Assembly: GCA_022565805.1 (NCBI GenBank)
Contig: JAIULZ010000020.1
Location: forward strand, 1-42,046
DNA length: 42,046 bases
Reading direction: 5' to 3'
Source: Balneolales bacterium
GTDB lineage: Bacteria > Bacteroidota > Rhodothermia > Balneolales > Cyclonatronaceae
Made by a program: the position numbers and the translations under genes. Shown one piece after another: positions 1 to 42,046 of the stretch. The notes under the pieces were generated by a model, which was not told where the DNA came from, ran no database searches, and worked only from the letters and a program-made list of their open reading frames with translations. Numbering within the stretch: position 1 is the stretch's first letter; every line of letters starts with the position of its first letter.

Positions 1-344
1 ATTGTATCAAAATGAGTTTTTTTAATTAAAACCCATATTTATTCATGAACTGCATAACTAATTAGGTAAAAGACTTTGCATAGCCATTTGAATGACCGCC
101 TTCTGCATGGCCACCATATTGAGTCGGGGCTCCTGTATTAACTACATACAATTCTCCGGAATTATGAGATTCATCCAGGTTAATAAAATCCCAACTTTAG
201 TATTAGCTGAAATAAGTAAGTATGTACGTAGTTTATGTGTGTTACAAAGGTTTTTTACCTGTAATTGATTCGCAAAAAGCCCATAAATACAATAAAGAAA
301 TGGGGAAATCACCCTATTACCCTCTCTTGCTTTATACCTTTATA
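1..344. other. Intergenic start of window, no gene
   Basis: AT-rich sequence downstream of the RNase D gene. The only structure I recognise is a repeat end at 68-104. An open frame at 222-491 on the plus strand overlaps the RNase D 3' end on the other strand and has no recognisable protein features, so I do not treat it as a gene. I see no strong terminator hairpin for RNase D here. Confidence 0.6.
68..104 (-). repeat. Single right end of the AGAAGRC composite repeat
   Basis: Read on the minus strand this begins AGAAGGCGGTCATT and ends ATGCAAAGTCTTTT. It matches the right-hand end of the complete elements at 1803-1940, 11891-12031, 28527-28607 and 38712-38816. No matching left end is visible within the next 150 bases, so it is a truncated or solo copy. 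Confidence 0.5.
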
Positions 345-1514
345 CTATACCTGACTTTTGGCAGATTCAATTGCACCATATACATCGGTGCCCAGCATAT
401 TAGCGGTATATTCGATCAGGTCTCGGCGGTAAGGCAACAGCTGATCTTCGTTCTCGTGCAGATAAAGATCTATAAGTCGGTTATTGATTAAAAACCCGGC
501 TGTATTTTCGCCATGTTCTTTAGCGAGGAAGTTTTTTACCGGATCGAAACAGTCTCTTTTTACCAGTCGCGTTATTTTTTTGTATCTACGTATAGAGGCC
601 ATTTTCTCTTTCGTTGGTGGTTTATCTGCGGGTTTATTATCAGAATACCCTTTATCTCTTGCCTCTTTAACTGCTAATTCCAGAACTACGCGCGCTTTAT
701 CGAGCACTTCTTGTTTTTTCAATGCCGGGTGAATACCATTTATCTGTACCCAGTTCTCGAGATGTTGGTTTCTTCGAGCCACAGCGTGCAAAAAAGACTT
801 ATCTACTATTTTGTAAGATGGCCTGTTTTTTTCCGCTGCAAGAAGTTCGCGAAATTCCATTAATTTGGTATATACATGCCATCCCTGTTCAGAAAGACCC
901 TTTTTTTCTTTTTCTTTTAGAAAAGAATTATGGTTATCGATGGTAAAATCCTGCGTTTCCCAAACAGAATTTTCTTGCTCAACCCATTCCATAATTCCAC
1001 GTTCTCGCGCTTTACTTGAAAGAGAGTTTGCTAATTCTTCCAGGTACTTAACATCTTCTGCAGCATATTTTTTTTGTGTATTGCTAAGCGGTCGATCATA
1101 CCAGTTACTCTGTTGTGCACTTTTTCCCGTTTCAATACCAATTTCCTGCATTAACAAATCGGTGAGCGATATTTGGGGATAATTAAGTAGGGAAGCAACA
1201 AGGCTTAAATCTATGAGATTTTTGGGACTGCAAGAGAGGCTGTGAAGCAGTCTTATATCTTCTCCAAAAGCAAAACATATTTTTTGAATTTTGGGGTTTT
1301 CGAGAAGCGTAAACGTATGGCTTATATCCATATCCGGGGCAAGTGGATCAACCAGATAGCTGGTTCTCCCTGCCTGAAGCTGCATCAGACAAAGGTTAAA
1401 GCCATAGCGGTAGTGGTTCTTATCGAACTCCAGATCAACGGCAACTTGCTCTTGTGAATGAATTAGAGACTCGACGTTTCGCCAGGCTCCTGAGTGCGAT
1501 ATATATTCTAACAT
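345..1514 (-). CDS. rnd: Ribonuclease D-like 3'-5' exonuclease
   Basis: DEDD-superfamily 3'-5' exonuclease with an HRDC domain, expected to trim tRNA and other structured RNA 3' ends in the cytoplasm using two metal ions. The N-terminal catalytic domain (about residues 5-175) shows Exo I as VDLEF (D27, E29), Exo II with D86 in FGEDIRLL, and Exo III as YAAED (Y150, D154), the DEDDy pattern of RNase D. An HRDC domain follows at about 210-285 (GWHVYTKLMEFRELLAAEKN), and a second, weaker helical repeat may fill the last 80 residues. At 389 aa it has the family's usual length. The ATG at 1514 lies directly before the exonuclease fold. It stands alone, with large gaps on both sides. Oligoribonuclease and DNA exonuclease relatives lack this HRDC arrangement. 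Confidence 0.9.
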   Translation of the reverse strand: MLEYISHSGAWRNVESLIHSQEQVAVDLEFDKNHYRYGFNLCLMQLQAGRTSYLVDPLAPDMDISHTFTLLENPKIQKICFAFGEDIRLLHSLSCSPKNLIDLSLVASLLNYPQISLTDLLMQEIGIETGKSAQQSNWYDRPLSNTQKKYAAEDVKYLEELANSLSSKARERGIMEWVEQENSVWETQDFTIDNHNSFLKEKEKKGLSEQGWHVYTKLMEFRELLAAEKNRPSYKIVDKSFLHAVARRNQHLENWVQINGIHPALKKQEVLDKARVVLELAVKEARDKGYSDNKPADKPPTKEKMASIRRYKKITRLVKRDCFDPVKNFLAKEHGENTAGFLINNRLIDLYLHENEDQLLPYRRDLIEYTANMLGTDVYGAIESAKSQV

Positions 1515-2496
1515 GACCTAATTTTATAAATATTCAATACAGCGATTTAATTTCTGATGTGTTAATTCCTGGTTGCTAATGCTCACTTAAAATAAAACAA
1601 AAAGTCATGCAATGGTTCCAACAATAATTTGTGTCCGAATTTCGATACACATGGAATAGGTGCAATAAACTGTTTAGTTCTAAACTGCATACTTCACAAA
1701 TAAAAGCTAATTAAATGTATCACTATGCCCTTCAGTTAGATACATCATTTTAAATATAAAGTACTATTCAATGCTGTTCAATTTGGCATATATTTCATAC
1801 TAAGTAGACTTTACAAAAACCAAACTTTTACCTGCCTTCTTACCTGGATTAAAATAAAAATCTCGAATAGAGAGCCTGAGCTCCGTTTTTTCACCCCGAC
1901 TTAAATTAACTACAAGATAGAAGGTTTTTCAAAGCCTTCCATGATTAAAAATATTTTCCAGCTATACAGTCTGCTAAAATAGAACTTTAAATTCCAAACT
2001 ATGGGTGAGCAGTTTTATTTTCGGAAGATTGGTGTAGCCACCTATGGTTGATTACACCATTTCGTATACACTCTTTTTTCTTATGACTCCTTAAATAATC
2101 TGAGTTCGATATAAATTCTTTGAATTTTACAACCAAAAAGTCCCGAGTTTTGTCAAAAGTAAAGTTGACTCCAGCCCGACTTAAATTTTAAGTTTATTTA
2201 GAATTCTTCGTATTGCTTCATAACCTCGTGTCCTCGCGGCTAAAACCGGATTTATTTTGCCCTGAAGGTTCAAAGACTCAAAGGTTCACTAACATTACTT
2301 AATTTTTAAGGCATTCATAAATCAACTGTGTTTTTGATACAGCCTCGGCTCATTTTTTGAACGCAAAAGTGAACTCAGGGGGTGGTTTACACAGGCTTAT
2401 GAGCTAAAACCAAAGATGTAAACCTACTATACTAAAAGAACTGTAACCACCCAATATCCCTTATTGCGAAGGAGGGGAGCCTCTTTTACCTAATTC
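1515..2496. other. Long AT-rich intergenic gap with repeat elements
   Basis: Nearly 1 kb without a convincing reading frame on either strand. It holds a complete composite repeat at 1803-1940. A 13-bp direct repeat, CCCGACTTAAATT, occurs at 1895-1907 and again at 2175-2187. The rest looks like decayed non-coding sequence. I see no tRNA-like T-arm and no terminator with a T tract. Confidence 0.6.
1803..1940 (-). repeat. Composite inverted-terminal repeat element, copy A (138 bp)
   Basis: On the minus strand the left end reads GGAAGGCTTTGAAAAACC followed by TTCTATCTTGT. The right end begins AGAAGGCAGGTAAAAG and ends TTTGTAAAGTCTACT. The two termini are inverted repeats of each other, and each end also carries its own internal CCTTCT or AGAAGGC partner, so two separate hairpins can form. 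Bases 1917-1938 are identical over 22 bp to 12009-12030 in copy B. Confidence 0.7.
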
Positions 2497-2916
2497 TTAT
2501 ATCGAACTCACCTTAAACACGTTTTTTAATAAATCTACTGAAAGAGGCTTAACAATATAATCTGAGATATGATTATGTTCTTTAGCTTGGCTAAGATCTG
2601 ATTTATCGACAGAAGAGCTTACAATATACACACATGTTTTTTCTGTAAACTCTGGTATTCGCTTACCAAGCTCATTAAGAAATTGCCAGCCATCTAGTTC
2701 AGGCATATTAATATCAAGCAAAATGACATTAGGAAATAAATCCTCTGCTTTAAGCTCTTCCAGTTTGTCCAGAGCAGAGAGAGGGTTTTGGCATATATGA
2801 AGCTGATCACAAATACCGGCACTTTTGATCATATGCTTAGCAATCATACAAAATATCGCATCATCATCTATTAACATGAAGCGTCTTTCCGAGCCGTTAA
2901 ATTCACATACTTTCAT
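2497..2916 (-). CDS. Single-domain response regulator (CheY-like receiver)
   Basis: A stand-alone phosphoreceiver domain with no output domain, expected to pass on a phosphate signal by protein contact or in a phosphorelay. The family residues are visible: acidic pocket D17/D18 in LIDDD, phospho-acceptor D68 in LLDINMPELDGW, the serine switch in IVSSS (about S100-S102) and the conserved lysine K123 in IVKPL. The 139-aa length fits one receiver domain plus a 12-residue N-terminal extension; a start at Met14 would remove the extension. LLDINMPELDGWQFL is typical of lone Bacteroidota receivers, often paired with hybrid histidine kinases. No kinase is encoded in the window, so its partner is unknown. 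Confidence 0.88.
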   Translation of the reverse strand: MKVCEFNGSERRFMLIDDDAIFCMIAKHMIKSAGICDQLHICQNPLSALDKLEELKAEDLFPNVILLDINMPELDGWQFLNELGKRIPEFTEKTCVYIVSSSVDKSDLSQAKEHNHISDYIVKPLSVDLLKNVFKVSSI

Positions 2917-3490
2917 ATTTTAATTTGAATTTATTGTTTGTAAATCTAAACAACCACAACGATATATTTAAATCTGCTAAATAACCACTTGAATGCTTTT
3001 AACCTTTCAACTCAGGGAGTATTTAGACTCGTTTTTTTATAATGCGGGCCGCCAAACACATGGTGTCTAAAATTAATAAAAACTAAGGTTTAATAAATGC
3101 TATGGAACAAAAACAAAAAAGTATATATATCCGTTTACTGCTTTTTGCAATTTTTGAAATTATCTTTGGTGCATTACAAAACTCACTACTACTAACCCGT
3201 TTGACCAGAATGCGTTACTTAATGCTTGAACTAACAGCAAAAAGACAAAAAAGAATATTTTAGCGTACAGTAGTCTTGCCTTAGACTATTCTTTACAGTT
3301 GAGTTGTGTTAATTTATTAAAATATTAAGAAATTTTAAATATTCTTAAATGTCTGCACTAAAACTATTTCAATCATATAAAATATCTTAAGAAGACCTTG
3401 AGAAAACAGACTTAAATACAACATGGCCCAATTTTCGACCAGTGTAAAACGGGCACCTAAACACTTCTACGGTTAAATAGCCTTTTCTTA
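2917..3490. other. Intergenic gap between receiver and NYN genes
   Basis: AT-rich region between two minus-strand genes. It contains one candidate small plus-strand ORF (3102-3263). At 3390-3406 there is a weak match to the composite-repeat end (AGAAGACCTTGAGAAAA). Nothing else is recognisable. Confidence 0.5.
3102..3263 (+). CDS. Possible 53-aa small membrane-associated protein
   Basis: Not recognised. An ATG frame of 53 codons ends in TAG. The translation starts MEQKQKSIYIRLLLFAIFEI, continues with a hydrophobic segment (about residues 9-31, containing LLLFAIFEIIFGALQ) and ends in a basic tail with many Arg and Lys residues. That layout, a positively charged N-terminus, one hydrophobic helix and a basic C-terminus, is plausible for a small inner-membrane protein. 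There is no clear ribosome-binding site; a weak AAGG lies about 13 bases upstream. It sits alone in a 574-bp gap, pointing towards the 3' end of the NYN gene. Chance is a real alternative in AT-rich DNA. Confidence 0.3.
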   Translation: MEQKQKSIYIRLLLFAIFEIIFGALQNSLLLTRLTRMRYLMLELTAKRQKRIF

Positions 3491-4408
3491 CTAAATATCT
3501 TTTTTATCTTTAATGTAGATGTGTTTCACATTAGAGTTTCCGGCTTGTCTGGCATCAAACACAAATGAATCAAGCTCTTTAAGCAAGGGCGTTAGTTTAG
3601 TGAAACCATAATTTCTGGGATCGAAAGATGGTTCTTTTTTAAGTAACATAGAACCGACCTCCCCCAAAAAAGCCCAGCCATCTTCATCTGCAACATCTGA
3701 GACACTCAAGCGGATAAGCTTGAGTATTTCGGGCTCCATCTCAAAAGTCTTTTTACCCACCCTTATACGAATCCCGGAATTATTTTTCGATTTAGGCCGA
3801 TCGGGGCTAGTTTTGGCAACTTTGCTTTTAGCATTAGGTTTGGATGTAATACCAGTACTACTTTTACCGGCTACCGATATATCTGCGGCTTCAGCCTGAG
3901 AATCATCTTCAGAATCGCTGCTATCAAGCTGCGCAAGAACTTCAATAAAGATAAACTTATCGCATGCAACGATAAATGGTTTGGGGGTCTTTTTTTCACC
4001 CATGCCTATTACACGCATGCCTGCTTCACGAAGACGTATAACAAGTCGTGTAAAATCGCTGTCGCTGGAAACAATACAAAAGCCGTCTACTTTGCTTGAA
4101 TACAAAATATCCATAGCGTCGATAATCATAGCCGAGTCTGTTGCATTTTTACCCTTTGTGTACCCATATTGCTGTATTGGCGTTATAGCGTGCTCGAGCA
4201 ACACATTTTTCCAGCCAACCAGATTCGGTTGAGTCCAATCCCCGTAAATACGTTTAAACGTTGGCGTTCCATATCGGGCAGCTTCTTCCATCATGCTTCT
4301 TATATGTGCATAGGAAATATTATCTGCATCTATCAAAACTGCAAGCCGTAAATCGGATAATGACCGGTTTAAGCTTGAGTCTGCATTCATACGGGTAAAC
4401 TGATTCAT
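3491..4408 (-). CDS. NYN-domain nuclease with C-terminal OST-HTH/LOTUS domain
   Basis: Predicted PIN-like (NYN/LabA-type) ribonuclease joined to a LOTUS RNA-binding domain. The NYN domain (about residues 18-165) shows the acidic residues in LIDADN (D27, D29), in KNATDSAMIIDAMD (D91) and in SSDSDF (D116, D118), so the metal site looks intact. A low-complexity Ser/Lys linker (about 170-215) leads to an OST-HTH/LOTUS domain (about 225-300, with DEDGWAFLGEVGSMLLKK and NYGFTKLTPLLKEL). Family knowledge suggests RNA binding or cleavage; the substrate is not known. Its ATG overlaps the stop of the upstream SixA-type gene (ATGA at 4408-4405), so the two are co-transcribed and probably translationally coupled. 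Confidence 0.88.
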   Translation of the reverse strand: MNQFTRMNADSSLNRSLSDLRLAVLIDADNISYAHIRSMMEEAARYGTPTFKRIYGDWTQPNLVGWKNVLLEHAITPIQQYGYTKGKNATDSAMIIDAMDILYSSKVDGFCIVSSDSDFTRLVIRLREAGMRVIGMGEKKTPKPFIVACDKFIFIEVLAQLDSSDSEDDSQAEAADISVAGKSSTGITSKPNAKSKVAKTSPDRPKSKNNSGIRIRVGKKTFEMEPEILKLIRLSVSDVADEDGWAFLGEVGSMLLKKEPSFDPRNYGFTKLTPLLKELDSFVFDARQAGNSNVKHIYIKDKKDI

Positions 4409-4932
4409 AGAGATTTAGCTTTTTTAAGCACTTTTGGTGTGGTCATCCATTTAAGGATGCCACAGTCTGCATTAACCTGAGACCAGCTGCGAACCCTTAA
4501 CTGTATAGACAATATCGTACCTGTACCTACATCTGCGAGTTCCGCAAGCCGATGCCCAACTACTAAATGTTCGGCAACATGCTGTATAGAAGGGTTATGA
4601 CCTATTACGATAGCTTCAGAAGCCGAATCTGTAAAAGCTCTTATTACACCCAGATAAGCATTAAGGCCACTTTCATATAAGTTTTCGTTATACTCAACCG
4701 CAGCTCTACGCTCTTCAGACAAAAATTGGAGCAAAGGCTGAGCCGTTTCACGTGTTCTTTTTGCAGTTGACACAGCCACATGAACTTTTTCCAGTTCTGT
4801 TATCTGGTTCATGAAACTACATACAAGCGGTGCGTTTGCTTTTCCTTTTTCGTTAAGCGGTCTATCAAAATCTTTTTGAAAGGTTTCAGACCAATCGGAT
4901 TTACAGTGTCGTACCAAATAAAGTGTCTTCAT
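4405..4932 (-). CDS. sixA: SixA-type phosphohistidine phosphatase
   Basis: Histidine-phosphatase superfamily member resembling SixA, which removes phosphate from phosphohistidine on signalling proteins. The catalytic RHG-type motif reads LVRHCKSDW (R8, H9), with the SixA-style Cys/Ala-Lys-Ser after the histidine. A second conserved Arg lies in STAKRTRETA, and the second catalytic His is in VIGHNPS (H112). At 175 aa it matches small SixA proteins. It is first in a two-gene unit and overlaps the NYN-LOTUS gene by 4 bases. The only phospho-signalling protein nearby is the receiver at 2497-2916, and no phosphotransfer (HPt) protein is present, so the target is unknown. A metabolic phosphatase is possible. 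Confidence 0.85.
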   Translation of the reverse strand: MKTLYLVRHCKSDWSETFQKDFDRPLNEKGKANAPLVCSFMNQITELEKVHVAVSTAKRTRETAQPLLQFLSEERRAAVEYNENLYESGLNAYLGVIRAFTDSASEAIVIGHNPSIQHVAEHLVVGHRLAELADVGTGTILSIQLRVRSWSQVNADCGILKWMTTPKVLKKAKSL

Positions 4933-5452
4933 ACTACTTTCTTATAATAATTTATCGGTTAAAAGTCATGTTGGTGGTTTATGATTATCTGCTACTCGAA
5001 GGCTCCAAAAAAATTATGGTTCGATCGGAGCCCCGGAGAACAATAAAACCGTTGCACAGCCTATCTGTTTGCTGGAAGCTTATTTAAAGTAGTTTGCATA
5101 AAAAGCCTTTGGCATTCTTTAAACTCAGCTTGTTTCGAACCAATTGTGCAACCCTTGATTCTTTTTCTATCATTTAGTGTACAAGCAGGATATCAAGATA
5201 TAATGTGCCAACCAGTCTAACAATCTTATCTTAACTTAACCTAAATATACTGGTTTGCATTGCCAAATTAAGTATTAGTAATTTCAGGGTACGAATAAAG
5301 TCTGTTTTACCAAACTTGGGTATTTACTTTTTGCGGCATGCTTTTATATCGGGTTACAGTCATGAATTACCTATCTTGCCCGTATTTAAGCGGGTTGCAA
5401 AATACAACCCGCTAATCAAATTTTCCTGGTTCTACCGTTTAAACGCAATTTT
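4933..5452. other. Divergent intergenic region, no gene
   Basis: Region between the divergent SixA and RlmL genes, so promoters for both should lie here. I see no clear consensus promoter. A weak inverted repeat, GGCTCC at 5001-5006 with GGAGCC at 5027-5032, has a 20-base loop. An open frame at 5316-5519 overlaps the RlmL start out of frame and looks spurious. Confidence 0.5.
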
Positions 5453-6595
5453 ATGGCCGACTTCTCTTTTAAAACTACCCTCAGTATTACCTGCCCTAAG
5501 CAACTTTCCCCCTTTTTGAGCGAAGAGCTACAACAACTCGGCTACCGCATTTTAAGCGAACGACAAACCGGAATTGACGTTGTCGGGAGTCTTAACGATT
5601 CAATCGAACTTAACCTTAAGCTACAGACCGCCCACCGCATCTTGTATTTACTGGCAGAAACCGTAGCCGATACACCAGATGAACTCTATGAATGGCTGGC
5701 ACGCATACCCTGGGAAGACTACATTCCGGCACCTGGCTATTTAGCCGTTACCTCCCGGGTAAATCATCCTACAATTAATAATTCGCAGTTCGCTAATCTT
5801 AAAACCAAGGATGCAATAGTAGACCGGATTCGTGAAAAAACTGGTCAGAGACCTAATACCGGAGCAGATACGAGCAAAACAGTTGTTTTTCTTTTCTGGG
5901 ATAAACAAGAAGCTCGCATTTTCCTGGATACCTCCGGCGAGTCTCTCTCCAGAAGAGGATACCGGCTCGAAAATACCGAGGCGCCCATGCAGGAAAGCCT
6001 TGCTGCGGCATTAGTTAAAGCCACAGGTTGGAAACCCGGTATGCATTTCATAAATCCTATGTGTGGCTCAGGTACGCTCTTTACAGAGGCTGCCAGACGC
6101 GCACTTAACATAGACCCTGCCGCCCGAAGAAGGCACTTTGGATTTATGCACATACGCGGCTTTGATCGCGAAGTGTACAAAAATCTGCGCAAAGATCTTA
6201 TTAAGCTACGACAATCTGAAACAAGCAGCATCTTTATAGCCAGCGATTATAGCAAAGCTGTGATGAACGCCGCTCAGACTAATGCCGAAGCTGCCGGTAT
6301 TGCAGATATTGTTACCTTTAAACAGTGCGATTTTGCCGCAACAGAGGTGCCGGATGGCGACGGCATTGTAATTCTTAATCCGCCCTACGGAGAGCGTATG
6401 GGAGAAAAAGACTTCCTCGACGATACCTACCAGCGAATAGGCACCTGGTTTAAAAAACAGTGCTCCGGCAAAAAATGCTTCGTATTTACCTCCGACCTAA
6501 AACTTGCCCGCAAAATTGGCCTTAAGCCTTTTTATCAGGAGAAGTTTTATAATACTACGCTCGAGTGCTACCTGCTGGGGTACGAAATTTACTGA
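5453..6595 (+). CDS. rlmL: RlmL-type 23S rRNA (guanine-N2) methyltransferase, THUMP domain
   Basis: Predicted SAM-dependent methyltransferase that makes N2-methylguanine in 23S rRNA, like the N-terminal half of E. coli RlmL (m2G2445) and the stand-alone YpsC/YcbY family. A THUMP RNA-binding region covers about residues 10-155. The UPF0020/MTase domain shows the SAM-binding motif INPMCGSGTLFTEAA (about residue 200) and the catalytic NPPYGERMG (about 308-316). At 380 aa it is the single-activity form and lacks the RlmK half of the enterobacterial fusion. The ATG at 5453 starts just before the first THUMP strand; no strong ribosome-binding site is visible. It stands alone on the plus strand. Confidence 0.9.
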   Translation: MADFSFKTTLSITCPKQLSPFLSEELQQLGYRILSERQTGIDVVGSLNDSIELNLKLQTAHRILYLLAETVADTPDELYEWLARIPWEDYIPAPGYLAVTSRVNHPTINNSQFANLKTKDAIVDRIREKTGQRPNTGADTSKTVVFLFWDKQEARIFLDTSGESLSRRGYRLENTEAPMQESLAAALVKATGWKPGMHFINPMCGSGTLFTEAARRALNIDPAARRRHFGFMHIRGFDREVYKNLRKDLIKLRQSETSSIFIASDYSKAVMNAAQTNAEAAGIADIVTFKQCDFAATEVPDGDGIVILNPPYGERMGEKDFLDDTYQRIGTWFKKQCSGKKCFVFTSDLKLARKIGLKPFYQEKFYNTTLECYLLGYEIY

Positions 6596-6839
6596 CAGAA
6601 TGCGGGAATAAAAAGCTACAGAAAAGCGTTACGTTAGAAGTCTCCCTTTAATTAAATTGGTTTAAATTGAATTGCCTTTGGCTTTATTGATGTACATTCC
6701 ATTAATTATTTTCTAATGTAGCCCGCTTGAGAGACTTGTTTCTTTTATCCGTATCTTACGGCACTAAGTAAACGTTTTATCGATCTCCCGGTAAAATTTG
6801 AATTTTAAAAAGTATTTATAATCTAAGCAGTTATTAATT

Positions 6840-7511
6840 ATGTCTGAAAAGAAAAGCAATCCCGCACTTTGGTTTGGCGCTACCGGTATTTTACTTCTTG
6901 TGGCTTTAGCCGTTGTTTATTGGGCCTATTCGGAGAACCAGGCGAGAACCGAATCTATGACGGTGAACACTTCTTCCGATCAGGGACTTCCCGAGTACAA
7001 TGTGCAAAACTGGATTAAAGGAAACCCTCAGGCAGATCAAAAACTTGTTGTTTTTTCGGATTTTGGATGCATCCACTGTGCCCGTTTTCACGCTGTGATT
7101 AACGAGTTTTTTGAAGAATACGACGGCGATAAACTGGCTTTCGAAATGCGCCACTACCCGATTAATAATAATTTCCATTCCAGAGCAGCGGCAGTTGCCA
7201 GCGTTGCAGCAGGTAAGCAGGGCAAGTTTTGGGAAATGACGGATTTGCTGTATTTCAATACCGATCACTGGCGCTCCGAAAATCCGGAAGCCGGCTTTAT
7301 GGGAATGGCCGAATATCTTGAACTTGATCTGGAGCGGTTCAGACAAGATTTGTACAGCGAAGATATCATGTACAATGTAGTGCGCGGGCATCTTGCTGCA
7401 CAGCAGTTTGGTATACGAGCAACTCCAACAGTTTTTCTGAATGGCGAGCAAATTCAAACGCCCCAAACTTTAGATCAGATGTACGCTTTAATAGGCGGCA
7501 GAACTCCTTAA
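6840..7511 (+). CDS. Membrane-anchored DsbA-family thiol:disulfide oxidoreductase
   Basis: Thioredoxin-fold protein of the DsbA/Thioredoxin_4 group, expected to put disulfides into secreted proteins. One N-terminal transmembrane anchor (about residues 10-29) is followed by a short linker and the catalytic domain. The active site is C77-I-H-C80 in FSDFGCIHCARFH, and the cis-proline loop is RATPTVFLNG (about 197-207). An alpha-helical insertion carrying HSRAAAVASVAAGKQGKFW is typical of the family. The next gene encodes a VKOR protein, the usual reoxidation partner of such DsbA proteins. A factor-independent terminator lies between the two (7557-7582). The ATG at 6840 gives the complete anchor. 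Confidence 0.9.
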   Translation: MSEKKSNPALWFGATGILLLVALAVVYWAYSENQARTESMTVNTSSDQGLPEYNVQNWIKGNPQADQKLVVFSDFGCIHCARFHAVINEFFEEYDGDKLAFEMRHYPINNNFHSRAAAVASVAAGKQGKFWEMTDLLYFNTDHWRSENPEAGFMGMAEYLELDLERFRQDLYSEDIMYNVVRGHLAAQQFGIRATPTVFLNGEQIQTPQTLDQMYALIGGRTP

Positions 7512-7556
7512 ACATTTCTGAAACCCGCTTTTCCACCGATATTTTCCGAACTTCTT

Positions 7557-7582
7557 AAGCAGCCTTCCGGCTGCTTTTTTTT
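7557..7582 (+). terminator. Rho-independent terminator after dsbA-like gene
   Basis: Perfect 8-bp stem AAGCAGCC / GGCTGCTT with a TTCC loop, followed by an uninterrupted T run (8 T). It lies 45 bases after the DsbA stop and only 19 bases before the VKOR start, so the VKOR gene is served either by read-through or by a promoter overlapping this hairpin. Confidence 0.85.
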
Positions 7583-7601
7583 AACGTATTAAGCACGCAA
7601 G

Positions 7602-8021
7602 ATGAATCCCAGAATCTACATCATCACTATTCTTGTGCTCGGTTTTATTGGCTTTGCCGATGCCACCTACCTTACCGCCACGCACTTTATGGATGCCCCA
7701 CCCGGCTGCGGCGAAGAAGGCGGTTGCGGAGAGGTTACATCAAGCGAGTATTCTACCCTATTTGGTATTCCTATTTCTTTATTCGGCATCATGTTTTACT
7801 TAAGCATGATTTTTATGAGCCTGCTCTGGCTGGATCGTAAGCCCGATTTTGTTGCCCTTGTTTTGCCCATATTCAGCGCACCGGCTTTTCTGTTCAGCAT
7901 GTGGCTGGTTTACCTTATGCTGTTTGTACTAGAAGCCATTTGCTGGTATTGTATGGGCTCGGCCGCAAGCTCTACGCTCATTTTTATCACCTCTTTTCTT
8001 TTTTGGAAAAGTCAGCAGTAA
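7602..8021 (+). CDS. VKOR-family disulfide bond-forming membrane protein
   Basis: Bacterial homologue of vitamin K epoxide reductase. It takes electrons from a DsbA partner and passes them to quinone, in the role of DsbB. At 139 aa with four hydrophobic helices it has single-domain VKOR size. The loop cysteines are C36 and C42 (PPGCGEEGGCGEV), followed by the family signature SSEYSTLFGIPISLFG. The redox CXXC is C114-W-Y-C117 in EAICWYCMGSAASS. The linked DsbA-like gene immediately upstream supports the role. No thioredoxin domain is fused to it, unlike some cyanobacterial VKORs. The start is ATG at 7602. Confidence 0.92.
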   Translation: MNPRIYIITILVLGFIGFADATYLTATHFMDAPPGCGEEGGCGEVTSSEYSTLFGIPISLFGIMFYLSMIFMSLLWLDRKPDFVALVLPIFSAPAFLFSMWLVYLMLFVLEAICWYCMGSAASSTLIFITSFLFWKSQQ

Positions 8022-8132
8022 TATCATCCTATTTTTTCGCCGCTGTTTTTTCTTATCCCGATTACTTTTTTGAATTATCGGAACTAAATTAATTGCTTCA
8101 TACCATTGTTTATTAGTGGCTTGGAAAATTAC

Positions 8133-8144
8133 TTGTTTAAACAA
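8133..8144. promoter_or_regulatory. 12-bp perfect palindrome upstream of dioxygenase gene
   Basis: TTGTTTAAACAA is a perfect palindrome about 95 bases before the start of the VOC gene. Hydroquinone dioxygenase genes of the MhqO type are often controlled by MarR-family repressors that bind palindromes, so an operator is possible. No such regulator is encoded nearby, and AT-rich palindromes also arise by chance. Confidence 0.25.
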
Positions 8145-8238
8145 ACTTTTTTGTATTTTTCTACGTTTAATAATCAAATGAAACATACAAATGATGCTTT
8201 TGCATCTTTAATTTTCTACTAATTAAAAAGGAGCGGCT

Positions 8239-9180
8239 ATGAAGCCACAAGTTCACGGCCTTCATCATATTACCGCCATTGCTGGCGATCCACAGGAAAA
8301 TCTGGATTTTTACACCAAGATTTTGGGTTTACGACTCGTTAAAAAAAGTATTAATCAGGATGCTCCCGATACCTACCATCTGTTTTTTGCAGACAAGCAT
8401 GGTAATCCCGGTACAGATCTTACTTTTTTCCCCTGGCCGGCTATGCGTAAAGCCCAAACAGGCGCCGGCATGGCTACAGAAGTAACTTTCGCCATTCCAA
8501 AAGGTAGTCTTGGGTACTGGAAAGACCGTTTAAACTCGAACAACATTACTTTTAAGGAAGACACCCGGTTCGGTGATGTTCATCTTGTTTTTGAAGATCC
8601 GCACGGGTTGCAGCTAACCCTCACCGAATCGGATGATGACCGCGATGTAGAGCCCTGGGAAAAAAGTAGCGTACCGGAAAAACATCAGCTTAGAGGCATG
8701 CACAGCACCCGGTTTCAGGTTAAGGAAATGAAATTTACCGAGGTTCTTCTGTGTGATGGGCTTGGCTTCGAAAAAGGCGCCACCGAAAATGGCTGGACCC
8801 GCTTTACCGTTGATGGCGGCACATCCGGCAATATGGTCGAAGTTAAAGCAGACTCTTCTTTGGGCTACGGAGAATGGGGAACCGGCGGCATCCATCATAT
8901 TGCGTGGAGAGTTAAGGATACGCAGGAAGAAATGGAGGTGCGCAGCCGCGTTATGCAGTTCGGGTTGTCTCCGTCTCCTCAAATCGACCGGTTTTGGTTT
9001 AAGTCGGTTTACTTTAAAGAACCGGGCGGCGTTTTATTCGAACTTGCCACCGACGGGCCCGGTTTCGACAGAGATGAAGACCCTGAGTCGCTGGGCGAAA
9101 AGTTAATTCTGCCCCCCTGGTACGAGGATAAACGCAGCGTAATTGAGGCAGGCCTACCAAAGCTAAATTACCAGCCTTAA
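8239..9180 (+). CDS. Ring-cleaving dioxygenase / glyoxalase (VOC) family protein, MhqO/MhqA-like
   Basis: Two-domain vicinal-oxygen-chelate protein resembling MhqO/MhqA, the putative ring-cleaving dioxygenases that detoxify hydroquinones. Domain 1 (about residues 5-130) begins GLHHITAIAGDPQENLDFY, and domain 2 (about 152-275) contains GGIHHIAWRVKD and GGVLFELATDGPGF. Metal ligands expected from the family are present: His in GLHHIT (9/10), His in GIHHIA (219/220) and Glu in LFELATD (E268). The C-terminal LILPPWYEDKR is also characteristic. At 313 aa it has full length. A clear ribosome-binding site (AAAAAGGAG) sits 6 bases before the ATG, which is unusual in this window. The exact substrate cannot be read from sequence. 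Confidence 0.85.
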   Translation: MKPQVHGLHHITAIAGDPQENLDFYTKILGLRLVKKSINQDAPDTYHLFFADKHGNPGTDLTFFPWPAMRKAQTGAGMATEVTFAIPKGSLGYWKDRLNSNNITFKEDTRFGDVHLVFEDPHGLQLTLTESDDDRDVEPWEKSSVPEKHQLRGMHSTRFQVKEMKFTEVLLCDGLGFEKGATENGWTRFTVDGGTSGNMVEVKADSSLGYGEWGTGGIHHIAWRVKDTQEEMEVRSRVMQFGLSPSPQIDRFWFKSVYFKEPGGVLFELATDGPGFDRDEDPESLGEKLILPPWYEDKRSVIEAGLPKLNYQP

Positions 9181-9196
9181 GAAAAACAGATCATAA

Positions 9197-9237
9197 AAAG
9201 AAGGGTGATGCCGTCACAGACCGCATCACCCTTCTTT
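9197..9237. terminator. Bidirectional terminator between convergent genes
   Basis: Perfect 15-bp inverted repeat (AAAGAAGGGTGATGC and its complement GCATCACCCTTCTTT) around an 11-base loop. A-rich and T-rich flanks make it usable on both strands. It ends the dioxygenase gene (stop 17 bases upstream) and the convergent Wzi-like gene. Confidence 0.88.
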
Positions 9238-9321
9238 ATTAAATTAAGCCCTTCCTGTCCCGCTCGGTCTACCCAAAATAGAGAACTCAGCCAGAGATTA
9301 TAGCCGGATTTACAGATCTTG

Positions 9322-10830
9322 TTAGCTTCGGATAAGAGAATGAAAATCTGTAATTCTCAGACCAAGCATCACACCAATTCTGGTTTCAGGCTGTCGGTAA
9401 ATACCATCATCGGCAGCAAGAGATGCCGTAAGTTCGATTCTTCTTGACGGATCGAGCAGGTAGGTAGCTTCTGCCAAAAAATAGTAGTAATCTTCTCTGG
9501 TATCTCTTCTTGGCCTGGCGGCAAAGTCGTCTGTGGGAGGCACAACCTCATTTATAAAACAAGAGCCTGCTATTATCAAATCAATACGGCAATTTCCGTA
9601 ATTTCTGGTATATGTACCCATAAAGCGATACGACAACCGCTCGTTTATGCTTCCGCTTGCACCTAAATGCCAGGCCAGAACCATATTATTCCTAAAAAGA
9701 CCGCGGGTTCTGCTATAGCTGAGCAATGGCGACCCGATGCCGTTACCCTGATAGCTGTAGCCGGTTCTATATGCGTAATGGTTATAATAATTTCCCCGCC
9801 CACTTGGAAAACCAGGCTGCGAATCTTGCTTTATGGTATTTACATGCTCCAAAACGATATCATCGAGCCAGCTTACAAAAGTAATATTCCGAAGTCCAAG
9901 ACCAAAAAGGCCATCCATATAGCTTCGCAGATTGGTCATAGAAACAGTGTCTTCGAGATATATTTGTCTGTAAGCAACCACTTCTGCCACACCTGTCTGC
10001 ACAATTAGAGCGCCATCGTAGGCTGCAACGGTATTTCCCAGCCTGTTTTCCTGCTCCGGAGCCGAAGCTGTAGAACCTTCGCCGGCTGGCCGGGGAATTA
10101 CAACCCTAAAATAGTCTCTGAGCGAACTCGGTAGTCTACCCCTCTCCGGATCGGTTCCGGCCCACATCACATTATGAATAAATCCTGCGATAAGCTCTAC
10201 CGGCCCCACATTAAACTTCAAATGGCCGGTTTTTTGATGAAACAGCGGCTGCTCTACATATCGGTCGCGTTCGAGAATACCATCTGCAAATGTCCCTTTA
10301 AACTGCACAATCCCATTTGTGAACGGAAGGTCTATAAAGCCCCGGGTCGCAATCATATATTTAGGATGCGGCGTGGCATTTCGGCTAACCATCATAGAAC
10401 CGGAAGTAATATCCGGGAACTGTTGCTCCATATCATCGTGGAAAAGACCAAGCCTCACGTTTAACAGCCATGCATCGGCAGAAAGGTAAAGTTGGCGCAT
10501 ATGAAGGGTGTTTTGGGTATCCGACAGGCGAACAACCCCGGTTGCTCCGGCCGCTAAGCCCCAAAACTCTCCGGGTTCTGTAAAAGCCTGTTCTGCATGC
10601 AAAATACCGAGCGTAGTAAAGGAGCTACCGGGCTTGGTTTCTCCATACACATTAGCATAATGCCATAAGGGCAAGGAGTTCGAACCGCCCACCGTTTTAA
10701 ATTCGGCGTATGTATAAATTGGTTGCGTATTAAACTGAGCCTTTACTTCGGTAGAACCCAGTAGCAAAAGCATTAAAAGCGATAGCTTATACACATTCCT
10801 GATGCAAAACCAATGTGGTAAAATTCTCAT
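9322..10830 (-). CDS. Wzi-like capsule assembly outer-membrane protein
   Basis: Secreted beta-barrel protein of the capsule-assembly Wzi type, which in capsule producers helps hold polysaccharide on the cell surface. A signal peptide is visible (hydrophobic KLSLLMLLLLGSTEVKAQ, cleavage near residue 32), followed by about 470 residues of alternating aromatic/polar strands ending in IGVMLGLRITDFHSL. Segments such as LYLSADAWLLNVRLGLFHDD, FTNGIVQFKGTFADG and GHLKFNVGPVELIAGFIHN resemble the family in Bacteroidota and Balneolota. It is last in the minus-strand polysaccharide block, 96 bases behind the GT2 gene, and ends at the shared terminator at 9197-9237. The assignment rests on architecture and context more than on catalytic motifs. 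Confidence 0.72.
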   Translation of the reverse strand: MRILPHWFCIRNVYKLSLLMLLLLGSTEVKAQFNTQPIYTYAEFKTVGGSNSLPLWHYANVYGETKPGSSFTTLGILHAEQAFTEPGEFWGLAAGATGVVRLSDTQNTLHMRQLYLSADAWLLNVRLGLFHDDMEQQFPDITSGSMMVSRNATPHPKYMIATRGFIDLPFTNGIVQFKGTFADGILERDRYVEQPLFHQKTGHLKFNVGPVELIAGFIHNVMWAGTDPERGRLPSSLRDYFRVVIPRPAGEGSTASAPEQENRLGNTVAAYDGALIVQTGVAEVVAYRQIYLEDTVSMTNLRSYMDGLFGLGLRNITFVSWLDDIVLEHVNTIKQDSQPGFPSGRGNYYNHYAYRTGYSYQGNGIGSPLLSYSRTRGLFRNNMVLAWHLGASGSINERLSYRFMGTYTRNYGNCRIDLIIAGSCFINEVVPPTDDFAARPRRDTREDYYYFLAEATYLLDPSRRIELTASLAADDGIYRQPETRIGVMLGLRITDFHSLIRS

Positions 10831-10926
10831 ATATAATTAATAAGATCGAATCACAATTGTAGCCAGATGGTTTCCAGAATAATAATGACGCTCAGCTACA
10901 GTTCTAAAAAACTTCATCTGCTCTGT

Positions 10927-11706
10927 TTACTTGATATATTTTCGAAAGCCTTGCAGGCTGTACGATATAAACGCAATAGCCCGGCTCGCAAAGCCGAGTT
11001 TGGTGTAATTTTTTAAAATATACCATTGCGATACCGCTTTTCGAAGTTTGTTGCTGGAAAGTGACGTATGGCCCACATTGTAGATGGTCAGCGGTTCGTT
11101 AAAGCCTTTTGCCTGTGGGTAATGTTTCAGTATTTCCATCCAAAATACATAATCTTGCCCCATCCGTAATTCGGGGCGCATTCTCATTTCGCCCACTACA
11201 TCCGCAGAAATTACCACAGTAGAGGTAGGTATCGGGCATGTATTTACTATATCGGCATAGGTCGTAACAGCCGGAACACGAATTATCCTTTGGGTACTAC
11301 TGTCGCTGCGATTGCCTTTCTGATAGCTGTGATACGAGAAAAGACAGTTATTCTGCCTCATGAATGCCAGTGAGCTCTCCAGTTTTTGCGGTTTCCAGTG
11401 GTCGTCTATATCCAGGAAGGCAAATAAGTCGGCCTGCCTCGAAAAGGCCTCCTGCATCGCTCTATTGCGGCTTATTGCGGCACCGGAATTTTCCTCATTC
11501 CTGAGCAGAACAATTCTGGGGTCACTTTCGGAAAGCTCTTCAAGTATCTGAAAAGACGGATCTGATGAAGCATCATCTACTACAATCCAAAGAAAACGGC
11601 TGTAGCTCTGCCGCTCAAGGGAGGCATAAGTTTCCCGTATAAACGACGCAGCATTGTAGCAGGGTGAAATTACAGCGATAAGAGGTTGTTCAAAAAATTC
11701 TGACAC
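10927..11706 (-). CDS. Family 2 glycosyltransferase
   Basis: GT-A fold glycosyltransferase (GT2), expected to add a sugar from a nucleotide donor to a lipid-linked polysaccharide precursor at the cytoplasmic face of the inner membrane. The N-terminus has the GT2 signature AVISPCYNAASFI, then WIVVDDASSDPS and NSGAAISRNRAM. The metal-binding DXD equivalent is in FAFLDIDDHWKP, and the catalytic-base region is LRMGQDYVFWMEIL, close to the usual (Q/R)DxxxW motif. At 259 aa it is a compact single-domain enzyme. The start codon is GTG at 11706; no in-frame ATG is nearby. Its neighbours are the Wzi-like gene and a GT4 gene on the same strand. Donor and acceptor are unknown. Confidence 0.9.
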   Translation of the reverse strand: MSEFFEQPLIAVISPCYNAASFIRETYASLERQSYSRFLWIVVDDASSDPSFQILEELSESDPRIVLLRNEENSGAAISRNRAMQEAFSRQADLFAFLDIDDHWKPQKLESSLAFMRQNNCLFSYHSYQKGNRSDSSTQRIIRVPAVTTYADIVNTCPIPTSTVVISADVVGEMRMRPELRMGQDYVFWMEILKHYPQAKGFNEPLTIYNVGHTSLSSNKLRKAVSQWYILKNYTKLGFASRAIAFISYSLQGFRKYIK

Positions 11707-12047
11707 TATACAGTTTAATCGTAATCTATTATCATGAAAAAGGGCTCTTTGCAGTTATATAACCTGAGAAATTCGTTTGAGCGGACAAAAGGTACGGTTA
11801 ATTCATGAATTGATTTACCGCAAGTTTTGTGTATCTGCAGAAGAACGTTTGTCTTTTAAAAATGTTCCGTAAAGCCTAATAAAACTATAAAAAGGCTTTG
11901 CAATACCACTCTTTTGCCCGCCTTCTTCCTTTGGGTATAATAAGTTCCTCGATCCCGAAGCGTCGGGGACCTGCGTTAATTTTTACCATGGTATCGAATG
12001 CTAACAAAATAGAAGGTTTTTCAAAGCCTTTAATAAGCAGATTTAGG
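11707..12047. other. Intergenic gap in the polysaccharide block
   Basis: 341 bases between two co-directional minus-strand glycosyltransferase genes, unusually long for an operon. Most of it is the composite repeat at 11891-12031. No reading frame is supported. Confidence 0.65.
11891..12031 (-). repeat. Composite inverted-terminal repeat element, copy B (141 bp)
   Basis: On the minus strand the left end is AAAGGCTTTGAAAAACC then TTCTATTTTGTTAGCATTCG. The right end is AGAAGGCGGGCAAAAGAG then TGGTATTGCAAAGCCTTT. The left end shares TTCTATTTTGTT and ATTCGA with copy C at 28527-28607, and 12009-12030 is identical to 1917-1938. It has inserted, or been retained, between two polysaccharide genes. 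Confidence 0.72.
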
Positions 12048-13199
12048 TCAACCCGCCGTATTCCTTCGGTTTAGCATCCTCGTATATATTTCGGAAAAGG
12101 AGTCGGTAACCTTATCCCACGAAAAAGCTGCGGATTCTTCATATGCATTTTTCGAAAGCGTTTCGTAGCGACTGGAAATCTTTAAAATTTTATCTGCTAT
12201 ATCTGCCGGGTCTTTGGGGCGTACCGCATAACCGACTTTCCCATCCGGGAAATAGCCATCAAAACCTTGATTTTCTGAATAAATAATGGGCAGACCCTGC
12301 GTCATTGCCTCGGGATAAACAAGGCCAAAAGTTTCCCAAACACTGGTTACAGCTAAAATATCGGAGTTTCTGTATAGGGTGATGAGTTCTTCGGTCGAAA
12401 CCTCCCCGTGAAAGTGCGCATTTACACCCGCTTTTACGGCTTCCTTTTTTAATGATGAAAGCAATGGCCCGCTCCCGGCCATATCCAGCCGGACATCCAG
12501 GCCCTGCGACTGAAGCAGGGCACAAACCTGAATAAGCACTCCGGGATTTTTTCTTTTAATAAGCTGACCTGCAAAAATGATGGATATCTTTCCGGTTTGC
12601 GGATTACGTTCTTTCTTTTGGCGGTTTTTAATCCAAAATGAATCGATTCCGTTAGGAATTATCGTACTTTTCTTTTGGATGAATGCGGTCTTTTCGGGAC
12701 CTAACAGCCTCAACAGCTGTTTATCTTTATAGGAGGGCGATAAGAAAACGACCTCATCGGCATCCCTTAAAATCCGCCATCCGATCCATCTGAACCATAT
12801 CATCCATTCCATGAAAACATGAATATCGGTAAAGCGAACACTAACCGCGTATGGAATCGAGAATGTCCGGTGCGCAAGCCATGCCACTGCGCCGTTTACC
12901 AGTAGCGAGTGCGCATGAAGTATACCGGAAGGTTTATCGCCCAGAACCGAACGGAAAGCCCGCCAGAGTTTCAGCACTTTTACCGGCCAGAAGGGTTTGT
13001 CCAGTACCGAAAAGCATTTCACATAGACCATTTGCCCATGTTGTAACATAGCCGGGTCGTTATACGACAGGTCGGATTCTCTTTGAACAGGTACAAAAGA
13101 TTTTTGCCGGAACCCCCGCTGATCCAAGTGCTCGAGTAAGCGGGCATGCAGCTTGCTGCTCAAATGGTAGGAGTTTACATGAGTTATTTCGGGATTCAA
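12048..13199 (-). CDS. Family 4 glycosyltransferase (GT-B fold)
   Basis: Retaining GT4-type glycosyltransferase with two Rossmann-like halves. The N-terminal half holds HAHSLLVNGAVAWLA and IPYAVSVRFTDIHVF. The C-terminal donor-binding half has IPNGIDSFWI, IIFAGQLIKRKNPGVLI, LDMAGSGPLLSSL, FHGEVSTEELITLYRNSDIL and the E-x7-E region VWETFGLVYPEAMTQGLPI that contacts the nucleotide sugar. At 383 aa it has normal length. The first in-frame start is TTG at 13199 (ATT just before it is the other option); there is no ATG before residue 50, yet the first residues (ITHVNSYHLSSKLH) clearly belong to the fold. It is divergent from the SDR gene at 13718. The sugar is unknown. Confidence 0.9.
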   Translation of the reverse strand: MNPEITHVNSYHLSSKLHARLLEHLDQRGFRQKSFVPVQRESDLSYNDPAMLQHGQMVYVKCFSVLDKPFWPVKVLKLWRAFRSVLGDKPSGILHAHSLLVNGAVAWLAHRTFSIPYAVSVRFTDIHVFMEWMIWFRWIGWRILRDADEVVFLSPSYKDKQLLRLLGPEKTAFIQKKSTIIPNGIDSFWIKNRQKKERNPQTGKISIIFAGQLIKRKNPGVLIQVCALLQSQGLDVRLDMAGSGPLLSSLKKEAVKAGVNAHFHGEVSTEELITLYRNSDILAVTSVWETFGLVYPEAMTQGLPIIYSENQGFDGYFPDGKVGYAVRPKDPADIADKILKISSRYETLSKNAYEESAAFSWDKVTDSFSEIYTRMLNRRNTAG

Positions 13200-13289
13200 A
13201 ATAGATGATTTGTTTAAACTGCCTTCATCAAAAAAGATATTTCGCGACTAAACTGCGGAGAACTCTTTGCTTAAAAGACCGTTTGCAAT

Positions 13290-13449
13290 AAGATTTTATT
13301 AAATGAATCTTTTGATAGATTTTAGTGCTTTTAAAAATACACAATAGTATTTTAAAAACTTGGTCATTGAGCGATTAGCGTGTATTTTTGAAATGCTTGG
13401 ACAAAACAGGAAATTGAATCTGAAAAGGCTTTGTAAAATGAATCTTTTG
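13290..13449. repeat. Pair of 25-bp direct repeats, likely decayed composite-repeat ends
   Basis: The segments at 13290-13314 and 13425-13449 agree at 21 of 25 positions and share the identical 14-mer AAATGAATCTTTTG. The second begins AAGGCTTTGTAAAA, close to the AGAAGRCTTTGMAAAA terminus of the composite elements, which suggests old copies that have lost their outer bases. Confidence 0.4.
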
Positions 13450-13545
13450 CAATCTAACGAACAGAAGTTTTAATTTTTATAAGCATCCAAAGGTATAACA
13501 CGGTAGTACAGGCCTCTTTTTATCGTGAGATTAAATAATGCGGTA

Positions 13546-13575
13546 TTTGTACTTTCTTTCTGTCTGCTAACTTTT
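13546..13575 (+). promoter_or_regulatory. Candidate Bacteroidota-type promoter for the SDR gene
   Basis: TTTG at 13546-13549 (-33 element), an 18-base spacer, and TAACTTTT at 13568-13575, which matches the -7 consensus TAnnTTTG at all but the last base. Transcription would start near 13582 and leave a leader of about 136 bases. It was found by eye, so chance is possible in AT-rich DNA. Confidence 0.3.
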
Positions 13576-13717
13576 CCAATAGTACTTTAACTAATATTTT
13601 TACTGATGGGAAGTTGCCATTTACGAAAGGTTAAAAAAAGTCCTGTTTTTATAAGCCACGAGATTGTGCCTAAACCCAATCAGAACAAAACATAACTGGA
13701 TACAGAATATATTTTAG

Positions 13718-14710
13718 ATGATTACACTCATCGGGGGTTCCGGATTTATTGGTACCGTATTGGCGCGTGAGCTCGACTCCCGGGGCAAACAATTTAAAAT
13801 TATCGATCGGGAACATAGCCCGGAGTATCCGGAGCAACTGCATTTGGCCGATATTCGCTATCCCGAACAGTTTGAGGATGCGATACCTTCTGGCTCGGTT
13901 ATCATAAATCTGGCTGCGGTTCACCGCGACGATATTAAACCCGTTTCGCTGTACGACGAAAACAATGTAGACGCGGCCCGAAACGTATGTAGCGTAGCAA
14001 CCGCCAAAAACTGCCAAACCATTGTATTTACCAGCTCTGTTGCCGTATATGGCTTTGCCCCGCCCGATACCGGAGAAAACGGCTCTATTGCCTATTTTAA
14101 CGATTACGGGCGCACTAAATGGGCAGCAGAAAAAGTGTATACCGAGTGGCAGAAAGAAGATCCCGAAAACAGAACGCTCGTAATTGTTCGTCCCACCGTA
14201 GTTTTCGGCCCCCAAAACCGGGGAAATGTATATAATCTGCTTAAATACATTGCAGACGATTCTTTCTATATGGTAGGCAGTGGTGTAAATAAAAAGTCTA
14301 TGGCCTATGTCGAAAACGTATCGGCTTTTCTACAATTTTCGACAGAGCACTTTTCGCCCGGTATCCACATATTCAACTATGTGGATAAACCCGATATGGA
14401 CATGAATACTTTGGTAAAAAACGTGAAGCAGATTTTGGGGCGCAAAAATACAGGTACAGGTATTCATATTCCTTATTTCATGGGGTATATTGCGGGTTTA
14501 GTGTATGATACAGCCGCTTTTATTTCCGGAAAAACATTCGATATCAGCAGTATTCGTATCAAGAAATTTTGCGCCACCACTCAGTTTTCCACATCTGTGG
14601 ATAAAACCGGGTTTAAGGCTCCCTTTTCTCTCGAAGAAGGCCTGCAAAAAACGCTGCACTACGAGTTTATCGAGCAAAACTCATCTGCCCGTACATTTTT
14701 TACGGAGTAG
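13718..14710 (+). CDS. NAD-dependent epimerase/dehydratase (extended SDR)
   Basis: Extended short-chain dehydrogenase/reductase acting on a nucleotide sugar, or a related C4 reductase/epimerase. The Rossmann nucleotide-binding motif GGSGFIG is at residues 6-12, DI of the adenine pocket is near 45-46, and the catalytic set is SS (106/107) in FTSSVAVYG plus Y130-GRT-K134. IVRPTVVFGP and the later VENVSAFLQF are typical of UDP-sugar epimerases. At 330 aa it has family length. It is the only plus-strand gene inside the polysaccharide block and converges on a GT4 gene with 37 bases between their stops. It probably supplies a modified sugar for the polymer; the specific reaction cannot be told. Confidence 0.87.
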   Translation: MITLIGGSGFIGTVLARELDSRGKQFKIIDREHSPEYPEQLHLADIRYPEQFEDAIPSGSVIINLAAVHRDDIKPVSLYDENNVDAARNVCSVATAKNCQTIVFTSSVAVYGFAPPDTGENGSIAYFNDYGRTKWAAEKVYTEWQKEDPENRTLVIVRPTVVFGPQNRGNVYNLLKYIADDSFYMVGSGVNKKSMAYVENVSAFLQFSTEHFSPGIHIFNYVDKPDMDMNTLVKNVKQILGRKNTGTGIHIPYFMGYIAGLVYDTAAFISGKTFDISSIRIKKFCATTQFSTSVDKTGFKAPFSLEEGLQKTLHYEFIEQNSSARTFFTE

Positions 14711-14747
14711 AAAAGAAAGTAATCATCTTCGATTGGCTGCTTTCATG

Positions 14748-15914
14748 TCATGTTCTGCTAATTCGTCGCTGGAACTCCCATATCGTTTCCTGATACTCTA
14801 ATTCCAGCTGGGCATAGATTTTTTCTTTGGCAAATCGATTAGCTGTGCTTTCAGCTATAGTTTCGGGCTTGTAATCTTTTAGGTTACGGCTCATAAAATC
14901 CAGAGCCGCTGAAAGCTCATTTACACTGCCCGCTTCAACCATTTTACCACACTCCGGGCGCATTATATCTTCCGGACCTCCGCTCTTGGTTGCAACAGCC
15001 GGCACACCGCAACACAGCGCTTCCGCAAGGGCTAGACCAAAACCTTCTCTCAGGCTGGGCTGCACAACCAAATCGGCTGCGCGGTAATATTCCCGGATAT
15101 CGGCATGAGGTACCGGCTTATGCAGCGTGCAAAACTCCGATTTTCGAATTCGTGAAACAACTGCAGCAGAGTAGGAAGATACGGGCACATTTCCTATTAG
15201 ATGTAAATGCCATTTCCCCTCCATATTTCTTTTATGAAAAGCATCGAGCAATACATGCACGCCTTTTTCCTTACTGATATTAGCCACGCAAAGTAAATGG
15301 CGGGTACCTTCTTCTGGCTTAAGCTGCAGCCGAGCCGGGCCTGGACAAAAATACCCGGTATCGACAGGGTTATGAAGCACACTAATACGCCCGGATAGCG
15401 CGGGGAATTTTTCCAGAATATCCCGCTTTAGCTGGCTTCCAACTACAACAATTCGATCAGCAGCAAACAACCCGACCTCTGCACAGTTGTGGTGCTTGGG
15501 ATTTAACATGGTCTTATACCAGTCGCTGCCGTGTACATGCAATAAAATGGGTACAGAGAGCGCACGAAGTGCTGGCAGAGCAAAACCATCTGGTTGCAAC
15601 CAGTTTATATGAATCAAATCTGTTTTTTGCCTGGAAACCGCCCTAACCATTTTTCGCGCCAAACCTCTTACTTTTATCCTGAAAAACAAGCTACGCGGAA
15701 ATGACACGTAATAGAATCGCTCCACTCCTGTTTTCTCTCGCAGAGGATCGAAAGCGAGGCTCCACTTAGAAGTAAACGGCAGGGGATAAACCGTAGGAAT
15801 AATTGTCCTTACCCGATGCTTTTCGGCAATTCCTTCCCGCTGAACCTCAATAAAAGATCCTCGTGCCGGATTTTTTAGACCTGGATATAAATGCGAGATT
15901 TGAGTTACATGCAT
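14748..15914 (-). CDS. Family 4 glycosyltransferase (GT-B fold)
   Basis: GT4 enzyme for surface polysaccharide synthesis. The N-terminal half has VTQISHLYPGLKNPARGSF (an acceptor-side motif common in EPS transferases), DLIHINWLQPDGFALPAL and ILLHVHGSDWY. The C-terminal half has VLHNPVDTGYF, LLCVANISKEKGVHVLLDAF, REYYRAADLVVQPSLREGFG and the donor-site acidic pair within EGFGLALAEALCCGVPAVA. Length 388 aa, start ATG at 15914. It lies 92 bases downstream of the Wzy-like gene on the same strand, so it probably belongs to the Wzz-Wzy transcript. It shares its fold but little sequence with the GT4 at 12048-13199, so the two probably form different linkages. Confidence 0.9.
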   Translation of the reverse strand: MHVTQISHLYPGLKNPARGSFIEVQREGIAEKHRVRTIIPTVYPLPFTSKWSLAFDPLREKTGVERFYYVSFPRSLFFRIKVRGLARKMVRAVSRQKTDLIHINWLQPDGFALPALRALSVPILLHVHGSDWYKTMLNPKHHNCAEVGLFAADRIVVVGSQLKRDILEKFPALSGRISVLHNPVDTGYFCPGPARLQLKPEEGTRHLLCVANISKEKGVHVLLDAFHKRNMEGKWHLHLIGNVPVSSYSAAVVSRIRKSEFCTLHKPVPHADIREYYRAADLVVQPSLREGFGLALAEALCCGVPAVATKSGGPEDIMRPECGKMVEAGSVNELSAALDFMSRNLKDYKPETIAESTANRFAKEKIYAQLELEYQETIWEFQRRISRT

Positions 15915-16006
15915 ACAATTAAAACCTTAGTACAATATAGCTTTCAGCATGGGTAAAAAACTGCGTATACACCACTCAATTGCACCAGCACTTTTAATTT
16001 GGCCAA

Positions 16007-17452
16007 TCATGTCTGTACGTTAGCCGGCAGAGCTGCATTCGATTCAGTATCATCATCCTGACCCTTCTGTCGGGAATAATGTACCGCATAGATAAGCCCT
16101 ATGATAAAGAAGAAATTATTATCACTTAGCCCGCCCCCATAGAACTGATAAAAAATAAGATAGGCGAGAAACGTTGAGAAGCAGGTGAGAGCCAGAATTT
16201 TCTCCATCTCGGTAGCGGCTGTTTTAACGCTTCGGTAGGCTGTACGGGCAATTTTAAACATGAGTGTGCCATAAATTACAATACCAATAATACCCAGTTC
16301 GGCAAGTACGGTATAGGTAACATTATGTGGCTCAAAAACTCCAATCGATTCTTGGAGGGAAAAGTAATCGGTAAAATGTGCGATATAGCCACGAAACCCA
16401 ACACCTATGAAATAGCTGTCGATAAACATATTAATGGCGGCTATACCAAGTAGAAGACGAATACGGGAGGAATCGTCGCCACCTGCCCCTGAAGTAATAT
16501 CCAGAAACCGCTGTGCAGCGTTTAAAAGCGCCAAAGTAAACTGTGGGAAAGCGGCCGAAACGATAACTATGGCGATTACAAAATAGCCGAAAAGCTTAAT
16601 ATTTCTGTAGTACCAGGCGATAATTAGCACCATAAAAATAACGGAAAGCCAGGCGCTTCTGGAATAGGTTACAATAAGTCCGCCGCCTAAAATTGCCAGT
16701 GTAAACAAAGCCGGAAGCCGGTAAGCAAGCTTGATTTCTGATAGTGACACACACGCCAGAAAAGCAATAGGAATAAAAAACATGGTCGCAAAAATATTGG
16801 GATCGTAAGTGGTTCCCGACACCCTTCCACGCATTAAGCGCCCCTCTCCCATTACATTTAAAACCGCTGCTTCTACATTTGTGAGATTCTGGTATAAGCC
16901 CATTACAGCAAGTAAAGCTCCTATCCCGGCTATTGCTGTAAGCACATAGATGATTTCCTTCTGTTTTCTAAGCTCATTAAACACCAAATAGATAAAAACA
17001 ATTGAAACCAAAAGCCGAAGTGCTCTGATGAAGCCCTCCATGTGCATCGGCGACCATAGCAAAGACAGAAAAATGAGACCCATAAACAGGGCAAATTCCA
17101 GCTCGATACCCATCAGCCTGATATGTATATCCCTTTCCAGGATTCTGCGTATCAGAATAGAAAAAAGAGCAGCAAAAAGTGCCAGCTGAAATGGAGAGAA
17201 TACAACAATAGCTCCCTCAGCGAGCAAGAATAAGGTTCCGGTGTAGGTACCACCAACTATGGCTACAAACCAGAGCCATGGCATATGAAACGTTTGCCAA
17301 TAAGCGTAAATACCGGCCGGGATTAGCAGAAGCAATAGGGGCAGAAGCGAAACCTGTAGCCATAAGGCCAGGCCTAACGCCACTGCCGATATTGCCATAC
17401 ACACAGCCAGCAAGCGATTTTCCAATACATTTGACGATAAGCTCGCAGGCAT
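16007..17452 (-). CDS. O-antigen ligase / Wzy-type polymerase membrane protein
   Basis: Polytopic inner-membrane protein (481 aa, about 11-13 hydrophobic helices) of the Wzy/WaaL superfamily. It either polymerises lipid-linked repeat units or ligates the finished glycan. The large periplasmic loop typical of the family lies at about residues 315-375 and holds RIRLLLGIAAINMFIDSYFI, GVGFRGYIAHF and EPHNVTYTVLAELGIIGIVI; the conserved EPHN-T-LxELG stretch marks the Wzy_C domain. An Arg-rich segment (GEGRLMRGRVSGTTYDPNIF) also fits. The gene starts 6 bases after the Wzz-like stop, so the two form one unit. Presence of the Wzz partner favours polymerase over ligase. The ATG at 17452 precedes the first helix directly. 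Confidence 0.83.
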   Translation of the reverse strand: MPASLSSNVLENRLLAVCMAISAVALGLALWLQVSLLPLLLLLIPAGIYAYWQTFHMPWLWFVAIVGGTYTGTLFLLAEGAIVVFSPFQLALFAALFSILIRRILERDIHIRLMGIELEFALFMGLIFLSLLWSPMHMEGFIRALRLLVSIVFIYLVFNELRKQKEIIYVLTAIAGIGALLAVMGLYQNLTNVEAAVLNVMGEGRLMRGRVSGTTYDPNIFATMFFIPIAFLACVSLSEIKLAYRLPALFTLAILGGGLIVTYSRSAWLSVIFMVLIIAWYYRNIKLFGYFVIAIVIVSAAFPQFTLALLNAAQRFLDITSGAGGDDSSRIRLLLGIAAINMFIDSYFIGVGFRGYIAHFTDYFSLQESIGVFEPHNVTYTVLAELGIIGIVIYGTLMFKIARTAYRSVKTAATEMEKILALTCFSTFLAYLIFYQFYGGGLSDNNFFFIIGLIYAVHYSRQKGQDDDTESNAALPANVQT

Positions 17453-17458
17453 ATTCTA

Positions 17459-18670
17459 TTACTTTTTCCAGCTTAGGGCATGCTTCTTAAGTTCCATAAG
17501 ACGCCTGTAATCGTCGTCTTGTTCACCGTCTTTTTCTTCGAAGAAATCCCTTAAAAGCACAATTGTCAGACTGATAATAAGGCTGAACATAAAGCCGCCT
17601 AGCACGATAAATGCCCGTTTTGGGCCGTCTTTGTAGGTCGGTAAATCGGCAGGGTCTATTATTTGCATATTTTGTGATGGCGTTTCTACCAGCATTTGTT
17701 GTTGCACAAATTGAGGGAAAATAGTCTCATAAATTTTGTTTTGAACAACTACGTCGCGATACAAACGAACATATCTAAGCCCAAGGTCCGGAACATCATC
17801 GAATGCAGGCAAAAACTGCATACCCGTTTCACCATCTGTTCTAACAGTAAGGTCGCTAATAACCCTTTCCAGTTCTCTTCTGGTTTGTAGAAGACTTCTT
17901 AATTCGGGGTTATCGGCAGATACGCGGGATTGAAGAAGGTTAATTTCTATATCGAGCTCTATCTTCTGTGAGACAACAGCCGCCAGCGACTGAATGAGAA
18001 CACTACTCTGCTGCTCAATATCAATGATACCAAATTCTTGCTGAAATGCTTTAAGAGCCAGCTCGGCCTCCTCTAATTCAGCCAAATTTTGCTGGTAACG
18101 TCTTTTTATGACTTCAAATCTGTTTCTGGCATTAGCCGTATTAAGCGTTGTGGCTACCGAATCGAGATATGAAATATAAAATGCCGTCATGGCCTGTGCG
18201 CGCTGTGGATCGCGGTCGGTTACCGATACCTGTATGGCCGTAATCGGGTTAAAGCCAAAACCACCTTCACGAACCAAGGTTATATCTGTGTTTGAATCCA
18301 GCGTTCGAAAGGTCTGCTCAATAACGCTGTGCCCGTAGACCTCCATAAGATCGAATTCTTCAATAACGCGCTCACGCACAGTACGGGTACTTAAGATTAA
18401 TGCAAGAGATTCCGTATTTAGGCCCGGGCTAGAAAATGAAAGTGGGAGCAGGTTATTTGCCAGACCCGCCAGGCCACCAAGACCTGTTTGCTGCTGCTGT
18501 ACGGGTATGACGGTTGAGTTCGATTTAAAGGTAGTTGGCCACAGCAAACTTACGACAAGCGCAATAAGTGTTACCGCAAAAACCGTTTTTATGATAAAGA
18601 ACTTGGACTTTGCTATTACAATTAGCAAGTCCAGAAAATTAATTTTTTTTGCGGAATCCTGTTGTTTCAT
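17459..18670 (-). CDS. Wzz/GumC-type polysaccharide chain-length determinant
   Basis: Polysaccharide co-polymerase of the Wzz family that controls glycan chain length from the inner membrane. TM1 (about residues 24-45) is followed by the Wzz N-terminal domain (TTFKSNSTVIPVQQQQ), a long periplasmic helical region with likely coiled coil (about 180-240), and the C-terminal signature DPADLPTYKDGPKRAFIVLG leading into TM2. The cytoplasmic tail (about 30 residues) has no Walker motif or tyrosine cluster, so no BY-kinase is fused. At 403 aa it is longer than enterobacterial Wzz. I take the ATG at 18670; the TTG codon just before it is less likely. It is followed after 6 bases by the Wzy-like gene. 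Confidence 0.88.
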   Translation of the reverse strand: MKQQDSAKKINFLDLLIVIAKSKFFIIKTVFAVTLIALVVSLLWPTTFKSNSTVIPVQQQQTGLGGLAGLANNLLPLSFSSPGLNTESLALILSTRTVRERVIEEFDLMEVYGHSVIEQTFRTLDSNTDITLVREGGFGFNPITAIQVSVTDRDPQRAQAMTAFYISYLDSVATTLNTANARNRFEVIKRRYQQNLAELEEAELALKAFQQEFGIIDIEQQSSVLIQSLAAVVSQKIELDIEINLLQSRVSADNPELRSLLQTRRELERVISDLTVRTDGETGMQFLPAFDDVPDLGLRYVRLYRDVVVQNKIYETIFPQFVQQQMLVETPSQNMQIIDPADLPTYKDGPKRAFIVLGGFMFSLIISLTIVLLRDFFEEKDGEQDDDYRRLMELKKHALSWKK

Positions 18671-18773
18671 CAATATTGAAGGAGCGTTATCAAATTTTGT
18701 TTAGCTTATAAATATACCCTGATTTTCCTAAAAATGATACCACTCAGGAAAGGATGTTCTCTAGCATACAATT

Positions 18774-21700
18774 TTACCTCAACAGGAGCATTTTGCGGGA
18801 TTCTGCAAACTCGCCAACCTGCATTCTATAGATATAAACACCGCTCGATAATCTGCTGGCATCGAAGCTTAGCTGATGTGTACCCGTTCCATAGCGCTGA
18901 TTTGCAAGCACCTGAACCAGCTTTCCCGTAATACTATATATTTCTACACGAACAGACGATGGCTCGCTTACCATAAACTCTATGGTAGTCGCAGGATTAA
19001 ACGGGTTGGGGTAGTTTTGCATTAAAACAAACTCTGCGGGTATCTGTGGGTCTTGGGTACTAAGTTCGAACATAGCTGTTTCCGACCATTCTGCAACTCC
19101 TGCTATATTCATACCTCTTACCCTCCAGTAATATTGTCTGTATCCCATTCCATTTAAGCCAATATTTACCCCGGCTGCACCCTCACAGGGAGATATATGA
19201 ATTTCATTTCTCATTTCATTTACTAAAATTTCACGAAAATCCGGTTGTGCCGATATCTGCATCTGATACACATTTGATAAATCCGTGGTTTGCCAACAAA
19301 AACTTTGGTCGGCGGGTGGCAATGTACTGCCGTTACGAGGTTGTAGCAATGTTGTAGCAGGTGGTACTTCTATGGCTTGTGGTAATTCTGCACCAACGCG
19401 AATATTATTAAATCTAACATTCCCCTGAGAACCGGTACGTATTGATTCATCACCGCCGAAACGTATACGAAATGCAAAATCGGGATTTTGAGCAATTTCG
19501 GGCCTGTTGCTTAGCGTTATTTCAATAACTGTATATAGTTCCGGCAAAAAAATCTGTGATTGTGATAATCCATCGGTGTGCCATTCCCCCGAGTCGTCTA
19601 TTGCATATTCTATGTGTAACTGCTCCTGCCCGCTATTTGTTCTTCTCACTGCCATCTGAAGCTCCGCCTTTTCCAGATCGAAGCCAGTGGTTGGAGAATG
19701 CAAAATAAGCGCGCTTTCCCTGCTGTCTACCAGGGAGGGATTACGCACCCTAAGCCCCCTCATCTCGCTTATCTCAAATTCCAAATCATTATTCAAAAGC
19801 GGTATGTAGTTTTCCGTAGTGGGGTCATTCACCCTGTCCATAATTCCATCAGTATCATTTGGGTCTGAGGGCGGGTACATCTGCACAGCTGGTTTATAGC
19901 TAAGCAACGCATTCTTACTAAGCGAAAAAACCGGCTCTACATATTCTAATGCAGTATTATTGGGCAAATCTGTATCAAAAACCCAGTAGGCAAGGGTGTT
20001 TTGCTCGGGCAGAGTTTCTTCTGCCGCCACAAAGTGAGCAGTTAAATTAAAATTACCTCTTAAGTTGAGCTCAACTTCCGGGTCTGTAGGTATAATCGAA
20101 TCGTAGCCGCGGGTACCGTATTCCCAGTGAGAAAAACGCCATCCTTCGGCAGCTTTGGCTTCAATATTTACAGGTATATCCCCAAAATAGAAGCCAGACC
20201 ACGGGAAAACCTCTTCATCATTTTCATCAATTTGTGTGGAAAGATTCAGAGAGTTGAGCTGTATCTCCCCATTACCACTGGCAATATCGAGCCTCAGACG
20301 ATGTGTGCCCTCAAGCCCGAAGTGCTCCAGTACATGCTGCGTTAAGTATTCGGGACGATCCTGCGCATAGGTAAACATTAGGGGAACTCTGTTATTGAGC
20401 CAAATATCATAGCTTTCATGATTTACCCAGCGATTGATGTGCTCATCCATATTGGGCACCAGCGGCTGAAGCAATTCATTAACTATTTGCTCAACCCGCT
20501 CCGGCAGAAAAGTCGTGTTTAAATGATCGGCAATTCTGTTTATGAAGCCATTTCTGAAGCGCGGGTTATCCATTAGGCTAAGGAAAAGCTCGTTTGGCCA
20601 GGCTTGTCCTGTTCTTGGGTTTTCTGGCAGCAGAATCCACTCCAGCATATCATACGAAGCATCGGTATAGTAGCCCAAAGACCGGTCTACATCAAAAACC
20701 ATCCATCTCCAGCGACCATCGTGACCGGCAGGCGCATTCGGGTTAAATGATACTCGGTTCCTCCAGTATATGATGTTGTTTTGGGGCCAGTCGTTATTGC
20801 CAAAGTAAACCTGAGCCGTGTAATAATCGAGATAGTTATCGATGTCCATGCGGGTTTGCATGTACTCGAAGTGATATGGATCAGATAAATCGTTTTCCAA
20901 CGCATACGTTAGCATGCTCAGGTAGTCTTCATTATCGCCCTCGCTTACTACGTAGCGATTGGTAAGCAGATCGATATTGTCTCCATCTACGCCGTAAACA
21001 CGCTCCAGATAATGCTTGTCGTAACGTTCCCGCAGATTGTGGACGCCCCAATATTCCCCGTTTAAAAATACAATTAAAGGACGATAAGCCTGCGTATCGA
21101 AGTTCATATTCCGGACTACCGCTTGCGCGGCGGCATCCATAAACATGGTAAACCCAAAATCGTTGCCCGAGTTTCGAAGTATTAGGCGGTTAAACGAGTT
21201 GTATTCGTTATCGGGGAAAAAAGGGTAGTTAAATCTGTTCTCGCCAAACTCGCCACGGGCGTAAAGCCGCAGGGATTTCATCGGAAAATGTCTCGAAAAG
21301 CCTCCGTGAGTCCTAACGCCGGCATCCTGTCTCATCATAATATTGCCGTGCTCAAAAAGCTCAAAAGAAACTTCCCGCTCCCACTCTATGCCTCTTTGGT
21401 TAAAATTGCCGCTATGCGGGTTTTCGTCGGAACCGTTTATACCTGGCACGTAGATGCCGCGCTCATAACCAAAAAGGGAATCCGGTGGAAAAACCAGCGA
21501 TACCACGCCTAAGGTAAAGTCGGGCTCATTTTCTTGCTCATAAACAAAATACGTACGGGTTACAGGTGGTGTGTACAATCCGTTTATCTTTGCCACAGCC
21601 CGCACTACCACAGCCTTACGAACTGGCGATGCCGGCGGAAACCAGGCTCGAAAACTCTCGTCCAGATTATTTGTAGGAATTTGAGTGAGTACATCGGGCT

Positions 21701-21965
21701 CGGCCGAGCGATCCTCGAGTAATAAAGTTTCTGTGTAAAGCTCCGATTCTGAGTTGGGAATGCTTCCGTCGAAGGTCAGATAAATTTGAGCATGTGGATA
21801 GGCATGAGAAAGAGAAATTTCGAGAGGCGCTTCATAAAAACCCGACTCATGCGAAAATACCGGTAGTACGTCCGCCATCTGCTCATTTTGGGCAAAAGCG
21901 TAGCTTTTAAATACGAAAATAAATAAAACAGACACCAAGCACTGCGCCCTCAAAGAAACATGCAT
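18774..21965 (-). CDS. Secreted CotH-family protein with C-terminal sorting domain
   Basis: Large surface or secreted protein of the CotH kinase-like family. With the start at ATG 21965 it has a signal peptide (hydrophobic VLFIFVFKSYAFA) that upstream starts would bury, since the frame opens at 22067. Domains in order: a chitobiase/beta-hexosaminidase C-terminal-like repeat (about 45-130, with YLTFDGSIPNSES); the CotH domain (about 145-520, with GVRTHGGFSRHFPMKSLRL, FLNGEYWGVHNLRERYDKHY and the metal/ATP motif WRWMVFDVDRSLG); beta-sandwich regions including a fibronectin-like segment with YWRVRGMN; and a C-terminal type 9 secretion-like sorting domain (NYPNPFNPATTIEF to the end). Some CotH proteins are atypical protein kinases; activity here is not proven. 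It heads the polysaccharide block. Confidence 0.85.
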   Translation of the reverse strand: MHVSLRAQCLVSVLFIFVFKSYAFAQNEQMADVLPVFSHESGFYEAPLEISLSHAYPHAQIYLTFDGSIPNSESELYTETLLLEDRSAEPDVLTQIPTNNLDESFRAWFPPASPVRKAVVVRAVAKINGLYTPPVTRTYFVYEQENEPDFTLGVVSLVFPPDSLFGYERGIYVPGINGSDENPHSGNFNQRGIEWEREVSFELFEHGNIMMRQDAGVRTHGGFSRHFPMKSLRLYARGEFGENRFNYPFFPDNEYNSFNRLILRNSGNDFGFTMFMDAAAQAVVRNMNFDTQAYRPLIVFLNGEYWGVHNLRERYDKHYLERVYGVDGDNIDLLTNRYVVSEGDNEDYLSMLTYALENDLSDPYHFEYMQTRMDIDNYLDYYTAQVYFGNNDWPQNNIIYWRNRVSFNPNAPAGHDGRWRWMVFDVDRSLGYYTDASYDMLEWILLPENPRTGQAWPNELFLSLMDNPRFRNGFINRIADHLNTTFLPERVEQIVNELLQPLVPNMDEHINRWVNHESYDIWLNNRVPLMFTYAQDRPEYLTQHVLEHFGLEGTHRLRLDIASGNGEIQLNSLNLSTQIDENDEEVFPWSGFYFGDIPVNIEAKAAEGWRFSHWEYGTRGYDSIIPTDPEVELNLRGNFNLTAHFVAAEETLPEQNTLAYWVFDTDLPNNTALEYVEPVFSLSKNALLSYKPAVQMYPPSDPNDTDGIMDRVNDPTTENYIPLLNNDLEFEISEMRGLRVRNPSLVDSRESALILHSPTTGFDLEKAELQMAVRRTNSGQEQLHIEYAIDDSGEWHTDGLSQSQIFLPELYTVIEITLSNRPEIAQNPDFAFRIRFGGDESIRTGSQGNVRFNNIRVGAELPQAIEVPPATTLLQPRNGSTLPPADQSFCWQTTDLSNVYQMQISAQPDFREILVNEMRNEIHISPCEGAAGVNIGLNGMGYRQYYWRVRGMNIAGVAEWSETAMFELSTQDPQIPAEFVLMQNYPNPFNPATTIEFMVSEPSSVRVEIYSITGKLVQVLANQRYGTGTHQLSFDASRLSSGVYIYRMQVGEFAESRKMLLLR

Positions 21966-22067
21966 CTTATGTTTAGTGTGATGTAAAAAATACACTGGCA
22001 ACCTCATAGTGGAATGAAAGACATAATTCACAGATGAAAAGCTCTTAAAACCGCATTTGCGATTCAT

Positions 22068-22404
22068 GGAAGCTTTTTCAAAGCCTTCTCATAATAAATA
22101 GACCAACCCGGCAGGGACACGAATAAGTTAAAAACGGATATACTGATACGGAACGGAAGGAATCAGTCTGTGCCGCCCTAATTGATAGTTTTCAAAAACA
22201 GCATTGCAAAATCAGTAAAAGCGACCCTGATTTCGAGCTTAAGCAAAATTATTGCTTATCATAAATAGGCCATTCAATTTACGGAAATTCAGGCTTTAAA
22301 TCTATTTAACAATAACCCTAAACTTCTACAACACATTAAACTACCAACTGCCGTAAATGTTTTCCCTGATGTAAAGATTTTTTTTACTGAGAAGCCTGAT
22401 GAAA
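22068..22404. other. Intergenic gap upstream of cotH-like gene
   Basis: 337 bases between two minus-strand genes, containing the repeat end at 22069-22089. No gene and no strong terminator are seen. The promoter of the CotH gene should lie here or within the first 100 bases of its open frame. Confidence 0.5.
22069..22089 (-). repeat. Solo left end of the composite repeat
   Basis: On the minus strand it reads AGAAGGCTTTGAAAAAGCTT followed by C, the palindromic left end seen in copies A to C. A degenerate right end (GCGGTTTTAAGAGCTTTTC on the minus strand, about 22033-22051) may complete a shortened element. That stretch lies inside the 5' extension of the CotH frame, which further argues for the downstream start at 21965. 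Confidence 0.5.
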
Positions 22405-23310
22405 TCAGTTTTTAATAGCAGTACGGGTCACAGGTTTTTTGCGCGCAAGCACAATTCCGGCAATGATGAGCGCCGAACCTATATACTGCAAGAAATAAAG
22501 CGCCTCACCCAGCAGTACGATACCAAAAACAAGCCCAAGAACAGGTACCAGATTCTGAAATGTGGACGTTCGTACCGGACCTACCCGGCTCACCCCGTAG
22601 TTCCAGATAATGTAGGCGAGGCCTATAGACAAAAAACCGCTAAAGGCGGTGCCGCCCCAGGCAAGATAGGAAACAGATGCATAATCCAGTTTAATAAGCC
22701 ATGGAATGCCGGCTAATATGAGCGCGCCTCCGCCAGTAATCATCATTAACATAGAAAACTGTACCGGCGTGTAGCGACCAAGCATCTGTTTACTAAAGAG
22801 TGTGTAAACCCCAAAAACAAGAGCCGCGAACAGAATGATTAAATCACCGGTGATGCTCTCCGACTCTAACGTGATGCCGGTTGCGCTGCCTTCCATAATC
22901 AGATATATGCCCGAAAACGCGGCAAAAACACCCGCAATACTAAACCAGCTAAGCTCTTGTCCAAAGAAAATGCGGCCAAGTACTGCAATCCAAACGGGTA
23001 TGGTTCCCAGCATTACCGCGGCATTGGCGGCAAATGTGTAGCTTATGCCAACAATAAACAAACATTGATAAAGCAGGTTTCCAAGAACACCAAGCAGAAT
23101 AAGACGGGGCCAGTCGCCTTTATGCACCTTTAGTTTTTGTCCGCTTCGTAACAAAACCGCAAACATGAACACAATCGCCATCATAAATCGAATGGCGTTG
23201 AAGCTCATGGGGTCTATTTCTTCGAGGCTTAGTTTTACAACCGTAAAGTTAAGAGCCCAAATTACGGCTACGGTTAGCAGAGACAGCTCAACAATAAGTG
23301 TTTTTTTCAA
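22405..23310 (-). CDS. EamA/DMT-family transporter
   Basis: Inner-membrane drug/metabolite transporter superfamily protein with two EamA repeats, about ten helices in 301 aa. The first repeat starts VAVIWALNFTVVKLSLEEIDP (the conserved WG/AxNF opening) and carries AANAAVMLGTIPVWIAVLGRI. The second (about 150-290) carries FGVYTLFSKQMLGRYTPVQF and ends PVLGLVFGIVLLGEALYF. Substrates of this family vary widely (amino acids, nucleotides, metabolites) and cannot be predicted. The first in-frame start is TTG at 23310, which gives a complete first helix (KKTLIVELSLLTVAVIWALN); no ATG is available. It is a single gene with gaps of over 300 bases on both sides. Confidence 0.88.
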   Translation of the reverse strand: MKKTLIVELSLLTVAVIWALNFTVVKLSLEEIDPMSFNAIRFMMAIVFMFAVLLRSGQKLKVHKGDWPRLILLGVLGNLLYQCLFIVGISYTFAANAAVMLGTIPVWIAVLGRIFFGQELSWFSIAGVFAAFSGIYLIMEGSATGITLESESITGDLIILFAALVFGVYTLFSKQMLGRYTPVQFSMLMMITGGGALILAGIPWLIKLDYASVSYLAWGGTAFSGFLSIGLAYIIWNYGVSRVGPVRTSTFQNLVPVLGLVFGIVLLGEALYFLQYIGSALIIAGIVLARKKPVTRTAIKN

Positions 23311-23659
23311 AAAAAGCGGATTGAATAAAAGTAACAGGTAGCCCGGATTAAGGGAATTTTAGTCGCAAAAAAATACGGAATAATCCCGTTAATGAATATG
23401 ACACGAATATCTGCATTTTGAGCTTCGCTATAGAGAAATAAATACAACATTTGGATATTTTTTAAATCACCGCCTGATTCTTGATATTAGCCATCAGCTG
23501 TGTATATTTGTCTCCCGAATTTCATCCTTCAGGAATAATGGCATCATTATTCAGCTGACTCACACCTCTGTTTTATTCCGTAATTTTTGGGTAAGAGTAG
23601 TTAGTATTCGTTTTTGCATTTTCCTGAATCCCATCCTTTGAGAGCATATTTTATTACTT
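23311..23659. other. Divergent intergenic region upstream of tex
   Basis: 349 bases between the divergent EamA and Tex genes. Promoters for both are expected, but I find no convincing consensus. No gene or repeat is seen. Confidence 0.5.
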
Positions 23660-25840
23660 ATGACTGAAAATCAGATTTTTGAAACCATCGCTTCTACCCT
23701 TGGAATTGGCAAATCGCAGGTTGTTCGCGTAGCCGGGCTATTCGACGAAGGCGCCACAATTCCCTTTATTGCCCGCTACCGTCAGGAAGTAACCGGTGGT
23801 CTCGATGAAGTACAGCTAAGAAGTTTGCGGGATGAGCTGGAGTTTCGCCGTATGCTCGAACAGCGCCGAAAAACAATTCTGGAAAGCATTGAAAAGCAAG
23901 GGAAACTCACTCCCGAGCTTAAAGAATCTATCGAAAAGGCAGCAGATTTAACCACGCTCGAAGATTTATACCTGCCTTACAAGCAAAAAAGGAAAACCCG
24001 CGCCTCGGTTGCGATCGAACGAGGACTCGAGCCGCTTGCCGACCTTATGTGGGAACAGCAAACCATCGAAGGCGAGCCCGAAGATATTGCCTCTGCATTC
24101 GTGGATACAGAAAAAGAAGTTCCGGATGTTGAGGCCGCCCTCGCCGGAGCCCGCGATATAGTGGCAGAAAGAGTGAGTCAGCATATAGAAGTTCGTGAAA
24201 TGCTGCGTCAGCAGTTCAGGAATTACGGCTCATTAACGTCCAAAAAAGTGGAAGATGCCAACGACGAAAAAGGCACCTATCAAACCTATTACGAGTTCTC
24301 TTCTAAACTAAAATATTTAAAGCCTTACCAAACGCTTGCCGTAGACCGGGGCGAGCGCGACGGGATTTTATCTGTTAAACTTGAGGTTTGGGAAGAGCGT
24401 ACTCTCGAAGAAATCGATACCATCATAATAACAAACGACGATTCCATCTTTGTTGAAGAACTGGAAGACGCAATCGAAGACGCCTGGAAACGACTTCTTT
24501 TCCCTTCTATAAGCAGGGAAATTCGCAACGAGTTAGGAGAGGCAGCCGGCGAACACGCTATCTCTATGTTTACCGAAAACGTGCGCAACCTGCTTCTGCA
24601 GCCGCCGTTCTCCACGAAAGTTGTATTGGGAATCGATCCCGCCTACCGCACCGGCTGTAAAGTTGCCGTTGTGGATAAAACGGGCGCTTATCAGGAAGGC
24701 ACCACGATTTTCCCAACGCCCCCGTTTAGTAAAATTGCAGAATCCAAGGCCGTTTTAGCGCATCTGATCCAGAAATACACCGTAGATCTCATTGCCATCG
24801 GTAATGGTACCGGCAGCCGCGAAACCGAGCAGATTGTTGCAGAGCTTATTACCGAATTACGCGCCAACAACCCGGAACTTCAGCTTTCTTATTTAATTGC
24901 GAGCGAAGCGGGCGCATCGGTTTATTCGGCATCGGAAGAAGCAAGAGAAGAATTCCCCGAGCTCGAGGCTGCGCAACGTGGAAATATTTCTATCGCACGA
25001 AGAGTGCAAGATCCGCTGGCCGAACTCGTTAAAATAGATCCTAAATCTATTGGCGTAGGGCTTTATCAGCATGATGTAAATCAGGTAAAGCTTATGCGGG
25101 GTCTGGGTGATGTGGTCGAAAGCTGCGTGAATCACGTCGGGGTTAATTTAAACACCGCAAGCGCCGCGCTTTTAACCTATGTTTCGGGTATGAGCAAAAC
25201 CGTAGCCCGCAAAATTGTGGCGCACAGAGCCAAAATCGGCCGTTTCGAAAACCGTGATCAGCTTCAGGATGTGCCCGGCGTTGGGCCGTTTCGCTATCAG
25301 CAGGCGGCGGGATTTCTTCGTATACCAGAATCGGCCAACCCGCTCGATAATACCGCGATACATCCGGAAAGCTACGATGCTACCCGCAAACTTTGCGACA
25401 AGCTGGGAATAAACATCACCCGTTTGCCCGACGAAAAAGACCTTTTGCCCATTAAGCTGCAGAACCTAAAACTGGCCGAACTGGCCAAAGACGTTGAAAT
25501 TGGTGAGCCTACGCTTCAGCTCATTATAGAAAACCTGCTTAAACCCGGGCGCGATCCCCGCGAAGATATGCCCAAGCCGCTGCTCCGGCAGGATGTGCTC
25601 AAAGTCGAGGACCTGAGCGAAGGCACAAGACTGCAGGGTACAGTTCGTAACGTGGTAGATTTCGGGGCGTTCGTGGATATTGGCGTTAAAATCGACGGTC
25701 TTCTGCATATCTCACAAATGCGGGCCGACGGAAAACGGGTCGACAACGTTCTGGATGAACTTGCCGTGGGCGATATTGTAGAAGTTGAGGTTACTACAGT
25801 AGACGTAAAACGCGAGCGCATCGGCTTGAAAAGAGTTTAG
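23660..25840 (+). CDS. tex: Tex-family S1 RNA-binding transcription accessory protein
   Basis: Cytoplasmic nucleic-acid-binding protein related to eukaryotic Spt6, thought to act in transcription and RNA handling. Domains in order: the Tex N-terminal helical region (about residues 1-190, with GATIPFIARYRQEVTGGLDE and YLPYKQKRKTRA), the YqgF/RNase H-like domain (about 325-455, VLGIDPAYRTGCKVAVVD), tandem helix-hairpin-helix motifs (about 490-560, VNLNTASAALLTYVSGM and DVPGVGPFRYQQAAGFL) and the C-terminal S1 domain (about 650-722, GTRLQGTVRNVVDFGAFVDI). At 726 aa it is full length. The ATG at 23660 begins at the usual position; no ribosome-binding site is visible. It ends at a strong terminator (25869-25905). 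Confidence 0.96.
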   Translation: MTENQIFETIASTLGIGKSQVVRVAGLFDEGATIPFIARYRQEVTGGLDEVQLRSLRDELEFRRMLEQRRKTILESIEKQGKLTPELKESIEKAADLTTLEDLYLPYKQKRKTRASVAIERGLEPLADLMWEQQTIEGEPEDIASAFVDTEKEVPDVEAALAGARDIVAERVSQHIEVREMLRQQFRNYGSLTSKKVEDANDEKGTYQTYYEFSSKLKYLKPYQTLAVDRGERDGILSVKLEVWEERTLEEIDTIIITNDDSIFVEELEDAIEDAWKRLLFPSISREIRNELGEAAGEHAISMFTENVRNLLLQPPFSTKVVLGIDPAYRTGCKVAVVDKTGAYQEGTTIFPTPPFSKIAESKAVLAHLIQKYTVDLIAIGNGTGSRETEQIVAELITELRANNPELQLSYLIASEAGASVYSASEEAREEFPELEAAQRGNISIARRVQDPLAELVKIDPKSIGVGLYQHDVNQVKLMRGLGDVVESCVNHVGVNLNTASAALLTYVSGMSKTVARKIVAHRAKIGRFENRDQLQDVPGVGPFRYQQAAGFLRIPESANPLDNTAIHPESYDATRKLCDKLGINITRLPDEKDLLPIKLQNLKLAELAKDVEIGEPTLQLIIENLLKPGRDPREDMPKPLLRQDVLKVEDLSEGTRLQGTVRNVVDFGAFVDIGVKIDGLLHISQMRADGKRVDNVLDELAVGDIVEVEVTTVDVKRERIGLKRV

Positions 25841-26288
25841 CCGGCATCAAAAATTTTAAAGTAAATCAAAAAGGGAAAGCTTTTTAATACGAAGCTTTCC
25901 CTTTTGCATATAAGCCGGAGTTGAATTATTTATCGAATGATTAGAAATATTCGGAAAATTGAAGATTCCGGACCTATGCTGTTTGATTGACTTTCTTAAA
26001 GAGCATTATTGGCTCATGCTGTGATGTGTTTAGAAGTTTTTAATCTGTGAAAAATCGATTCCTCGGTTTTCGGTTTTCGATTTTTGGAGCAAATCAACTT
26101 GCCGGTTTTTTTTACTTTTTCCTCACCAAAAGTTGGGAACCTTACGTCTGCTAATTTATCGGCCGTAAACTCTTTTGATGTCTTTAAAGAAGACTTTTTA
26201 ACTTTTTACGATTAATCACGTAAAGCAGAGCTGTAATTTGTAAATGAGTATATTTTGGTACGGGATAGATTAATTTAAGGATTTTGCT
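25841..26288. other. Intergenic region after tex
   Basis: About 450 bases holding the tex terminator and the promoter region of the next gene. A partial match to the composite-repeat end (AGAAGACTTTTTAAC, about 26188-26202) is visible but not convincing. No gene is supported. Confidence 0.5.
25869..25905 (+). terminator. Rho-independent terminator after tex
   Basis: A perfect 14-bp inverted repeat, AAAAGGGAAAGCTT with AAGCTTTCCCTTTT, around a 9-base loop, 28 bases after the stop of tex. The T-rich 3' arm doubles as the U tract; A-rich and T-rich outer ends would allow function in either direction. Confidence 0.85.
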
Positions 26289-26765
26289 ATGCTTATATTT
26301 AAGTCGGATAATTTTATGGGGAGCCGGTACCAGATTTACCGGGACGAAGCCAATGCCGGACAGCTTCTTTATAATCACTGGAAAGGTAGCGCACAGGTAC
26401 TAACAGATGCCGGAGAAGTCGCAATTAAGCCGAAATCGCTCATGTCTACAGACAGAATTATTAGCCTGAATGATGAAATCGTCGGAAATGCTGCGTTCAA
26501 TTTATGGAAATGGAAGGCTGAAATTCGAGTTACTCTTAACGGCAGCAGTTTTTTGATGAAGGCCAAAGATAGCTGGATGCGTAATTACGAAGTTTTTTTT
26601 GAGCGGGAGCAGGGGAGTATTAAAGCCGGCGAAATCAAGATTAGCGGAATTTTCACCTATACCTACAACACAGACTTTACAGATCAGGTAAAACCATGGT
26701 TTCAGGCTGTACTTGTATCTCTGATTATCACAAAGTACTCTTTAATGGCCGTAGCAAGCGGCTAA
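26289..26765 (+). CDS. Hypothetical protein, possibly LURP/tubby-like fold
   Basis: Not firmly recognised. The 158-aa product is rich in short beta-strand patterns (SRYQIYRDEANAGQLLYNHW, EIVGNAAFNLWKWKAEIRVT, LMKAKDSWMRNYEVFFEREQ, EIKISGIFTYTYNTDF) and ends in a hydrophobic helix (QAVLVSLIITKYSLMAVA). That order recalls LURP-one/scramblase-like (tubby-fold) small proteins. This is a fold guess, not a homology claim. A Shine-Dalgarno-like AAGGA lies 7 bases before the ATG, supporting the start. It stands alone on the plus strand and converges on a lipoprotein gene, with about 80 bases between their stops. No signal peptide is seen, so the protein is probably cytoplasmic or membrane-associated. 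Confidence 0.6.
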   Translation: MLIFKSDNFMGSRYQIYRDEANAGQLLYNHWKGSAQVLTDAGEVAIKPKSLMSTDRIISLNDEIVGNAAFNLWKWKAEIRVTLNGSSFLMKAKDSWMRNYEVFFEREQGSIKAGEIKISGIFTYTYNTDFTDQVKPWFQAVLVSLIITKYSLMAVASG

Positions 26766-26844
26766 TCCGTTTTTTTGTTTTAGTAAGGATTCGGAAAGGT
26801 GAGAAAAATACAAATTTAGAAATTAATCATCATTCGGGATGATC

Positions 26845-27555
26845 TCATTCGTATGATGGCAGTAGCATGGCTGTACTTCTGTTTCTGCGCCGTTCGCTCC
26901 GTTTGTTTACCGTATACCGGCCTTCCTTAAATTCAATCCGTCTTTTCATCAAGCCTTCCTGCAGAGAAAGGGTGTAGAAATCCTGCCAGTACCCCTTTAC
27001 CTCTCCAGGCGTAAGAGGATCGTCGAGCAATCCGTTTTGGTCCAAATCCCGAATGCTTATCGAAACGCGGTTTCGTAAATCATTTACCACAAAAATATTA
27101 TACCAATCAGAAACCAGCTCACTTTGCTCGGCCACAACGGTAATTATTTCATACGTGAAATATCCGTCTCTGTACTCGAATTTGCGCTCGTACTCACGCT
27201 CCTGATATTTCCCTGCTTCTAAAGCAGTGCGAATGCCAGCGAGGTAAATTTCATTAGCCTGTCCAATGCTAATATCACCCTTAATTATGCTGTTAACATA
27301 TCCATCCTGATTCCAGTCTCTCATCCAAAGGGTAACTTCGCCACTATCCCTCAGGATGATGTCGTTGATTCCGCCCTCACGATCCGGAATTTGATTGTAT
27401 CCCAGAATTTCATACTGCCTGTCTTCAAACATAAACAAAAAAAGTGTACTTTCGCCCAAATCGGCCGTTGGCCGGCAGGCCGCTGCCACTGCAACGGAAA
27501 AAAGTATCAGAAATAAGGGATGAGGGCTGCTTTGTGTACTTGTATATGTTTTCAT
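26845..27555 (-). CDS. Predicted lipoprotein with two calcium-loop-like motifs
   Basis: Not recognised by family. With the start at ATG 27555, preceded by GAGG at a good spacing, the protein opens with a lipoprotein signal (LFLILFSVAVAAAC, lipobox AAAC). The ATG 12 bases further upstream leaves no ribosome-binding site. The mature part of about 205 residues holds two Asp/Asn-rich loops of the EF-hand/dockerin type, DWNQDGYVNSI and DLDQNGLLDDPLT, about 90 residues apart, and a strongly basic stretch near the C-terminus (KRSERRRNRS). It is probably an envelope lipoprotein; any calcium binding is inferred from the loops only. No functional partner is evident next to it. Confidence 0.7.
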   Translation of the reverse strand: MKTYTSTQSSPHPLFLILFSVAVAAACRPTADLGESTLFLFMFEDRQYEILGYNQIPDREGGINDIILRDSGEVTLWMRDWNQDGYVNSIIKGDISIGQANEIYLAGIRTALEAGKYQEREYERKFEYRDGYFTYEIITVVAEQSELVSDWYNIFVVNDLRNRVSISIRDLDQNGLLDDPLTPGEVKGYWQDFYTLSLQEGLMKRRIEFKEGRYTVNKRSERRRNRSTAMLLPSYE

Positions 27556-27567
27556 AGTGAACCTCAT

Positions 27568-27885
27568 ATTTCAGGCGGAAAGAGATGCCAGATGCCATGC
27601 AGTAGCTCGCATAAACGGCACACATCACATAAAAAAAACTGTTGAAAGTGGCAGGATTGAGCTTCTAAGGCTCTTTTTAAGATGGAAATCTTTTTTTCTA
27701 ACGGTCGGTAGTTTTAGGATGATTTTTCCGGCGTCGAATCGATTTTATATTTTTTTAACCTACTTCAAATAATGTGTTTTATTTTGTAAAAGGCAAGAGT
27801 GCAGCCGCTAATTTTACACTTTACAAGCATGTAAGGTTATGAGGTCTGCACGGAATACGGGGATTAGCTTGTATAGATGATAAAC
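27568..27885. other. Intergenic gap between ferredoxin and lipoprotein genes
   Basis: 318 AT-rich bases between two minus-strand genes. No gene, repeat copy or strong terminator is seen; it should carry the lipoprotein promoter. Confidence 0.45.
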
Positions 27886-28272
27886 TTAATTTTCGGTGGG
27901 GATATCTGTTTCAATAATGAATTCGCGAACAGGCCTGCCGCCTATCAGATGCTCTGCAATAATTCTCTCCAAAACATCCGGAGTGCAGGAATGGTACCAA
28001 ATGCCTTCTGGGTAAACGACCGCAACCGGACCTCTTTTGCAGATTCTGAGACAGTCGGCTTTTGAGCGGTAAACTCCGCCGGCCCCGCTAAGACCAAGTT
28101 CATCCAGCCTTCTTTTAAGGTATTGCCAGGAAAGGGTTCCGATTTCAGGACGACAACACTTCGGGTTGGTAGGCTCGGCACAAATAAAAATATGGCGCTT
28201 TATTTTGTCTAAATGCAGTTCACGCGCCTTATTTGCCAGTCGTAGTTTTAAAAATTCGGATTGATCGCCCAT
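27886..28272 (-). CDS. Thioredoxin-like [2Fe-2S] ferredoxin
   Basis: Small electron carrier of the thioredoxin-fold (Shethna-type) [2Fe-2S] ferredoxin family. The family pattern of four cysteines is present: C31 in HIFICAEP, C39 or C40 in NPKCC, then C74 and C78 in [10 protein letters not shown], followed by the signature [14 protein letters not shown]. At 128 aa it is slightly longer than the usual 100-110 aa because of a charged N-terminal extension ([18 protein letters not shown]). The extra adjacent cysteine (C39/C40) leaves the second ligand ambiguous. No redox enzyme is adjacent, so its partner is unknown. The start is ATG at 28272. Confidence 0.88.
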
Positions 28273-28526
28273 TGCGCGCAGAAGAAAATCTTTGATTAAT
28301 ACATGTAAGATATCAAACTAATGAAAATTAACCTCTTTTCAATCTTTGAAACCCAGAATGAAAAAAAATCTGTTATCCGGTGTTGCAATACAGCCAGAAA
28401 CCTGAATACTCATCTATTTATACGCTCGTTCTTAGTTTGGTATAAACCGGTATCTTACATAAAACTCAATGTATTTATTTTGATAGTTTCATTGCTTTAT
28501 AAAAGCATTGAAAATAGATATTCAGA

Positions 28527-28607
28527 AGAAGGCTTTGAAAAGCTTCTATTTTGTTCGTATTCGACGCTGGAGAAGACGAGCAAGAGAGTGGTTTTGCAAA
28601 GCCTTCC
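28527..28607 (+). repeat. Composite inverted-terminal repeat element, copy C (81 bp)
   Basis: The shortest complete copy and the only one reading on the plus strand. The left end is AGAAGGCTTTGAAAAGCTT then CTATTTTGTTCGTATTCGA. The right end is AGAAGACGAGCAAGAGAG then TGGTTTTGCAAAGCCTTCC. It keeps both ends of the 141-bp copy B but lacks about 60 internal bases, as an internal-deletion derivative would. Confidence 0.72.
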
Positions 28608-28750
28608 AGAAAACTTGGTACTAACATATTTAAATAAAAGCTTATAAAAATTTAGCCGTTTTCCGTATCAAAACCAGGACGCATCAGCCGAACAGCCCAT
28701 TGACAGACAAATACCCGGTTTTGCAAGATTATCAATTAAAGTATTCATCC

Positions 28751-28804
28751 AACATCAACATCAACATCAACATCAACATCAACATCAACATCAACATCAA
28801 CATC
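28751..28804 (+). repeat. Hexanucleotide tandem repeat (AACATC)9
   Basis: Nine perfect tandem copies of AACATC, 16 bases before the ATG of the TlpA-like gene. The tract lies in the leader or promoter zone and not in a supported coding frame. Perfect short tandem repeats at such positions are prone to slippage and can alter expression. Confidence 0.95.
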
Positions 28805-28820
28805 ATTACCATTACTACTC

Positions 28821-29381
28821 ATGCAGAACAAAACGCCCCTTATTTTCCTCTTTTTAATCTTGCTAATGCTACCCCTTTACCTTGTAACGCGAGAGCCGGC
28901 AGGTCCGGAGGATTTTCCCTCTTTATTTACCCGTGATGTAACAAATCCGGAAAATTTTGGTGATGAGCTCCCGCAGGCGCCGGATTTTGAGCTTGTAGAT
29001 ATGGAGGGTAATATTTTTAGACTGTCGGATAATCGCGGCAAAGTTGTTGTGCTTAACTTATGGGCTACATGGTGCCCGCCCTGTCGCGAAGAAATCCCGG
29101 ATTTCATGGAGTTACAAGAGGAAATGCAGGGTGATGTTCTTTTTGTAGGCGTTTCTATAGACCGTGAAGGCTGGGATGTAGTTCGGCCATTTGTTGAGGA
29201 AATGCAGATAAACTACCCACAAGTAGTAGACGACGGACGTTTTACCCGGCTTTATGGCCCGATTCGGGGCGTTCCAACTACTTTTTTAGTTAACAGAGAA
29301 GGGTATATCGAAGGTTTTGCTCCCGGCATGCTTCATAAAGAGCAGCTGCGGCCCATGCTCGAAGCCATCGCTGCTAAATAA
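28821..29381 (+). CDS. TlpA/ResA-family membrane-anchored thioredoxin
   Basis: Envelope thiol:disulfide oxidoreductase with a reducing-type active site, C85-P-P-C88 in VVVLNLWATWCPPCREE. An N-terminal signal anchor (about residues 6-22, LIFLFLILLMLPLYLV) is followed by a linker and an AhpC-TSA/Redoxin-type domain, starting PQAPDFELVDMEGN. The cis-proline is in IRGVPTTFLVNREG. At 186 aa it matches ResA/TlpA proteins that keep apocytochrome cysteines or other envelope thiols reduced; the exact client is not evident. The ATG at 28821 has no Shine-Dalgarno sequence and directly follows the AACATC tract. It may share a transcript with the SpoIIE-type gene 186 bases downstream, although the functions are unrelated. 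Confidence 0.92.
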   Translation: MQNKTPLIFLFLILLMLPLYLVTREPAGPEDFPSLFTRDVTNPENFGDELPQAPDFELVDMEGNIFRLSDNRGKVVVLNLWATWCPPCREEIPDFMELQEEMQGDVLFVGVSIDREGWDVVRPFVEEMQINYPQVVDDGRFTRLYGPIRGVPTTFLVNREGYIEGFAPGMLHKEQLRPMLEAIAAK

Positions 29382-29567
29382 AACTGAATACGTTCCGGCT
29401 CAATCATTCTGCCTCAGATTTATATTCTGTGCGTAATGCGTAACACTCTGAGAATATTCTGCGTAATAAATTACCTTTGAATTGAATTAAGCAAACAGTT
29501 TTAGCTAATTTCTGCTTCATCTGAAAACATCCGATCATAGCACCTTAAAATTCAAACTCGATACAGC

Positions 29568-32198
29568 TTGGCTTCATCCATTTCCAGAAAAGACATTTGG
29601 CTTATTGCAAGTGGCTTTGCTGCGCTTTTTGCGGCATGGCTGCTATTCTATTCTGCCGAGCCCGAATTTTATTTAAGCGAAGGGGTCAGCAAGAGTGATA
29701 TCGAGCACTATATTCTGGAAGATGCCGAGCAGTTGCTGGGCTTTAGCGAGCCAATTTCTACTAAGCCTCAGCTTATTCGCACAACCCAAACCCTTTCTAC
29801 CTGGGTTAAGCAGCACGGCAAAAGATCCCTAAAGCAAAAGCTGGCCAATAGTGAAGACACTCATTTCTTTTACGTCTGGGAAGCCGATCTTTTTCAGGTT
29901 GTACCCGGCCCCGAAACATTGCCCGATACTACACTTGAAGATGAATCGGAGAGAAGTGCCGAATTAGAAGTTTCCGGCTCTGGCTTATCTATTTTTTGGG
30001 CGTTGAATGATGAAGTACCCTCAAAGTTAGGTACCGTTCGCTACAGTCTCAAGGGTCAACTTATTTCTTTCGAAAAGGAAACCGATGCCGGGCTGACCAC
30101 TAATTCTGACGGCGAGTTAACCCAGCCCGGCTCCGATATTTCAAATTTATCGCTGCATGCAAAGAGACTACGAGCGGCAAATCAAATACTGTCTGGCTCG
30201 ATTTGGTCCTATTACGAACCGGAATTATTGGATCAGGAAAGCAACGGGAATTCCGGTGCTGAAGAAAGTATCAAGAAATTCACCTATCAGCTCGCTAACA
30301 CTCCTGTAGACGATGCCAAATTAACGATTCAGTTCGAAAACGAATTTTCTGATCGTATACAAAGTCTTAGCTATACCGGAAGTCTGGATTTCGCTAAAGA
30401 CACCCCACTTGCCATACGTATTTTCAACGCCATTGTAGACAAAGTTCTGCCCACTTTGCTATTCCTCATCATTATTTTCCTGTTTTTCAGTCGGCATTTT
30501 AATCACCTTATTGATTTTAAAATTCCCCGAATCGATGCAATGCTCTTCGGGCTCATTTTTAGCCTCATGATCTCGCTTCAGCTCTTTGGCACCGAGTTTC
30601 TGGGGAGAATGCATTTTTTAGCAGCTACAGGCCTAAGCCTGCTTATATTTCTTGTCGTTTGGGTAGCAATGAGTCTTCTCATGCTTGGCGTGCTAGCTAC
30701 CGCAGAGTCTTTGCTGCAGGAAGCCTGGCAGGAAAAAAGCCGCACCATGGGTCTTATACGCCACGGGCTTTTCTCAAACCGGCTCGTCGGGCAGTCGGTA
30801 ACACGCGGCTTTATTGCAGGCTTATTCATGGTTTTCATTACCATGCTGCTTTACTTCAGCTTCGATAAAATTATGCTGCCCAATATCGACATTCGGGAAG
30901 TCCAGCTGATCGAAACCGCCTTTTTCTATGAGTTTCATTCTTTGGCAATTCCGGCTATCACTTCTATATATATCGTTTTTTTCAGTATCTGCATCCCGGC
31001 TTCGTGGCTTAAGCTACGAAAGGCGCCCGACTGGTTAATAACCATTTTGGTTACTATTCTGGCATCATTTTTCGCAATTTCTCTGGCAGAGTCGCCGGGT
31101 GTTCTTGATAATCACTTGGTTAGATTTGCGGTTGTGCTAATTCCGGTACTGCTCTTTTTGTATTATGATGTACTCACGAGCCTTAGCGCATTCATCACAT
31201 TTTATGGAGCGAGCGTGATGTTTTCGGGATTTGCATCGCCTGGCTGGTCAGATATCACCGTAATTCTAACCGGAGCCGGATTACTAATTTCAATTTTTGC
31301 GCTCGGGTTTACGGGGCTCAGAAAACCTGAAGCCGATTTCACGATTCCTGATTTACAGCCCGAATATCTAAAAAAGCTGGCGCGCGAGCAGCGAATCGAA
31401 AAGGAGCTTGAGCTAGCCCGCGAAGTTCACCAAACGCTGCTAAGCAGTTCACGACCAATACTTAACGGCTATGATATTGCCACAACCTGCCGAACAGCCT
31501 ACGAAGTTGGGGGAGATTACTACGATTTTATCCCGCTCGATGAAGATAAAACCCTGATTGTAATTGCCGATGTAAGCGGGAAAGGGGTGAAGGCCGCTTT
31601 TTACATGACGCTACTAAAAGGATATCTGCAAAGCGTAGCGCTTCAGAAAAAAGAAATTCAGGATATCGTGGTTACGGTCAACTCCTTATTTCATGCCAAC
31701 ACGCCGAAAGGCACATTTATTACCGCAATTGCCGGTGTGCTCGACACAAGCGATCATTCGTTCACTTTTGTTCGGGCCGGGCACGATCCGCTGTTTCACA
31801 TTCCAGCCGGCAGCGGGGAGCCTCAAACCATACAGCCAAATGGCTTTGCCCTCGGCATGACCGGAGAGCCGCGTTTCAGCAATTTTCTGAAAACCGAAAC
31901 GCTCTCTATAAACCGGGGAGACTATCTCGTGCTGTACACCGACGGTTACCCCGAAAGCTTTAACTATAACCGCAAACAGCTGGGGGATAGCAACTTTAGG
32001 GAAATTGTCACAAAAAATGCGCATTCATCTTCTCTTGCAGTCGATCTTGTGGAGCGCACACACCGGTCCGTACAGTCGTTTACCGCCGGCGCGCAACAGC
32101 ACGACGATATGACCATGATTGTGATACTCCGCAAAGCTGAAGAACAAGCTAAGCCTGAAAAACCCGAATTGGAAAACTCTTTAGCTGAAGTAGATTAA
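29568..32198 (+). CDS. Membrane-bound SpoIIE/RsbU-type PP2C phosphatase
   Basis: Large integral-membrane serine/threonine phosphatase of the PPM/SpoIIE type, which typically controls anti-sigma/anti-anti-sigma partner switching. TM1 (about residues 9-27) is followed by an extracytoplasmic region of about 250 residues, then a block of about seven helices (about 288-585), a short coiled segment (RIEKELELAREVHQTLL) and the C-terminal SpoIIE phosphatase domain (about 640-860). Metal-binding acids are visible in YEVGGDYYDF, VIADVSGKGVKAAFYM, VLYTDGYPES and QHDDMTMIVI. The start is TTG at 29568: an in-frame TAG lies 30 bases upstream, there is no ATG between, and the next in-frame Met is after residue 300. 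No STAS or anti-sigma gene is nearby. Confidence 0.9.
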   Translation: MASSISRKDIWLIASGFAALFAAWLLFYSAEPEFYLSEGVSKSDIEHYILEDAEQLLGFSEPISTKPQLIRTTQTLSTWVKQHGKRSLKQKLANSEDTHFFYVWEADLFQVVPGPETLPDTTLEDESERSAELEVSGSGLSIFWALNDEVPSKLGTVRYSLKGQLISFEKETDAGLTTNSDGELTQPGSDISNLSLHAKRLRAANQILSGSIWSYYEPELLDQESNGNSGAEESIKKFTYQLANTPVDDAKLTIQFENEFSDRIQSLSYTGSLDFAKDTPLAIRIFNAIVDKVLPTLLFLIIIFLFFSRHFNHLIDFKIPRIDAMLFGLIFSLMISLQLFGTEFLGRMHFLAATGLSLLIFLVVWVAMSLLMLGVLATAESLLQEAWQEKSRTMGLIRHGLFSNRLVGQSVTRGFIAGLFMVFITMLLYFSFDKIMLPNIDIREVQLIETAFFYEFHSLAIPAITSIYIVFFSICIPASWLKLRKAPDWLITILVTILASFFAISLAESPGVLDNHLVRFAVVLIPVLLFLYYDVLTSLSAFITFYGASVMFSGFASPGWSDITVILTGAGLLISIFALGFTGLRKPEADFTIPDLQPEYLKKLAREQRIEKELELAREVHQTLLSSSRPILNGYDIATTCRTAYEVGGDYYDFIPLDEDKTLIVIADVSGKGVKAAFYMTLLKGYLQSVALQKKEIQDIVVTVNSLFHANTPKGTFITAIAGVLDTSDHSFTFVRAGHDPLFHIPAGSGEPQTIQPNGFALGMTGEPRFSNFLKTETLSINRGDYLVLYTDGYPESFNYNRKQLGDSNFREIVTKNAHSSSLAVDLVERTHRSVQSFTAGAQQHDDMTMIVILRKAEEQAKPEKPELENSLAEVD

Positions 32199-32224
32199 TT
32201 GAGACCGTGCTTTTTCGAGAGCCT

Positions 32225-33592
32225 TTATTTCACCGATACGGTTTTGATGTTCACAAACTCTCTCATGCCCCAAATACCAAGCTCACGCCCATAACCGGAG
32301 TTTTTAATTCCCCCAAACGGCAGTCTCGGATCTGAGCGCACAAAATCGTTTACAAAACAGCTGCCGGCATCCAGAAGCTGAGACGCAATTTTTTCTGCGC
32401 GGGCTACATCACTCCCAAAAACAGCTGCTCCGAGTCCGTAAGATGATTTATTGGCCAGCTCTACTGCTTTTTCGGTACTTTCTGCCCGAATAAGAGCCGC
32501 AACCGGACCGAAAAGCTCTTCATCGAAAGCGGGCATTCCGGGCTGTACATCAGAAAGAATTGAGGGCGGATAAAAAGAACCCGCACCTGCAGGCATCTCG
32601 CATCCCAGCAAAATACGGGCTCCGGCCTTTACGCTTTCAGTTACCTGTTGATGAAGCTGCGTGCGTAAATCTTCTCTTGCCATTGGGCCAATACCAGAAC
32701 TTGCGTCATCGGGAGCTCCCATGCTTTTCTTGCTCATTTCTGCCTGAAGCGCATCCGCGAACGCATCGAAGCAGGAATTTGCAACTATAAACCGTTTAGC
32801 GGCGATACAGCTCTGTCCCGCATTCAGCAATCGGCTTGTGGCACAGGCAGTAGCCGCCAATTCTATATCGGCATCATCCAAAATAAGGTATGCATCGCTG
32901 CCGCCCAGCTCGAGCACCGTTTTTTTTAGATGCTTACCGGCAGTTGCCGCCACTTTCCTGCCCGCAGCAGTGCTGCCCGTAAGCGTAACCGCGCGAATAA
33001 GATCATGAGCAATAACTGCCTCAGTCGCCTCATCAGATACAAATAGCGTGCAAAGCAGATGCTCCGGAAAACCCGCTTCTTTAAACAATTCTTCTATAGC
33101 GAGTGCGCAACCCGGAACATTTGGGGCGTGCTTAAGCAATGCAGCGTTACCTGCCATCAGGTTTGGTGCCGCATACCTGAAAACCTGCCAGAAAGGAAAA
33201 TTCCAGGGCATAATTGCGAGAACAGGTCCAAGCGGGGTGTAGGTTACATAGCTCTTAGATGCATCCGTTTCGATTGTTTCCGGCTCCAAAAAATCGGATG
33301 CTTTTTCGGCATAATACCGGCAAACCCAGGCGCATTTTTCGATTTCCGAAACTGCCTCTCCCTTCACCTTTCCCATTTCGAGAGTTATTAGAGCGGCCAG
33401 CTCACTTTTTTTACTTTCCAGGAGTTTGGCAAGCTGTTCAAACAAACCGGCGCGAACCTCGAGCGACTCTTTTCTCCATTGCGAAAAAGCCCGAAAGTTA
33501 TTTTGTATTCTTTGTTCCGTTTCTGCTTTAGTATGGTTCTCGTACTCACGAACCAGTTCACCAGTACACGGATTTACGGTTTTAAAGCCCAT
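32225..33592 (-). CDS. gabD: NAD(P)-dependent succinate-semialdehyde dehydrogenase
   Basis: Aldehyde dehydrogenase superfamily enzyme closest to the short SSADH group (Sad/YneI, GabD1), which oxidises succinate semialdehyde to succinate in GABA and related catabolism. Catalytic residues are visible: N131 in IMPWNFPFWQ, the general base E228 in VLELGGSDAY and the nucleophile C262 in LLNAGQSCIAAKRFIV. The cofactor loop is TLTGSTAAGRK, and the C-terminal signature is RLPFGGIKNSGYGRELG. At 455 aa it is full length. A strong Shine-Dalgarno sequence, AAAGGAGG, lies just before the ATG, rare in this window. No GABA transaminase is adjacent. Substrate and cofactor preference are inferred from family. 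Confidence 0.88.
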   Translation of the reverse strand: MGFKTVNPCTGELVREYENHTKAETEQRIQNNFRAFSQWRKESLEVRAGLFEQLAKLLESKKSELAALITLEMGKVKGEAVSEIEKCAWVCRYYAEKASDFLEPETIETDASKSYVTYTPLGPVLAIMPWNFPFWQVFRYAAPNLMAGNAALLKHAPNVPGCALAIEELFKEAGFPEHLLCTLFVSDEATEAVIAHDLIRAVTLTGSTAAGRKVAATAGKHLKKTVLELGGSDAYLILDDADIELAATACATSRLLNAGQSCIAAKRFIVANSCFDAFADALQAEMSKKSMGAPDDASSGIGPMAREDLRTQLHQQVTESVKAGARILLGCEMPAGAGSFYPPSILSDVQPGMPAFDEELFGPVAALIRAESTEKAVELANKSSYGLGAAVFGSDVARAEKIASQLLDAGSCFVNDFVRSDPRLPFGGIKNSGYGRELGIWGMREFVNIKTVSVK

Positions 33593-33669
33593 CCTGCCTC
33601 CTTTAGTTTAGTCGAAAAAAGCTCTCTTCATCATCGCAAAATAAAAGCAAGAGCTTCATAAAACGCAAC

Positions 33670-34461
33670 TTACTGCACGCCTCTTCGCAGCTGTCTTTCT
33701 GTGAAAAAACGATCGGGTATAGGTTCATCAAGCGTACGCTCTTTCCACTCCAGCTCGGTACGTCTCTCTGCCGCAAGATCTTTCATAATCATGGTTGAAG
33801 GGCGCCAAATTCCATCCCGTACCTCTTCATACCCGTGCGCCGTGAGTTCTTTAACAGCTTTATCGCCCGACTCGAAATACAAAGCTTTTATAAGCACATA
33901 TCTTTCTGTATCGAGCGTAAAATGGATACTGCTATACTGACTTTCGCCTTTCGGTATGGCTTTTACGGTAAGTCGGTTATTTTCTTCTTCCAGTAATTCG
34001 AACTCAAAATCGTCTGGGTTTTGGGCGCCCAAATCTTCAAAAGTAAAATCGCTCCCCATAAAACGGTCGGAGCGCTGACTCCCGCTTACCGTTTGTACGC
34101 GACCAGTTGCGGGGAGGTAAAGCATCTGCACTTCAGAGCCATTTTCATCCAGATTAAGCAGGCCTGTTCCCCGCACATCTGCCGGCGCTTCGAATACGGT
34201 TAGGCTACGGCTAAAATTATCGCCCGTATGGGTAAACTGTCGCATACTTCTCGAACGTACTCGATCTCTGCGGTCAATAATCCGCATTTCCAAAAGGCTT
34301 GTTTCGTAGGTAACGGCAGCACGACGCTTATCAAATTCTTCAAAAACCTCACGGGCCCGATCGTTATCTTCATCCTGTACTGCCAAACCGGCAAGTGTAA
34401 TGCTACTAGTTGCCGGGATTAAAAAAAATGCTGTAAATAATAGAATCAAAAACTTTTTCAT
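33670..34461 (-). CDS. Outer membrane lipoprotein-sorting protein (LolA-like)
   Basis: Secreted protein of the LolA-like family often annotated as outer membrane lipoprotein-sorting protein. A signal peptide (residues 1-25, MKKFLILLFTAFFLIPATSS) leads into a beta-rich domain with the family features RSRSMRQF, TVFEAPADVRGTGLLNL, MLYLPATGRVQTVSGSQRSD and the hallmark FMGSDFTFEDL, then KELTAHGYEEVRDGIWRPST. This group typically sits beside RND-type exporters or MMPL proteins and acts in the periplasm; none is encoded next to it here. At 263 aa it has the expected length. It lies 77 bases upstream of the SSADH gene on the same strand and may be co-transcribed, without an obvious functional link. 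Confidence 0.85.
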   Translation of the reverse strand: MKKFLILLFTAFFLIPATSSITLAGLAVQDEDNDRAREVFEEFDKRRAAVTYETSLLEMRIIDRRDRVRSRSMRQFTHTGDNFSRSLTVFEAPADVRGTGLLNLDENGSEVQMLYLPATGRVQTVSGSQRSDRFMGSDFTFEDLGAQNPDDFEFELLEEENNRLTVKAIPKGESQYSSIHFTLDTERYVLIKALYFESGDKAVKELTAHGYEEVRDGIWRPSTMIMKDLAAERRTELEWKERTLDEPIPDRFFTERQLRRGVQ

Positions 34462-34713
34462 GTACCTTTTGCTGAGATTTCGAATTGTTAAACTTCTTTA
34501 TCTGTAGACTAAATGCCTGTTATTTTAATTTAAGCCACACAAGGAGTAAACAGGTTTGGTTTAAATTACAGCATAAACTTTTGCCATGCTTAATTTAAAC
34601 AGCCGAACCGTTTATACCATTCGCAAGGCGCCTGCATATGGTGTTTGCAGAACTCTTAAACGAGTGCTGCTTTAACCCGCAATTTTCAAGAAACAACGCA
34701 GCCAGTTAACCAC

Positions 34714-35682
34714 ATGTTACTTTCTTTTATTTATTTACTAATCGGAACCGCATTGCTTACCTATGGCGCAGACCGTCTTGTAGCCGGTTGTAGCGCACTG
34801 GCGCTTCGCTTAGGAGTTTCCCCCCTTTTTATCGGGCTAACTATAGTTGCCATTGCAACAAGTAGTCCGGAGCTTATTGTAAGCATTTCGGCTGGCTTAA
34901 GCGGCAGTGGCGCCATTGCCGTTGGAAACGTTGTGGGCTCGAATATTGCGAATATCGGTCTTGTGCTTGGTTTATCTGCTATGATTTATCCGGTTGTGGC
35001 CGATAGCAAAACCGTGGCACGCGAGATGCCCATTATGGCCTTTGTGGTTTTTTTCCTCTTTATGCTAATGTATAACGGTATAATTCAACGCTACGAGGGA
35101 ATTGCGCTGGTAATTCTGTTAGTTGTTTTTTTGCGGCTTCAAATTAAAAATGCCTACAAAGAACGCGAAACAGCCGCCGTGTCTAGTATCCCGCAAACAG
35201 AAGAAGAAGCAGAGGTTCTTAAGCACAAGAGCGTACCGCTGTGGCTTTCGCTTTTTTATATTGCCATTGGCACAGCTTCGCTCTATTTCGGTTCCGACCT
35301 GTTTCTTACCGGAGCCGTTTCAATTGGTATTGCAGCCGGCGTAAGCGAGGCCGTAATCGGCCTTACGGTCGTTTCAGTTGGCACAAGCCTGCCCGAATTA
35401 GCCGCATCGGGCGTTGCGGCCTTTAAAAAAGAAACCGATATGGCGCTGGGAAATATTCTGGGCTCCAATATTTTTAATGTGCTTGCCGTACTGGGCATCA
35501 CATCGCTAATCATACCGCTGGAAGGTGGCGATGTAGACTATATCGATTTATCTGTGATGATGGCTTTCACGCTCGGCCTCTGGCTGATGCTTCATTTTAA
35601 GCTGCAGGTTTCGCGAATTAGCGGTTTTGCGTTTTTTGCAATTTACGTGCTTTATACCATCTACCTTTTCGCATGGACCTGA
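34714..35682 (+). CDS. Calcium/sodium antiporter (YrbG/CaCA family)
   Basis: K+-independent Ca2+/Na+ exchanger-like inner-membrane protein with two inverted halves of about five helices each. The alpha repeats that form the ion site are present: IGLTIVAIATSSPELIVS with GNVVGSNIANIGLVLGLS in the first half, and IGLTVVSVGTSLPELAAS with LGNILGSNIFNVLAVLG in the second. The central cytoplasmic loop (about residues 145-175) is short and acidic (QTEEEAEVLKHK), as in bacterial YrbG. At 322 aa it is complete. The ATG at 34714 precedes a short N-terminus that enters the first helix directly. A candidate 46-aa ORF follows 13 bases after its stop. Confidence 0.92.
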   Translation: MLLSFIYLLIGTALLTYGADRLVAGCSALALRLGVSPLFIGLTIVAIATSSPELIVSISAGLSGSGAIAVGNVVGSNIANIGLVLGLSAMIYPVVADSKTVAREMPIMAFVVFFLFMLMYNGIIQRYEGIALVILLVVFLRLQIKNAYKERETAAVSSIPQTEEEAEVLKHKSVPLWLSLFYIAIGTASLYFGSDLFLTGAVSIGIAAGVSEAVIGLTVVSVGTSLPELAASGVAAFKKETDMALGNILGSNIFNVLAVLGITSLIIPLEGGDVDYIDLSVMMAFTLGLWLMLHFKLQVSRISGFAFFAIYVLYTIYLFAWT

Positions 35683-35695
35683 GAACCATAGTGAA

Positions 35696-35836
35696 ATGGA
35701 ACATTTGCTAAAGTTCATCGAATCGGAGCGCCGCGCGGCACACACTAATATACCCCATCTTCATCTCTTACCAGGTATTCATCTTCATAAACTAAAACCT
35801 GAAGCGAAGCGACTATTGGCTGGCTTTACCCTATAA
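35696..35836 (+). CDS. Possible 46-aa basic, His-rich small protein
   Basis: Not recognised. The frame starts at an ATG 13 bases after the antiporter stop and ends in TAA. The translation opens MEHLLKFIESERRAAHTN and continues through HLHLLPGIHLHKLKPEAKRL. The GC-rich codons (GAG CGC CGC GCG GCA) resemble the coding genes rather than the AT-rich gaps, and the tight spacing fits an operon. It may be a real small protein or the tail of a decayed gene. It ends 13 bases before the convergent regulator gene. Confidence 0.3.
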   Translation: MEHLLKFIESERRAAHTNIPHLHLLPGIHLHKLKPEAKRLLAGFTL

Positions 35837-35848
35837 GTTTTACTTCGC

Positions 35849-37240
35849 TTAGCGAACGCCCAGTTTTTTCAGCTTGCTTTGGAATGTGGTTGGCGGCATA
35901 CCAAGCAAAGAAGCTGCGCCGTCTTCCCCGTAGATTTTCCCTTTTGTGATATCCAGCACATGCCTGAAATACGCCCGGCTCATATCGTCGTAAGAAAGTA
36001 CGGCTCCGGTTTCTGGCTGTAGCTGCTCAGCAAATAGTGCGACCTGTTTTCCTGGCTCAGAGCTTGTTTTTCTGTATATCGCCATTTGTCCATTTTTGCT
36101 GTTTAAAACCGCAAAACGCACAAATTCTTTCAAATCATCGAAATTTTGTGGCCATTCGTTTTTGAGAAGCTGCTCCATTTGATCGTCAGTGAATTTAGGC
36201 TCCGGATCAAGATCGAGGGCTATAATCAGGCGACGGCTCCAAAAGCGAAGTAGTTTGGGCAGGTCTTCTTTGCGGTGACGAAGAGGTGGCACCAGCACCG
36301 GGAAAAAAGAGTATTGGTATAAAAATGTGGCCGGTAGTTTATTTTGAGCAACCATATGCTCAAGCGATTGCTGCGTGGTAATTACAAATCGTATAAGCTG
36401 TTCGTTACGCTGCCGCTCTTCGCTAAGTTCGTTAAGGTCTTTTAGCAGTGCGGCGCTAACCGCATGAAAATGATGAATAACTAGAACAAGCTCCGTTTTA
36501 TCCGTAAGTCTGCCAATTTCGCCGGAATCGGCGGGCATCAGGTTTTCAATTAACCCATTCTTAAGGTGTCTCGCATCCAGATGGTGTACTTTAGCTCCGT
36601 TTGCAGATCCAAAAACGACGGTATCCGCAATTCGTTTTGCGATAAGCTTCTTACCGGTAGATGCCTCACCCTGAACCACCACATGGCCAGGCTGCGATGC
36701 AGCCAGCTCGGCTTTAGACAGAACCGCCTTCATTACATCGGAATTGGCCGTAATTTCTACCTCCGGCTGCGCTAGCTCTGCCGACATCATTTTTCTTCTT
36801 TTACCGGCTACCCGTGTAGAAGCGCTTTCTGATTTTTCTGCGGGCTCTGATGCAGGGATAAGCGTAACCGTTATCATGTTGTTACGGCTCGTTCTTGCCT
36901 GAAACACATGAAACGTAAAGCCAAACCGAAGCGGCTTACCCTGACGATTACTTAACGCTATTTTCGGAAGATTTTGATGCCACTCTTTTTCGTGGCTTAA
37001 TCGGGCCACCTCATCTATAAGCATTTCAAGTTCTTTACCGACAACACTATTTTCCGTTTCCGAAGCCAGAACATATTCATCCGGATTGAAACCCAGATCT
37101 TTTCGAATACTGCTATTTACAAAAAATAATCGGGCATCTTCATCTGCATCGATCCTGAATATGAGCACTGTTGAAGGAAGCTTATCCAGCAACTCCCTCC
37201 AAAACAGACCGTTGGCCGTAAGCTTATCCTGCTGGTTCAT
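35849..37240 (-). CDS. PAS-containing regulator with degenerate sigma-54-activator core and Fis-type HTH
   Basis: Built like a bacterial enhancer-binding protein but with a worn central domain. A PAS-like sensor (about residues 10-130; LLDKLPSTVLIFRIDADE, FFVNSSIRKDLGFNPDEY) precedes the AAA+ region (about 160-385) and a Fis-type helix-turn-helix (about 423-463; GEDGAASLLGMPPTTFQSKL). Landmarks persist: the Walker A equivalent GEASTGKKLIAKRI, VPPLRHRKEDLPKLL, and WPQNFDDLKEF in place of WPGNxRELxN. The GAFTGA loop that contacts sigma-54 is missing, and the Walker B position reads LVLVIHHFHAV, without the usual Asp-Glu. It probably binds DNA but cannot activate sigma-54 RNA polymerase in the classical way. 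Length 463 aa. Confidence 0.8.
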   Translation of the reverse strand: MNQQDKLTANGLFWRELLDKLPSTVLIFRIDADEDARLFFVNSSIRKDLGFNPDEYVLASETENSVVGKELEMLIDEVARLSHEKEWHQNLPKIALSNRQGKPLRFGFTFHVFQARTSRNNMITVTLIPASEPAEKSESASTRVAGKRRKMMSAELAQPEVEITANSDVMKAVLSKAELAASQPGHVVVQGEASTGKKLIAKRIADTVVFGSANGAKVHHLDARHLKNGLIENLMPADSGEIGRLTDKTELVLVIHHFHAVSAALLKDLNELSEERQRNEQLIRFVITTQQSLEHMVAQNKLPATFLYQYSFFPVLVPPLRHRKEDLPKLLRFWSRRLIIALDLDPEPKFTDDQMEQLLKNEWPQNFDDLKEFVRFAVLNSKNGQMAIYRKTSSEPGKQVALFAEQLQPETGAVLSYDDMSRAYFRHVLDITKGKIYGEDGAASLLGMPPTTFQSKLKKLGVR

Positions 37241-37783
37241 AACTTTTTTCGTGTGTTTACAATTCGGTATGACTTTGAGAAACAGATTCTGCGATCCGTA
37301 ATCGCGTTAAATATGGTTCTAATCAAAGTCGGAAAAAACTAATCTGTATGTAGCGCCCGCATTCGCCGGGCGTTCATTTCTCATTAAAAAGTAAAGCAGA
37401 AGACTTGGATGTAACAGATTTCAAAGAGTCTTCTTCGGGCGGAATATAGCACAGGATTGGAAGTATGGCAATGCTATTTCGTGGTTTCGTTACGACATAT
37501 CGTTATTCGATGATATTACCAGCTTTGCCGGCTCCGACTATTCTAATATAAAGTGTTGATATAACCATAGCTTGAGTATAATAGCCTAAGTTATCGGTTT
37601 TTGATGAGGACCCATCAAGCTACCATATAAAGCATATCGCGAATGAGCAAAAAGTGTTATTTACCTGCAATTTCTTTGAAATCTACCGCTATAGAGTTGA
37701 ATACTTTTATTGGTTTGAGCTAATCTCACCCGACTCCCGGCTTTCCGCCAACAGTCAATTCCCCCGTTTTTTTACATAATACT
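37241..37783. other. Intergenic gap with miniature repeat and hairpin
   Basis: 543 bases between the YhhQ and PAS-regulator genes (both minus). It contains a 6-bp GC hairpin CGCCCG / CGGGCG with a 7-base loop at 37354-37372, without a T tract, and the miniature repeat at 37398-37434. No gene is supported. Confidence 0.5.
37398..37434. repeat. Miniature 37-bp copy of the composite repeat
   Basis: It begins AGAAGACT and ends TTTCAAAGAGTCTTCT, so both ends carry the family terminus in inverted orientation with only about 13 bases between. It looks like an extreme internal-deletion form of the longer elements. Confidence 0.5.
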
Positions 37784-38551
37784 CTACTTATATAAGGCGT
37801 GTCCATCCGGATCCTGCTCATATTTGCCCAGCCACTTAACGCACAGGTACAAAACAGGGGTGTCGAACAGGGCCGCAAAAAATTTAAATATGTACGAATT
37901 GAATATAAGAATGGATAGCGCTCCAATTGTCACTACATTTTCTCCAAGGTTTCCGCTAAAGTAGAGAATAGATAGAATTGCCGTGGAGTCTACCAGCTGA
38001 CTCACCATCGTTGAACCGTTATTACGGAGCCATAGATGCTTACCACCGGTATATCTTTTCCAAAAGTGATACAAACGCACATCTATGGTTTGCGCGGTAA
38101 GGTAAGCGATCATACTGCCAATCGTGTTGCCAACCATAAAGCCATAAACGCCGTCGAACAGACTTTCGCCCCCGCTAACGCCTGCTGCATTAGGCAGGTA
38201 GTAGTTTATGGTCATTATCAGGAGCATAAATACATTCATAAAAAAACCTACCCAAACCAGAAGCTGCGCTCTTTTTTTACCAAAAAGCTCGGAAACTAAA
38301 TCGGTGACCAAAAAAGTAAAGGGAAACGCGAGCAGCCCAACCGGTATGCTCATCGTATAGACAGCCTGATCCCGCACCAGCGATGGCACCACAGGAAGCA
38401 GCCAGTCTGGCAGGTTTAGCTCAAACAAAGTTGCAAATTTTGTTGTGCCAATTATGTTTCCCATTACCAGAGAGGTAAGAAAAACGGCGCATAGCACAAG
38501 AAAAAGGGCATCACGCCTGAAGGATAGGTCTGCCTCGGGTGTATTTTTCAT
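37784..38551 (-). CDS. yhhQ: Queuosine precursor transporter (YhhQ/VUT family)
   Basis: Integral-membrane protein (255 aa, about six helices) of the YhhQ/DUF165 family, which imports queuosine precursors such as preQ0/preQ1 for modification of tRNA position 34. Family features include MSIPVGLLAFPFTFLVTDLV, SELFGKKRAQLLVWVGFFMN, VGNTIGSMIAYLTAQTIDVR and LRNNGSTMVSQLVDSTAILS, the last with the conserved Ser/Gln/Asp pattern of the translocation path. No other queuosine gene is nearby, and I do not see a preQ1 riboswitch pattern in the leader, which carries a coding-like remnant instead (38585-38710). The start is ATG at 38551. Confidence 0.92.
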   Translation of the reverse strand: MKNTPEADLSFRRDALFLVLCAVFLTSLVMGNIIGTTKFATLFELNLPDWLLPVVPSLVRDQAVYTMSIPVGLLAFPFTFLVTDLVSELFGKKRAQLLVWVGFFMNVFMLLIMTINYYLPNAAGVSGGESLFDGVYGFMVGNTIGSMIAYLTAQTIDVRLYHFWKRYTGGKHLWLRNNGSTMVSQLVDSTAILSILYFSGNLGENVVTIGALSILIFNSYIFKFFAALFDTPVLYLCVKWLGKYEQDPDGHALYK

Positions 38552-38584
38552 TCGGTTTACCGACTTTCGCCGGAGTTGGTGACG

Positions 38585-38710
38585 TTATGTTTTAATGTAA
38601 CTTTCGGGAAACTTCTTTGCCGCCTCCGGTAAAAGTCCGGAAGCCTGAGCTGAGGCACTATTACGCCCGAACGCTTCACCCAGATCAATGGTTCGGTCAA
38701 CAGTGAAGAA
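38585..38710 (-). pseudogene. Coding-like 3' gene remnant upstream of yhhQ
   Basis: On the minus strand an open frame reads through 41 codons to TAA with protein-like composition: FFTVDRTIDLGEAFGRNSAS, then AQASGLLPEAAKKFPESYIK and T. It has no ATG; upstream it runs straight into the end of repeat copy D. This looks like the 3' end of a gene cut off at the repeat boundary. The family is not recognised, and a chance open frame cannot be ruled out. Confidence 0.3.
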
Positions 38711-38711
38711 C

Positions 38712-38816
38712 AGAAGACTTTGCAAAACCACTACACCTGTCTTCTGCCTTGTTGGCCCTTATGTTTTGCGCTCCGGCCTTGTAAACAAACAAAAAAGAAG
38801 GTTTTCAAACTCTTCT
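38712..38816 (-). repeat. Composite inverted-terminal repeat element, copy D (105 bp)
   Basis: On the minus strand the left end is AGAAGAGTTTGAAAACC then TTCTTTTTTGTTTG. The right end is AGAAGACAGGTGTAGTGG then TTTTGCAAAGTCTTCT. The outer termini are inverted repeats. The right-hand 34 bp (38712-38745) both begins with AGAAGAC and ends with GTCTTCT, so it is palindromic on its own. Confidence 0.72.
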
Positions 38817-39018
38817 AATATGATAAACTATTCATACCATTCCCAATACGAGAATATTCCAAACCAGCACGCGGCGCGGAATGTATAGCTACATTATAGA
38901 TGTTCTTCATAGTACTTGCTTAGATTATCGTAAATCAATCTACAGTTTATGTTTTCAGGCATAGTAAGTTTTCAATAAACCTGTTATTCGTAAATTTCAC
39001 CAATTTCATCTTATTGCA

Positions 39019-39699
39019 ATGGCAGAATCACCCTCAACAGAAAACATCGGATTAATACAAAAACGTGAAATTGCTGCCGCAGCGGCTATTTTATATAATG
39101 AAGCCGGTCTGGCACCGGGCATGTTCGAAATTGCTAATGCGGCTGGAATACAGGTTTCCGAAATCTACGGTGTTTTCCCAAATAAGCCCTCTATATTTCA
39201 TTTTTGGTACGCCGATTTAATACCCCGGTACACCGAAATGCTGCAAGAAGCCGAAGGTTTTGACCAGCTAACGCTTTCCGAAAAACTTTCCAATCTGATG
39301 TTAACCATAACCGACATGCTGGATGAATTTCCGGTTTTCGTAAAAAAAACCTTTGATCCATTGGTTTTTAAAAACCAAAGCTGGCATCCCTTTCGCCATA
39401 ACAGCACAGCAGTTATAAAACAAATTGTTGAAGAGCACCAGGGAGTTAGCAGAACCGCACAGATTCTTCTATGGGATGATGCTTACCGTTTTTTAAGCAA
39501 AGAGTTTCTTCATGTGCTCAAATTCAGCATATACGACAGCAGCCCCGACAAAGCAAAGACTATGGCATTAGTAGATCATTTCAACGGTTTCTTTTCGGAG
39601 TTGGTTACCAATCGAATTGCCGATAAGGGAACCGATTTAGTACGTTTTTTCTGGGATGAAGGCATCATTCAAAGAAAAATACCTTTTCTCGGTAAATGA
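39019..39699 (+). CDS. TetR-family transcriptional regulator
   Basis: TetR-like regulator of 226 aa. The N-terminal helix-turn-helix (about residues 15-62) is recognisable in REIAAAAAILYNEAGLAPGM and FEIANAAGIQVSEIYGVFPN KPSIF (the family's second half usually reads IYxxFxNKExL). The ligand-binding C-terminal domain is helical and unrelated to well-characterised members. It is followed after 86 bases by the AarF/ABC1 kinase gene on the same strand, a pairing I recall from Bacteroidota genomes, so it probably belongs to one transcript and may control it. The start is ATG at 39019. The effector is unknown. Confidence 0.82.
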   Translation: MAESPSTENIGLIQKREIAAAAAILYNEAGLAPGMFEIANAAGIQVSEIYGVFPNKPSIFHFWYADLIPRYTEMLQEAEGFDQLTLSEKLSNLMLTITDMLDEFPVFVKKTFDPLVFKNQSWHPFRHNSTAVIKQIVEEHQGVSRTAQILLWDDAYRFLSKEFLHVLKFSIYDSSPDKAKTMALVDHFNGFFSELVTNRIADKGTDLVRFFWDEGIIQRKIPFLGK

Positions 39700-39785
39700 C
39701 ATTCACAACGCCCCTTTGGGGGATGAAGCCCGATACACGGCAATTAACAATACAATAAAGAAAATCAACCCTACAGAGACAATTA

Positions 39786-41105
39786 GTGAGTAACGATTTC
39801 CCATCCGGCAAATTCGAGAGAAGCCGGCTTATTGCAAAAACAGGTTTAAAAATTGGCACGAATTACGCCAAATTCAGGCTTAAGGAAGCTCTTGGAAAAA
39901 AAAGTACGCCCGAAGAGCGAAGCGAACTGAACCGCACCAATGCTGGAGAGCTATTTAAAGAATTCAGCAAACTTCGGGGTACGGCTCTAAAATTAGCTCA
40001 GGGCATGAGTTTAGACAGCGCTATTCTGCCCGAAGAATTTGCCGAAGTTTTAACCCAGTCGCAGTATGCGGTTCCGCCTATTAACAAAATTCTGGTACGC
40101 AATATCATTAAGCGACAGCTCGGTGATTGGCCCGAGCAGATTTATCAATCTTTCGAACCCGAAGCCTGCGCCGCGGCATCTTTGGGTCAGGTGCACAAGG
40201 CCGTAACTAAAAATGGCGAAAAGCTGGCCGTAAAGGTTCAGTACCCAAACGTGCGCGATACTATACAATCTGATCTCACCATGGCAAAGGTGATTTTCCG
40301 ACAGCTCATTTCGGGCGCCAAAGCAGATGAGTACTTTAACGAAGTGGGTAATAAACTCATGGAAGAAACCGATTACCGACAGGAAGGTAAGCAAATCGAG
40401 CTGTTCCGGGCACGATACGAAAGCGATCAGATTGCTACGCCGGTTTGGTATCCGGAGCTTTCTACCGATACCGTTCTTGCAATGTCTTGGCTACAAGGCA
40501 GACACTTAAATGAGTTTTTAAAAGAAAACCCGGATCAGGATTCCAGAAACCATTTCGGACAGCTGCTTTGGGATTTTTTCCACCTGCAGATTAATGATTC
40601 CTATACCGTTCATGCCGACGCTCACCCCGGAAACTATCTTTTTATGAATGATGGCCGTCTGGGTGTTCTCGACTTTGGTTGTGTAAAGGTGTGTCCGGAA
40701 GATTTCTTTCTGGACTATATGAGGCTTTTTATTGCGCACCGGCAGCAGCAGAAGCAAGAAATGAAATTGCTTTATGAGCGTCTCGAAATTCTGCCCGATG
40801 CCAATTTACTGAGTAAAGCAGATCAGGAGTTTTTCGACTATACCCTGAGATTAGGTAAAGCCTTTGTTTCTCCCTACGACCACGATTACTTTGATTTCGG
40901 GAACACGAAGTTTTTCCGGACGTTTAATAATCTCGCACGCGAAGCAGCCGCTTTTAGAGAGCCACGCGGCAGCAAACATTTTATTTTCGTGGCTCGGGCG
41001 CATTTGGGAATGTACCAGATGCTTATGAAGCTAAAAGCCAGAATTCATATAAAACCCGGCAGCGAAAGGCTTATGAACTTTTTGCAGGACAAAGAGCTGG
41101 CTTAA
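39786..41105 (+). CDS. AarF/ABC1/UbiB-family atypical kinase
   Basis: Atypical protein-kinase-like ATPase of the ABC1/UbiB family, whose members support quinone biosynthesis or lipid homeostasis at membranes. Motifs in order: the KxGQ-equivalent TALKLAQGMSLDS, the alanine-rich nucleotide loop ACAAASLGQVHKAV, the lysine in KLAVKVQYPNV, the conserved Glu in MEETDYRQEG, the catalytic VHADAHPGNYLF and the DFG motif VLDFGCVKV. The family's inhibitory motif appears here as LAQG instead of KLGQ. No C-terminal membrane helix is seen. At 439 aa it is typical. The start is GTG at 39786; the frame opens only 30 bases upstream and offers no ATG. It follows the TetR gene. Confidence 0.92.
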   Translation: MSNDFPSGKFERSRLIAKTGLKIGTNYAKFRLKEALGKKSTPEERSELNRTNAGELFKEFSKLRGTALKLAQGMSLDSAILPEEFAEVLTQSQYAVPPINKILVRNIIKRQLGDWPEQIYQSFEPEACAAASLGQVHKAVTKNGEKLAVKVQYPNVRDTIQSDLTMAKVIFRQLISGAKADEYFNEVGNKLMEETDYRQEGKQIELFRARYESDQIATPVWYPELSTDTVLAMSWLQGRHLNEFLKENPDQDSRNHFGQLLWDFFHLQINDSYTVHADAHPGNYLFMNDGRLGVLDFGCVKVCPEDFFLDYMRLFIAHRQQQKQEMKLLYERLEILPDANLLSKADQEFFDYTLRLGKAFVSPYDHDYFDFGNTKFFRTFNNLAREAAAFREPRGSKHFIFVARAHLGMYQMLMKLKARIHIKPGSERLMNFLQDKELA

Positions 41106-41291
41106 TCATCATTCGCCTTATGTCTTTTTCCGTTTTTTGCAAAGCCTGTTTCAAATACATACTTTTACCAGTTGAACACGTTACCAAACAGACGACTAAA
41201 TAATACGGCATCCGTTTCTATAAATACGATTTGCTTTACCAAAGCATTATCCATCTATAAAAATTTACTATCCACAAATAGCTCACTACTT

Positions 41292-41840
41292 ATGAAAAAA
41301 TTATTTACCATTTTCCTGTTTTTGTTCCTCTTTTCTGCCAGTCAGGCACAGGCGCAGTATAGTATTGGTGCCGCCTACGAATCGCGCTCACAAGAGCCTA
41401 CAAGCGGTATAGGAATTCACTTCCAGAATGATTTCAGCCTTATACCGCTGGTAAACCTGGGTGTTCGCTTCCAGGGCAGCTTTTATAACGAAACCTACAA
41501 CGTGCGCGAAGGCGACTTCGACCTTCGCCGCGACGATACTTCCTACGATTTTGGAATTGGTCTTATTGGTACAGTTAGTGCTGGTTTTGTAGCCCCGTAT
41601 GTTGGTGTTGGCTTAGGCTATGAAGTATTCGACCGGGATGAGAGTATTATTGGTGGCGCCATCAGCGGAGACAGCGGCTCCGATAACAGCCTCTATTATT
41701 ACGGTCAAGTAGGTGTTGGAGTAGCCATAATCCCTATGGTAAGACCATATGTCGAGTACCGCTACAGAGGCCTTACTGCCTCCGATTTTATGCCCAGTAA
41801 GTACGGTACCTGGGCTTTTGGCGTGCAGCTACGGTTTTAA
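41292..41840 (+). CDS. Small outer-membrane beta-barrel protein
   Basis: Predicted outer-membrane beta-barrel of about 160 mature residues. The ATG at 41292 puts a standard signal peptide first (MKKLFTIFLFLFLFSASQAQ, cleavage after AQA); the longer open frame from TTG 41172 would bury it. The mature part alternates Gly/aromatic strands (SIGAAYESRSQE, TSYDFGIGLIGTVSAGFVAP, YVGVGLGYEVF, YYGQVGVGVAIIPMVRPYVE) and ends in WAFGVQLRF, with the C-terminal phenylalanine that outer-membrane assembly factors recognise. This is the OmpA/porin-like eight-strand size class. The function is unknown. It ends just before a strong terminator (41872-41906). Confidence 0.82.
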   Translation: MKKLFTIFLFLFLFSASQAQAQYSIGAAYESRSQEPTSGIGIHFQNDFSLIPLVNLGVRFQGSFYNETYNVREGDFDLRRDDTSYDFGIGLIGTVSAGFVAPYVGVGLGYEVFDRDESIIGGAISGDSGSDNSLYYYGQVGVGVAIIPMVRPYVEYRYRGLTASDFMPSKYGTWAFGVQLRF

Positions 41841-41871
41841 TTTAACCGCTTCGCCTTACTAAGTTTTTCCT

Positions 41872-41906
41872 AAAAACCCCGCCGGTATTACATCGGCGGG
41901 GTTTTT
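41872..41906 (+). terminator. Rho-independent terminator after beta-barrel gene
   Basis: A perfect 13-bp inverted repeat, AAAAACCCCGCCG with CGGCGGGGTTTTT, around a 9-base loop, with one further T before the sequence changes. It lies 31 bases after the stop. The symmetrical A/T flanks allow use in both directions. The 140 bases after it hold no feature I recognise. Confidence 0.92.
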
Positions 41907-42046
41907 TGCTTTTCAAGAAGATTTAAAAATTATAGATGCAGTACTCTGGACGTAGTTTAAAGGGACTAACTTAACTTCCGCAAAAAGACCGTGTAGTGGC
42001 TACAAATCAACTTATTTAACAGCTACAAAGAATGGCGATCTGCTAT

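Follow-up and report, generated by a model that had tools for sequence, protein, structure and literature searches.

The hexamer tract and its surroundings

The stretch of DNA analysed here, 42,046 nucleotides long and hereafter called the window, constitutes a single contig in a draft Balneolales genome made up of 290 contigs and 4,466,289 bases. On its forward strand, directly upstream of a gene for a thioredoxin-like protein, lies a perfect hexamer tract, delineated with TRF and by reading of the sequence. The maximal period-6 stretch spans 28750–28805 (56 bp, 9.33 copies of CAACAT, 100% identity, score 112), and 15 bases separate its end from the start codon. The first-pass annotation had placed nine uninterrupted AACATC units 16 bases before the ATG, and this was read correctly, with the nine units at 28751–28804 and the ATG at 28821; the maximal stretch is only slightly longer than had been described. 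From base composition only, such a stretch would be expected by chance about 4e-24 times per 4.47 Mb. Being composed of perfect head-to-tail short units well above chance, the tract is a microsatellite, ordinary in kind.

The spacer between the tract and the ATG, TTACCATTACTACTC (28806–28820, forward strand), is free of G and, judged by eye, may hold decayed repeat units. At the other end, the 5′ flank TTAAAGTATTCA (28736–28747, forward strand) resembles by eye TTAACTATTCA, found before the ortholog of the congener G003, and is possibly the remnant of a promoter; the likeness is weak and a profile scan did not recover it. DNA structure of the opposite strand was also looked for, and none was found.

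The downstream gene (28821–29381, forward strand) encodes a product of 186 aa, in whose translation an N-terminal hydrophobic segment and a WCPPC motif are seen. Pfam matches to AhpC-TSA (3.1e-25) and Redoxin (5.4e-21), along with a thioredoxin-like match, complete the picture of a thioredoxin-like domain with CxxC and an N-terminal anchor. Among NCBIfam models, ResA scored best with 95.1 bits (cut-off 170) and TlpA reached 79.1 bits (cut-off 230). No NCBIfam model matched (ResA, TlpA, StoA and DsbE were tested) attains its curated cut-off for this product, and therefore no name finer than TlpA/ResA-like membrane-anchored thiol-disulfide oxidoreductase is justified. The earlier view of a slippage-type, apparently non-coding tract directly 5′ of an envelope thioredoxin-like gene agrees with the reading frames and with these Pfam matches.

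In the divergent orientation, a 2Fe-2S ferredoxin-like gene of 128 aa is located at 27886–28272 (reverse strand), the same neighbour being found in G001 and G003. Within the 548-nt gap separating the two genes we noted an open frame of 108 aa (28321–28647, forward strand), whose Pfam match is sub-threshold only (Hyccin, E 0.0026) and which is probably not a gene. No known RNA family was detected in the window at gathering thresholds.

Comparison with congeners

Close orthologs of the thioredoxin-like gene, with 66–70% identity, were found in four of five congeners, each species being represented by one genome; the fifth, G002, whose genome is 89% complete, gave distant matches only. None of the four orthologs is preceded by a repeat of 14 bp or more within 300 nt 5′ of it. 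That the ferredoxin-like gene is retained next to the thioredoxin-like gene in both G001 and G003 marks the locus as homologous. The relatives lack the tract at the corresponding sites, and on these sequences it is specific to the host lineage. We infer that it originated by slippage.

Both flanks of the tract were aligned with the congener upstream regions and evaluated against 300 shuffles. For the 5′ flank, equally good shuffles numbered 8 of 300 with G003, 14 of 300 with G004, 67 of 300 with G005 and 111 of 300 with G001. This similarity is weak, because two of the four congeners give no support and the G003 alignment falls 5′ of the conserved element. For the 3′ flank, there was no significant similarity to the congener upstream regions, as 63 to 284 of the 300 shuffles were as good.

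The conserved element in question, TAAyTATnyAGkAATA-like and located 2–10 nt 5′ of the ATG, is common to the orthologs of the four congeners. It was unrecognisable in the intergenic region of the window, where the best profile score was 1.96, the median for sampled null sequences being higher (2.15). The host genome is also devoid of the element at a second gene, which carries it in G003, G004 and G005. We considered that the tract had displaced this regulatory element and rejected the idea, the absence not being attributable to the tract because the second host gene lacks the element as well.

Repeats elsewhere in the genome and in other genomes

A genome-wide search with AACATCAACATC returned 8 matches, every one inside the tract, and the reversed control pattern returned 1 + 2 matches. 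Within the order, (AACATC)4 is present in one of 128 genomes. As background, TRF was run on 61 stretches totalling 1,242,046 bases (about 28% of the genome) and detected 45 arrays that do not overlap, of which 23 have a period of 12 or less. Among the latter the tract has the top TRF score, and it is the sole long hexamer seen in the sampled 1.24 Mb. Twenty of these 23 short-period arrays were placed against ORFs, three remaining unplaced, and 16 of the 20 are intergenic. Because the same genome has other intergenic microsatellites, with units of 5–9 bases, the tract is one of a modest population rather than a singular object.

A second leader microsatellite, of period 7, was observed at L249:2565–2603, where (CTGATAC)5.6 ends right before the start codon (ATG) of a gene for a D-2-hydroxyacid dehydrogenase. 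Moreover, the host genome carries heptamer arrays with drifting units (CAGGTAA/CAGGTAT, CTGACCT/CTGACTT, CCTGCTA and CAGTAGT). Such arrays lie at contig starts (L176:1–97, L179:32–90, the first 200 bases of L230, L232:111–152 and L234:1–53) and also at L187:2135–2189. Of 40 contig starts, 5 carry such an array, compared with 1 of 4000 internal stretches of 200 bases, an enrichment from which it follows that the draft assembly breaks at long heptamer arrays. Similar heptamer arrays exist in G005 (L195 and L197).

Beyond the order, a scan of GTDB for (AACATC)5 gave at least 117 loci, holding 119 tracts. Among the 119 tracts listed, a partial sample in which genes were simply called as ORFs, 72 fall within ORFs of at least 100 aa (37 in the AACATC sense and 35 in the GATGTT sense) and 47 are intergenic; a start lies within 100 nt downstream of 6 tracts on the mRNA strand and of 3 on the opposite strand. 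A family of AACATC leaders across GTDB was also considered. None is visible among the tracts listed, because these are mostly in ORFs and few stand before starts (6 vs 3), and the hexamer has no clear tie to leaders. Among the literature entries listed, which cover part of the matches for AACATC tandem repeats, none reports this tract.

Leader structure and translation context

The 79 nt before the start codon (28742–28820, forward strand) form a G-free stretch that is predicted to be unstructured and is probably the 5′ leader of the gene. In a sample of 521 leaders it ranks first both for its G-free run (79 nt) and for its folding energy, predicted at 0.0 kcal/mol against a median of −12.0 kcal/mol. 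When the number of units is varied from 0 to 15, the predicted mean unpaired probability around the start moves from 0.83 to 0.89. Because predicted accessibility of the start is nearly constant over this range, tuning through leader structure appears unlikely from the modelling. The earlier proposal that slippage would alter leader structure is not borne out, as the leader is predicted to be unstructured at each copy number from 0 to 15. In addition, steps of six bases leave the reading frame unaffected.

As to how such leaders may be translated, no Shine-Dalgarno enrichment was found in the host genome, AGGA occurring at the right place in 17 of 520 leaders and at the control place in 19; G also drops before the starts in these 520 leaders. 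The same two features, absence of Shine-Dalgarno enrichment and less G before starts, are described for Bacteroidetes (PMC3155529).

Discussion

The interpretation that we find probable, albeit with some reserve, is that of a lineage-specific microsatellite that has expanded in a largely inert 5′ leader, where it is likely to vary in length with nearly neutral consequences. Slipped-strand mispairing would have made the tract grow in the probable leader of the TlpA/ResA-like gene, whose mRNA would belong to those translated from an unstructured leader, with no requirement for a Shine-Dalgarno site. A G-free hexamer would lengthen this leader and add no structure to it, and it may be for this reason, we propose, that the tract is tolerated there. 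Copy number would then probably drift with little effect on expression. The location of the tract within the transcript, its length variation and its near-neutrality are what we infer; the sequence leans towards a tract lying 3′ of the promoter, within the leader, variation in copy number is plausible, and a function of tract length is unsupported. Two observations count against an inert leader, namely that this leader is extreme and not typical (first of 521), and that it holds nine ACA triplets, more than any of the other leaders, a count equally compatible with a selected enhancer.

Perhaps, then, each AACAUC adds one more enhancer site of the ACA/S1 type, and slippage shifts the yield of the thioredoxin-like protein stepwise in the manner of a translational rheostat. 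We regard this as unlikely, and its stricter form, at which the AACAUC unit would itself be a landing unit for the ribosome or S1 and slippage would grade protein dose leaving frame, promoter and RNA structure untouched, as slightly less likely still. ACA triplets are indeed clustered here, with nine at 28750–28820 where none of 519 other leaders has more than 6, and the host genome has no Shine-Dalgarno enrichment. Support from elsewhere comes from two papers. In Salmonella, ACA motifs enhance translation, their effects being additive and not strictly tied to position, and the same paper cites an ACAA repeat as favouring initiation where a Shine-Dalgarno site is lacking (PMC3879156); for Bacteroidetes, S1 binding to unstructured leaders has been proposed (PMC3155529). 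Yet ACA is under-represented in the leaders of the host (378 seen vs 447 expected, z −3.2) and in those of G005 too (z −2.1), which counts against a general role of ACA as an enhancer, and the four congener orthologs manage without the tract. The first-pass annotation had also suggested that six-base steps act via promoter spacing, with the tract in or between promoter elements and transcription altered as in phase-variable genes, and this we consider quite unlikely. In fact, repeats upstream of a gene can matter, since tracts of this kind change transcription of uspA2 in M. catarrhalis (PMC7302503) and of sabA in H. pylori (PMC4081817). It is likewise conceivable that the promoter lies 3′ of the tract, as the congener element stands so close to the ATG. 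However, a scan limited to sigma-70-type promoters gave 0 promoter-like pairs, shuffles giving 4.0, so that none is found in the 15 bases between tract and ATG, and the 3′ flank is without significant similarity in the congeners; promoter spacing thus finds no support. The usual gap between promoter boxes is shorter than 56 bp, and the tract exceeds it. The Bacteroidota promoter consensus is −7/−33, and it showed no positional peak in 520 leaders of the host genome, where no clearly positioned promoter motif was observed either. Moreover, a survey of four H. influenzae genomes gave no evidence of phase variation driven by hexanucleotide repeats, which were judged not to act in this way (PMC2651432).

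Translation of the tract itself, whether as a Thr-Ser extension from a non-standard start or as part of an upstream frame (TTG 28700) overlapping the gene, is scarcely credible. It is true that the frame of the gene is open back to 28740, that hexamers keep the frame and that a 78-aa frame from TTG 28700 passes through the tract. Nonetheless, the frame of the gene has no ATG, GTG or TTG from the stop at 28737 to 28821, the orthologs share this ATG as their start or begin close to it, and the 78-aa frame has no Pfam match; a coding role of the tract, as judged from these frames, is unlikely. Very improbable, too, is that the copy number, or the tract as a whole, is an artefact of assembly. The draft is in 290 contigs and breaks at repeats, as the heptamer arrays at contig starts indicate, yet ordinary short reads are long enough to contain 56 bases, and G001 and G003 have the same flanking pair of ferredoxin-like and thioredoxin-like genes. 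The exact assembled copy number may nevertheless be a consensus.

The tract can be compared with several known systems. One likeness is with gor of M. catarrhalis, encoding glutathione disulfide reductase, at which a long-unit microsatellite also lies directly 5′ of a thiol-redox gene: the octamer (GACTGTTT)n is located 25 bp upstream and ranges from 2 to 17 units between strains (PMC7302503). The gor repeat differs in being an octamer from another phylum for which several strains were compared, whereas our tract is a hexamer from one genome. The length of the octamer was not observed to vary within either of the two strains tested in that study, which calls for caution before such tracts are called switches (PMC7302503). 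The (AGAT)n repeat of uspA2 in the same species resembles our tract in standing 5′ of a gene for an envelope protein, where its length could step expression; however, it is a tetramer located 132 bp upstream, with a measured effect on mRNA of up to 3.37-fold (PMC7302503). The heptamer repeats of Xanthomonas and Nostoc are similarly intergenic, with units of 6–9 nt and many of them within 50 bp of ORFs, but they form G-rich multi-copy families, unlike the host array, which is single and has no G on the strand of the gene (PMC4692102). Finally, the ACA enhancers of yifK and dppA share with our tract the clustering of ACA triplets 5′ of the start codon; these genes have Shine-Dalgarno sites, tested function and no perfect microsatellite (PMC3879156).

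As a single microsatellite confined to one lineage, the tract would chiefly be of use as a possible strain marker. Were copy number, on the other hand, to set translation, this would amount to phase variation via ribosome recruitment in organisms without Shine-Dalgarno sites, and the non-frameshifting hexamers that were dismissed as non-switching in H. influenzae (PMC2651432) would be worth re-examining.

With regard to the congener upstream regions, a partly palindromic sequence, TAACTATnCAGnAATA, was observed 5′ of the thioredoxin-like gene in G003, G004 and G005, and with one mismatch in G001. It recurs in the opposite orientation, in G003, G004 and G005, before the gene for a small DUF6132-like membrane protein (the DUF6132 match, with an E of 9.9e-5, narrowly misses the Pfam cut-off). 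In G005 the copies are at C1:405713–405728 and 3246514–3246529 (L256 and L262), and further ones are at L259, L260, L265, L266 and L269. In G001, a second copy lies 5′ of a SIR2-like gene, named by eye. In the host genome, neither the thioredoxin-like gene nor the DUF6132-like gene is preceded by it. The element could be an operator belonging to a redox or sulfur regulon.
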